Below are positions 1 through 64,000 of a stretch of 64,000 nt of DNA, one piece after another (within the stretch, counting starts at the first letter, position 1; each line of letters opens with the position of its first letter). Below the pieces are notes generated by a model. That model saw only the letters and a list, made by a program, of their open reading frames with translations, made no database searches and was not told the origin of the DNA. This stretch comes from Trichuris trichiura. Its lineage: Eukaryota; Nematoda; Enoplea; Trichinellida; Trichuridae. The DNA lies in the NCBI GenBank assembly GCA_037903355.1, contig JBAJFE010000023.1, positions 744,001 to 808,000 on the forward strand, given 5' to 3'. The position numbers and the translations under genes were made by a program.

Positions 1-466
1 ACAGTAGTTTATGTTTTTCTTTTCTTTTTCTTTCCTTCGCGATAGGCCTTTTTAAACTTGTTTTAAAAAAACCAATGTGATTGAACCCGTTTTCTTAAAC
101 AACTTTTATTTATATAAACGTAGACTGCAGAAATTTCGGGTCTGCCCGCGTGACCTGTCGTCAGGACAATAGTTGCACGTCACTCCATCAGACCAACTTC
201 GGCAAGGGACGCAGCTGTCAGCTTTTTCTTGAGCCTTCGAGCCTCAACCTTAACTTAGCTGTCACCCAGGAGATCCCAACCGACCTGCCGCCGCGACAGG
301 GAGATAAACCAGCAAAAATCTTTGATTTTGGTCGACTGCGCAACTGCTTCCTTTAATCATTAAGTTACAAGTGCCCGCTAGCTTGCTAAGTCTTGCTAAG
401 CAATCCTTTACATATTTTAGAATAGCAGAAGAAAAAATTAAAAAAGTAACATTGAACTGTTTGTTT
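1..466. other. intergenic, no gene recognised
   Basis: AT-rich sequence with poly-T runs. A 68-codon open frame from a GTG codon at 150 has no recognisable motif and no splice context, so it is not called. Confidence 0.5.
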
Positions 467-502
467 TTTACGGAGTCTATGTCCCGTTAAAGTTATTCTC
501 CG

Positions 503-534
503 GAGCTTTCAAGCCACTCATGACCAGTCTTCAG
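503..534 (-). ncRNA. hammerhead ribozyme-like motif (left arm)
   Basis: On the minus strand: CTGAAGA core, a short stem II, then GAAAGCT followed by C at the predicted cleavage position. This is the type I core layout known from Penelope-like elements, with a palindromic AGCT as minimal helix III. Activity is inferred from sequence only. Confidence 0.5.
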
Positions 535-579
535 CGATCTTAAAATAAATTTCTATTATTTACATTTATTTTAAAACCG

Positions 580-611
580 CTGAAGACAGGTCACGAGTGG
601 CCCGAAAGTTC
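580..611 (+). ncRNA. hammerhead ribozyme-like motif (right arm)
   Basis: CTGAAGA at 580-586, stem II GGTC/GGCC with a six-base loop, GAAAGTT at 604-610, cleavage base C611. Helix I can form from CCG before the core and CGG after the cleavage site, with a second pairing TTTTAA/TTAAAA beyond an internal loop. Helix III is imperfect here (AGTT instead of AGCT), so activity may be lost. Confidence 0.55.
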
Positions 612-660
612 CGGAGAATTAAAAGTTTATTCTACCTTTAACGGGACATACACTCCGTAA

Positions 661-1076
661 AAGAGAAACAATTCAACACGAAAGCTTACAGTGCCGTACC
701 AAGAAGATACATTTTCAAAAAAGTAACATTTAAAAAATTCCCACTTACCACTGCTGTCAACGTTTTCTTAGCCAGAAACTTCACCATGCCAACATTCCAT
801 CTTTGATTCCTTGTAACAACAACAATCATCGGCTGGTGCGTTGATAAACAACGCTTAAACTAACAGAAAACGTCATTCGTGCCGCCAACAGCTTAAAAAC
901 TTCCCTAAAAAAATTGTTGTTGACGAATAAAAGAAGGCATAGCCGATTAAGGCATAATAATGTATTGCTATCGTTTACGCTGCTTCGGACGAAGAGAGGT
1001 CAGCGTATAAGTATGCAAATTAATCTACAGAGAGCGCGAACTTTTTCAGACGCGACTAGTCAAGCGCAAGCATATT
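661..1076. other. PLE-tail remnant and 5' flank of the PLD gene
   Basis: Positions 679-720 repeat the flank found next to other PLE foldbacks in the window. The remainder up to the PLD start codon has no recognisable core promoter. Confidence 0.45.
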
Positions 1077-3654
1077 ATGGGCGAAGGAAAGATGCATCCA
1101 AAGAAGGAAAGAACCATATTGTTTCGCTTGAAGAGTTTTACGGACGACAAACTGACAACTACGACAACAGCGGTGTTCGGCGGGGCGACCATTGGGTTGG
1201 CCATTTTGCTGACATTGCTGATCGGTCACAACGGGGCAAACATCCGTCATTGGCCGTTGTTGGGTGAGATGAACTATTTGAACCGTTCGCTCGCCGTTAC
1301 CGACTCCATCCAGGCGAAGAGTACGAACGTTGACGCTTACTCCTGCAGACTAACATGCAGGTAAGCAGTTGAACGAAAGTCAAAAAAGCAAACGATCATC
1401 TTGCCTGCACAACGCCTTTTGTGGACGTTGAAACGCTCTTTGAAGAGGATATCTTCAAGGAAGGAGGAGAATGGAAAGAGTTGGTAAACTCCGGCCATTC
1501 GCGTATCCCTGTTAGCAAAATATCCCGTGTTTGCTCGTAAAGCCCCGAATGCCAATTACAGCGAGCATACTTTTACGCAGGTTGAACCAGAAAAGGTTGT
1601 GATGCCGCGCTGGTCGTTACTATTTATTTGCTGCAGAAGGTTACAAGGGAAAATTTCAATAAACTCTGCCAACATTTCAGCATTGAAATCGTCGAAAGTA
1701 TTCCAGAAAATATTACCTTCGATACGGACAACCTGCCTACGTCTACTTACTCCGCCTGGAGTCGCTTGATTTCTTTGGCCGAAAAGAGCATCTATATTGC
1801 AGCGTACAAGTCGAGCCTTCGGGGTAAGCATGTGCTTGGCCAACCTGTCCCAAGCACTGCTATGGTGAGTGACCGGCGGCAAACCCTTTTCCCGCCATCT
1901 GTTTACCAACACGTCAGGGCGAACGGATATTCGAACAACTGCTCAAAGCCGGAACGGAAAAGGACATCACCATTCAGATGGTGGAAAATTATCGCGGCAA
2001 AGATCCGGGTGACAACGCGGACGGTTTCAGTCTCGAATCGAGAGGTAAAGCAATCTAAAAGCTTTAAAGGGAAACACATTCCACCAACGTTTATGGGATT
2101 TGCTTTTTTGGACTTAAAGAAAATCTCCTGCGCAGTCTTTTATTCAATTTAAATTTTTCCCGCCTTAAGCGAGTACGCAATTACCTACTCATCAGCTAAA
2201 TACAGCATTCAGCTTCAAGTTAATAGAGAATACAATGCTAATCAATCGAATAAACATATATATATATATATATACTTTTTTTAAAAATGAATAGAATATT
2301 AAGCTGCTATTTTTGCTTTTGCGAATCGCGTACGCTCGTTACTTAAGGAGCACTGGAAAGACGACTTCTGCATTTGACCAATGAATACGGCGAAGGCGCT
2401 ATGCATTCAAAATTCATTATTGTCGACAACAAGCATTTCTATCTTGGCTCAGCAAACCTCGATTGGCGCTCCTTGAATCAAGTACGTTACCAGTCGTCGT
2501 GTAGGACATACAATGCGTAAAATATTTGACAGAAAATGGAATTGGGAGTATTTGTACTCAATTGTCCATGTTTGGCAAACGATTTGAGAAATATCTTCTT
2601 GTCCTATTGGAATCTGGCAACGCCGCAAAACGATTCGCGGCGGTCTAACTGTATAAGCGATAGAACCATTCCGTCGACGACCATAAATAGCGCCCATCCT
2701 GTTGTCCTGTCCTACTATGGAGCGGAGACAAAAATCTTTCTAGCGGTACGTATGCTTTTGTAGCCAAACCATTTGAAAGAGTTGAAAATTAATTTTTCTT
2801 TTGGCCAGACGTCGCCTCGCAATCTTCACGAGCACGGAAGGACGTGGGACCTTGAAGCCATCACTTCGGCTATACACGCGGCAAAACATTACATCTACAT
2901 TCACGTAATGGACTTCATACCAATGATAGTTTACCAAAAAAGGAAAAGGTAAGCAGCGTACAATTGCGAAAGCTTTGTTTTCCCGCCTTTTTTGCAGCTA
3001 TTGGCCAGTGATTGATAACGCCTTAAGAAAGGCGGTTGTAGAACGCGGAGTTGAAGTGAAAATTCTGGCTGCCGCTCTGCACTTCGTCAAGGAAAACTTG
3101 CACTTCATGCAGTCTCTGCAAACGCTGGCAAACTGCGCCGAAAATGGTACTATCGAAATTGTAGGCGCGCCATTCAATTATCCATCCACAGCTCGATTGA
3201 TTGTCTTTGCTCTTTTACGCAGAAAATATTCAAAGTACCGTCCGTTACGGACTTCCACAGAAAAATTGCGCGCGACAGAAGAACGCACAATAAATTTATG
3301 CTCACCGAAGACACTGTCATAATTGGTACGTCTGCTTATTGTTATTGCTACTATTTTTATGTAAAAAACAATGAACATATAATAAATAGAAGCAGAGTCT
3401 ACCAACCTTTAGCGTACATTGCAGGGACGTCCAACTGGTCAGGCGACTATTTCACAACAACAACAGGCATCGCTTTGGTTGCGCAGCAAAAACAAGAATG
3501 GAGACCGTTGGTCGACCATATGCGTCAAATATTCCTGCGAAACTGGCGCAGCCCATATGCGCACACGTTGAACACTTACATTAAGCTGTGCTTACAGGGC
3601 TCGAGAAACGACAACGTCTGCGAAGTGGAAAAGAGCCACAGCGCGCTACATTAG
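1077..3654 (+). CDS. PLD3: PLD3/PLD4-type phospholipase D family protein
   Basis: Nine exons, phase-consistent: 1077-1360, 1681-1864, 1918-2044, 2348-2481, 2533-2745, 2809-2948, 2998-3160, 3223-3325, 3425-3654. They give 525 codons plus stop; human PLD3 is 490 residues. A hydrophobic segment near residues 33-51 after a basic N-terminus predicts a type II membrane anchor. The first catalytic motif is H218-x-K220-x4-D225, followed by [12 protein letters not shown]. The second is H437-x-K439-x4-E444, followed by [10 protein letters not shown]; Glu in place of Asp is the PLD3/4 signature. Family members are endolysosomal 5' exonucleases of single-stranded nucleic acid or lipid-active enzymes; which applies here is not shown. 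The start at 1077 precedes the anchor; an in-frame ATG at 1092 is an alternative. The first intron (320 bp) is the least certain junction. Confidence 0.93.
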
Positions 3655-3797
3655 AGACCCTTCCGCAGCTTTCGTCACCAAAGGGAGAGGAACAGTACGC
3701 AAGCTTGCCAACCAATTTCCAGCTTTTTCATCTTCCGTTAAACTTCCGTTTTATTGGAGAGTCATTAGATTGTCGCTTCGCTGTTGTAGGATTCGTG

Positions 3798-3803
3798 AAT
3801 AAA
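3798..3803 (+). terminator. polyadenylation signal of the PLD gene
   Basis: AATAAA about 145 bp after the PLD stop codon, followed by an AT-rich stretch. Confidence 0.6.
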
Positions 3804-4114
3804 ATTTTAAAAATTTGAAAAAACGCAGCCGCCGCACGTCATTTCCACCTGAAACTTGCACATCGCTTATAAAAGCTACAAAAACCCTCGAACGAATAAA
3901 TGCCTCATAACTGTTAATGGAGATGAGCTTATCAAAATGATAATTGAAAAGACAAGTTCGAAAAGCACTCTGTATACTGCTACTACTGGTACATTCTTTC
4001 TAAAAGATAAATGAATTAAAAAGTATATATAATGGATAGTGCAGCAAATCGCCAATTGAAAGGCAAAATTTATTTAGAAATTTAGTTTCAGTCTAAACCG
4101 CAATTATTAAATAC
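3804..4114. other. intergenic, nothing recognised
   Basis: AT-rich; no ORF or repeat is recognised until the duplicated element begins near 4115. Confidence 0.5.
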
Positions 4115-4860
4115 CGAAATAGGCACCTGAGTTTACTTAAAGCTTACCTGAAAATCATTTACGCTATCAGCACCAACTGTAAAACATTTAGTCATTAGTG
4201 GCTAACGGATTGGAGCGATTCAGTTGTGCATGTGTCGCTCACTGCACCGGTGAGCGACACATGCACCTGCGCACATTGCTTACTTGCAAAGTACTACTCA
4301 ACAACGTCATTCTCCCAACAGCAACAGTAAGTCTCATTGGAAAGAACACTTTAACTGTTCGACAAATTATAGATGCCACGAAACGATGACGAAAAGTAAA
4401 AATTAACCAATGGCCAGTAAAATCCCCGAAAAGAAGCAACAATAAGACCACCCAGCAGGACGGCAATAAACGCACATTATAAGAAACTTTCAAAAAGAAC
4501 ACCTATGGACAAGCAATGATTGATATGTTTAAAAAATTTGCCAATGCAATCAATTCAAAGCATCCAAAACATTTCAAGCGAGCAAAGAAAAATTCAAGCA
4601 AGCCAATGCTTACAATAAACATATATACATATATTTTTGGTGATAATATGCGCAACCTCAACCAGCAGTGAATTAAACTGAGGAAAGTAAACATCGCCTC
4701 AATTCCAGAAAAAAAGCGCGGCAAAATGGTGCGCAACGTAAGTTGGCTGTAAAACATAACTGAAAAGCTGAAATCGATAGACCTAATTTAGCATACGTAG
4801 ACGCGACAGCATTAAATTAGTTCGACTATAAAATTGAACAAATCATAGAAATGTGAATGC
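4115..4860. repeat. dispersed repeat, copy A, with strong hairpin
   Basis: Closely matches 10855-11640 in the same orientation, with scattered substitutions and small indels over about 700 bp. It contains a perfect hairpin: 17-bp arms 4226-4242 and 4250-4266 around a 7-nt loop (arm GTGCATGTGTCGCTCAC). Both copies keep an 87-codon minus-strand frame (4239-4502 here), but it opens with GTG, not ATG. The element ends are not defined, so the class is unknown. Confidence 0.75.
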
Positions 4861-6547
4861 GCATACGGCAGTTCATTCAACTTTTCGCAAAGGCAGCTTC
4901 AAGCTGCCGCGCAATTCTCAACGATTGAAATCTATCAGTTTCCTACGTATCAATCGATCCCTACTACTCAGTGAGGCTTTGTTTGCAATGGAAGAGACGA
5001 GCTTAAGCGGGAAAAAGGTTTCCTTCGCTCACGAACATAATTTTAGACCGCAAAGAAGCGAAACGAGGATTATTAGGAACGAATAGAAAAATTAGAAGGA
5101 ATAACAATAATAAATACGCGAAAAAATGTAGCAGAGCTAAAACATTCAACGCATATTCTCATATAAGAACACTTCCGAACTTTGCTGGCTCTTACAAGTG
5201 ACGATTACTCGAGGAGACGTAAATGGAACGAAATATCTCACGCCGCGGACACTTGCAACTAAGTTGCACTGAAATTACGTCGAAACATAGTCGAAAAAAT
5301 AGGGAAGCATAAACTCTTACAAAAATTTTATACAATTTATCGTTATTTTATTATTTTACTTATCTTGTACTTGATTTCACTAAGACCATTACTGTATTTT
5401 CCCAGACTTCTAATTTACTTACAAATTCGTTTACTTATCCCTCCTGTTATATTATCTTATGCTATCTGTGCTCCTACTAATCATCTCGTTCTGCTTTTTG
5501 GGCGATTTAAAATTATTAATACTTTCTTGATAAAAAAAGTTCTTCCCGCTCCACTTCGCTTTGCTTAGACTTAAGGAGTTCTGAGTTAAGCTTCTATTAC
5601 TTGAAGATGGATTGCAGTTGGTCCGCTCGGTAAAAGAGTGGAAAAAATGAAAGGATGTGAACGGTAGTAAAGGAGTCTTTTTTTGCACGTATTAAGTAAC
5701 TCTTCTGTGAACCTGAAAATCTTTAATGTAGGCAGGAGAAACTTTAAACTCGCTTTAAGCGTTGCGGCAGAGCGAAACGCAATGGATCAGAAGAGCGTGC
5801 GCCGTTCACCTGAGCGGTGAGCGGCGCTCTTATCTCCCTATATATTGATTACGACTGAAGCGGGTGTTTTCCATAACCAACAATAACTGACAGTAAGTGA
5901 TGGTAAAGCTCACTAATTGGACTGACGTAAATATTGCAGGTGGAGCAGCATTGCAGTATTGGAATAAAAGCCGCGAATGCCCAACCAGCTGATCACCGAG
6001 TACATCAATGCCAACTTACGAAACTCGAACTTTCGGCCGATAACAATGACCAGAGAAGTTCAAAGACAGAGTGAAAAATTTAAAGCCAACACCGTACACA
6101 GCCATCTTCGTCAATGAAGCGAGGAAACAAAGAAAAGCTCAAGCGTTCAAACGTGACCAACAATCTCTGTCCCCGCGACGAAAGCCTAAGCCAGGAACCT
6201 GTACAATTTTTCCATAATAACTCCTTTTGAAGGCAATCACTCGCCAATAACCCAACGAGAACGAAACAGATTTCCAAAATAACGCAACAAAGAAAAACTG
6301 AAAGCCAAACAAACATAACTTAATTAGTACAAAATTATTGATTTGCGTGCCCATTATCAACTACTTTCTAATTTAACAATTCAGTGACGTATCGTTGTGC
6401 CTATAAGAAAACAAGAATGCTTTTTTTAAATTGAATAAAGAACGTTCCACCTTTTTGTCAAATGGTTGGCATACAACGCAATACAACGACTATGTTGACA
6501 TTCAACAACACTTAGACAAGCTGAAGAATATGCCAACTATTGTTACT
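4861..6547. other. intergenic; one imperfect hairpin, no gene recognised
   Basis: No convincing coding sequence. An imperfect hairpin at about 5788-5830 (arms AAGAGCG.. and ..CGCTCTT) resembles the hairpin in the 4.1-kb repeat in its GAGCGG/GTGAGC composition. Confidence 0.45.
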
Positions 6548-6605
6548 CATGGTTGTAAGGTCTTCTACGGCTTCTCCCGTTTTTCGTTGGGCTGTTATCT
6601 GTAAT

Positions 6606-6732
6606 TTTGAAAATGCGATGTTTTGGTACGGGACTGTATGTTTTCATAGTTCAGCGACTTTAATACTTTCTTCTTTTTCTTTTTTTGTGCTTACCAACGG
6701 GACACAGCTACCGTATTAAAGTCGCTGAACTA
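6606..6732. mobile_element. nested insertion with 13-bp target duplication
   Basis: The 13-mer TGTTATCTGTAAT occurs at 6593-6605 and again at 6733-6745, flanking 127 bp that is absent from the right terminal repeat of the host PLE. The insert contains a 22-bp inverted pair (6645-6666 and 6713-6734, the last two bases overlapping the duplication) and, reversed, the GGTACGGGA..ATGTTTTC tail of the foldback family seen at 0.7 and 48.0 kb. I infer insertion of a non-autonomous PLE fragment into an older PLE. Confidence 0.7.
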
Positions 6733-6834
6733 TGTTATCTGTAATTAAACTAAACAACTGCTCTACCAACGGATGGATGAGCCGTTATTAAGAAAATGTA
6801 CAGATATCAACGCACTCAACTTTTTTAACGTTCA

Positions 6835-6866
6835 AAGCTTTCGGAACGCTCTAGTTCCGTCGTCAG
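6835..6866 (-). ncRNA. hammerhead ribozyme-like motif, left PLE terminus
   Basis: Minus strand: CTGACGA, stem II GGAAC/GTTCC with a six-base loop, GAAAGCT, then T at the cleavage position. It is the mirror copy of the motif at 8901-8932. TCA before the core can pair with TGA after the cleavage site as helix I. Confidence 0.65.
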
Positions 6867-6913
6867 TGAGGTGGTGGAGGAGTTGTTATTCTCCGAATGG
6901 TATATAGGCACAC

Positions 6914-8826
6914 GTGACAATCGTCGATCGCCCATCGTCAACACCTAATCTATCCCACGAGGAGCAACGGGTCATAAAACAACTAAGCTCGCGAAAAGAC
7001 ATAATAATCAGCAAAGCAGATAAAGGTAACGTTGTGATTCACCTTAACAGAAATGACTATATACAGAAAATAAACATCCTCTTAGACAGTACAATATACC
7101 ACCCCAGACACGTGTAGAATTGAGGGCTTTATTGGAGGCTTTCGCGAGTGAAAAAAACGACCAACAGCTCGCCTACATAAGTAATTACATTTTCTTCTTA
7201 AACAATGTTAAATGCCCTGAACTATACGGACTCCCCAAGATCCACAAGGAAGGTATTCCGCTAAGACCAGTCGTTTCCAGCGTCAATAGTGTAACATCAA
7301 AGCTGTGCACTTATCTAAAAGACATTCTTCAACCGTAAACGGGTAAACGCAAATTCCGTGTCAAAAACTGCAAAGACTTCTGCACGGCGTTAAATCCAAT
7401 TACATTAACACCGAACAGCATTATGGTAAGTTATGATGTCAAAGACTTTTTCACGAGTATTCCCATAAACTACACAATTGACCTCTTAGAGAAACTTTTA
7501 AAACGTGACACCACGAGACCCCTAAAAACCAAACTAAACCTTTTTCACATAACAAAACTGATTGCCTTTTGCATGAAACAAGGGAATTACTTCAGATTCC
7601 AAGACAGGTTCTTCTTACAAACAGATGGTGCTCCTATGGGCAGTCCCCTTAACCCCATTCTAGCCGAAATCTTCATGGAACACTTCGAAGAAAAGGCCTT
7701 CGCTAGCATAGGTTCTGACAACGCGCCTATCTTTTTCAAACGTTGCGTAGACGACATTTTTGCCATTACCACCGCGGGCAAGGAGGGGACTTTCCTAAGC
7801 CACTTAAACAGTATCTTTCCCAATAATATACGGTTAACGATGGAAACAGAAGTAAATAACAAACTTCCTTTTTTTGACGTACTAGTGATAAAACAGGGCA
7901 ACCAAATAAGGACCTCCGTTTACAGAAAACCAACCCATTCCAACAGGTATCTGCATTTCTCTTCCCACCATCCTTTATCAGTCAAACGAGGTATTGTAAA
8001 AGGGAATGGTTGATCGGGCCCTAGCAATCTGTGACCCCGCATTTCTTCCTGCTGAATTAAAATACATCCTCCAAACTTTCACAGACAATGGGTACCCACA
8101 CTCTCTGGTTAAACACATCATCGCCGAATGCAGATGGCACTCAAATCCTTCCCCTAATGACGAAATAATAACCTCAATAACACTGATAATACTAATACCA
8201 TTGCGAATAATAACATTGACAACACTGGAATCACGAATAGTCGCCCCATTTTGTTTATCCCCTATTACAACGGCATCGGGGAACGAATCCTACGATTAAA
8301 CCGTTCCCTAGATTTTAAGGTTCGATTTACGACATCCAACAGTTTACGTTCAATGGTGAGGAGCGACAAGATCATAGTTCCCTTTGATAGGAGACCTGAC
8401 GTCGTCTATGAGATAAGATGCGGTTGCAACGCCTCCTACATAGGAGAAACGGGCAACACTTTATTTCACAGGTACGGCCAACACATGACCAACGTCGGCC
8501 GATACAAAGAGGCGATGCGAAGACTGACCGAACCCGATGGAGCAAACACAAATAATCCACGACGAGGCCGACCACAGAAGCTCAAACCAGAGAAGATTAT
8601 ACAAGAGACGATCAAAGCGTCGGTGGTCGTCGAGCATTCCTCTCAATGCTCTCTCGACCTACAACCCCGCATTATTTGTCGCGAGAGCCACTTTCATCGC
8701 CGCCGGGTTAAGGAAGCTCTTTACATCCGCCATAACCCTACGATCAACCGTGACATAGGACTAGAGATTAGCACAGCTTGGGAGCCACTTATAAGTAAAA
8801 CCAAGTGTTGCTCACTGCCGCGCTGA
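6914..8826 (+). pseudogene. Penelope-like reverse transcriptase and GIY-YIG endonuclease, broken
   Basis: Conserved blocks fall in several frames: an N-terminal block with KADKGNVV (6914-7117); a block with YGLPKIHK (7120-7338), ending in a TAA beyond which the same frame continues; the RT core with DGAPMGSPL and CVDDIFAI (7423-8013); a spacer (8006-8299); and a GIY-YIG block with YIGET (8251-8826), ending like other PLE endonucleases in a region with HNPTIN. At least one nonsense codon and several frameshifts separate them. The RT catalytic box reads CVDD where family members normally have YVDD. No ATG-initiated full-length protein can be made, so the copy is a relic. Confidence 0.88.
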
Positions 8827-8900
8827 CCTCGCCCCAATTTCTATTGTCACATGTGCCTATATAATACCATTCGGAGAATAACAACTCCTCCACCACCTCA

Positions 8901-8932
8901 CTGACGACGGAACTAGAGCGTTCCGAAAGCTT
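8901..8932 (+). ncRNA. hammerhead ribozyme-like motif, right PLE terminus
   Basis: CTGACGA at 8901-8907; stem II GGAAC (8909-8913) with GTTCC (8920-8924); GAAAGCT at 8925-8931; predicted cleavage after T8932. Helix I is available from TCA just before the core and TGA just after the cleavage site. There is one unpaired base between the core and stem II, seen in every copy in the window. Confidence 0.7.
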
Positions 8933-9119
8933 TGAACATTAAAAAGTTGAGTGCGTTGATATCTGTACTTTTTCTTAATAACGGCCCATCCATCCGTTGG
9001 TAGAGCAGTTGTTTTAGTTTAATTACAGATAACAGCACAACGAAAAACGGGAAAAGCCGTAGAAGACCTTACAACCATGAAAATACAGCCCGTTACAAAA
9101 CACCCCGTTTTCAAGAACT

Positions 9120-9900
9120 ATTGTTAGTCAATTATTCCATCAATATAAGTGGGACGCGTAGAGCAGATGGAATAAAGCTCGGATGAAATTAATGAATATA
9201 AGAGCTGTTCAAATTTTTAAGGGAAAGCAGCCTCAACATAATACGCATCGGCCATACACTGTGCAGGCAAGTCTTTCCGAACGAAAAGTTTAAATGCTGC
9301 ATAGCAAAACAACAACATTTCGGGATTGTTTTAATTGCATGCTATTTGCAAAATTCGAAGATCCAAGACAATGACGCTTATAGTCTGCATAAATAAATTA
9401 TTTCAATCGATCAACCTGCAAAGCCTATCAAAAATGCTTTGTTCATCACGGCACAGCGTAGGCGGTAACTTCTTCAGCTGTAATAACGAGTGGACGGCTT
9501 AAACAAAATTTACATTCACCCTACAGACCAATCGCTGACGTTTCGGCATTAACTAGCCACTTCGCATTAATTCGCAAGCCACACTATGGCGGTAGGCTTC
9601 GATTCTTGATAGGTTATTGCAGCAAAAACGAGTTCCCCCAACCGGTCAAGACGACGGGACATCCCGCCTTGTACAAAAAAATCATTCATCTCGCGCTCGC
9701 CTCTCTAGCTGACGGGAGAATTTAAAGTAACAAAACGCACAAGGAATGATTCTCAAGTACAATCAAATCGAAAACATTTTACCTGCCACCAATTCATTGC
9801 TGCTGTCCCGTAAAAATTGGATTCGCAGTAACGGACACTCAAGTTTGTAATGGCAAAGCCAGTATGCTTGTTTAATGAAGCGGAATCACGAAAATGAATG
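9120..9900. other. intergenic, no gene recognised
   Basis: No ORF with recognisable content on either strand and no clear repeat structure. Confidence 0.45.
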
Positions 9901-9903
9901 TTA

Positions 9904-10045
9904 GAGCTTTCGGGATCTCCGGACCTCATCTTCAGAAAAAGATAATAGTTGAAAATTGAGGTTTACTGCCTGTCATCTAGCGAGCGAAAACCCGCGGGAA
10001 GAACCGTACTTCGCTGAGGATGAGACCTGGGAATCCCGAAAGCTT
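9904..10045. repeat. PLE-related foldback with two hammerhead-like cores
   Basis: Left end: minus-strand GAAAGCT (9905-9911) to CTGAAGA (9929-9935). Right end: plus-strand CTGAGGA (10014-10020) to GAAAGCT (10038-10044). The arms are a divergent inverted pair. On the right, TCG before the core pairs with TGA after it (one wobble); on the left, helix I is degraded. This is the same head-to-head layout as at 467-660. Confidence 0.6.
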
Positions 10046-10854
10046 TGATGTTCATGTACCGTTTCATAATTCGACTTCATTAAACGCGATCGCCCTTATT
10101 CGAAAAATTCGTATATGTGGAAGACTAAAATGCTGACTATTGGAGAAGACAATAAAATCATATCGATCAGTTTATCCCTTTACGTACGTGAAAATCATTA
10201 CAGTACTATGCAAAAATTTAAAACTCATCAGTTTACAAAGATAAAGCGCATTTTAATAAAGGAGAAGAGCCCACGTCGCAATAAATAGCTACTCAACAAT
10301 TCTGGCTTATTCAATTCAATCAGCAACTAGCAAGAGAGCGAACTGACTGCAGTTTCTCCAACTACTTGCCCATCACCGTCCATTGGTTTACTTTGTGCTG
10401 TCATGTTTTGTTCTAGTATGCTAATGCTTAGGCTTAGGCTTAGGTATTAAGTGGGATGCCGACAGATCTTTTTCAGAAGAAAGGTATTGGACTCGCCAGA
10501 CTTTTCCGTTTATTTGTCAGTTAGGCCACCGCTGCCTATTGAGTCAATTTACGCTAGTATCTTTTGCCCTGAAAGTCAGGCTTAAACTTAACCGTAGGTT
10601 TATGATACTAGTTATTCACTCAGATAATTACGTAATTATTAAAATCTGCGCCAAAGCCTACGCAAAAGCATATCAGAGCAAAAGACAAACCGCGCAAACT
10701 GAATCAGTGCGCAGTGATTGGCAGATAATGAGAAACGTCAGAAAGGATTCGGTCAATCGTTTGCCTATCATCGCAACAGAATTAAGATCAACAAGAAGCA
10801 GAGAAACTACCATTCTGTCATGTAGACAGAGACAATTGAGAACTATTTTAATAT
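10046..10854. other. intergenic with a short TTAGGC run
   Basis: Three consecutive TTAGG(C/T) hexamers at about 10428-10445 match the nematode telomere repeat unit. A 133-codon open frame at 10539-10940 has no recognisable motif and runs into the repeat copy; it is not called. Confidence 0.5.
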
Positions 10855-11640
10855 ACCAAAATAGGCACCTGAGTTCACTTAAAGCTTACCTGAAAATCAT
10901 TTACACTATCAGCACTAACTGTAAAACATTTAGTCATTAGCGGCTAACGGATTGGAGCGATTCAGTTGTGCATGTGTCGCTCACTGTGCCGGTGAGCGAC
11001 ACATGCGCTTGCGCATATTGCTTACTTGCAACGTACTACTCAACAACGTCATTCTCCCAACAGCAACAGTAAGTCTCACTGGAAAGAACACTTTAACTGT
11101 TCGACAAATTATAGATGCCACGAAACGATGACGAAAAGTAAAAATTAACCGATGGGCAGTAAAATCCCCGAAAAGAAGCAACAATAGGACCACCCAGCAG
11201 GACGGCATCAAACGCAATTTATAAAAAACTTTCAAGAAGGACACCTATGGACAAGCAATGATTGATATGTTTGAAAAATTTGCCAATGCAATCAATTCAA
11301 AGCATCCAAAACATTTCAAGCGAGCAAAGAAAAATTCCAGCAAGCCAATGCTTACAATAAACATATATTTTTTTGGTGATAATATGCGCTACATCAACCA
11401 GCTGTGACTTAAACTGACAAAAGTAAACATCGCCTCAATTCCAGAAAGAAAAGCGCGGCAGAATGGTGCGCAACATAAGTTGGCTGTAGAAGATAACTGA
11501 AAAGCTGAAAACGACTTACGTATTCGTCCTCATTGTCGACTAGAGCTGATTTAGCAAGCACAAAAGCGGCAGCATTGAATTTTTTACTTTAGACAATGTT
11601 CGACACTAAAAGATTGAATAAACGAAGTGCAAAAGCAATT
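10855..11640. repeat. dispersed repeat, copy B, with hairpin
   Basis: Second copy of the repeat at 4115-4860, same orientation. Its hairpin arms are 10968-10984 and 10992-11006 onward, with the same 17-base left arm. The minus-strand 87-codon GTG-initiated frame (10981-11244) is preserved with about a dozen amino-acid differences. Divergence extends into both flanks, so the true ends are unresolved. Confidence 0.75.
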
Positions 11641-11760
11641 ACAATTAAAAATTCAACTTTTGCAAAACAAGCACTACGCTGTCAGTGTTCTTATAGATTT
11701 GTCGCATTACTCACATAGGTTATAGGCTTTGCTTTGAAAACATAGCTCCTCTTAACGGAT

Positions 11761-12225
11761 GTGTGTATCAACATTATTGTACGGAAACTTTGCCCCACCC
11801 CACGTCAACCCCCTATATTAGACATTATTGCCTCCACGGAGCATGGACTCCTCTCAGTGGATGACCAGAAGGCGACAGACATAAAGCAGGCAATATCCTC
11901 GTTAATACTGAGGCACATCTATGGAAGGGCAAACTTAACGAGGTTGGAATTTCGTACACTTAAACAATTGAAGTCACGAACAGACATAGTGATCACAAAA
12001 GCTGACAAGGGCAACGTGGTGGTAGTGTTAGATAACTCGTTTTACCTAAACAGGATGTCCGCCCTCCTAAACAACACGGTATACTTGCCCATTCAAGGAG
12101 ACCCCACCGAGGATTTACGCAAGACTTTGAAATGCCTGATACAGGTTTTTGCGCAAGAAACTGGAGATGAAACACTAACCAGAATAGGCAAGAAGCTAGG
12201 GCACGTCTCCCGTTACAAACGATAA
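11761..12225 (+). pseudogene. Penelope-like reverse transcriptase, N-terminal fragment
   Basis: An open frame of 154 codons carries ITKADKGNVVVVL, the same block as KADKGNVV in the element at 6.9 kb, followed by the conserved YL..LLNNTVY stretch. It ends before the RT finger and palm motifs. The protein is distinct enough from the first element to be a different PLE family rather than a duplicate. Confidence 0.8.
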
Positions 12226-12510
12226 CGGTGCACCTCGGTGACTTGGAAGTATCCCTAGCCCGGTTAATTCCCTTCCGCCGTCCCCGGTCCCCTCAACTAC
12301 CTGACCCCCCCCCTTTTTTTAAAAATAATGTCGCATCTCCTTTAAAACGACCCAATTTTCCCGTAGTTTAAGGCACTAGTCCCACATAAGGGGCGTGCCA
12401 GCACTCGCTCTGTCATTTACCTGTGCTGAAGATGGGGACAGGTGATCCCCGAAAGCTACGCAATTAAACAATTTTTGAACGGGTAGCTTTTCCGTACAAT
12501 AATGTTGATA
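11766..12510 (+). mobile_element. internally deleted Penelope-like element
   Basis: A 22-bp sequence at 11766-11787 (TATCAACATTATTGTACGG..) recurs as its exact reverse complement at 12489-12510. Inside are the N-terminal part of a PLE reverse transcriptase and, near the right end, a hammerhead-like core. About 2 kb of coding sequence is missing compared with a full PLE. Confidence 0.8.
12426..12458 (+). ncRNA. hammerhead ribozyme-like motif
   Basis: CTGAAGA at 12426-12432, stem II GGGGA/TCCCC, GAAAGCT at 12451-12457, cleavage base A12458. Helix I can form from GTG before the core and CGC after it (one wobble), and beyond an internal loop TTTA pairs with TAAA. Stem II and helix I bases differ from the other copies while pairing is kept. 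Confidence 0.65.
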
Positions 12511-13774
12511 GGTAATAGGTTTTCATAATAAAGTGCTTTTATTACGGAGTGAAATGGCTTAGGCTTAGTATGAATGTCTCATTACTCGCCTGTGTACCTG
12601 AAAATCACTTATACTCTGACAGAAAGTTGAAACTGCTACGCAGCAAACGCGGAATGGCAAAATATTGGATCTGATGTTTCACTTTCGCTGACTCAGCTCT
12701 GCGCTTTGCCCTCTGCTGATGTCGACAGACATTACACATAGGACTATCAGCAAATAAGCATAACGAGATAGGACGTAAAAACACACAGTCTCTGCGTTTG
12801 CATTTACTCCTGTGAACTTTCAAGAAGATAGCTGACATTATTCAGCAACATTAAGCTGAATATCATGCGCAAAACTAGCCAATCCTTCTAATCACAGCAA
12901 AGCACGAATCTCATCATTGTAGCATCGCGCCTGAAAGTCAGTGAATTGCTAACTCAACTAGAAAGAAAATTTGACTTACAGTCTAAAAATCGAAGCAGCA
13001 TAGAAGCGCCGAACGTTCTTACCCTGCGAAAAGGTCTACCCGAACTCGCACAATGCTTTGTTACGACGTATAAATTATACGGACAATTTTACAAGAATAA
13101 ATACGAATCTGATGCACAGTTAGAAAATGTGAAGCCCCGGAAGGGCGGATAAAATTGAATTTTACGCTTAGGAAAGGAATATTGGCCAAATTGTTTCAAG
13201 TACTCACCTTTGCCAAACAGTCGAACTTGTTGCTTTCATATGGTTGAGGACAACGCTGCTGCCAATCCGCAGATCGATTTAATCGACGGCTGCCATTCAG
13301 GCCAACATAATCGTTGATTACAAGTCACGAAAACCGGATTACAGATAAGCAGGAAGGTGGTTCGCGTCTGTACAAATATAAGAAAGTGAGGCAATTTTTG
13401 GCGCGTTCAAAAAACGCCAGATTTAATAAGCTTAAACTGGTTGTTTATTTTCATGCAAAGGGTCAATGGGAAGACGTTTTCGCAAGTTAAACCGGCAGTA
13501 AAACAACGCGGCTTACTGTAGCTAAAACGAGACCAATATTTTTCTTATTCGAACTTTTCAACGTTGCGATAACAATTGAGTAATTTTTAAATTATTTTTC
13601 CACCGCTTCTCCTTTACTATTTAACTGATTTTTTCAAAGAAACTTGTGAATTTCTACGAATTTCGCGAAACGTACCTGGTAAGCATTTAGTACGTTACGG
13701 TAAGAGCACTGTCATTGTTGCTATTGTTGGTTGAAGTTGCGTTGTTGAGTAGTCGTTTAGTCGCTTCGTTCGGT
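12511..13774. other. intergenic upstream of H2A.Z
   Basis: A TTAGGC pair lies at about 12553-12566. Two short open frames (12605-12838 minus, 12946-13152 plus) carry no recognisable domain. The last 200 bp before the H2A.Z start probably include its promoter and 5' UTR, but no TATA box is convincing. Confidence 0.4.
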
Positions 13775-14197
13775 ATGGCTCCTGCTAAGACTGGAAAGGA
13801 CAGCGGAAAGGCTCGTCAGAAGGCTCAGTCTCGTAGTGCCCGAGCCGGTTTGCAGTTCCCGGTGGGTAGAATTCATCGCTTCTTGAAGGAGAGGACCACA
13901 AGTCATGGTCGAGTTGGGGCAACGGCGGCGGTGTACACAGCGGCCATATTGGAGTACTTGACCGCTGAGGTGTTGGAATTAGCCGGGAACGCGTCAAAGG
14001 ATTTAAAAGTCAAGCGTATCACTCCTCGACATTTGCACTTGGCCATTCGTGGCGACGAAGAGTTGGATATTTTGATCAAGGCTACAATTGCAGGCGGTGG
14101 CGTCATCCCGCACATTCACCGTTCGTTGATTGGCAAGGTTCCGAGTGAGCCAACCGTTACGCTACATGCACCGCCGAAGCATGCTGAAGAAGTTTAA
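13775..14197 (+). CDS. H2AZ: histone H2A.Z
   Basis: An intronless 140-residue protein. The histone fold is nearly identical to H2A.Z across animals: [35 protein letters not shown] and the acidic-patch and docking region [20 protein letters not shown]. The DEELD and [11 protein letters not shown] segments separate H2A.Z from canonical H2A. It replaces H2A in nucleosomes at promoters and regulatory DNA. The start at 13775 gives the usual short lysine-rich tail; the open frame extends 20 codons further upstream, but those residues do not fit the family. The C-terminal tail after HRSLIGKV ([18 protein letters not shown]) is longer than in vertebrates and unlike the short human tail. Confidence 0.97.
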
Positions 14198-14441
14198 AGG
14201 CATTTGTCGTCCGCGACCCCATCTTTATCGTTATCCTCAAAGTACAGTTATTTCCCTTCCGCACTTAATCTTTCTGGGTTATTATCTTTCCTATGCCCTT
14301 TTATCTCTGTCTACTTTGGTGTCTACTATTCGATCGAGAACTTTGGAATAGTCTATACACTCTTCAACCCCCTTAGATTGTCATTTTGGCGTCGCGGTTT
14401 GTCTATTTGCCGACTGGTCCCGACTTTACGTTCGTTTGACG

Positions 14442-14447
14442 AATAAA
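14442..14447 (+). terminator. polyadenylation signal of H2A.Z
   Basis: AATAAA about 245 bp after the stop codon; no histone 3' stem-loop was noticed, as expected for a replication-independent variant. Confidence 0.6.
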
Positions 14448-15840
14448 TAAACTGATAAAAAAGTGGCGTGTTTTAATCTGCGCTTTTAGCTTCAATTGTC
14501 TAATGCACCAAAAGGTTTTTACCGTACTCTCCTGCAAATCATTTATCAAATAGCGTTGAAAGTCAATTTTTTCGGCTCAAAACGTACTACTTCGGCAAAA
14601 AAAAAACGGAAAAGCTTTTTGCGTATTGTTATTGAAATTAAAAGCGAGCATTTGCGCTCGAGTAACAGCGCCAAACTACTTTGCATTGTCTTTGTTGACT
14701 AGAGCGGCCGATCTCGCGAAGTTTTGAAGCTGTACGGCTGAAGCATTTTTTAGATTTGTTGTGGTTGATTAATTACGTAATTAGGAAGCTTTATTGTTGC
14801 TGAAAACATTTGATTCCGGTTAGGCCTGTTAAGCAAAAGCCCACGTAAATGCCTAGCAAAATTTAGTTGACGAGTCGAAGAGCAATGGACTTACGAACGT
14901 AAATTCAATTGTTTCTAACACTATCGTCTGTTTTAAGTTTAAATTCTCAACTTCCGAACTGTCGTACTCGCTCGACAGTGCTAACAAGAATTCAAAACAC
15001 TAAATAAACTTCAAAAATGTGTTCCGAGGAATTTTATAGTTAGCAGCTTGAATAATGCCAAGTTTTCTGCTCAGTTCAATTGCCTCCTATAGCGTTTGGT
15101 TTCTCTAAGCGAAATTGCGTATCCTCGCATAGGCAGCATTGTGTAGTTGACTTCTTAGCGACAAAGCATTGAGCTAATGCGCTTAAGCTTTTAGTTGTTC
15201 TCTCCACTATTTTCTGTTCCTAAATTACATGTGTTTTACAAGTTTATCGTAGTTAGATCTTGATTGTCACTTACGGACTTCTTTTCACTTTTAAATAAGC
15301 TATACGCAGCTTAAATTAATTTTCGAACGTTGAAATGGTCTGTTCGAACCAATTTAAAAAGTGTACATAAAATAGAAGTACTCTTTATGCCAAAGTCGAA
15401 TGTACAAAAAAGCTTCCGTTAAATTGTTTTCTCGTAAGAGACAGTGTTTATCTCAATTACATTTTTGCAGATTCGATTCGAAAGTCGGTTTCAGCTACTC
15501 CGCAAGCGGTTAGTACGATTAGAGAAGGCTTTAAAATGACTTTTAACGTCTGATAGGTAGTTCAGCTATTTATTTCATTCTTTGGATGTCTAATAGGTAA
15601 ATAATATTCAAAAGAAGCTTAAGTTATCGTTGATTGCAAGACCTGTTGCCGTTAGCACAAGCAACCAGTCGTCAACGGTTGCCTGCACTGCCGCGCTAAT
15701 TTTTGATGCATAGCCTTTCGTTACGCCATTGCTTTTTAAATTTCATAAATTTGGGGCTAATTGTGAGTCACAGCCCATTTGAAGCTATTGAAAAGCGAAT
15801 ATGCTTAGTTTAATTACGGCATTTTGTTTCGTAGTCGCCG
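14448..15840. other. intergenic, no gene recognised
   Basis: AT-rich, with short open frames only. Nothing with a domain signature on either strand. Confidence 0.45.
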
Positions 15841-15845
15841 CACTG

Positions 15846-15990
15846 TCTTACTGTAACTCTTGCAGCTATTCTGTTTGGCCCATTCCTAAGCCTAAAACTA
15901 AATTAAAAGGTTATATTTTGGCGTATGCTTAGTTAAGCGCAAAACAGGATGGGCAGCATGCTTGCTAGTGAGGACAGAACAGGTTAATCG
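15846..15990. repeat. MITE-like fragment with CTAAGCC core
   Basis: The core at about 15880-15960 (CCATTCCTAAGCC .. CAGGATGGGC) is an inverted arrangement shared with the centres of the elements at 48.3, 52.6 and 59.2 kb. A TACTGTA lies at the left end; the right end is unclear. Confidence 0.45.
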
Positions 15991-16154
15991 TTATTCGTGC
16001 CGGAAAGGAACCTGCATTCTTCTAGTGGCGAAGTGGCTAAGAAACAAGTTCATAATTGCGATCTGAAAACGTAACCGGAAGTTATTCCGCGTTGCGCTGA
16101 AAATTAGCGTGAAAGTAGAAATTTTTAATTTGTTTACGACGCTTAAAATTAAAA

Positions 16155-17389
16155 TTAACCGCATGGCGGTTCGTAAGGAACCCAGCAAGCACCATATCGG
16201 CATCTTTGACCAGGAGGGCATCTCGTATACTTGTCGCATTCTCTGTCGGTCGACACAGCCGCAACGCATTGTAAATCGAAGCACAATCTTTGCCCGGTAC
16301 ATTCTTCGTCAGTTAGGCACTCTATCGTTGGATACGGAGGTTTTACTGGAAAAAAAAGACCCTTCTTATTGACGCTGCAATCTAAGGAGTTATTGGGGAT
16401 TAATTTCAACATAAAACGATGAATCTGGCACTATAGCTTGATATCAAATGCTTTGTTCGACGGATTGCTCAAAAGATGGAATCAATTCCAAACTTCCCTG
16501 TTTTTCAATAAAAAATAAACTTTTTTTTAGAAGCGATGATTCCCACTGCCTCACATTTTAATACCTTGTTCAGACGCTCAAATAAGTAACTGTCGAAGAT
16601 TTCGGAACATTTCTGTTCCACCGGTTTGTTTAACAAATCAATCGATAGGGTTGCTAATAAATTGAATAAAATTTTTTCCCAACTTTAATTGACGACGAAA
16701 TGGCAAACTAGAGGGATTTTGTTCGCTATGCGCAAATTAGTCATACTGTAACGTAAAAAATACAGGTATCTTGCTCTTCTTTTGCCCTTAAGTAAACTTG
16801 AGCCTAAAGGTAAGGCTTATATTTTAGCTCAGACTCGGCTAATGACAGAATGAAGTAGCTGGCAAAGTTACGGTATGATTGGTGAACGCCTGACGAACAA
16901 GATTCGAACAGCTTTTCGGGCAAGCAGCTGAACGGGGGAAAAGGTTAATTATTTCTGCTCACCTGCCGGCACCATGCAGATTCCACTTATACAGGCTTGG
17001 CCCAAGTCAGTTTCGCATTGTTCATCAATATAGCACAATCCTCCCGCCGGTTTAGCCGGCACGCACCTCCGTCGATAGCACATTTGTTGACCAGAGCAAT
17101 CGGAGTGATCTGTGCACGCTACTGAAAATTAAAAACAATTTTTAACCTTATCCAATGGCAATCCGACGTAGCTTTACTAGGCACTTTTAAATATTGCGCC
17201 TAAAATGTAGGAATAAGCATAAAGTGGCAAATGCCTAATGAAAATCGCAGAAGTAAATCCAACCCTAAGTAGGGCAGAAATTTTGAAGCTTAAAAGCAAC
17301 CTTAAAAGGACGAAGAGAAGAATAGCTGCAAGTGACCTACTCGCTCCTTCCAGAATCGCTACTGCGACGAGTGACAGAATGAACAGCAT
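16155..17389 (-). CDS. small secreted cysteine-rich protein (EB-module-like)
   Basis: Three exons read 17389-17341, 17121-16963 and 16345-16155, all joined at phase 1, giving 132 residues. The first exon encodes a signal peptide (MLFILSLVAVAILEGA). The mature part has three or four repeats with the spacing C-x3-D/E-x-C-x-GQ-x2-C-x4-C, for example DCSGQQMCYRRRC, ECTGQRLCFDLQC and RCPPGQRC, typical of extracellular disulfide-rich EB-type modules in nematode secreted proteins. No membrane segment follows. The first donor (GTAGGT) is the weakest junction. A short MITE-like repeat lies in intron 2. Function is unknown. Confidence 0.8.
16742..16880. repeat. short MITE-like element in an intron
   Basis: The ends CATACTGTAACG and (reverse complement) CATACCGTAAC form a short inverted pair about 140 bp apart. 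The centre has the GCCTAAAGGTAAGGC motif of the TACAGTA family. It lies in intron 2 of the cysteine-rich gene. Confidence 0.5.
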
Positions 17390-18508
17390 GGCTACACTTA
17401 GAAGATGAACTGTTAACGATGGGATCCCTTAGCTTAGTCGATAAGGTTTACGCAATGGCTTTTAGTTGGTAGCGACTGGAAATATTCCGTCGTTTTAAGT
17501 GTTTACCTCAAAATAGTTTACAATCGCTGTTGTTATCCTTGTCGCTCGAATAGCCGGTTACCAAGACGCGGCAATTCCGGATAGGTGCTCCCCTATGGCT
17601 CAACTCGTTTATTCCTCGTTTATTTACTCGGACACTGAACGAGGAAATTACCAGTAGCCTCTGCTGGGCGGTTGTTTGCTCGCAACCTTTTGACAACGTA
17701 CAACTTCACTGCCATCCGGCTGGCAGTTTTAACTTGCATTAACAAGTGTTTCAAGTAGCTCAGCTTTAACAAGAACACTTCGACGAAAAGACAAAAACTA
17801 AATAAACTGCTTTATTAGCATCTTCGCGTCGAGGGCTTGGCAAGAAAAGCGGTTTTGTTTATTTTGACATTTTTTATGCAAATATTTTTAATTTCTAATG
17901 GAATTCAGGTTTATACTGTACCTGTAAATCATTTAGTTTCACAGTAGGACATTTTGAGTTTTTTTCCGATTATATTAAAAGCGCTTTGAAAACGCGATTA
18001 TTAAGGGGTACAAAGATTCATTTTCAAGTTCAATTAACAACATCGCGTAGGGATCTGACGAGAAAAACAAAAAATAACACGCCTTAGCACGGGTTGAATA
18101 AGCAGCGCTTGAAAATGATCGTTTTTCAACTCCGCAAAACGTTAAACGCAGTATTTAATATTTTAAAACGCCTATCGGCGTTGAAATGACTTGAAAAGTA
18201 AAATATTCGAATTCATATGGCAGCGCGGGGCGTCTTCAGCCGCTTTTGCTATTTTCGGTTATCGTACTTGGCGTGAAACGACCTTGCAGTTTATACGAAG
18301 TAAAGGAAGCCTCAAAAAAACGATGATCATAAAGGAGGATTAGAAAAGAGACAAAGCGAAGGCGAACTGGAAAGTCAAAGCGTCATTATTAAGTAAGTAC
18401 TGAAGCTTTGGCTTGGTCATTTTACGTGGGAACAAAATCACAATCGAACGCGAGGCACAAAACGCATTCCAACATTTCCAGTTGCATTTGCTGCTTTTAC
18501 TCTTTGCG
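17390..18508. other. intergenic between two minus-strand genes
   Basis: No coding exon recognised. ACCTG..ATC motif copies occur near 17509 and 17930. Confidence 0.45.
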
Positions 18509-20486
18509 CTAAGCATCTTGCCCATTCGTCATGCGCTGTTTGGCCAAAAGCTTAGCTTCTCGAAGGCGCTGTCTAGCTTCGGTCACCCTTTTGTTAATCC
18601 ACAGCTTTTTCGGGCTGCTTACGATCTTTTGGATGGTCGGCTTTTTAGCCGCATTGGCTATTGGCTAAACATGCAAATTAAGGTGGCTACAAAATCTTTG
18701 AAAAGTTATTACTTCCGGCCGAGCAGGCGGAGGCTCTTCGCTGACGGCAGTCCAATTGTTTTGCTTCAATTTTCTAACCGCCTCGAAGCAACTCTCTATG
18801 TCGGCTAGTTCAATTTCGACCAAACTCCAAAAACCTTCCAAGTCGTCCAGCGTTACGTTCGGCTCGCCGTCGACCGGATCCTGCAAGCAAGAAAAAAATT
18901 GAAGCGCGTTCGAAATGAGACCAAGGCGACGATGCGATGGGTGTTTGCAAGAAAAAGCGTACCAAGTGCTTGGCAACGAGTTCTTCGAACTTTTTGAACT
19001 TCTTTTTGAGCAGCAACTTCGCCTTGCCTACGGCCATTCGTATGTGATCGCAAGCTTTTCAATGAACTTCAAATGAATGGACAACAAAAGACGACAACAA
19101 CAAATTGCCTTACCTTCTTCGCATGTCACCAATTCAAGATCTTGCTCGGCTACTTTGCATTGCTCTTCGACTCGACTACGATTTTGATTAGCTAACTGTT
19201 GATAGTAAAGGCCGTCTACCCGTTGAAGAATATCGGCCGAAGCGACCGAACCATTGCCGGTCATCATCTCCTTATCGGTTGATGAGGTCAAAGTTCCATC
19301 TTCGAATTCGTTGCCCACTTCCAGCGAACTGTCAATGCTCTCAACGGACAATGCAATAGCTTTCCAAGTCTTTTCCAATTCGGTTCGTCGTTGTTCGTCC
19401 ATCTCGGCACCACCTTCCACCGCGGCCTAACAACAATGTCAAATGTCAACAAAAAGGGGGAGAACAAGACGCGCAAGCAACTTGCGCGTCGTTGAAAATG
19501 AGTCACCGCCCTACCCACTCGTTTTCCAACCGCGATTCAAAAGGTTTCAGCATGCCGCTCAAAAGCGCCTTGATATTCTCGACAAGAGAGGCTGTTTGAC
19601 CGCGAACTAAATAACAAACTTGGCAAAGTGCCATCGGAAACCGACTTCTCTCTCTCTCTTTCTCACCTTCGCAAGGCAACCGGCCTTCCAAACGTCTCTC
19701 CAGTCGATTGCACAAGCTTTCCAGGCGGTAACGTTCGAAAGTGGCCATGTTTTTATAAAATTCAGGGTCAATAATGGTTCGCAGCACCTCGTCCGGCGAT
19801 AGGATCGTAACTGGACCAACCAGCGGACCTTGCAGTTGACCAGCCGACTTGGTCAAAGTTGGAATATCCCTTTGGTCAGCGGCTGCATGGTTGTGCTGGG
19901 GGTTTTCCAGCGAGCTTCTACGCTTCTTACTATGAGCTTGACAACTTGCCAACAACCGTAGAGCCGACAAGTTGTCACTAAGCTTTAAGCGATTGAAACT
20001 TTCTACAATTTCTTGAATAGTCATCGGCGCACAATTGGCGGCTGCGCTTTTCTTTGTATTCGGAACGGAAACGGGTGCAGGACTGGGTGTCTTCAATCTT
20101 TCCGTTAAGTAAAGAGGCCGACTAAGTGTGCAGCTGCTCCACGAACGGCATCGAGGCATTGATACATTGTGATATCCGTTCAAGGCGCAACTCAGTCGCA
20201 TATACGAGGGATTGCTGTTAACAAAGTCTGAGAAAACACCACCGGAATTGAAGTCATTTTGAGAAGTAGGAATATGACCCGATGTGACGCCGCCAACAGA
20301 GTCATTTACTAACTTTCTATCATTACCGTCATCATTTGCTGACGTGGCAGTAGTATACATGGACGTTTTGCAGTTCAAACTATTAAAGTTGAACGTTTCG
20401 TCAACCGAATCGCCTTCGCCAGCCTGGTCGATCATTTTGCGCGCCTGCCGAGCCGACAACGGACTGCAATCGAAGCCAACCGATAT
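18509..20486 (-). CDS. DLGAP: DLGAP/SAPAP (GKAP-domain) scaffold protein, 5' end unresolved
   Basis: Six exons: 20486-19667, 19606-19515, 19426-19114, 19054-18963, 18880-18713, 18664-18509, all phase-consistent, giving 546 residues. The C-terminal GKAP homology domain is clear: IRMAVGKAKLLLKKKFKKF, then LDDLEGFWSLVEIELADIE and LKQNNW, and a basic tail with TEARQRLREAKLLAKQR. DLGAP proteins link guanylate-kinase scaffolds such as DLG/PSD-95 to Shank at postsynaptic and septate junctions. The protein ends in NGQDA, without the Shank-binding PDZ ligand of vertebrate DLGAPs. Exon 20486 begins at a splice acceptor, and the first in-frame Met is about residue 18, so an upstream exon may be missing. 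The 60-nt intron at 19666-19607 is a multiple of three without a stop, so its retention would keep the frame. Confidence 0.85.
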
Positions 20487-20489
20487 CTG

Positions 20490-22862
20490 CAAAAAAAATT
20501 AGTAATTTTCGGCGCCCAAGATGAAATTCAAACGAATCAACAGCCAATCAACGTTCTCGGCTGCAACTCGAACAAAGCGAACTTATTTTCGAAGAATTGA
20601 CCTCGTCGGCCAACCGACCCGCGGCTATCAATACAAACTGTAGTAATTTACATATTTGCCACTATCTCAACACTGGCGAAGCTGGCTGGCATTTGGACGT
20701 CTTCTAAGCTGTTTTCGAGACGAGATTTTACAATTGGATGGAAGAAAGAAAAAGAGCCGTAAAGCAACATGCGCTCGGCAACATTTTCCTAAACGTAACC
20801 AGCTTTTCGGGCAAAAAGTAACGAAACGAGCGCGGCGGGAATCGTTTATCCAAAACGCCTATTGGCTTCGTTGAATTGCCTTGCGAAAAAGAAAAGATCG
20901 AGTATAGGCGAATGCAATCGCCCACTCGATGCGGCGGCGGCGCGAAATTTATTGGGCTAACAATTGGTTCAGCCTAAGTGCCGGCGCGTTGGGAATTTCC
21001 AAAGTCAACCAAAGCGCAAGAGAACGAGAAAATATTAATACAACGAATATTTCACCCCCTTACGGAAAAAATTAAAAGGATAACGCAATAACAAAGGCTT
21101 CATCGATGAACACTTAGCTTTTCCCCTACTGCTCATCGATGAGGAAAGCTAGCGCCAAAAAACTACCGTAAACCCGTTGATGTAAGCGCAAAAACTAAGC
21201 CAGCGTCCAAAAGTAGAAAAAAATCAAGTTACAACTAGCTGGAAGGGGAAATTAACAGCAAACAAATTGAAAGCAATTGACAAAAAAATTTGAAAAATTC
21301 AATCGGCTAACTTTATTTTAAAGAACGTCCGCGCACGCCCGGCAGGCTCAGTTGCTTGTTAGCGCAATGCTAAGACGAACAGCTGTTGCCAACTTGAACA
21401 ACGCACCTTCTTTCGCAAAAAAAAGGTATTCTACTTAAGTTCATTGCGAATAATAAAAAACTATAGGTTAAAATGAATACGTCTACAAAATAGAAAGATA
21501 ATTTGCTTAATAATGATGCTATTATTAGGGAAAAGTTGAAAAGAGCAATGAGATTACGGTAGAAAGTACCTGAATTCAACTACAATACTCTTATTCAGTT
21601 TTCCGAAGTAATTGACTTTGTAACTAAAGCTAAAATGCCTCTGACGCGAATTGAAGTAATTTAAACAAAACAACCTTACCGTAGACGAGAATAGAGCTAG
21701 CAAAGCTAACTAATACGCTAACGCTTATTGGCGGAATAGTCGTGCGCTACTGCCGAGCTATTCTTTACACGAGCGAAGCGTAATTTGGAACAAAAGGCTT
21801 AGAAAAATATAAATTGTTTTAAATCTTGCTAGCTACTGTCTTTTTGAGCCCGACATAAAAATCTGAACGAAAGGGAAGGGGCAACTAAAGAAAAGCATTC
21901 GCTCTATTGAAACCGCGCTGTTTGAAAAGTCACGCGCGACGTTACGAAAAAATCATAGTCGGCAGCATATTACCATTTCCGTGCAAGCTGGACCGCTGGT
22001 CGACAACGAAACTTCCGCTGTGTCGCTTTTGAAACGAAACCAAATGTAGCCAACGAACCAGCCGTAAAACTGTACGACGTAACGAAGGGCGTTTTGTTTT
22101 TTACTCAAAATGGTAACAATGCTCCAAACGAACGGCAAGCGCGCCCACAATTAACAAAAGCACTTGATGACAATCGCCAAATGTACTGTAATAACGAACG
22201 TGACCATCATTTAAGCGATGCATCAATGCAGCTACGGCATGCTTTATTGTTGGCACCCAGGATGAGGCGCCAAATTTATTAAAGCATTAGCGATTAACAA
22301 AAATAGCGTCAGTTTTATTTTTTAAAAAATCCGTTTCCCCTAAAATAAAGCGAGGTTCTATTACTCTTTTATTGGGTTATAGAGCATAGCCGCCATTGCT
22401 TGGTAGGCACTTCTTGAAGCGCAAAGCGAAAATTAACTTTTTTATAGCTTAAAAATTGACGAGCGACAACTGACGCAGGAAGTGACGTCATTGTAGAGGG
22501 AGTCTCCGCGGAAAAGTTCAGCCGTGCTTATTTTATCGGAGCGGAACGAACTGTTCGCTTTTTCTGCAACTATCTATTGCCGAACTTTCGGTTTTTAAAA
22601 TTTTTCCTGCATATTAATTAAGCTGGAAGGCGGGAAACGGACGCATGCTGGAACTTTGTGGTTTAAATAATACATGCGCTCACAAACCGGTCGTAGCAAA
22701 GCTAGTTTTTTAGCCCGCGTCGCTACTTTTCATTAAAAGTCTCAGCTGTGCGTTTTGAACCTGCGCATTAGCTTACTGTATTTTTATAGGGACAATTGAA
22801 TGCGCTGTATTCATGGTTTGTTTCCGTTTTGAGCTCTTCTACGCCCGATCTCTCTGACGGAA
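20490..22862. other. intergenic; possible missing 5' exon of DLGAP
   Basis: I could not identify a phase-0 exon upstream of the DLGAP model. A donor-like CTACG/GTAAGG on the minus strand near 21680 has the wrong phase. No other gene recognised. Confidence 0.4.
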
Positions 22863-24498
22863 ATGTCAACTCGTCCGAAAAGGAGTGATAAAGCCGACAA
22901 CAGCAGCGATCAGGCCAAGGGCGAAAGCGGTAGCGGTAAAGTCGGTAAAGCTGAAGGTGTAGACGACTGCGATAAGGCTATTGACGATTGTGGTAAAATC
23001 ATGGCGGAGAATGTCAAGAATGAGACATCGACGTCCGCTGTAGCGCCAAGCCAAGATCGCGTGCTTCGGCCACGTGGTTTCAGGCGCAATGTGAAGGAAC
23101 TTTTCTCGATTACGCAGTATTGCATGTATACGCGCCATAAAAAGCGCCATTCAAATTCGTCACCGAAAGTAATTGCTCGGGAGCCTTTGAATATTGTGAA
23201 GAAGCGGAAATTGACACCTATTCCGGAAGAACCGGAGACACCGATACCTCAGGAAGAGCCAGAAGTGGGACCTTCGTCTTCTGGTACGGAAAAGCCTGAA
23301 GACATGTTACCGTCCAACGGCTTTGAGCGTGGCTTAACGGTGGAAGCAATTATTGGTGAGTTTGCCACTTTTTATTCGACCATTTTGCTATTCCCGCGTT
23401 TAAGTTAGCGTACGTGTCCCCTTTGACCCCTAACCCGTAATCAATTTTTTCTAGCCAATTTTTTTGATTTACTGTCCAATTTTGACATTTTACAGTCAAA
23501 GTTTAAGAGAACTGTTTGATTTGACTTTATTGCTTCCCGCGGCGTGTATATTAACAGTAATTTTTAGTCGTATCCCCATAGGCACCTTAGACCTTCATTT
23601 CTAAGTCTTATTGAAAAAAATCCAAAAACCATTTGGGTTTTTACGAATAGTTCAAAGTGTGAATAGTAGAAAGAACCTGAATACTAGAAAGTCGCTACAG
23701 TACCTGATGACGTAGGATTTAAATTGCTGATTATTTTTGCAAAGTACGTGTTTTCACGTAACGCATGATCAAAACGACTAACAGTTTTGACCTCTGCGTA
23801 CAAGTTGGCTAAATTATACCTGCTTTGGTACAGAAAAAAATCGTCTTCAAAATTTCTAAGCGACGCTTTTGTGAAGGTACCGATTTAGCGCTGATTTTTT
23901 AAAATTTTCTTCCCTTCGGGAGTTTGCAAAAGGATTTTAAAGGCTTACCTTAAGGGCGTTCTCTGCAAACGTTTTTACTATTGGATGTTCAGGTTCAACT
24001 ATTAATATGAGTGCGTACTGTAGCGATGATTTTTGGCTTATTTTTCAAATCTGTCAAAGCTGGCTGAAAGTTTTGAATTACTTTTCAGGCTTTTTGTTCT
24101 AGTAGTATTGCGTTGTTCTCTTTTTCGCAAATATTTTTCAATTTATTCTCATTGGGTATCCCTGTAGGTCATCCAATCTTGGTTTTGCAATTTTGTAGCT
24201 ATCACGATGACTATTTTTTTCTCCTTATCTCTCGAGTGAATTGTTGGCTTTGTATTGAACGACCAGCCTGATCGTTTATTGATTTCCTTTTCTATTTTAA
24301 GCTGCCCTTGATATTACCGGCGATAAGATGTTCTTGGTCAAATTTAAAAACCAGGAGCAGTTGGAATTGATTCCGCTCAGCACGGCGAAACGTCTTTGTC
24401 CATACGTGGTGGTCGCTTTCTACGAAGCTCGTCTGCGGCTGCAATGGATTCAAGATAATTCGGCCTCCCATATTCTATCAATGGACGATGAGACTTAG
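22863..24498 (+). CDS. HP1-like chromoshadow-domain protein without a chromodomain
   Basis: Two exons, 22863-23355 and 24302-24498, joined at phase 1, give 229 residues. The junction falls inside a chromoshadow domain: RGLTVEAII + AALDITGDKMFLVKF, then LIPLSTAKRLCPYVVVAFYEARLRLQW. This matches HP1 proteins, including the terminal tryptophan of the dimer and PxVxL-binding surface. The first 150 residues are charged and low-complexity (S/K/E/P rich, with VLRPRGFRR and KKRKLTPIPEEPETP). I see no chromodomain there, and no upstream exon was found. HP1 chromoshadow domains dimerise and recruit partners to heterochromatin. A protein with only this half could bridge partners without binding H3K9me itself; that is inference. 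Confidence 0.88.
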
Positions 24499-24611
24499 GC
24501 TTTCGGTTCGCCTTCGGTAGATTTGTAGTTGCGCATTTATCGTTATGGACACTTTCTCGTAGAAATATTTTACCTAAATCACATGCAATACTATGTTATC
24601 TAGTCTTCGAA

Positions 24612-24617
24612 AATAAA
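24612..24617 (+). terminator. polyadenylation signal of the HP1-like gene
   Basis: AATAAA about 115 bp after the stop codon. Confidence 0.6.
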
Positions 24618-25086
24618 TATACATTTGTGATACGTAAGAAGTCTGCCCGCCTTCGCGAGCACGGCATTCGTTTCAAATAACCCAGTAGCGTTTGTCGGAA
24701 TAGAAAAATCGAAAAGCAATGGCTGTTTATTTGAAATTTTTATTTTTTACAGTACGATTTAGGTGTTTGCAGGTTCAATACTTGTATTCTTCTGAGGTTG
24801 CTGAACCAGCTTGTGATTAGAACGGACAAGTTGCTTTGTTTTCACAAATTTATTGCGCCAAAACCTTCCAGCGCTGTGCCTATAGGGTTTGGCGAGAGCG
24901 TAAGCAAAAGGAACCGCGCCGTCCATCGTTAGAATTGTTTACAGCTCGATTATTGAACTTTCGTTTTTTAAAGTCGTGAATAACATATGAAACTACTTTA
25001 AAAAGGTTTCGTATTCGAGTCGCTTGCTGAAATGAAGCTTACATTTATGGTGTGGTGTTCGTAAGGAAAATCGATTGAAAGCAACT

Positions 25087-25683
25087 ATGTTATGCGACCG
25101 TCTGACTTGTATGAACGGGGTTTGCGTGAACGTATCCAATGTAATGGTTTGTAAATGCAAGGATGGCTACTACGGGCGGTTTTGCGAATTTGAAATGAAC
25201 GAGTGCTCGTCGAACCCTTGCAGAAACGGAGGTTCATGCATTGATAAAATAGCGTCTTTTCTATGTCAGTGCAAGCCAGGATATACGGGCATTACATGCC
25301 AGCAAATGATGTATTTGTCAGGATCCAAACTGCGCATGACCGCGCATGGCGATGGACACGTTGGAGTAGCGGTGGCTATGTTGGTCTTACTTTTTATGGC
25401 CGTCCTTACGGCCGCAACTTACTGGTGCAGCAGAAAGCGAAGAACAAAAATTTTGCGCTCCCTATTGACTGAAGAAATGAAACGCAGGTTGCGTAACAGT
25501 AAGGACAGTACTTCAGCCTTAAAAGTCTATCTTGCATTGTCCGAAGACGAAATCCAATTTCGCAGTCCATTTTTTTCACCGTTGACGTCAGATCAGAGGA
25601 GGGATATAGCCATTCAGAACATACTCGAAAGTCCGAGCGAAAGTACAAGCGAGACGAAAGAGTCAACTGCGCCTAAAGGATAA
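25087..25683 (+). CDS. two-EGF-repeat single-pass membrane protein (5' end uncertain)
   Basis: The frame is open from 25075; the first ATG is at 25087 and gives 198 residues. Two EGF repeats are visible: C-x4-C..VCKCKDGYYGRFC (about residues 3-33) and CSSNPCRNGGSC..CQCKPGYTGITC (about 39-71). A hydrophobic helix follows (VAVAMLVLLFMAVLTAATYW, about 94-113), then a basic stop-transfer stretch CSRKRRTK and an 80-residue cytoplasmic tail rich in Ser and Glu. No signal peptide is present at this start, so an upstream signal-peptide exon is probably missing. A nearby ATG at 25032 (MKLTFMVWC) cannot be joined in phase. The layout resembles EGF-like ligands or receptors, but no specific family is recognisable. 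Confidence 0.7.
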   Translation: MLCDRLTCMNGVCVNVSNVMVCKCKDGYYGRFCEFEMNECSSNPCRNGGSCIDKIASFLCQCKPGYTGITCQQMMYLSGSKLRMTAHGDGHVGVAVAMLVLLFMAVLTAATYWCSRKRRTKILRSLLTEEMKRRLRNSKDSTSALKVYLALSEDEIQFRSPFFSPLTSDQRRDIAIQNILESPSESTSETKESTAPKG

Positions 25684-25689
25684 ATTGCG

Positions 25690-26335
25690 TCGCTTCGAAA
25701 TGGGAAATTGAATACATTACGAAAAAAGCAAAAAGGGTGTTGAAAAACAAAGTCGTCTTTTCAGTGACGTAACTGGAACGGCGTTTTCTACGGCAAAGAT
25801 CAAAACGTTTTTTACATTCGCAAAATGCGCCACTTAGCGTCTTTGATGAAAAGTTGAAATGGCGGTGGTGTTTCAGTGAGCGTTTCTTGTTTTAAAAGCA
25901 CAAACGGCTCTAACAGATCGCGAAAATGTTCTTCGATGGCAGTTTGCAGTGTAACATACAAGAAGCTGTCTTTTGAAACGGTTGTTGTATTTTTATCGTT
26001 GTCTTCGCTTAGTTGCGATTACTTGCGCTGTTTCAATCCTTAAAAGTCATTGCTTTCTGACTTTTGGAAAGTGACAGTAACTCTTTGGTTTTCAGGTTCG
26101 TACAATTATGTCCGGTTCTCTTATCTAGATATTCGCATACTGCGTTCGCGCTGTTAGTTTAAATTTTTCTAAGTTGCATGTTGGAGCTGTTCTGGGTTTG
26201 AAAGTTTGTGTAAAATTGACTTTGTCGACGCAGGGTCACACTAGCATAACGAACGTCAATTAACCATGCCAGAACAACCGAACGTACACACCATCATCTG
26301 TCGTAACCGACCGTAATATTTTATGCACAGGTTAC
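25690..26335. other. intergenic, nothing recognised
   Basis: No ORF of note and no repeat structure before the satellite. Confidence 0.45.
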
Positions 26336-26339
26336 AAGC

Positions 26340-27840
26340 GTATTTTCGCGTGAATTAGAAACACCATTACCTGCTTTTTCTTAAGTTACTGTAAGCAGGT
26401 TCTAAAAAAAACATTTTTTAGAATTTCGACCTCTCGCGGCTCCAAACTATCCAGGAAAATAGAGTTACCGCACTGTATAAACGTGGATACCTAATAATAC
26501 GCAGTTAATCTAATTAGAGGGTTTCAATATAGAAGAGGTAGCAAGACGCCTTATCGCTTAGCGAAGTTATTTCCGATCGATGAGCGCCAGCTGGTACCCG
26601 AAACGATGAAAAACTGACCTAACGCAAAAGGTTTTTTTATTTCGCTTCGGGTAAAACGACCGGGACGAAAAAGAAATTTATTTCCGCTCGGAAGTTGGTT
26701 TTCTACCCCAGAGAAACGTCTACTTCCTCTGCAAGCCATTTAGCGGCAAATGGACGTCGACAGCGTTCAGGAGACGACCGCGGCGTAATTTCGAAATATT
26801 GTTACCTGCTTTTCTTTCGGGTACTGTAGGCAGGTTCTAAAAACGAACATTTTTCAAAATTCCGACCTCCTGCACTTCTGTATTGCCCAGAAAAATAGGT
26901 GTATTGCTCTGTAAAAGTGTGGTTACCTAATAATGCGCAGTTAATGCGAATCGACTACGTGCCCGTGAAACAACGGTTTCAACGGAAGATAGCTAGCAAG
27001 ATTCCCTATTGCTTAGCGAGGTTATTTCGGATTGAAAAGCGCTACGTGCTACCTGCAAATATAGAAAACTAGCTTCTCGCGAAAGATTTTCTATTTCCTA
27101 TCGGGTAAAGCGACCGGGGCGGAAAAGGAGCCCATTTTCGCTCGGAAGTTAGTTTTATACTCAAAAAAACGTACACTCCCTCTGCAAGCTATTTAGCGGC
27201 AAATAGACGTCGACAGCGTGATGGAGACGACAGCGGCGTCATTTCGAGATATTGTAACCTGCTTTTCTTTTGGGTACTGTAGGCAAGTTCTAAAAACGAG
27301 CATTTTTTCGAAATTCCGACCTCCCACGCTTCTATACTGCCCGGAAAAATAGGTGTACCGCTCTGTACAAGTGTGGATACCTAATAATGCGCAGTTAATG
27401 CGAATCGACTACGTGCCCGTGAAATAACGGTTTCGACGGAAGATAGCCAGCAAGATTTCCTATCGCTTAGCGAAGTTATTTCCAATCGAGGAGCGCCAGC
27501 TGATACCCGAAACGATGAAAAACTGACTTAACGCAAAAGAGTTTTTTATTTCGCTTCGGGTAAAACGACCGGGACGAAAAAGAAGTATATTTCCGTTCTA
27601 AAGGTAGTTTTCAACCCCGGAAAAACGTCTACTCCCTCTGCAAGCCATTTACCGGCAAATGGACGTCGACAGCGTGCAGGAGACGACAGCGGCGTAACTT
27701 CGAAATATTGTAACCTGCTTTTCTTTCAGGTACTGTAGGCAAGTTCTAAAAACGAACAATTTTTCAAAATTCCAATCTCCCGCGGTTCTGTACTGCCCAG
27801 AATAATACGCTTACTGCTCTGTATAAGTGTGGATATCTTT
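26340..27840. repeat. tandem satellite, about 450-bp unit, three-plus copies
   Basis: The landmark ACCTGCTTTT..TACTGTA(A/G)GCA(G/A)GTTCTAAAAA recurs at 26371, 26804, 27257 and 27714, i.e. spacings of about 433, 453 and 457 bp. Between landmarks the units share blocks such as GGATACCTAATAATGCGCAG, TTATTTCCGATCG and GACGTCGACAGCG. Each landmark is a small hairpin with ACCTGC/GCAGGT arms in the first two units. Unit-to-unit divergence is moderate, so the array is not recent. No ORF is conserved across units. Confidence 0.85.
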
Positions 27841-28554
27841 GCAGGTTTTCAAAAACCAGCTTTTTATTTCCACAGTCGCTGACCATTTTTACCGTTAAAA
27901 ATTGACTTCTCCGCAAGTAAAGATTAGATAACGAGATTTCACTGTATGCATTTAGATTAAGGGCGCCTTTGTTGGGACCAATGGCTCGTATTTAGCCCAA
28001 TTGGAAAAGCTGTTACTTAAGAAAATTTAAGTTGACTTTCTCCTTCGGGGGAAGTAAAAACGCAGTAATTTATGATTCAGGCATAGCGCTATGCAAACGA
28101 GGCATTTGCGTATGATTGTTTTTTTTTTAAAAATGGCTGTTTTACTGTTAGCATTAGGACGGTTCAGCACGGTGAATGCGCACACCAAATAAATGGTGCT
28201 TTGAAAACTGGGAAGAGGTGAAAAATGTCAGTTTGGGGAGGGGAAATATAGCTACGATAGCGATAAAACGAAAATACATTTTGCTGAAGAAAGAGAGAAA
28301 AAACATCTAAACGTATAGCAACGATCACTGAGCAAGCAGCGTCATACGATCAATTGGGCTTTTTTTAAAAAAGAAAAGGCAGTGGACGAAAAAAGAGCGC
28401 TCATTTTGGCGCCTTTTCGCCCACGCACAACTGTTGCCTGTTTGCTTTCTAGTTGCACTTACTGTTTGTTTTTCTTCTTTTCTTTTCTTTTCGTTAATAA
28501 CCCTGACGACGCGAACGAAGGAAGAAAAGCGCGCCAAGCGCTCGCCAAGCATTA
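27841..28554. other. 3' flank of DIP2
   Basis: Ends of the satellite, then AT-rich sequence with no recognisable gene. It should contain the DIP2 3' UTR, but no clear poly(A) signal was picked out on the minus strand. Confidence 0.4.
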
Positions 28555-31500
28555 TTACATATTGTAGGCCACGTATATTGGGTCCAATTGATCGTGCAAG
28601 AATGCGTCGCGCAAGTGCATTCTTTGCTTCTCGCCGCGCGAATTGATTGGAATTGTGCCCGGATCAACAATGACCACAACTCCAACTATCAAATAGTGCT
28701 CTTCCAAAACGGTCGAAGTGACCAAAGGCACAACGTTCAACGCCTCGCTTTCCAATCCTTCCAATTCGACCACAACGACCAGCAGGTTGGTCCACGTAAA
28801 AACGGCGCTAAACAACAAAATACGTTTCCACGCAACTTTCTACCTTCGACAACAACGTCGCCGCGGCTATCGGAACGCCTATTAACTTATTTAAGCTTGA
28901 CGAGTTCTAACGAACTCACTTTATCATTTAAATTACCTGAACATCATTTAACTATACTGTAGAAAACCGAGTACTTTGACGTGTTCCGTCGGCACGAAGC
29001 CAACGGGTTACCAAATGTCATACTGATATAGATATACATACTTTTTATTTTTAGCTTTTGCTGTAGGGACAAAATTTAAATATTTTTTCACTTACAACAA
29101 CTCAGTTTTTCTTAAAATTTCAGATAAAGCTTTGTTAAGGAGCGCCCAACTGGTTTGTCCTTTTCAAAATTAGCGAAAACACTTACCATTCGGATATTCG
29201 ACGATTAGCGCGAAGAATGGACGTCTCAATATCGATTGGATGATAGCGCATACCGCGCAATACCATTGTTTCGTCCAAAGCGCCAATAACAAAGACAGCG
29301 TCGTGAGGATCTGAAAGAAAAAAGAAAAGCTGCTCGTCGATACTACAAAGAATTGATTTCTGACCTCCGTCGGCAGTTACCGCCTGCGTCCGCCTCAGAA
29401 AACCAACGTATCCCGTCCGGGCAAAACTGGAAAGCGTATCGCCAGTGGAAAGATGAGCGTTAAAGTGATCCTCGTGGATATCCGTCTCCTCGCCGTGTAT
29501 GGTAAAATAGCCGGTTGAATTATGGTCACTTTGCACCCATATCTGACAGGAGTTAATTGTTTCAAAGCAATTAGTTATATCTAGCTGATGATCGTCTCTC
29601 ACCTCTCCGAGATGCGAATCTGCCAGCTGACCACGAGTATCCGGATTGGCAATAACCACTTTGACGCCTGGGAGAAGCTTAAAGAGACAAAAATGGAAAT
29701 TGTAACACAACTGCATATTAATTAGGTGATGGTAACACCTTTCCGCTCTCCATTACTGCAAGGCTTTGTGGCGAACCTTTTTCAACCAGCGTAACTCGAT
29801 CGTTACGCAATGCTTTCATATCCACGTATACTGTAGTTGGGTCAGGACTAGAGGCACCCTACAAAAGACAAATCAATCAATATACGGTTCAGAAAACATT
29901 TTTTGAAAAAATGAGCTCATACCTGCATACATACGGCTATGTTGACTCGACAACCAAAGCTCGTCGACACCGCTCGAGGCAAAAGACCAACAGAACTGAA
30001 CAGCTTTGCAAATGCGGTACATAATTGGACACGAGGCCGCTCCTCAGCCACAATGACGCATGTACGTACGCAGGACAATTGGACACCGCGTTCCTTCAGT
30101 TGGGTCACCTGAGAAGCCAAATCGCGTACGCACAATTCGACTACACCGTATGAGCAAAAGGTGTCTCGAACTAAAAAAGGGCAAAAGCTCATTTGCATAA
30201 AGTATACAGGCACCGACGCCAAACCTTTGTACTGAGATATAGTTGACAGCCAAACGACCGGATTGACTTCTATTTCCGACGGCGGTATTAGAATCGAATG
30301 ATGGCCTGAATGGACGCTAAATACAATAAATCATAAAACGAAAAAAAAACGTAAAAGTAAAGTGGAATTTTTACCTGGAAATGCACCAAAGTACAAAACC
30401 CAAACCGCAATAAGGATCAAGGCAAAGGCCCAAGTGACGAGACGGATACAATTCGCAGGCAAGCTTCAAACTACGACATAAAGACGCTACGCATTGATGA
30501 GACATCTAAATTTTGAATGAGCATATGTAAATTAAAAAGAAAATTTGCCTACTAAACGAGGAGGGCAGTAACGTACCTTAACACCAGCGAGCATACCCGT
30601 CGTTGAAACGGAGAAGTCCAAGTAGCAAGTTGAAGCGAAGGATGTTGGCCTTTGAAATTCAACTTGTTTTCTACGAGGCAGCTCGTCGGCATCCAATATA
30701 GTCGGCCACGCTTTCACGTCTATTCTATTGGATGCTTCTTTGGATCGCAGCAACTTTATTATGCTGGCCGTTGACAGGATAGCTACCGATCTGCTCACAT
30801 CCACTATCATTCGCACGGTCGGCAAGGTGCTATGCAAATTATGAGGATGAGGAGGTCGAATGCACACTGGAACCATTCCTAACAAGGAAAAATAAGAAAA
30901 AAGAACATTTAGCGCCCAAGAAGTAGCGAAGATTTGAATTGATGCCTACCAACAACTAGGCATCCATAAAAGGCGGCAATCAGTTCAACTCCGGGAGCAA
31001 AGATCAAAGCTACGTGATCGCCGGCGTTCAAATGACCTTTCTCCATTAGAAGACAGCCAATCCGTTCGGCCCGTCGCAACAAACCGGCGCAATTCAAGCT
31101 GTTCACTTCGGCTCCCTTCAAAACCAACCGAAACAATAAGAATTTACATATTCTCTACGCATTCTTCAGTAAAATGTTAAAGCGACTCTTTGCACCTACA
31201 GCAGCGACACCTATAGCCGCTACTTTACCGCCTATACTTATTTTATACGTTGGCATAGCACAGCCGACAAGGAGGCGGGAAAACAGCCTATTTTACCCCA
31301 TAGATGTCGCCACTGTAGGTTTGCAGGGGCGTAATAACTGCCAAGACGCTGTTTACACTTTGCCTAAATGCAATTTGGCATTTCGTACAACGCCTAGGCA
31401 AAATATACGGCGTATTAAAAAAATACATGTTCGCACAAAGCGCGTAACACGTATAACCCCGAAAATCACTAGCCAATAGATGAGACGCTTAATAGTTCAC

Positions 31501-34500
31501 GTATTTCCTATGCAATCGGTACAATGCCAAAGGACAAACCGGCAAATTATAAAAATCTCGCGAAGCTACAGTAGCGACATCTACAGGACAAGGTGGGTCC
31601 ACTTTGTTTTGTAGATGTCGCCACTGTAGCTTTGCGGGAGCGTAATAACTGCCAAGACGCTGTTTACACTCTGCCTAAATACAATTTGGCATTTTGTACA
31701 ACGCCTAGGCAAAATATACGGCGTATTAAAATAATACATGTTCGCACAAAGCGCGTAACATGTATAATCCCGAAAATTACTAGGCAACAGATGAGACACT
31801 TAATAGTTCACGTATTTCCAATGCATTCGGTACAATGCCAAAGGACAAACCGGCAAATTATAAAAATCCCGCGAAGCTATCGTAGCGACATCTACAGGAC
31901 AAAGTGAGTCCACTTTGTTCTGTAGATGTCGCCACTGTAGCTTTGCGGGGGCGTAGTAACTGCCAAGACGGTGTTTACACTTTGCCTAAATACAATTTGG
32001 CATTTCGTACAACGCCTAGGCAAACTATACGGCGTATTAAAATAACACATGTTCGCACAAAGCGCGTAACACGTATAATCCCGAAAATTTCTAGGCAACA
32101 GATGAGACGCTTAATAGTTCACGTATTTCCTATGCATTCGGTACAATGCCAAAGGACAAACCGGCAAATTATAAAAATCCCGCAACGCTACAGTAGCGAC
32201 ATCTACAGGACAAAGTGGGTCCATTTTGTTCTGTAGATGTCGCCACTGCAGCTTTGCGGAGGCGTAAGCTTACAATTCTCCGCTACGGAGATGCGATTCA
32301 CACTTTGCCCAAGTATTATTTGACCTTCCGCATAGTGCTCAGGCAAAGTATACAGTATGTTAAGGTAATACCCGCATTTTTGCCAAAAACGTGAAGGATT
32401 ACATAAAATTCCTACACTTTATACAATGTCTATAAAAGTATATATTCGCGTATGCGCGGGATGATTTTTAGATCTCATCCTTTTCTTCGTTTAGTAACTT
32501 AGTTTTTTATTTTTTAAAGTCTTACCCTCGCTGCATACTTTAGTTCAGTACAACCTTCATTGTTTCAACTATTCATCACTATTATTACTTTTATTTTTTG
32601 TATCCGTATTCAAAAAAATAGAGTTTTTTTCTTGGTCTACTATGCGTGCACACGTACGTATCTCTAATAGTCTACAATGCTTTACGAAGCGCGTATATGG
32701 TAATATTAGTAGTTAATTCGGTGAAAAAATTCAACAGCGGTAAAATACGTACCTTCGAATTGATAAGAGTGAAGAGCACGTGTTCGGGGCTTTGAATGGC
32801 GCGGGCTCGTAAAATTTCATGCAGATACAGTTGCTAAGAGAAAAAAGACATTTAAAAAAAGCTTCCGCGAAATGATTGATGGTCAAACTTGATCTTCATG
32901 GACGGAACCCATGTCACGCCCGTGAGCTACGGCAATTCTGGCGCCTTGGACAATATTGCCAACAAATACGGCCGCTGGTCCAACGTCTGCGTCAAATATT
33001 CAATGGACCAATCAGCTTCGCAACTATTATTAATATGCAAAAGGCATTTTGTCTTACCAGGTTGAGGTTCCCGCGGTTTAGGCAAATTGGTCACGCACGT
33101 GTGAGGACACATGAGCAAATTGGTAAAATTTAAAGTACCATCCAAATATTTTTGCCTCGTCTCCGAAACGTGTATACCGCCAAGCGGAGTCTGCAAATTA
33201 TCCCCAAACGATAAGAATATGCAAATATATATATTATCCTACCTTTACCAAACCGTTAGGCGGTACTAATGCCAAACAGTAAACGCCGACCATGTGAATA
33301 GTGTCGACAGCTTGAAGCACACGACTCATCCATTGGAAACTCTGAAGCATATGCAAAATAATATTGCAAAGGAGGTCGCATAATACCTCCTCTTCGGAAA
33401 CGCCCGATCTTTGTTCGGCAATAATGCATATACGCTCGTCGCGTAACGCCTTGATGGAAAATACGGCTATTCTTCCTCTGTAAACAAATTTCATCGGTTC
33501 TACTGCCAGCACTGTTGCGATTATATCATCGGCATTGTGATAACGTCCGGATACATTCATCAGACCGCTTTTAACGCCGCAGACAAAAACCAGCCCGCCC
33601 TAAATGAATTCTGGCCTACAACCATTTGGGGAAAAAGTAAAGGAGACGTACCGGCCCCAGAAAGCCTATTAAACCGCTGCGAACGTAGGGTACAACGCCT
33701 AAAGGTCGATCGTCCGCTCCGAGCGGTTCAACCTTAAAAACCCAATATAAGCGACAACTAATTCAACCTCAACGACGCGGAAACGTACTTTGAATACCTG
33801 CGACGACATGCCGTTCAAACCGTAGTAAAAAGAGGCCGTTGAATGGGCGTAAAGGCAAATTTCGCCAATCTCGTCCGCTTTGCACAAATTCGGGCATCCG
33901 TTCAACTTTACAACAACGGCGGTTGCTGAAAGAATTTTAAAATAACAACAAGTGCAACGCCATTATTGAACGACGCGAGAAAATGAAAGGAAATGCAACA
34001 AGCAGCACGGAATTTGAAAAAAAAAGCAATTATAGTACCTGAAAATCAGAGTATACGGTATCTTACCTCCCGGAAGCACTTGACCGCTGTCCTGCAACGT
34101 TAGCGAAGTAAGACTGTTGTTTCGGTCCACTCGGACAACTCCGAAACTAAGCGCCGACATGGACAGCGTTCCGCGACTGCAACTGACCGGCGATCGAACG
34201 GATCTGCAAATGATAGATATGAAAAATGCAAATTTTTAAAAAATGTAAACGCACCGTCGTATGGCAACGGTCATCGTCTCGGACGAAGCGGCGCATGGAC
34301 AGAGTGCTTCGCTTTTGAGACCGCGATTTTTGAAAATTGCCAAGAATTGATCGCACGACGTTAAAGACCCTATAAAAGGATCGATCAGAGACGTACGTAA
34401 AGCCTGCGAAGTTGACTTACATGGATTGGATCCGTCCGCTACGAGCAGGCAGCGCACCGACGACAGATTTATGTCCTTACAATCGCGAGCCGACAAAAGA

Positions 34501-37500
34501 CCCCAATGCAAATCACGAGATTTGGCTATGACGATGGAAGCTGAATGGATTTTCAAAGAAAAACATCATATACCTAAAGCGGGCAACAACAAACAAACAC
34601 AAGCGTACCTTTGAATTTCATAATCATATGCAACCACGCGGCCGGGTTCACTTTCATCAGTGAATAGGGAACAAACACGACATGCATACCATTAAAGACG
34701 CTCTGAAAAAAGCCCTTTCCATTCAAGCGGCGTTGAAGGGACCCTACCGTAATAATGGAGTGCCAAAGGCCGACCTCTCTTTTGAAGTCCAAAACGCAAA
34801 CCATCGTTTCGCCTGCAAAAAAATAAGACGCGGCAAGTTGTTATGACGAAATAAAAATTTTATCAACAATCAATACCCTCCTTGTATTGGCATGCAGCCG
34901 TTAAAGCCTTGGAATGAGATAGAAGACTTCCATGAGAGACGCATACGCCTTTGACACTGCCTTCCCTGTCGGTCGTATACTGAAGAAAAAAAAAGCAGTA
35001 AAGCGTAATTTTCATTCAAAACCGATGACGTCATACGCGCGCACATGCCTCAAAGGCGAACGTACAAATGGCTAGTAAAAAAATTTGCATAAAAACAAAT
35101 GCCAAGAACGATAATCAGTTGCGTCAACGTATTAATGGAAAGAAATGCTGCGTAGTATTTTACTAACGCGCGGCAATTCTCGACTTCATTGATAACAACC
35201 TCTCAATGGTCACTTTTCATTCATAGTCGAGTAAAATTTTCGTAGCGGCTCAACAGGCAGCGAAGAATACGTACCCCTACGTTAGTAAAAGGTGGAAATG
35301 ATTGGCCCAGTTACGGCGACGCTGATTGCTCAAGTCTAGATCAATTCTGATTGGTCAGTTACCTGTCAATGCTAATCGTCCATTCAATTTAAACTGAAAG
35401 CCTGCCTACTCAAAATTGACCTAGACTTGAGCAATCAGCGTCGCCGTAACTGGGCCAATCATTACCACCCTTTACTTAGGGAAGGGACAGTTCTTATAAA
35501 CCGTAACATATGGTAATTAGGTAACAACAAACATTTTCCAACTTTTCTTCGCAATTGAAACTGAATGCATTTATTTGAAGCTTAAATTAGTTTGAAGTGA
35601 TTCAATCCAGCCTTCCGCCAACGCTTACTGGGCTTAACGCCGGCCGAAAGGCTTTGTCATACTGTAGATTTTGATGCTCAGGTTTAAGCAAGAAAACTTT
35701 CAAAATTGCTCGGCACGCGAACGCGTACGTCGCCGGCTTGAAGCGGGGCAAAAAAGCGACGCGCAACAAACCGTCCGACGGCCTTGTTGATAAAATGTTG
35801 CAACAAAATGAAGCCATAACAAAATTCGGCTCCGATTAAACAACGCGGCGACTAACGAGCGCTTTTTCTTCTTCTTCGTAGCTAAGAAAAGGGCAGAAAT
35901 ACGCCTATACGCAAGTGGGGTATCGAAAAAAAAATTGCGCACGCAAATACGGCTTTTTTGGGGAGATATGCAAATGAGCAAAACCTTTACGCGTTAAAGG
36001 CGAATGACGGTAGGCGCGTTTAGGCAAGAAGATTGTCACCCGCTGACCTAACGCGCCGGTTGGCGCCTCAAAGTTGACCAACTGTTACATGTCGGTTAGA
36101 AAAGCAAATAAACTCTGCCGATGACTCAACATGACGAATGGAAGCGGAGGCGCGGCAAGTCGCGTCATTACAGCAGCAAAGCTTAATGATTGCTTACCTC
36201 AATGTAGGCTACGTGTTCGTCGTCACTTTGCAGCGCTGGGAACCAGTCCTTCGGCACTTTGGACAAGTGATCGGTCGTCAGCCAATTCAACTTTGGCCAA
36301 CCTTCAACAAAACATCGTCGCAACAACTTTTGTCAAAACAATAACGAGAATATACCTTTGAATTCTATAATGTCGCCATTGGCGCTTTTTGGCAAACCTT
36401 TCAGGCACACCTCCGACGTCAGCGCCGCGCATACGCTGCAACTGCCCAGCAGAAAGCCGACTTGCTGTATGCCGCCGTCCTAAGCACAAATGCAAAGACG
36501 TAAAATAAAGTAAGCAATTCAAAAAGCCAACATTTTCCATTACTCGTTTGTTCAGAGGCACTTCTATAAGGACGGGAATAACGTTGGCCAAAAGACAACC
36601 GTAAAAGGCGACCAAAAAACCGGACGGATCGTTGTTTGGGTAAACTAGCGCCACCTACAATTTTTTAAGCTTCAACGAAAAGGCGCGAAAAAAACAATCG
36701 CAATAATTTCTTACTCGACTTCCGGGCAGAAGCATTGGCTCATTCTTGGCGGCCATCTTTGTTAGCAGCATATGAGCAACCTTGACCGCCCTGCTTAGTA
36801 GTTTCCCTTAAAAGGAGAAGAAAAAAAAACAATGCAACGAAAGAAGCGAGAGAGCAAAGGCGGCAAGACCGTATGTAAGGCTCAATACTGGACGTCCCAA
36901 CTGGTCAACTATGGTAGCCATTGGCGATCGGCAATTCGATACCCCGTAGCGTTGTAAAGCGGCCAACAGCGAGCGCGGGAACGAAGGCGACACCTGAACC
37001 GACTCCCCTCTGGCTGGACATATAATTGCGCCTTCGGGTTTGGGCGCCGACGGATCAATCATTTTTGCCATTGCTTTTTTTAAAAAAAATAATAAACATC
37101 TTCGCAAGCTCATATTGTCAATGCAAATTAACATACCTTCCAACTCGGCGTCGTCGTCGTTGTAGTATTCGTGCAACGGCTTCTTCTTTGGCTTCTTAAG
37201 CAAACAACATATATACTGTATATATTACACGCGATAAGAAAGAAAAAAAGACTACCTGCAAAGTGCAGAGCAATTGTTGGATTTTCTGAGATACTTTTGC
37301 CTGCTTTACGCCTATAATCAATACAAACGCGGTAGAAAGATAATAATAATAAAGAAAAGGGAGTAAATAATTACGAGCGTTTTGATAGTCGACTTGACCA
37401 TCTGTAGCATTTTGGTATATTGTTCTTTCGATGGCCGATGCAGAGGTGACGGAGGCGCGTTGACTTGCGATTCTGGCTGACGATATACCGCTGGCACCTC

Positions 37501-40500
37501 GACCTTGCTTGACAAGTATTGCTTGGGCGTCGCTGGTCACATCCGGTGGTGGCGGTAACCGATTGAAATCCGGCTCGTCCGCTGCTGCAAAGAAAAGCTG
37601 ACGACTATGACCACCTTCGTTGGCGGGCATTCGTTATGACGCGTTTGCTTAAGATAAGCTACGGGAATGTCGTCGTTGTCGTCACTCGAATGGGGGCGAC
37701 ATGGTCGTTGCAAAGAAAGTGCGTGACAAGGCGATGGGGGCGGCAAGTAGAAGAGTGTTGTTACCTTTGAATGGACGGTTATTGAGGGCGGACGTCGACG
37801 ACACGGAATTGTTGTTGCCCGTAAATGGATGCTGCCGTTGTTGGCAATTCGAGTTCGAATTGGACGCTGAGATCGCCTTGCAGCTACCGCTGTCTCCGCC
37901 GCTGCTCACCAAGCTGCCCTCTTCGGAGCTCGTCTCTACAAAGAATATCCAAGGTCAACGTTGAAGCATTGACAAATAAACACAAGACGGCTCGCGGTCA
38001 CTAAGCGACCTGTTGTTCAATTGGAAAACAAGAAACCACCTAGTCAAAATGACCATTCCAAACGTGTATGCGCAGCTGTAAAGCCAATAACGACTTGTCA
38101 ACCACTTTCCACCTATTTGCATAAAGAAAACAACAACAATACACGTTCAAGACTTTCGGCTTCGTTTTTAAAAAATCCGTATTCCGACAAGGCTTTAAAA
38201 AAAACAGACGTTATCTAACTTGAAAACGGATTATATGCAAATTTGACGCTAAGGTGCCAACACGAGCTGAAGACGCTTAAAGGGTCGCCTTAGCCTATTG
38301 AAAAAAAATAAATATTCGAAAAGTGGAACTATAAAGGCAAAATAAGTCAATTTGTCAAAACGCGCTTGAAATATGCTGCAAATCTACCGCTAAGGGCGAA
38401 ACGAAGGGATTTTCGAAAAGTGAATTCAAGTGAACCTGCAAATAGAAAAAAAAATAAATGTCATACTGTCATTCAGCTTAGGCGCGGACTCCTTCTCGCT
38501 TTGAAAGTTTGCATATTGACACTAGCGCAAGGCAAAAAGAGATTACGTCTTGCGAGGTGACCATTTCGTATGCAAATTAGCTTACGTCGCTCGGGTGCGC
38601 CGAAGTGGCGGGAATGACCAAACGACAGCTCGTTTTAAAGCGGCGAAAAGCGAAAAGGCGCAGAAGACGAAGCAATGCCGCCGAAAATGCGTAAATAGTC
38701 AATGGGCGACGGAAACAAGAATTTCGCCCGAAGAAAAGCGACCCAAATTTGGAACAACAACGAAGGGACGAACGGCCGGCTCGGGAAAAGTTTAAAGTCT
38801 TTTCATCGCTTCTTATTTTGACGAAAAAAAGGTCAACTCCGTCAGGCTGCGGCAATAGACGCAAGTGGCAACGTTGCTCTCGACCTGAAGCCAACTGCCC
38901 TTATTTGGCATGAAAATAAATAAAAGGCAAAAGCGCGCGATTTAAAGAAACCAACGGACAATAAGGCATTGTCGAGCGAATCGAACAAGCAAAGGAAGCC
39001 GGATTGACGGAAAAACGGTCAAGCGCGCAAAAAACGGGCCTCTCGAAACTGCTTTGGCAGCTGGAAAAATCCACGATGAACTAAATGGCGTAAAAAAAGC
39101 TTCGTTTGCAAAATGCATTCGCATTTCTTGAACAAGGCGCGATTTTTTTAAAAACTGAACCTGCATTTCCGATCAAGCGTACTGTAGCGTAAAAGCAAGG
39201 CTTAATTTCCAGCTGAGCATTGCGCTACAGCTTGCTGGACTAAATTTTTAACAATTTTTAGCGCGGACTACTCAAGGAGAATGCCGCGCAATGCATTCCC
39301 GCCCTTTTTTTTATACCAATCGCGGCAAGGTGAGAATTGAGCTTAAAAATTGCAAAGTTTTGACGCAAGCATGTAGACTCAGTGACTCGGACGCGTAGAA
39401 ATCGGTGGCATTGCAAGTCAGTCGAAAAAACCAGTCGCGCAAGTCAATCCATTGCGACTTCGAGCAACATAGGTATACTGTAGTGATTTTCAAGTACTTT
39501 AAAATTGGTTGTTCAACTTACAAAAGACTAATTGGCAGAGCTCGCAAAAGAGCGCTTTATTAGCCGAAAGCGACAATCGGGCATCCGAAAAGGGAACCAT
39601 CATCAACGCGGTCGTTGCAAGAGGGGAAATTACGAGCTTTATTCAAGGCGCGTTTTCCCATTGATTCGAAAAGCCGGCGTAGTAAGCCGCCATTAACCGC
39701 CGCAAATGAGCGACCGAACGCGCGTGCTACTCGGCGGGGCGATTTGGGGCGGAAAAAAATTTTCCATTCACATTCGGAACGCGGACGGACTTTTGAGCGT
39801 TTGCGACGCGAGTTTCTTGAAACTTCATTGTTCACCGGCCGACAGGTCGACCGACGCGCGGTGGGGCGTTGAAGAGAAAATAACTTCTGCACGGTAGTAA
39901 ATAGCTACTTGGCCACTAAGAGTTTAATAGTGTCGCCAGCTGTGGGTGAGCGCCTCGGGAATGCGCGGCACGTGTTACTCACAAACGTAAGCGCGAAAGA
40001 AGAAGAAAAAAAAGAAGCAAATCTAGTCAATTTCGCATATTTACGAACAGCCTATCCATGCCCGTACCGGGAAGGAAGGTCGATTCAATTGGCCTTAGCC
40101 GCGCGCCTTTGATTCATTAATAAAAAAGGCTTAATGAAGTGGACATAACGGATCAATCAATACACATTAAGCTTAGCCGACTTTCCAACTACGCTCAACT
40201 TAGCCGGATGCGTGGAGTATACGGTTGAAGGCAAGTTAAAAGATCGAAATTTCTTACCGGAAGCCGCCGGTCGTGATGCAGCTCTTTGCGACGCCCTTCT
40301 GATAGGTACAGGAACGGAGGGTGCCTTCTTTTCACGTTGAGAGTAACGAGCCAACGCTTGTTGCACCGCCTCCACTCGGATATCTACAAAGAGAGCAATG
40401 CGCCATTGAAAAACAAGAAATAGAGGTCATTGATAAACATCGTGCTCAAAAGAGCGTATTTCCGCATAATGACAAGATGGGTTCATTCAAGCGAGCAATG

Positions 40501-41235
40501 CTAGCCCAATTGAGAACAACTTGTAGCGTAGGCGTAAAAATGATTATGCTAATAAAGATATGTCAACGAGAAAGAATGAAAAAGTACAGTAGGAAATTTG
40601 CATACCTGAATGAAAGCGACTTTCATCGCGCGTTGCGCGCCGGTGCCTTCGACGTTGAGCTCGCGTGGTTGGACTGGAATTGCCTTAAAATGGAGCTCGT
40701 CATTGTTGTCAGAGAAGGAGAAAAAAAGAGAACGGATGACGAAGCGACAACGGACAGCAGCAGCTACTAACTACTACTACGACTGTTACTAGAGCCTTGC
40801 AAGTTTCTGAAATGATTCTTTTGCAACGCGAATTGTCATTGCAACTTGAAAAGAACATAGTTAACGGACAAGGGCGAGCGCTAGCCATATGACAGTTTTA
40901 TTCGACATGCAATGCAAGCTGCAGGTGCTGGAAATGAATTGACAACAGCGTCAAGTGGTCAAGGTCCTTTTAGCAATTTCCAATACTCCATTAGCGACAT
41001 CCCATTGTTACGACGCGATTGTACACTTTCTTTTTTGTTTTATTTAAAAAGTATAAACAAGAGAAAATGTGAACTGCTTACCGGCGTTGGACGTCAGCGC
41101 AAATTGGGATAAAATTTGATTCTTCTTTTTTTCATAGCCTTTACGCGTTATGTCACCCTCGGAAAGTTCCAAGTCCAATTGGGCCAGTTGATCGCGCACT
41201 TCATGGGGCAGTAACGATAAATCCGCAACGGCCAT
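28555..41235 (-). CDS. DIP2: DIP2 (disco-interacting protein 2), complete 35-exon gene
   Basis: All junctions keep phase, giving 1550 residues (human DIP2A about 1570). Exons: 41235-41082, 40683-40606, 40383-40258, 37935-37765, 37584-37375, 37311-37256, 37194-37137, 37073-36870, 36806-36715, 36654-36544, 36479-36356, 36301-36198, 34979-34877, 34812-34748, 34702-34609, 34540-34421, 34369-34255, 34203-34067, 33925-33789, 33732-33652, 33599-33387, 33341-33243, 33190-33058, 32986-32889, 32833-32753, 31115-30950, 30878-30577, 30505-30375, 30316-30225, 30170-29923, 29858-29739, 29677-29603, 29542-29365, 29310-29187, 28807-28555. An N-terminal DMAP1-binding domain (LAQLDLELSEGDITRKGYE) precedes two adenylate-forming domains (VALVYPNNDP, PLGGIHVSET; VALIFAPGVEL, GMRYHPIDIETS). 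The C-terminus VVIVDPG..DQLDPIYVAYNM is diagnostic. DIP2 proteins act in lipid (diacylglycerol) metabolism and neuronal development. Exons 4-5 are the least conserved; donors of exons 8 and 24 are weak. Confidence 0.97.
31301..32265. repeat. tandem array of a palindrome-ended MITE, 311-bp period, in a DIP2 intron
   Basis: TAGATGTCGCCACTG starts at 31301, 31612, 31923 and 32234: three units with an exact 311-bp period, plus a partial fourth. Each unit begins TGTAGATGTCGCCACTGTAG and ends with its near reverse complement (CTACAGTAGCGACATCTACA), followed by a linker of about 25 bp with GGACAAAGTGGGTCC. A related degraded end lies at about 31193. Units differ by only a few percent. The array sits in the 1.6-kb intron between 32752 and 31116. 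Confidence 0.88.
35275..35487. mobile_element. foldback MITE in a DIP2 intron
   Basis: The arms of about 57 bp are near-perfect inverted copies: left about 35281-35340 (GATTGGCCCAGTTACGGCG..) and right about 35415-35478. A shorter partial match extends to both outer edges (CCCCTACG / CTTAGGGAAGGG). The loop is about 75 bp. It lies in the intron between 36197 and 34980. No transposase. Confidence 0.8.
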
Positions 41236-42960
41236 CGGTCATTGTACTTCAACCTATTGCGGCATAGAATTATAGCAATTTTTTCGCCGCGGCGGCGGCA
41301 GTGCGCACCCGTCGGCGCGGGCAAACAAAAGTTGACAAAGAAAGCGTGCAAAATATTCGGCCATCATTTGCGGAAACGACCGAAAGACGAGCGAGAAGAA
41401 TCACGCGGGAGACGAAGCCAACTTGGAGACGCATTGAAGAAAAAAACATTCTAGCCAAATTGCTAAACAAAATTCCAAAGATTGCAACGGCTAAACGCTA
41501 ACTGGACAACAACGAACATTGTCGGCGGACGGCGCAGCTGGTTATACAGACCAGGAAAGGGAGGTTCTACATACAGTAGGATAAATGATTTTCATGGTTG
41601 ACATTGAAAAAGCGCCAGTTGACGTTGATGCGCCTCCGGAAAAAGCGATTCAACTGTAGGCATTGCCTAGGCATTTTTAATAAATAAAAAAAATTATATG
41701 ATCATTTTCTACGTTAGCAAAATTTAAAAGCTTAATTTCTAAGCATGTTAAAAAGTGGTTGTAGCCAAGTCGCATGGTGAATTCGCAGAATTAAAGCTGC
41801 CAAGATTTTTTTAGCGTACTCATAAAGGCGGGAGAGCAAGAGTCTGACGGTGAGGCGTTAGTGCATTGCTTGGAACTGCGCAGCAAGGATTTGGCCTGAA
41901 AATTTTTTTCGGCAATTCATTTTTCGTACGTTTTATACTGTTGAGCTTTGTCCGTTTTGTAATAAACGTTTGGCTTGGCGCGTCAGGCTAGCAGCACGTC
42001 GGCCCTGCTTGATCAACGTAGCTTAATTTATATCAACGGAAAATATTTTCGAAATGTTTCTTGCGCTTTATCCGACTTTTCTACAATGATTCAATAATTT
42101 TCCTTTGTTCGGTAACATCGGAATTTTACGCTGCACTTCTTTGAAGCAATGCGCTGTGCTACAGTACTCATGTATAATGCGCAGGTTGTTTTGCACCAGA
42201 TTTTTCTTCTTTATTCAAATTACGCCAGCTAAAGCCCGCTGAACTAGAAGACGCTGCTCAAACTGTTCTAATAAGACGATGGAATAGAAATGCAAGAATG
42301 GCACTCGTCTTGGCGAAGAAAGCAAAAGCAAAAGACTGTTCAACATTCCGCTTTGGCAGCTTCGCAACTCGCGCATGTTTTTAGTGTTGACGGCCGGCGC
42401 ACGTTCGGTCATTCCTTTTTGGGCAGAAACTACCTTCCATTCGCACTTGCTGCTGCTCTGTGTACGTTGCGGATTCAAATTTTATCAAAACCAAGCAACA
42501 GCAGACGTACTAAACGTCTTTGGTCGTTCCCGCCAACAAGATAAACTCAAAGTGGTGTAATAGAGCAGTTTTTGCAACGGTAATGAAGGAAAATAATCTA
42601 AACAATTACCGTGCGCGTAAGACGCATAGTTGGTCGGTGATAATGGCGGTTTCAAGTGGGAAATTCTAAAAGCTTAATCACTAATACAATTTTCATTGAA
42701 GCGAGTAACGTACTGCCTTTTAAGCTGTCTAAAATAGAGTACGCGTATTCTATCCACAAATTCAGCTTCTCATACGTAAAATTCCATGGCATCAATGTTT
42801 AAACGAAATTTGTAGCCTTCTCGGCGTTGTTTCAAGAAGTAAACTTGCGAGTTGCGTTGTTTTTCCGAGGAAAGCACTTTCATTAAAGAAAAATTTATTT
42901 CGGGCCCCTTATTCTACTACCCGCAGACAACACAGTAACAATGACTAAGCTAATAATAGC
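41236..42960. other. intergenic upstream of DIP2
   Basis: Presumably includes the DIP2 promoter. A frame at 42375-42560 follows an acceptor-like TTTTTAG but matches nothing recognisable. Two ACCTG..TACTGTA-type motifs occur at about 41572 and 42160. Confidence 0.4.

Positions 42961-43023
<63 letters not shown>
42961..43023. repeat. (AAT)n microsatellite, left of LTR element
   Basis: An uninterrupted AAT trinucleotide tract runs directly into the 5' LTR. Confidence 0.95.
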
Positions 43024-43159
43024 TGTAGCGGAGCGACAAAATATCGTATCATGCGTTGACCTGTGAATCTAGAACGGAATACGGTATTCGGTAGTTAGTG
43101 CGTGCGAGGGTTGTGCGAGTAAAAGTTGCGCTATAGTTCGTCTGTTCGGATCTGCTACA
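43024..43159 (+). repeat. 5' LTR (136 bp)
   Basis: Starts TGTAGCGGAGCGAC and ends GGATCTGCTACA. Identical to the 3' copy by eye. Confidence 0.97.
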
Positions 43160-43161
43160 TT

Positions 43162-43171
43162 TGGTGACCCG
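43162..43171 (+). promoter_or_regulatory. primer-binding site (tRNA-Trp type)
   Basis: TGGTGACCCG begins two bases after the 5' LTR and is complementary to a tRNA 3' end of the form GGGTCACCA, as in tRNA-Trp. Confidence 0.8.
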
Positions 43172-43178
43172 TTCACTC

Positions 43179-43970
43179 ATGGACCCCTCACCCACACCCA
43201 ATCCGCACGTGATAGCAGCGGTCGCGGTCAAGCTTCCCACCTTCTGGCCACACAACGCCAAGCTGTGGTTTGCGCAGGCGGAAGCGCAGTTCGTTCTTGG
43301 CCGCATCACCGCCTCCTCGACGAAATTTTATCATACCATAGCCTCGCTGAACGAGACCGTGACAGCAGAGGTAGAGGACCTCTTGGAACCTCAAGGCGAC
43401 CACCCGTACGAACACTTGAAGCAGAAGCTGTTGGAAAGATTTGCCGCTACGGAAGAACAATGTTTCCGCACTCTTGCAGATGACTCACCGCTTGGCGATC
43501 GCCGCCCGACGCAGTTGCTCCGCGAAATGCGCCACGCAGCTGCAGGCGTCGTTGACGTTGACAGCTCATTCTTTCGGCAGCTGTTTCTGCATCGATTGCC
43601 ACCTAACGTCCAGCTTGTGCTTAAGGCGTTCCGCACAGCTACTATCGACGAGTTGGCCCGTGCGGCTGATGATATTCTTCCCATGGAGAACCCCGTAAAC
43701 ATCGTCACAGCTACGAACGCGACTGTCGATTCACCGACGCTACAAGAGCTGCGAGACGAAATACAGGACCTTCGACAGCAGTTGCGCTGGCTCACAGTCG
43801 ATCCTTCCCGATCCCGCCGCGAGCGCGCCGGGCCCTCCAGCTCATCGCCATCACAGCGCGCCGCTCGTCGATCATCATTTTCATCGCCCCCCACTGTCTG
43901 CTACTTTCATCGCAAATTTGGCCAACGTGCTCGTCGCTGCCGCCCGCCCTGCTCTTTTTCGGGAAACTAA
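43179..43970 (+). CDS. gag: Gag of the LTR retrotransposon
   Basis: 263 residues from the first ATG, 19 bp after the 5' LTR. The capsid-like N-terminal part ([30 protein letters not shown]) matches Ty3-type Gag of CsRn1-like elements. The C-terminus has a variant zinc knuckle, C-x3-H-x3-G-x5-C-x3-C ([18 protein letters not shown]), instead of the usual CCHC. The frame ends at TAA 43968-43970, directly after a slippery heptamer. Gag forms the intracellular particle that packages the element RNA. Confidence 0.93.
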
Positions 43971-44004
43971 CTCGCCGGACCCTCCAGGCGGTAGAGAGTC
44001 CGGC
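43961..44004 (+). promoter_or_regulatory. programmed -1 frameshift signal at the gag-pol junction
   Basis: The heptamer G GGA AAC (43961-43967) is in the X XXY YYZ register of the gag frame. A 6-nt spacer follows (43968-43973, containing the gag stop). A perfect 7-bp stem GCCGGAC (43974-43980) / GTCCGGC (43998-44004) closes a 17-nt loop. After a -1 slip the reading frame is open into protease. The function is inferred, but all three parts match the known model. Confidence 0.8.
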
Positions 44005-47000
44005 ATCTTCATACAACCGCCAACTTTTTTTCATTCAAGACAAACGATCAAAGATAAAATTTTTGGTCGACACTGGATCGCAAGTCAGCGTATTACCCAT
44101 GCAGTCTCGACTATTTTATCAACAACGACAACCCGATCCAACGACACTACTCGCCGCTAATGGTACCCGCGTGCCGACATTTGGTACCTGTAAGCTTATC
44201 GTTGATTTCGGCATGGGTTCCCCGTTCAAATGGTCTTTTCTCATTGCTAGTGTCCGTTACCCAATCCTGGGTGCTGATTTCTTCCGCCATTTCAATCTCC
44301 TCGTCGACGTCAAACGCAAACAGCTCATCAATGCCAAAACGTACGCTCATATAACATGCACGCCACTGCAGGATAATCTTATCGGCTATACAGGCGCTCT
44401 TCGGCGAGCAGACAGTCGCGCACACATGATTTTAGCCCGCTTCCCACAACTCACTTCGTGCACAACTGCTGCTGAGCCGGTTCGTCATACAGTGCAGCAT
44501 CGTATTATCACTTTTGGACCGCCCGTTTTCAGCCGTCCACGACGGTTGCCACCACAGAAGTTACGAGCTGCCAAACAAGAATTCGATACTATGCTACGGT
44601 TAGGGATCATTCGACCCTCCAGCAGTAGCTGGGCGTCGCCGCTCCATATGGTACCCAAGAAACAGCCAGATACTTGGCGCCCTTGCGGCGATTATCGAAA
44701 GCTGAATAACGTCACAAAACCAGACAGGTATCCAATACCGAATCTCAATGATTTCGCCTCACAGTTGCACGGCAGATCTATATTTTCGAAACTCGACTTG
44801 GTCCGCGCGTACCAACAGATTCCCGTTCATCATAGAGACGTACCTAAGACAGCAATAACGACACCTTTCGGTTTGTACGAGTACCTCCGCATGCCCTTCG
44901 GTTTGCGAAATGCCGCTCAAACTTTTCAAAGGTTCATGGACGAAGTCACACGAGGACTTGACTTCTGTTTCGTTTACTTAGATGATATACTCGTGGCCAG
45001 CAAAACGACACGAGAGCACGACGCGCATTTGGAGACACTTTTTCGTCGTTTAGCCCAGTACGGGGTTAAGCTCAACCCCGACAAATGCCTCTTCCACGTA
45101 TCAAGCCTGGCCTTCCTCGGTTTTCAGTTGTCACCTACCGGTATCCGTCCACTTCAGGAAAAAGTAGACGTCATCCAGCGTTTCCCCCCTCCGACTAACA
45201 TGAAGGAACTGCGACGTTTCCTCGGGTGTATAAACTTTTACCGTCGATTTATTCCTAATGCCGCTGCTTTGTTAGCCCCTTTGGAACGACTGATTTCGTC
45301 ACAACCTGACAAACAAACAATTCACTTGTCATCTGAAGACCGTCATGCCTTCGAACGCGTCAAGCAAGCTTTGGCAGATGCAGTTCTGCTGACGCATCCG
45401 GCTGATGGCGCCCCGCTAGCATTGGTAGTCGACGCCAGCGATAATGCCGCAGGTGCGGTTCTCCAACAAAAGGTGCACGGCCAATGGACCCCGCTGTCAT
45501 TCTTTTCCCGACGTTTCCAACAACGGGAGACACGGTACAGCGCCTTTGGCCGAGAGCTTCTGGCTGTCTATTCAGCGATCCGGCACTTTCGTTACCTTTT
45601 AGAAGGGCGCCAGTTTACCGTATGGACGGATCACAAGCCGCTAGTGCAAGCGTTAAAGCGCGGTGCCGGAATGCATTGTTCACGTGAGGTCAGGCAACTA
45701 GATTACATTACCTCTTTCACCAGTGACGTCAGGCATATCAAAGGCAAAAATAACGCGGTGGCCGATGCTTTGTCCAGAGTGTCAGTCCATGCATTGTCCT
45801 CTATCCTTGACTCCGCCGACCTTAAGGTTTTAGCCGCAGAACAGGTGGGTGATGCAGAGCTGCAACAACTGCAAAACAGCTCTACGTTGCGCATGACCCA
45901 GGTTGAAGTTCCGCATTTGAATGTCACGCTGTGGTGTGATTTGTCCCACGACCGGGTTCGCCCATTTGTACCAGCATCGTTGCGTCGAAAGATTTTCTCC
46001 ACGTTACATTCGCCATCTCACCCGGGTATTCGAGCGACTCGCCGTTTAATTACGCAACATTACATTTGGCCTGCGATGAATCGCGACATAGCTCACATGG
46101 TAAGAAGTTGCGACATGTGTCAGCGTATAAAAATTCAGCGTCACACAAAGGCGCCGCCAACTGTTTTCAACGTACCTGATCGCCGGTTCGACCACGTACA
46201 TTTAGACCTCGTTGGACCGTTACCGCAATGCCGCGGATGTTCATATCTCGTTACCATGGTCGATCGTTTCACGCGGTGGCCTGAGGTTGTTCCGATAAAG
46301 GACGCGACTGCCGTCACTGTTGCCCGAGCCTTCTTGTCTACTTGGATCTCCAGGTTTGGCGTTCCCGCCGTTGTCACCACGGATCAAGGCAAACAGTTCC
46401 AGAGCTCGTTTTGGCACGAACTGACGTCCTTGCTGGGCGTAAAATTGGCACCAACTACGGCATACCACCCTCAATCGAATGGGCTCGTTGAGAGGTTGCA
46501 CCGCCAGTTGAAATGCGCGTTAACGGCTCACGTGCAAGCCTCCCGCCCCTGGGTAGATGCCTTACCTCTGGTGTTGCTCGGACTCCGCACGGCTGTTAAA
46601 GAAGACTTGCGGCATGCGCCGGCTGAGTTAGTCTTTGGTTCCCCATTACGACTCCCCGGCGTTTTCTTCAGTCAAATATCGGCCCGCAGTAATGTAGCGG
46701 AACACAGCGACGAGCTACAACTGTTTTTCGACTCCATCCGACCGCCCCCCACGCGACGACAGCGAAGTCATGGATGGTTCGTGCCTAAGGAGTTGCATGA
46801 CTGTACGCACGTTTTCCTGCGTCACGACGCCCCGCGTCCACCATTGTCACCAACCTTTGACGGACCGTACAGGGTGACGGCGAGAACGGCGAAGACGGTT
46901 ACGATCATGCAAAACGGCAAGCTAAAAACCGTCTCCATCGACAGGGTCAAGCCCGCCTTCATTGACCCACACTACGAGGCGCCGAAGCGGCAGGTTCGTT

Positions 47001-47029
47001 TCGCTTCTACAGTCGAATTCATCCGGTGA
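43964..47029 (+). CDS. pol: Pol polyprotein (protease, RT, RNase H, integrase), -1 frame
   Basis: Continues Gag by a -1 shift; there is no suitable ATG near its start. In order: aspartic protease with DTG at 44069-44077 ([11 protein letters not shown]); reverse transcriptase with YLDD at 44975-44986 and [15 protein letters not shown]; RNase H ([13 protein letters not shown]); integrase with the HHCC finger ([15 protein letters not shown]) and DDE residues near 46204, 46382 and 46490; and a C-terminal GPY-type segment. About 1020 codons run without a stop. The catalytic residues I checked (DTG, YLDD, DDE) are present, so the copy could be autonomous. No chromodomain is seen. Confidence 0.95.
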
Positions 47030-47046
47030 ATTCTGGAGGGAGGCTG
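47030..47046 (+). promoter_or_regulatory. polypurine tract
   Basis: GGAGGGAGGC lies directly upstream of the 3' LTR, the usual site for plus-strand priming. Confidence 0.7.
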
Positions 47047-47182
47047 TGTAGCGGAGCGACAAAATATCGTATCATGCGTTGACCTGTGAATCTAGAACGG
47101 AATACGGTATTCGGTAGTTAGTGCGTGCGAGGGTTGTGCGAGTAAAAGTTGCGCTATAGTTCGTCTGTTCGGATCTGCTACA
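47047..47182 (+). repeat. 3' LTR (136 bp)
   Basis: Identical to the 5' LTR; followed at once by TAATAATAAT. Confidence 0.97.
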
Positions 47183-47233
47183 TAATAATAATACTTGAAC
47201 ACAGGGTGCTTCGTAACGGGATGGGATTTCATA
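47183..47233. repeat. short (AAT)n and PLE tail
   Basis: A short AAT tract (47183-47194), then about 39 bp that match, reversed, the tail following other PLE termini (CGTAACGGGATGGGATTTCAT). Confidence 0.6.
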
Positions 47234-47576
47234 GTGTATGGTCTTCTACGGCTTTTCCCGTTTACCTGTTGTGCTTGTATCTGTAAATTAGACGAAACAA
47301 CTGCTCTACCAACGGATGGATGAGCCGTTATTAAGAAAAAGTACAGATATCAATACACTCAACTTTTTAATGTTCAAAGCTTTCGGAACTCCACCACTTC
47401 ATTGACGACGGAACTAGAGCGATCCGAAAGCTTTGAACATTAAAAAGTTGAGTGTATTGATATCTGTACATTTTCTTAATAACGGCTCATCCATCCGTTG
47501 GTAGAGCAGTTGTTTTAGTTTAATTACAGATAACAGCACAACGAAAAAACGGGAAAAGCCGTAGAAGACCATACAC
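47234..47576. repeat. PLE-derived foldback, same family as the 6.5-kb element
   Basis: A near-perfect palindrome: left arm 47234-47385, right arm about 47418-47576, both matching the terminal repeats of the PLE at 6548-9079 (CTACCAACGGATGGATGAG, ACAGATATCAA, TTCAAAGCTTTCGG). The whole coding region is absent. The right arm keeps a hammerhead-like core at 47402-47431, but its first base is T (TTGACGA) and one stem II base is changed, so it is probably inactive. The left arm has lost most of its core. Confidence 0.85.

Positions 47577-47633
<57 letters not shown>
47577..47633. repeat. (AAT)n microsatellite
   Basis: Uninterrupted AAT tract between two foldback elements. Confidence 0.95.
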
Positions 47634-47689
47634 TTCGAAAGACTGGGTGTCTTTTAACAGGCTTTGGTTGTTTCATAGTTGTTCCTCTG

Positions 47690-48096
47690 GTTCACGGGTT
47701 TGGCCTGTTGGATGTATCTGTAAGTAGACTTCAAAATGCCCTACCAACGAATGGATGAGCAAATTGTTAGAGAAAATACAGAATTTGTAATTTCTCTAAC
47801 AATTTGCTCATCCATTCGTTGGTTTTCAAAGTGCAAAAGTTTTATTACGGAATTATTCCCGTTTAATGTGTTAAATAACTCCGGAGCTTTCAGGTCGACC
47901 GAGACCCGTCTTCAGCGGTTGTGAGTTATCCGGAGTTATTTAACACATTAAACGGGAATAATTCCGTAATAAAACTTTTGCACTATGAAAACATACGCTC
48001 CCGTACCAAGAAACCACATTTTCAAATCCATTCATTGGTAGGGCATTTTGAAGTCTACTTACAGATACATCCAACAGGCCAGACCCGTCAACCAGA
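47690..48096. repeat. PLE-derived foldback with nested palindromes
   Basis: Three nested inverted repeats: outer arms of about 68 bp (47690-47757, 48028-48096, CTGGTT..GGATGTATCTG); a palindrome of about 31 bp at about 47744-47823 (CAACGAATGGATGAGC..); and a 54-bp perfect pair at 47831-47884 and 47930-47983 with a hammerhead-like core in its loop. It is related to the element at 467-660. Confidence 0.85.
47884..47915 (-). ncRNA. hammerhead ribozyme-like motif
   Basis: Minus strand: CTGAAGA (47915-47909), stem II GGGTC/GACCT, GAAAGCT (47891-47885), cleavage base C at 47884. Helix I is the best in the window: CCG/CGG at the core, then an internal loop and ATAACT/AGTTAT. These bases differ from other copies while pairing is kept. 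Confidence 0.7.
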
Positions 48097-48097
48097 G

Positions 48098-48098
<1 letters not shown>

Positions 48099-48185
<87 letters not shown>
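48099..48185. repeat. (AAT)n microsatellite
   Basis: About 28 AAT units follow the outer arm of the foldback. Confidence 0.95.
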
Positions 48186-48186
<1 letters not shown>

Positions 48187-48261
48187 GGACATTAACAAAA
48201 CAACTTATAGTAAAGAGAAGTAACACATGTTAGTTCAAAATCCTGCACATCTTAAATCTCT

Positions 48262-48568
48262 TACTGTAGGGCAGACTCGCCAAGTTGGGTTGCAAGAAGC
48301 AAGATCGAATACTGCGGCGTATCATAGTACAGGTGGTCAACACGCAAATAACGGTGAAATGACTGACCTTGCTGCTTGTTCTTTCAAGTTAACCATGTAG
48401 CCATTCTGTTCTGCCTTTACCGAAGCCTGAGCCAAAATATACGCTTTATGTTCAGTCTTACGCAACAACACAACGCGACAACGGAACCGACGACAGCATA
48501 ATCGGTGTTGGTTTTCTTATTATGTGTTTTTGCAGAAGAACAAACCTGATTACTTTCAGGGTACTGTA
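48262..48568. repeat. MITE-like element (TACAGTA family)
   Basis: The right end ACCTGATTACTTTCAGGG..TACTGTA matches the terminal repeat of the elements at 52.6 and 59.2 kb. The left end TACTGTAGGG is weaker. The centre has the GCCTGAGCC..TATACGC motif of the family. Confidence 0.5.
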
Positions 48569-49188
48569 AACTTTTTGGACTAAATGTTTCTTATTCAAGC
48601 AGCATTTTTTAGACATAAAATATTGACAGCAAAGCCGATTCACAACTTGCTCACACTAGAAGAAAGAAATAGTTATGTTAAAGGAGAGATGGCGCCGCAG
48701 CTTGAACATCAATTGTTCGCACTGTATTTTTTATTGCTCTTCTCGAAAAAATTTGCATAGTCGAAAGTTCAAAGAATGAAGTTTTTCAAACTGATTCTAC
48801 TAAAAGTGTCAACCAACAAATTAAAACTGAACGCGGCATTTACTTCGTCTTACAATACGGCTGACGTAACGCGGTGTTGTAATGTACAACTGCAAGCGCG
48901 CATTCTAAAATATTCAAATCACGTCAGTAACGAAACAGTAAAGGCACCGCTATTGAAAAAAAAACTATTTAATTTAACCTGAGAATCATAAGTACTGTAC
49001 AAGTACTGCCGGCAGCTTGTACTTCAAAAATATCAACTTGTTAACAATATCCAACTATAACACAAGTAAAGCATCATTGAATAATTGGACGTAGACTTCT
49101 TTTTTTTTTAAAATTGGTGCAATCCATACACATACCCAACAGATGCGTAAGCGGAAGCGTTGCCTACTTCATTAACCTATCGCTTTTG

Positions 49189-51403
49189 TCAGGAGCGGCA
49201 AGTCGCCTCCGCAGAAGTCTCTTCGTCGCCTACTGCAGTCGTTTCATTTTTGTCGCCGCCTTCTTCACTCCTTGAAGGAGCACCGCTTTCTCCGTTGTTT
49301 TCTCTTTCGTCTTCGTAAAATTCGCCTTCGTGGCGAACTGTCTCGTCAACAACATAGTCTGCGTAAAAGTAAAAAATTTCCAAAGTTGATCAACAAAAAC
49401 AAAATTGCTTCCGAAATACCGGGAAGATGTTCATCCGTATGGTCGACCTCTCTGTCGCCATTGTCGCTTTTCAGTATTGCGGTTAACGAATCCATTGTTT
49501 CGTGTATGCCAACGGAGGGACATGCAGGCATGGCGTGAATATTCTGCATTACCTTGCAGCTAAAAACAAAAGAAAAAAAATTCGTTTCCATCAAATAAAG
49601 CGCTCCGTAATTATTATAAATATACATATATAAGCATTGCCGCTTAAAATGGGCTTACACGATGCTTCTTAAATGTAGTTCCGAATTGGCATTGGTCATG
49701 TTTGAAGGCGCAATGTGTAAACAATTGTCCGGAATGTAGTAGTCGTGATATTCAGTGTACGGTAACTCTAAACGGACAACATATGATAACAAATAATGAG
49801 CGGACAAAAATAGCGCGTACTGTTGGGTACATTTTTTCCTACGGCCAACGACGTTTCGTAGGTCCAACAACGAGCAACGTTTCTTATTGTATAACCGCCA
49901 CCGCCGAGCAACAAAAGTGGTATATTTTGCTGACGTACAAACTTGACGCAACTGCCGTGACCTAAACGGAGTAAAATTTAAATTCTGATTTTATTTTAAT
50001 CCATTACCTCGAATGGTAAGGTTGAAACATCCTAAACGATCGCCGGTCAACGAATCGGCTCCACATTGCATCACGATCGCGTTCGGTTTGAAACGTTCAA
50101 TTGCTTCGCTAACAACCTATCGAGAAAGCGTACGGTTAATTTGAATAATTTATGCAAAATAATTTCCAACCGGACGAAAGACAGTTTCGTACGTATCGTC
50201 CGTTATTCCTTCTTTTAAGGGAACATTGACGGCGTAGAAAGTTCCCTTTTCCAAACCGACATCCTAAAATGATAATCAGGTACAATTTTGAAAAAACCAT
50301 TGCAGCTATACGCCTATATGTCCAGTGCCGGGAAAGAATTCACCGCCTTTATGAAATGAGACGGTTAAAACTCTGTCCGTTGTATAAAAGGCTTCTTCAA
50401 CGCCGTCGCCGTGATGACAGTCTATGTCAATGTACATTACGCGCTCGTGAGTTCTGGCAGTTCAAATAGACATATATACATATACGCTTTTGTCGTGTAA
50501 CATTGTACTTACATCAGTAATTCGAGAATAGCTAAAACAATGTCGTTTACGTAACAAAATCCGGATGCCTCCCATCGTTTTGCATGATGAAGACCGCCGG
50601 ACCAATTTATCCCAATATAGGCAGATCCTTTGTTAAGTCGGTCGGCCGCGTCTTATAGGAAAAACGCTTAAAAGTCAATTTCTTCGTGTTAAACGAAAAA
50701 GCGTATTACCTATTGAACCGCCGGCCGATTTACGACAAAATTCAATTAAACCGGGAAAGATGGGACAATCTTCGCCAACGTTGACTACAAAAAATTGATC
50801 ATCATTGATTGAATAGAGAAAGGTAAGCTGACATTTTTGCTTATACTTCTCTTCGGATACTTCGATGTCGTTGCTGACGTTCTGCAGAAATTCTATATAA
50901 TCGTCGCTGTGAAATTGCGTTAACTCCTCGAAAGTGGCGTCATGCGGGCGCTTAAGGCAAAGCAAAAAAATGAACAAAAATGGCTGGTAAAATTACGGTA
51001 TTGCTTACAAGGATGTACATGTCGTTGCATAGACCGTAGCCGCAAATCAACGCGTGAGCCATACGCATTCGATGAGGTTTCATCACGTGTCCTTTGCCGT
51101 AATGGTAATTGCCGATCAGAGCTAAAGCGACAGTAATACATTAGCTTGAGCCGAGGCGGCAATAGCCAAACAAGTGAAAGCACAAATGAAGGTTTCAACC
51201 GAAATGGCTTAAAAACAAGAATGTAATCGCTTATTAAAACTCTAGAAAACAAATACATGAAATGACAAAGCCGTAGTAAATCCAAAAGAAAGAAAACTCG
51301 ACACGTTGAGCGACTTACAATCGTAATAGTAAACGACTTCTTTTCTGAAATTTCTGGCTGCCGACTGGCTCATCAGTTCGTCGTAAACGCTTTCGGTCAA
51401 CAT
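49189..51403 (-). CDS. class I histone deacetylase (HDAC1/2-like, divergent)
   Basis: Twelve exons: 51403-51319, 51121-51009, 50950-50833, 50784-50710, 50651-50513, 50453-50312, 50263-50171, 50116-50008, 49961-49821, 49767-49659, 49559-49420, 49358-49189. Phase holds throughout (477 residues; HDAC1 is 482). Zinc-site and catalytic motifs are intact: [10 protein letters not shown] (tandem His), [16 protein letters not shown] (metal ligands), [12 protein letters not shown] (Asp) and [17 protein letters not shown] (transition-state Tyr). PYTEYHDYY and APSNMTNAN favour HDAC1/2 over HDAC3. The tail is acidic without the KEE/lysine-rich block of HDAC1. It removes acetyl groups from histone lysines in nuclear corepressor complexes. 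The start follows an in-frame TAG. The 48-nt intron 50832-50785 is needed for KFNVGEDCP. Confidence 0.95.
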
Positions 51404-52645
51404 TTTGCTACCGCCGACAATTGCTCGGCCGTCTTTTGGAGTCAATCGCTAAATGTGATAATCAGGTTCGATGACTACAGACTGCTGCTTCGGGAACAAG
51501 GAAAAGCTCCAATAATCTCGAAAAATTATTAATTTTTTTAAACTACGAGCATTCCAAGTTGTACACGTCGAAGCGCAGCTCACGCGCGCGTCTGCTTGGT
51601 TGGATTTCAATCGTAAGAATTCAACAAAAAGTCAAACTTTTGGCAAAGAATCTATCATCAACGTTGAGGGCAGAAACCGTGCTCTTCACCTGATTAACGG
51701 TTTGATTGCCTCCTTTTCAGCGCTTCTATTATTTTAAATAAACACGTTCTTAAAACCTGCGCATTAATAATTTGCTCGTACTCGCTAAAATTTAAAAACG
51801 GAATGAACTATGGTAATAGGTGTGTTTCAATTCTATCGTCTTTGAATGAGCAGGTTTTTTTAAAAAATAACCATTTTAAATACTTCTTCCCATCCGAAAC
51901 GCAAATGCTTATTGGCTTCTGTTGAACCTGCGGAAGATAGGTACCCGTTAAACCTGAAAATCCTTGAGCGCTCCCAAAAAATTTGCGTTATTGTCGACTC
52001 GTTTAGTGATTAAAGTCTGCCGCAATAGCTGCCCGAAAACATCAGCTATCATACGGTAGTGCTAAAAGACAATCAGGTTCATACAGCAACTCGTGCACTT
52101 CGCAAAAACCTTAGTACGAATTAAAGACCATACAAAAGAGACTGTTCTAGTGAAAACCGTAAAAGATACTAGTCTACCAGCAAATACGCAAAATTGTAAA
52201 TAGTATTTGTTCCAACTACGCTAAATATGCTCAAGTTCACTTAGAGAAAAATTTTAGCGGCAAAAAAGGTACATTCCATTTTGAGTTAGAATATTCAAAT
52301 GGTTTAGCGACGTTCGCGTATGGCGCAATGTTTCAATAGGGGAAGCATGCAAGGGCCAAAATTTGTTGTGAACTTTTACGCCTACCCTTACTTGTCGGTA
52401 TGATATCTGCCTAAAACAAGAGTGTTGAAAAAAAATTTAGATACAGCAAAAAAAGCAGCATCGAAAAATAGAATTTTTCACTTAATATATATGTGTATGA
52501 GTATCTATGCTTGGTTTTTTTGCCAAATAATAATTTAAAAAATTAGTAACTGCATGAAGAAAAATAAGTATAGCAATATTAATGAGTCCAAAAAAAACGT
52601 AGGAATGGCGAATTGGAGTCTCTTCTTTCAACTGATCGCAGACAA
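51404..52645. other. intergenic, HDAC 5' flank
   Basis: AT-rich with ACCTG/CAGGT motif copies near 51470, 51955 and 52080. No gene recognised. Confidence 0.45.
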
Positions 52646-52972
52646 TACAGTACCCTAACAATAATCAGGTTTGTTGTACTCGTACACGTAAGAACGAGAC
52701 AAGAAACACTGATTACGCTGTTATGCGACCCACTATCGTATCGTTACTTTGCCAGTAACCTTTTTCCGACTTTAACTAAGCCTAAACCTAAGCATGAGGC
52801 TTATATTTGGGCTTAGGTTTAGGTAAGGGCAAAACAAGGCAGTCAAATGGTTCCTACAACGAAAACGTGCATTTTTCGGACAATACGCGCGCGAAAAATG
52901 ATTAATCGAATTTTTTTACGTTACTGTACATTCGCGAGAACAGTAAACTTGATTATCGTCATCATTACAGTA
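52646..52972. repeat. MITE with TACAGTA termini and TTAGGC-like centre
   Basis: The ends are inverted repeats of about 38 bp: TACAGTACCCTAACAATAAT.. at 52646 and the reverse complement of TACTGTAATGATGACGATAA.. at 52972. The first and last bases TA may include the target site. The centre folds on TAAGCCTAAACCTAAGC / GCTTAGGTTTAGG. No coding capacity. Confidence 0.75.
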
Positions 52973-55160
52973 TTGTTTGCCAGCAAATAGAGAAAGAGAC
53001 AAACAAACGGCTTATTCTCGCTGGAATGTTGGTGGCCGCTCAAAAATTCAATAGGCTGCAAGCTTTCGCAATCGATTGACCGCATCGATACGCGCTTTAA
53101 AAAAATTTAACGAAAAAAGCTGCTTGCGTTGCGCGGCGGACGCGTAAACAATTACGGGACGAAACTGGAGCGTACCTTAGCTAATCGAGAAGGCGTAACG
53201 GAAATTTCATCCTAAACGACCATCCGATTCCCTAGTTGACCATAGTCAATATAGTCATTCTTTTTTAACGACCAATTTGACTGCGGGATGACATAGTTTA
53301 AAAATTAAACGACGATACGTGTATTGTAAGCGCCTTGCTGGAAAATATGCTGTCATTCAAAACCCGCATACTTGGCGCGAAGGAACTTAATTACTAAATT
53401 TACGGTTGGCCCTGAGCGGGATTTTTTTTCCAATGGGAATAGTCTGCTGCAACCCGTCATAAGCAACGGTCGGTCTCGGTCACTGGCTATCCTACAAAAC
53501 AGAAATAATTTAAACTTCCCATATTTGGTAGTGCCCATTGAAGAATCCATCGAAGTGCGTCGATCAGTTTTCAATGTGAGACAAGAAAATTCATTCGTCA
53601 TTCATTCGCTTGCCAATCCATTAACTTTCGGTCTGGAGGCAACGTGGTTCACCAGGTTGCTGTACACATTTTTGTTCCTTTTATTTTTTTTAAAAAATAA
53701 ATACACTTTTCTTGTATGTACGTTGACAAAACTGTCGTAAAGCTGTTCATTCGTAAATTTTTTACAATGAACTTTCCAGCGTACACCAATACCGAACGAA
53801 AAACTTTTGAAAAACAAAACGCGGGTCCGGCGCAAACAAAAACGTGATTAAACCTCATTTGCATATGTTAAGGCTAAAAACTTGTAGGCTTAAATATGTT
53901 TACGCTTCTCTATTTTATTGGCTGCTTGATTGGGCTATTTGTTGTACGGTTAATTGGTGGCAAAACGTGCTTGGCGGAAGTTAAGCACTTCCATACGAGA
54001 AGCGCGGCAGCGGAAGAGGAAAACTTGAACAACACTCAACCGGCTTGGGCGAACGGACAAAAGAAGGCAACTACCAACGTCCTTCCATGGCAAATTGACT
54101 TTTTCCGACCAAAGTTGACACACTTATAAAACACCAACGGATTGGTCGACAGCGGACGAAGCTTGTCACTTTGCTTCTTGGCAAATGCAACGCTTCTTCG
54201 GATAGCAATCGAAACTGCTTTCGCTAATGTTGCCAACAATTTTAACTTCCTTTTTACGCCGTCCTGAATCAATGGCCCAATACGGTTGGCAACACAAATA
54301 ATGGCGGTTGTTTATTAGGTTGCACTTTCGAGTGGTCAATGCTCATTAACGTCTGCCAACGTCCGGACCATCGAACAAGCCAACAATGATGCTGTCGCCT
54401 CTGCCAACTTCGTATAGCCAAATACATACTCATTCACATTCAGTTTTCCAACAACCAAAACCAGTTGAATGGTGGATCATTTCACTCGCGTCGCAAAGTA
54501 TTCCCATATTCTTTTTTGGTAAGTAAAAGCTTCGATTGTACATGCATTCACAAGCAGACCATATATGGATAATCATTAGAAAAGACGCTAATACATTGAT
54601 TGGCTAATTTGAGAATATGCAAATTTGCTGCTCGCAAATTGAATCCATTCTTCTCTGCAACGAATGATTAATCATCGTACGCTCTCAATGATTTCCTATT
54701 CGCAATTAACATCAATGAAACTGAAGCATAAACAGTTCGGTTGTTCTAATCGAAGTTTCATCGTGCGGACTGTACAAATTCGGTTAAGTCTTTTTTTGGC
54801 GTAAAAATGGCAGCGGACAAATGATAAATAGCCGACCGGACGAGCGGCAAATGTTTTCCCCATTGGTTGAGTAACAAAAAGCTAAGAAGAAGATTTTCAT
54901 AATTACGATGCTTCAAGATGGATTGGATACTTTGAGAAAAAGAGGTGAACAACTTAGGCTTCAATACGTCTTCCCCGCGTCGGCTAAGATTCTCTAAGCG
55001 CTCAGCTTAATAATCGTCCGCCGAAAGGCATTGATTTGCTCGCCTTTCGCAAGCAAGCCAACAAAGTAGTAAGCTATTGAACGATGGTTGCGCGGTAAAA
55101 GTTGGCAAGCCATTCAAAATTGTTTAAAATAGATCCCGCTCAAATTTTTTTAAAAAATAC
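52973..55160. other. intergenic, no gene recognised
   Basis: Several open frames of 70-120 codons, mostly from non-ATG codons. One (53896-54129, plus) begins with ATG and a hydrophobic stretch (MFTLLYFIGCLIGLFVVRLI) but has no further support. Confidence 0.4.
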
Positions 55161-55164
55161 CAAA

Positions 55165-56385
55165 ACGCAGCGCCGTCGCCTGGAGAGCAAAGGCAAAAAG
55201 CGTAGACAACGATTAACTATTGCTTCAGAGACGTTTTTATGCCTTTTTTTGAAAAGTATTCAAATTTCAATTAGAAATAAGCAACACGGAAAGCGATAGC
55301 GCGGGCCTCGACTCTGTCTAATCATTGAGAAAACAAAAAAAAACATCGTATATTCATTAAATAACTTTTAGCGGTAAGGCTAAAGCCAGAATTTGCATAA
55401 AGAAAGAAAGTAGCTTACTTTTCCTCGTTTTATTTCGTACAAATACACACTACAAGTTTGATTGTTTGTCGTCGACGCAAATTCTTTTGAAAAAATGGCA
55501 CCGTAGGAGTGGCCTTCTCATTATGAGAATAAATTCCTTCAATGATCAAAGCTTTAAGCCTAAGCCTAAGCCTAAGTCACCTACTTTACTACAAGCCGAT
55601 CTATTTATTCTTTTTTATTAGTATTTTTTAAACTATTCTCTTAATTCTTCCTAACTTTGATATACTATCATCCGAATACCCGAATTTCATCAACGCGTCT
55701 ACAATATGCTCTTTCTTCCATTTTTAACTATAACGCTATTTGTAATCGTACGAACTGTTGTTAAGCAGTTTGTTATCACCGTCAGATGTCTGCGCTAACC
55801 TGTTGCGACACTCTTTTAGCGAACAGGTTGACCAATCGGAAAAAAACTTTCCAAATCTTCAATATACACCAATGCCTTGGATATACATTGACCAATCGAT
55901 TCCCATTTTCTTTTTCTTACGCGATAGTTAACTTTTCAAAAAGTTGGCGTCCCTCTCTTAAATACACATATATATAGCCGTAAGAGAGTATATAACATTC
56001 CGTAATGTTTCGGATATTTACATAATACGTGTTAGCCAATCAGTGCAACAAAATGAAATGTTTTACTATTATTATTATAACTATTATTATTAATTTTTTA
56101 AAATATTACTTGTAGTGCGTATTTCTGCGAAATAAAATGAGGGAAAGTAAGCTGCTTTCTTTCTTTATGCAAATTATAGCTTTAGCCTTATCGCTAAAAC
56201 TTATTTAGTGAATATACCATGTTTTTGTTTTTTCCTCAATGATTAAACAGAGTCGGCGTTTTCCCGCGCTATCGCTTTCTATGTTGCTTATTTCTAACTG
56301 AAAATTGAATACTTTCCAAAAAAGGCATAAAAACGTCTCTCAAGCAATAGTTCTTTCCCTTTGCTCTCCAGGCGACGTCGCATCA
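55165..56385. mobile_element. foldback element with inverted arms of about 280 bp
   Basis: The left arm (about 55165-55458) and right arm (about 56107-56385) are inverted copies with roughly 85-90% agreement by eye. Matching landmarks are GTCGCCTGGAGAGCAAAG / CTTTGCTCTCCAGGCGAC, GAGACGTTTTTATGCC, AAGCGATAGCGCGGG and TTTGCATAAAGAAAGAAAG. The unique centre of about 650 bp has a run of four CCTAAG-type hexamers (55555-55576) and no transposase. It is probably a non-autonomous DNA element with long terminal inverted repeats. Confidence 0.85.
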
Positions 56386-57834
56386 TTTTAAGTTTATTAT
56401 TATTATAATTATTATAAAAACAGAGACGGTAAATTATTCGCTGAGAACTCTCACGGTCGCAGGCCAAATGCGGACATTATTTCCGCGTAAATATATTTCA
56501 TTTTTGCTTAACATTTTTGACAAAAAGCAATCTGGTAACGTTTGCGTAAAATGACTAACGTTAATGGGTACGTTTCCTAATTCATTCATTGACACGACCC
56601 GATATTAATGTAGGCAAATAATGGAATGAATGAATGAACATCAGTTTACACTGCTTCGACGAAGACGAAACGTGTTTATAGCAAATTATGACCAAAGGCG
56701 TCGCTTTCTATTTTGCATATTCGTAAAATGAAGCAAAGAAAGTCTTTTCCGCCTTAAGCAAAGGAAACAAAAATAAATTAACCCGAAAGGCCACGCAGAT
56801 AAGCCAATTAAAATCAATGATAATAATGAGTTATATTTTACTCCATTTCTACGTGGTTTTTATGGACGCGCGTAACGATTGAAATTCAATTGCGTACATT
56901 TCTACGCTAACACAACTACGGCGGCTGACCATTCATTAAACGCGTCAATGAATTGACAAATTGCCGTTAAGCATTCATTCAAAGCTGACCACACGCAACA
57001 TGTACTCGAATAACCGAAAAGTTATTCACCAAAGGGGAAAAAGGCAGTTTATGCAAATTAAGTTTGGAGGGCTAAAAAAACGTCATTCATATGCACGCCG
57101 CCATCCCGTATTTCGGCAGTTACGCGCGCAAACTTAGCGCGTAGTATCAAAGCATCGACCGGCGCGATTCAACCTGGACAACTTCAAGGTAGATCAATTA
57201 AGAGCGGGAAAAGACGTCGTCATTAACTCGACGACGACGACGACGACGACGCGACCAACATACGCTTTGAGAACAAATCTTTTGATGCCAATGAAGAAAG
57301 GCCGAACTTGGGAATACTCAAGTCGGATTGGCTCGACAAGAATTTTTTTTTAAATGGCAAATACCGGTCGCTTCTGACCTTTTTCCGTAACCAAACTCGG
57401 ACGGCATTTTTGCTTTCGATCAAAAAATGATTCCGCCAATCGAAACTGCGCACACAGAGCGCACGTAGCACTTTCGTTGTCGAGAGGCGACGGCATTTGT
57501 TAAGCCAATTTTGGCGCTCACCTCCGTATTCAAATCAGATGGCAAATCATCGTTACTCCAACAGCTTTGTTTGACCAATGACTGCGCGGTAAACTTTTAA
57601 ATTTTCACCGGTAGCAGGCGAACACCGCGCGCTCTCACATTAACTTCAATGTGAATCGATTTCCGAAAAGACCGACGACTACGACGACGACGACGACAAA
57701 ATCGTTTGACAAACCAACTTGTGTTTAAGAGTTGTAGTTGGCAACGGAGATTGGCGCGGACGTGAAAAGGAAAACAAAAATGTCCATACAATGAATCAAC
57801 GAAACGACGACGACCAAGGCGGCGGCAACGGGAT
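56386..57834. other. intergenic, 5' flank of the channel gene
   Basis: Contains a short (ACG)n run at about 57229-57252 and another GAC-rich run near 57675. No gene recognised. Confidence 0.45.
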
Positions 57835-60615
57835 ATGTCTGCTCCAAGTACGACGATACTGCAATGGTGCCTTCTTCAGTCGCTTATACGAGCCGGTGGT
57901 CATAGCTTTGCCGATGCGCGGCCAAAAGGTGACGGCGAACCATCATCGCCGCCGGCTAACAACAGTTGTACAAGCGATTCAAATATTGTGGACGAAATTC
58001 TAAGGACCCATCGACGAAATCGACTTCCGCTCGGAGGACGCGTTGACGTCATCACCGAATTGTGGGTTCAGGAAATTTCAAAAATCAACGAGCTTCGATC
58101 CGAATTCGAATTGGACGTCTACATGACGGAAGCTTGGAGCGATCCTTCATTGGCTTTCGAACATCTCCATCCGTGCAAAAGAAATCTCTCTCTGGACGGT
58201 GGTACGTTGCTACGACGTTTGTGGAATCCGAGCTGTTGCTTCGTCAATAGCAAGTCGGCTTCCATTCATCGTTCCCCATTCACAAATGTTTTCTTAATGA
58301 TAGTAGGCATCTCCGATCAATTGCTTCCTTTTCTTTTTGCATGTTCATGTAGTACTCGAACGGGACCGTATGGGTGAACTATCGTATCAAGCTGACCGGA
58401 CCTTGCGAGAAGGATTTGAAGACGTTCGTAAGCTGACTTTTAAAAAAATCCGGAAGCTTTACGTCACTGACTTCACTATCGTTCGTAGCCAATCGATCAA
58501 CATCGATGCTTTTTGACGTACGAAAGTTTCATGTACAATTCGGACGAAGTACGACTGAAATGGATCAACGGAAATCCAATCACGCTATTGAAGGAGATTC
58601 GACTGCCCGACTACAAATTGATCAGCTATTCAGCCTTGCAAGTTCAACGGGTAATTTTGCTCTTTTTTTCTTCGTTCCAACGCGACGCCACTTTCTTTGT
58701 ACGATTTCGGGATAAGCGACGAGCAGAGGATTATTACGCGCCGGATGCTTGTTTACCGATTGTTCTCCTTTTTTCTTTTTTGAAAGGATTACCTGCCCGG
58801 CCGCTGGCACGAATTGATCGCCACGTTCACGTTTCAAGTAAGAAGGAGGCAAGCGCCATCTACATCTCCGCTATCTCCTTCGCCAATTTCCAATTTGTTC
58901 CTTTAGCGCCAATACGGATTCTACATACTACAAGCGTACGTTCCCGCCTATTTGGTCGTTCTGATTTCGTGGATTTCCTTCTTCCTCGACGTCGACATGA
59001 TTCAGCCGAGAACAATGCTTGGCGTTCACTCGCTTCTGGCGCTTACTTTTCAGGTAAGAGGAAAAAATGCACACTGACCACCAATTTTTCCCAAAATGAC
59101 GCCATTAGCAGTTCACTCATTATTTTCATCATCACTTTTTACGGACAAGGATTGCAACGAATGGTGTTCGAAAGCACCGGTTTTCCATTTCGAACAAACG
59201 CTGTTTGAAAGTGACAACCGCCTTCCTCTATTTGGAATCAACCATTACAGTATTCTAACAATAATCAGGTTTGTTTTACTCGTAAACAAACAAGAAGATA
59301 TACAACATCGTCTGACCGACGCGGTGCGAAGGTTTTCCGGCCATCCTGTTTTCCCCTTATCTAAGCCTAAGCCTAACCATAATGCCCACAGTTTGGCCTA
59401 GGCTTAGGTAAGGGTAGAACAGGATAGCCCGCGTTTTTTAAACGTACGCCAGAAAAAACGAATAATCAGCGTTGTTTATCTTCCTGTATGTTTACAAGTA
59501 GAACAAGCCTGATTATTGTCAAGATACTGTATTTGTTTGCGGCCAAATAGAAAACATTTCGTTGGCAGCTTAATTACCTGCCCAGTTATTATATGGAAAT
59601 ATACCTAATACAAAGTGATTCTATAAAAGGAAAAGATTTTCGAGTTTTAAGACTGTAAATTTACGACGTACGTACCTGAAAATCAAAATGAATTCGACCG
59701 CGTCATCGGCAATACGTGGCAAATTGTTGTAGCGCGAAAATCTGCGTGACCGTTTTTAAGAACTTCCAATATTTCAACTTTTTATTTCGTATACGCAATT
59801 TGCTTGTCGCCCAAGTTACCCACCTGTTCGGGATTGAATTCAAAGCGACTGCAACGCGCTTGAAAAATCTTTTTTTAAATTTGCATAATCGGAGTTGAGC
59901 TATATTTGAGAATTCTAAGAAGTTACGAGCCAAAGAGTTCAGTCGCCCAGCGATAAGCAATTACTTTCATTACGATTTTAACTTACAACAATGTTTTCGG
60001 ATAAACGATAGCTTAAGTGTGCGCCTGCACTTTATGAGTTGGAAATAGAATTTAAAATCATTAACACTGACCTGAGAATGTAGGATGAGTAACAGAACGT
60101 TTTCGCCTCATAGAATGGTCAGCTAAATAGTAATGCCTATGAAAACATATCATCTGTTCTTTTTCAGTTTGGTTCTGTACTAACCGATTTGCCAAAAACG
60201 TCCGATGTGAAAGCAATTGACGTGTGGATACTCTGCTGTATGGCATTCATATTTTGCTCTCTCTTAGAGCTTGCTTTGGTTGGATACTTGACGCGGCACA
60301 ACGTAAACAACAAACTAAAGTAAGCCAATTAATACATACTGCTTCGTACCTTCTGTGTGCAAATATAAATGAAGCGACAATCGTATAGCGATAATAAAGC
60401 ATCTTTGAAACGTAACAACAACAACAAATATTATTACAGCTAACCGAAGAAAAATACTTTTTTGGATATTTACATTTTTTAGATGCGACTGTCCGTGGTT
60501 TTGCTGGCAATGCGGTACGCTGACGGCCAGAAGGATCGACGGAATTTCAATCGTTATGTTTCCTTCCGTTTTTCTTCTTTTCAACATATACTATTGGGGA
60601 TTCTTCCTCGGCTAA
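57835..60615 (+). CDS. Cys-loop ligand-gated ion channel subunit (ACC/LGC-like)
   Basis: Seven exons: 57835-58302, 58353-58427, 58489-58650, 58787-58837, 58907-59053, 60168-60319, 60483-60615; phase-consistent, 395 residues. The extracellular domain includes [12 protein letters not shown] and a canonical Cys-loop (C174, 13 residues, C188: [15 protein letters not shown]). M1 is about 255-279, M2 about 287-306 ([15 protein letters not shown]), M3 about 318-340, and M4 373-394 near the end; the M3-M4 loop is short. The M1-M2 linker reads QPR where anion channels have PAR, keeping the 0' arginine. The M2-M3 sequence ([17 protein letters not shown]) resembles nematode acetylcholine-gated chloride channels, but the ligand is not predictable. 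No obvious signal peptide at this start, so an upstream exon is possible. An intron splits M2 after Q301. Confidence 0.9.
59246..59531. repeat. MITE with 45-bp TIRs inside the channel gene intron
   Basis: 286 bp with terminal inverted repeats of about 45 bp: TACAGTATTCTAACAATAAT.. on the left and TACAGTATCTTGACAATAAT.. on the reverse right end. The centre is an inverted pair of TTAGGC-type hexamers (about 59361-59376 and 59393-59406). It sits in the 1.1-kb intron between 59053 and 60168. Confidence 0.85.
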
Positions 60616-60719
60616 AAGCAATGATTAATCTTTAGGCAAACACGCGCACTTTCGATGCAATCGTTTCCAAAAGCCTTAAGTCAATAGTTGCCTTGCACGT
60701 GTACAACTCGCCATTAGGG

Positions 60720-60725
60720 AATAAA
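60720..60725 (+). terminator. polyadenylation signal of the channel gene
   Basis: AATAAA about 105 bp after the stop codon, in an A-rich run. Confidence 0.5.
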
Positions 60726-60729
60726 AAAA

Positions 60730-61700
60730 ATAAAGCTTATTTGAACTGCTTTCTTCTAAGTACATCTTTGAAAGCAAAACGTGCTTGCACGCGAAGAGAC
60801 ATTTACGGAAAAGATCGCCAAATTAGACACTTAGCGCCGATGTCTCAACGTGGTCTGGATAAGCTTCAGCGAAACTTTGCTTACAGGTACAACATGCGTG
60901 AAAAAAGGCAAAAGATTTTTCGGATTACAATTACCCAAAAAGCAGCGGGAAAAATTGCGCAACTTTTAATATTCAAAATTAAAGTCAACATTGAGAGCCG
61001 ACTGCAGCTTTTGGATTAAACACATTCCGTCCCCACATGTGAGCAATTGTCATTTTAAATATACGAATAAATAAAACTTTAACCACACAACGATCAATGG
61101 TTAATACTATTTGATAAGCTACAATTCGCTCAAACCGCGTCATTTCAAATTTTAAACTTTCACCGAAAAACAAAACTACTTCATTTTGCGGAATTTCTCA
61201 TTGGAAACTTTGGAAACTTTAAATTGAAGTTTGAAATTTTCTATTGTTTTTTCTTAAAAGCCAAAATTGACCGAAAGATGTTTACGCCTGAGACGTTGGC
61301 ATTTTGCCAAGTCAAAGGACAAGCGCCAGAAAAAAGCGTTCTGATTGGCTAGCTTGCCTAGCCGCGCTTACGTCGATGGCGTGGGGTACGCTATGACTTG
61401 AATTTCAAATTTTCAAACGGACAACCTACCTGACAATCAATTACGGTATGCTTCAAAATACAAATGCCGATGCAAGGGGCTAGAAAGGCTCGCCCGGCTC
61501 CATATTTTTTCGGTAAAAAAATCTTTTTAAAGGGGACGTTTAGCCGCAACAAAGTGGGGCGATAATGAGCATATGAATTTTTAAATAAGCGACAATGAAA
61601 TTACCGAGCCCCGCGTCTGAAGTACATGGAAAGCTAAAGAAGAAATTAATGAAGAAAACGACGACTTACCCTTCGAGCTGAAATTCTTTTCAGTGCGCGG
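60730..61700. other. intergenic, nothing recognised
   Basis: An open frame at 60693-61019 starts at TTG and has no motif. One ACCTGACAATCA motif lies at about 61433. Confidence 0.4.
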
Positions 61701-61703
61701 GAG

Positions 61704-61921
61704 TCATTCCACAGTGATTTGACTGGCTTGTACGAAAGCGACAAAGTTCACCGGAAAATCATCAATGATTTTGTAGCTGAAAAATGTAAAGCAGATGCCC
61801 TTAAGTGGTGCTTTCAAACAAACGTACTCTTTTGAAAATATCTTCGTTTTAAGTGGTAACAAACTGTTGAAAGTAGCAGGATAGGACTGCAAAAGAAAGC
61901 TTACAAAACATGAACTCGAAA
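61704..61921 (-). CDS. tentative 3' exons of an unknown gene
   Basis: Three phase-compatible pieces with good splice sites: 61921-61905 (17-nt microexon), 61886-61828 and 61776-61704, ending in TGA. Introns begin GTAAGC and GTACGT and end TTTTGCAG and TTTTTCAG. The peptide (YPATFNSLLPLKTKIFSK, then DYKIIDDFPVNFVAFVQASQ) has no recognisable domain. No upstream exon was found, so the gene may be partial or spurious. Confidence 0.3.
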
Positions 61922-64000
61922 CTGGAAGAAAAACCAACCAAAAAAGAAATTATTTATATACTGCGCGCGTTTACGATTACACGAGCTAATCTGCGTGAAG
62001 ATTTGTGCACATAACTAGGCTTAAATCGCACGTGATTGCGTGCCTATACAGAGAAGTTGGACAATTTTATAAGGAATGACCTGCTGGAAGGTGACTCGGA
62101 GCAAACCACAAAACGGCCTCATCATATCCCCAACAAGCGCTATCTCTAGGCTGCTACAGACCACCAGAAGCTAACGAAATCAGCGTGAGGTCTTGCCTTC
62201 CCTTTACGTTCTACATAGGCCAAAACAGCTTTTCAAAAATGAGTACACTAAAGCAGCTGGTGTTAAAAGACGCTAAAAATCTTCAAAAGGGAACAATGAT
62301 ATGACGAAAAAATTAAACACCGCATCTTTAATGTTTAATATGGGGCAAAAAATACTAACGGAGAAGAGCAGTAGTACGTACGAAATTTTTTCCGCGGGTA
62401 GGGAAGCCAAGTTCGGCCGGAATGCATTTTGCTCGCCATGGTTTACCTCGCAAAGTGGAGAAATCGCAGTTGCATCCTATTTTCGCAAATTGGAAAGCGG
62501 GAAACCTATAACAGAATGTGTAAACAAAAACTCGGAATCTACGCAACAACAAAACTTTGCTAAGAGCAACTTAATATTACTAACCGTCGTTTATTGAAGC
62601 AAATTAGAGACGCCTAATTGTATCCTTATAGTCGCAAAATGGATAGAGAATTCCACGTCGATTGTTGTACAGTAACCATTAAAGAAGTGCAGGTACGACT
62701 GCAGCGGGAAGCGGGTACGCTCTGCTTTAACGCTTTATTTTGATGCAAACTTATTTGTACACGTCATAGCTGATTATAACGGACAAATGTGAAGGCGGGA
62801 AAAGTTGGTTTCATGTAATACCGGTTTAGAGTCACGATAAGCGCTTTGTTTGTTTTATAGGCTGTGCATTAGCTGCGTCACCGAACAATGCGTTGAAAGC
62901 GGGATAGTTTAGTCGGCAGTCAAAACGTGTTTTGCTTGCAAACACTATACGCTCACGCGCGTAGTATTTTCCCGCTGTCAAAATTCTGACCAGTAACCGA
63001 TCCTTATTTGTCTTATCGCATCTTGGCGGCAAGATAAACTCCGTGCGTAAAAATAAAATCATATCCGAATAACGCATTCTGTAAAAGCTTTAGTCGTTAC
63101 GGTAATTTTCTTCGGAAAACATTCGAGACGCCGAAAGCGCATAGTAAGGAAAAACTGCATTTCCTTACGTTTTTGAACATGCTGTCGTTTGGTAGTTATC
63201 AATGGACCGCCGTTGGTTACAGTCTGCAGCCTAATGACGAGCAGTACAAACGAATAGAATAAAGGAAGAAATGGAAGTTCAAAAGCATCGTATGTGTATG
63301 GCCGACGCTTTGGTCGTCCAAGACAACACCAACTGTGCGCCGCAGTTTCGATACACCGCGGTGATCGTCTAAAAATGGGGCCAAGGAGAGCCTGTTTCCG
63401 CGCTATGCCATGTGCAACTTATTGCGCTTTATTCTCGCAGTTGTTTCTCAACCTCTGTCTTACACATTTATTTTCATAGCTGCGCATTGGTTAAAAAACA
63501 AAATCGATCGCTAGGCAAACAGCAATGCCGTCATAATTTTAAGCCCTATATAGGTGCAAACATTAACAAATTAACTAAGCATTGTACGCTCGTTTATTAT
63601 TGATCGTCAAGTAGATTAACACTTTGAATATTTGAAATTCAAATCTGAGCGTCACCGACGCCATCGACCGGAGCGCGTAGCTACGCTGACCAATCAGATC
63701 GCTTCTTCTGCTGCTGCTTGACCCTTGACTTGGCAGTGCTTCGGTGATTTTGGAATGAAGAAGTTAGTCCGCTTTGTAAGGATGCCCAAACGAGAGCGGG
63801 AATTCGCGTTAAGACTCGATGAGTGTGGATCTAGTCATGTCACCTTAACTGCATGGACTTGATGCACACTCATCGGCCCTCGGCGATACTGAAAACCAAC
63901 TAGCTGCTAGAGCAGGTGAATGTGCACTGCTAGGACGGTCACAAGCGAGTAGAAAAGACTGGCGACGATGGCTCGGCAGCCAACTGGAAGGTCTACAACG
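61922..64000. other. intergenic or unresolved to window end
   Basis: Only short open frames without motifs on either strand. The last 350 bp is more GC-rich and could be the start of another gene, but no exon can be supported. Confidence 0.4.

Follow-up and report, generated by a model that had tools for sequence, protein, structure and literature searches.

In the hammerhead ribozymes of Penelope-like elements (PLEs), helix III is usually ACGT. Minimal type I hammerheads of PLEs were reportedly the subject of studies by Cervera & De la Pena in 2014 and by Lunse et al. in 2017. According to the available passages of more recent papers, type I motifs, minimal or canonical, number more than 6,000 in Acropora millepora (PMC7229834), and a review suggests that the minimal PLE hammerheads are active as dimers and describes what PLE hammerheads do as a mystery (PMC7761336). 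The Penelope of Adineta vaga is described as having inverted pLTRs arranged head to head, a tail on one end and TSDs of 8–10 bp (PMC3846280). In vitro, both strands are cut and extended by a PLE protein, which starts reverse transcription at two adjacent RNA sites that bound the tail; the same work, as excerpted, reports that a PLE hammerhead cuts only with its protein (PMC11167929). An extra nucleotide in the catalytic core has been described for the plus-strand hammerhead of Chrysanthemum chlorotic mottle viroid (PMC3705267, PMC11014351).

The window (the whole 64,000-nt stretch of DNA analysed here) contains an element with two hammerhead motifs in inverted arms (Table 1). A preliminary description made from the sequence had named the host a PLE, and this identification is supported by an RT recognised by Pfam, by Trichuris relatives named for RT and GIY-YIG, and by the pLTRs, tail and TSD. 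The best ten relatives of the RT part are all Trichuris RT proteins, the RT and endonuclease proteins among the relatives come from T. suis, T. muris and T. trichiura, and the GIY-YIG-like part has many close Trichuris relatives named GIY-YIG domain-containing, while itself returning nothing in Pfam, NCBIfam and PDB sequence searches. A GKAP protein had a single hit, from T. trichiura, at 93% identity, and on such protein relatives we call the genome Trichuris-like. Stops and frame changes lie between the two parts; from the layout of the whole element we infer that the RT belongs to the PLE clade. The insert nested in the left arm has 22-nt inverted ends and a tail-like end (identical in 31 of 42 columns when aligned) and is bounded by a 14-bp duplication (6593-6606 and 6733-6746). 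Elsewhere in the window, a long open frame of 1118 aa at 43673-47029 (+) resembles, by eye, the polyprotein of a Gypsy-type LTR retrotransposon.

Table 1: Coordinates of the element and its two hammerheads within the window. Hammerhead position numbers (C3, A9, G12, A15.1, U16.1, H17) were assigned here following what we take to be the standard numbering.
Feature	Position	Strand	Basis or remark
TSD AACTATTGTTA, left	6535-6545		11 bp
Left inverted pLTR	6547-6921	-	about 8843-9080 in reverse complement; contains nested insert
Nested insert	6607-6732	-	probably another PLE family
Hammerhead, second copy in inverted arm	6832-6869	-	identical 32-nt core
Second copy, extra C	6859	-	
Second copy, predicted cut	between 6835 and 6834	-	
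Broken coding region, apparently 5'-truncated	6922-8826	+	
RT part	7339-8013	+	Pfam RVT_1, just above cut-off
GIY-YIG-like part	8161-8826	+	names of relatives
Right pLTR, following coding region, with 3' UTR, hammerhead and 5' UTR-like part as far as ATG at 9077	8827-9076	+	start codon assigned from sequence
Hammerhead, sense copy	8898-8935	+	direct reading, motif comparison, alignment, model R1
Sense copy, stem I (TCA/TGA)	8898-8900 with 8933-8935	+	
Sense copy, C3-A9 = CTGACGA	8901-8907	+	
Sense copy, extra C (pyrimidine between A9 and helix II)	8908	+	motif comparison, pattern counts, folding
Sense copy, helix II GGAAC/GTTCC	8909-8913 with 8920-8924	+	loop 8914-8919
Sense copy, G12-A14	8925-8927	+	
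Sense copy, helix III, A15.1-U16.1 = AGCT	8928-8931	+	
Sense copy, H17 = U	8932	+	predicted cut 8932/8933
Tail, 39 nt, right end only	9077-9115	+	reads MKIQPVTKHPVFK; taken as first 13 ORF codons from ATG 9077
TSD AACTATTGTTA, right	9116-9126		11 bp

The motif, CTGACGA-C-GGAAC..GTTCC-GAAAGCTT, had been placed at 8901-8932 (+) and 6835-6866 (-), and both letters and coordinates are exact: direct reading gives the same 32-nt core, CTGACGACGGAACTAGAGCGTTCCGAAAGCTT, from 8901 to 8932 on the plus strand and from 6866 to 6835 on the minus strand. Both cores sit in inverted arms (6822-6903/8864-8945, 99% complementary, plus adjoining arm pieces). The core CUGANGA ... GAA of a type I hammerhead is present, and the earlier reading of helix III as a four-nucleotide palindrome, AGCT instead of ACGT, is borne out by the hammerhead anatomy, with which the cut predicted after 8932 also agrees. 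That reading had, however, missed an extra nucleotide, a C after CTGACGA and before GGAAC, so that helix II in the window copy is not directly adjacent to A9.

The motif is no chance occurrence. In the window, CTGANGA-N{4,30}-GAAA has 16 matches (two of which overlap) against 4.1 expected, a number reached by none of 100 shuffles. Across the genome searched (72.7 Mb in 62 contigs, within which the window lies), CTGANGA-N{10,24}-GAAAGCT was matched 4,923 times and its reversed-pattern control 42 times; the corresponding figures for the ACGT form were 570 and 102. Strict patterns, which require a helix II starting with GG and leave other helices outside the counts, gave 4,587 matches with an inserted pyrimidine (reversed control 5), 102 with an inserted purine (reversed control 5) and 50 without insertion (control 1), 37 of these last, counted by eye, being inserted-G rows of the purine set. 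Pyrimidines accordingly outnumber purines at the inserted base by about 45:1 genome-wide, purine variants making up 2.2%. Helix III is AGCT in 3,639 of the inserted-pyrimidine matches (control 0), ACGT in 406 (control 0) and neither in 542 of the 4,587. Position 17 is G in 64 of the 3,639 AGCT matches genome-wide, and inspection by eye showed 26 of those 64 to be repeats of a single sequence that has no clear helix II.

From the window and loci L001–L054 we collected 95 distinct CTGANGA..GAAA candidates, 57 with at least four contiguous helix II pairs and 38 without such a helix. Helix II starts one base past A9 in all 57 stem-bearing motifs, the inserted base being C in 49 and T in 8; the three positions of stem I are paired in 52, 54 and 56 of them, and H17 is C in 25, U in 20, A in 12 and G in none. 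A further set, which was not stem-selected and overlaps the first, comprised the first 100 matches to CTGANGA-N{10,24}-GAAAGCT. Here at least four of the five helix II pairs were found at offset 1 in 92 matches, at offset 0 in 4 and at offset 2 in 12, against a shuffle level of 9–10%, and the base inserted in the 92 offset-1 rows was C in 84, T in 6 and A in 2, the two A rows having just four of the five pairs.

In an alignment of 42 non-redundant motifs, 96.7% of cells were paired versus 81.2% when shuffled, with 58 double changes where shuffles gave 15.1; when the partner was shifted by one, two or three columns, 19–57% remained paired. Because helix II, but neither stem I nor helix III, had been a criterion for choosing these rows, the independent evidence lies in stem I, H17 and helix III. 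Stem I has double changes at all three pairs and 92.9% of its cells paired, while pair 15.2/16.2 of helix III is GC in 36 rows, CG in 5 and something else in 1. A ribozyme fold is thereby supported on two counts, by covariation and by how seldom position 17 is G. On these sequence comparisons we would class the motif as a hammerhead variant and not a standard member, since the extra pyrimidine stands on the A9 side in every stem-bearing motif and there is precedent for an extra core nucleotide in a viroid hammerhead. The viroid's extra nucleotide presumably lies, like the one here, between A9 and helix II. We take the motif to be a PLE-type minimal type I hammerhead whose core departs from the consensus by one nearly fixed base, a variant that we regard as new only provisionally. 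As a separate observation, 35 of the 57 distinct motifs have ACGG..CCGT, possibly a small hairpin, within 120 nt past the core, and in 15 of the 57 AATAAA follows close behind it.

Scoring with the standard hammerhead covariance model, the check proposed in the preliminary description, fails. Rfam reported no family at gathering score for the window and no hammerhead at E ≤ 10 for 6500-10300, and RF00163 had no match genome-wide—a weak negative, as none of the 14 control genomes gave one either. This silence despite thousands of motifs may be due to the extra base and to the lack of a loop on helix III. Sub-threshold Rfam matches near the element (MIR781, snoR11 and others) lay below gathering scores and were rejected; the MIR781 match corresponds to a decayed head-to-head (inverted) hammerhead pair at 9896-10054. 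Our own model, R1, was built from the 42 motifs, three of them from the window. It scored 58.1 bits at 8893-8940 (+), itself a training row, and 57.7 bits at 6827-6874 (-), nearly identical to that row; with E up to 1 it returned ten full-length matches and one partial match in the window. Another hammerhead family is represented by a head-to-head pair at 495-542 (-) and 572-619 (+), with R1 scores of 41.1 and 46.5 bits, and a hammerhead at 47876-47923 (-) is flanked beyond stem I by a perfect 31-nt inverted repeat (47854-47884 and 47930-47960).

That a ribozyme lies at both inverted ends, as first described, is true of this copy and is no fixed design of its family. End points were compared at 13 distinct places of the family, window copy included. 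The outer end of the inverted arm falls at 9077/9078 in all eight other copies in which the arm was seen, and the right end at 9114-9118 in nine of the 12 other copies, the remaining three ending, by BLAST, at 9081, 9083 and 9094. A TSD of about 8–11 bp was found in eight of the nine insertions examined (L007 lacks one). The inner ends of the nine inverted arms are variable (8843, 8860, 8888, 8906, 8924, 8987, 9024, 9043 and 9044), and for this reason just three of the nine arms hold the whole ribozyme core. We sought a signature of in vivo cleavage in these nine inner ends and found no clustering at the predicted cut at 8932, so cleaved RNA left no visible trace there. The arm count does not include one short copy (47183-47575; BLAST ends 9073 and 9126, inner ends 8888 and 8920), a head-to-head copy of the same family with a changed C3, adjoining a related stretch at 47616-47782. 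Same-family neighbours on opposite strands less than 3.5 kb apart, counted in the window and loci by our own similarity rule, run minus-then-plus in 16 rows and plus-then-minus in 1, or 13 versus 1 once overlapping loci are removed.

The inverted arrangement is thus ordinary for PLEs, the inverted arm being a pLTR copy of variable length, and the presence of ribozymes at both ends seems to be incidental to how the element inserts. The two outer end sites, with the 39-nt tail between them, agree with the in vitro finding of two adjacent start sites on either side of the tail (PMC11167929). The element's RT would be primed on both cut target strands, once from each internal start site (near 9115 and near 9077), and such dual-strand priming would give a head-to-head insert with a TSD and a second, inverted hammerhead. 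The available part of the in vitro study reports no difference in start site between strands, and the asymmetry seen here is not predicted by it (PMC11167929).

Taken together, we consider it very probable that the window holds two PLE-type minimal type I hammerheads in the pLTR of a PLE family of a Trichuris-like nematode, that they carry an extra pyrimidine, that cleavage is to be expected in tandem or dimeric RNA, and that the inverted copy arose by dual-strand priming. Sequence, covariation, H17 bias, end points and TSDs are what we observed; from these we infer cleavage, dimerisation and dual-strand priming. In this design stem I has 3 bp and helix II 5 bp, while helix III is a palindrome with no loop, AGCT or, in one group, ACGT. 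Such a helix III could pair only with a second copy, and cleavage after H17 would therefore be expected in tandem or dimeric RNA; the AGCT/ACGT swap would amount to natural covariation for dimer pairing. The expectation that each strand would carry one cleaving and one antisense copy is formally right, but in a transcript of both arms the two would pair with each other almost throughout (-322.9 kcal/mol when folded with an artificial linker), and the window copy is thus unlikely to cleave from such a transcript. In the unconstrained minimum-energy fold of 8864-8962 with natural flanks, helix II forms and stem I is absent. This absence weighs against the reading we prefer, as do the Rfam silence, the folding of the extra C onto G12 described below, the 38 candidates lacking helix II, the inner ends that do not cluster at the cut, the three stray right ends and the missing TSD of L007. 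Activity is more likely in tandem copies or dimers.

Among the alternatives, the one that fares best, though we judge it rather unlikely, is that these are fossil ribozymes, active in ancestral PLEs and carried as inert passengers by the copies seen here, that of the window included. The broken ORF of the window copy and its two arms, which would anneal, fit this account, as does widespread decay (the 38 of 95 candidates that lack helix II). However, several families keep compensated stems and an H17 that is not G, and the 40 best-scoring copies of the family's pLTR are 94–100% identical to the window pLTR, a combination that argues for constraint until fairly recent mobilisation.

The inserted base invites a second alternative. 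When the motifs were folded alone under a nearest-neighbour model, the inserted C paired with G12 at a probability of 0.97–1.00 in 14 C-type motifs (two of which share a core) and the inserted U at 0.56 in the one U-type motif. A C paired with G12 would disable the core; the energy model takes no account of non-canonical pairing in a real core, which makes the folding result a lead only. We regard as doubtful the idea of a built-in brake, in which the pyrimidine would pair with G12, make helix II one pair longer and block the ribozyme until it is opened by the PLE protein or by a second copy. Such a brake would accommodate the preference for pyrimidines in the 57 of 57 stem-bearing motifs, in 90 of the 92 offset-1 rows and genome-wide. 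It would also suit the published passages describing the Anolis PLE hammerhead as inactive without protein (PMC11167929) and the extra core nucleotide of the viroid hammerhead as going with weak cleavage, its deletion raising cleavage (PMC11014351). Yet pyrimidine over purine could reflect common ancestry and transition bias rather than selection, and the purine variants resemble ordinary decay, being scattered mutants that form no family. Slightly more speculative still is the proposal that the PLE hammerheads of this lineage are protein-gated in thousands of copies: a fixed inserted pyrimidine would pair with G12, the general base, and keep the ribozyme inactive, with release coming from the element's own protein or from a second copy; a near-fixed pyrimidine facing G12 would then offer a one-nucleotide handle on why a PLE hammerhead needs protein.

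A hairpin kept for some non-cleavage role, such as PLE protein binding or priming, is improbable: although the available text on Anolis describes the ribozyme as dispensable for insertion in vitro (PMC11167929), protein binding alone leaves unexplained both the rarity of G at position 17 and the G-C to C-G swap in helix III.

Scans of viral contigs with hammerhead patterns yielded 52 and 9 stretches, in which tblastn gave no match at E ≤ 0.01 when queried with the RT piece, the GIY-YIG piece and as many as four relatives. All five helix II pairs are present in one of the 52 (L073), and 31 of the 52 share one recurrent flank and sequence type; among the nine, all five pairs are present in six (L107, L109, L110, L111, L113 and L114). 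These six resemble hammerheads and end in GAAACGTC; the inserted bases are T, C, T, T, G and T, respectively, and tblastn found no PLE protein at these loci.

PLE-type minimal hammerheads with an extra pyrimidine, the reading we prefer, differ from other PLE hammerheads in that helix III is mostly AGCT here and usually ACGT there. The viroid's extra base is an A; here it is a pyrimidine, in a retroelement. Direct tandem hammerhead repeats with periods of 218 nt and 475 nt (L020/L021; G000 C1:2085522, 2085997 and 2086472) resemble metazoan retrozyme arrays. Among the papers listed for Trichuris or nematodes together with hammerhead or Penelope, none concerned such motifs. With the minimal type I hammerheads of PLEs, as portrayed in passages of citing papers, the motifs here share their location in the pLTR, a minimal or absent helix III and possible cleavage as dimers (PMC6155905, PMC7761336, PMC7229834), and their number is large, as in Acropora millepora (PMC7229834). 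Judged from such citing papers of the 2014 and 2017 studies, the near-universal inserted pyrimidine is provisionally novel among PLE hammerheads. The Penelope of A. vaga, in the text available, has the same head-to-head pLTRs, one-end tail, TSD and palindromic junctions (PMC3846280); the main text of that paper mentions ribozymes nowhere, whereas here a hammerhead lies in the pLTR. In Anolis Poseidon (PAc), as described in the accessible passages, a PLE hammerhead likewise lies near the tail and start codon, perhaps with an equal 26-nt spacing from A9 to the cut, but the cut is 26 bp downstream of the ATG in PAc and is predicted about 145 nt upstream of it here (PMC11167929).
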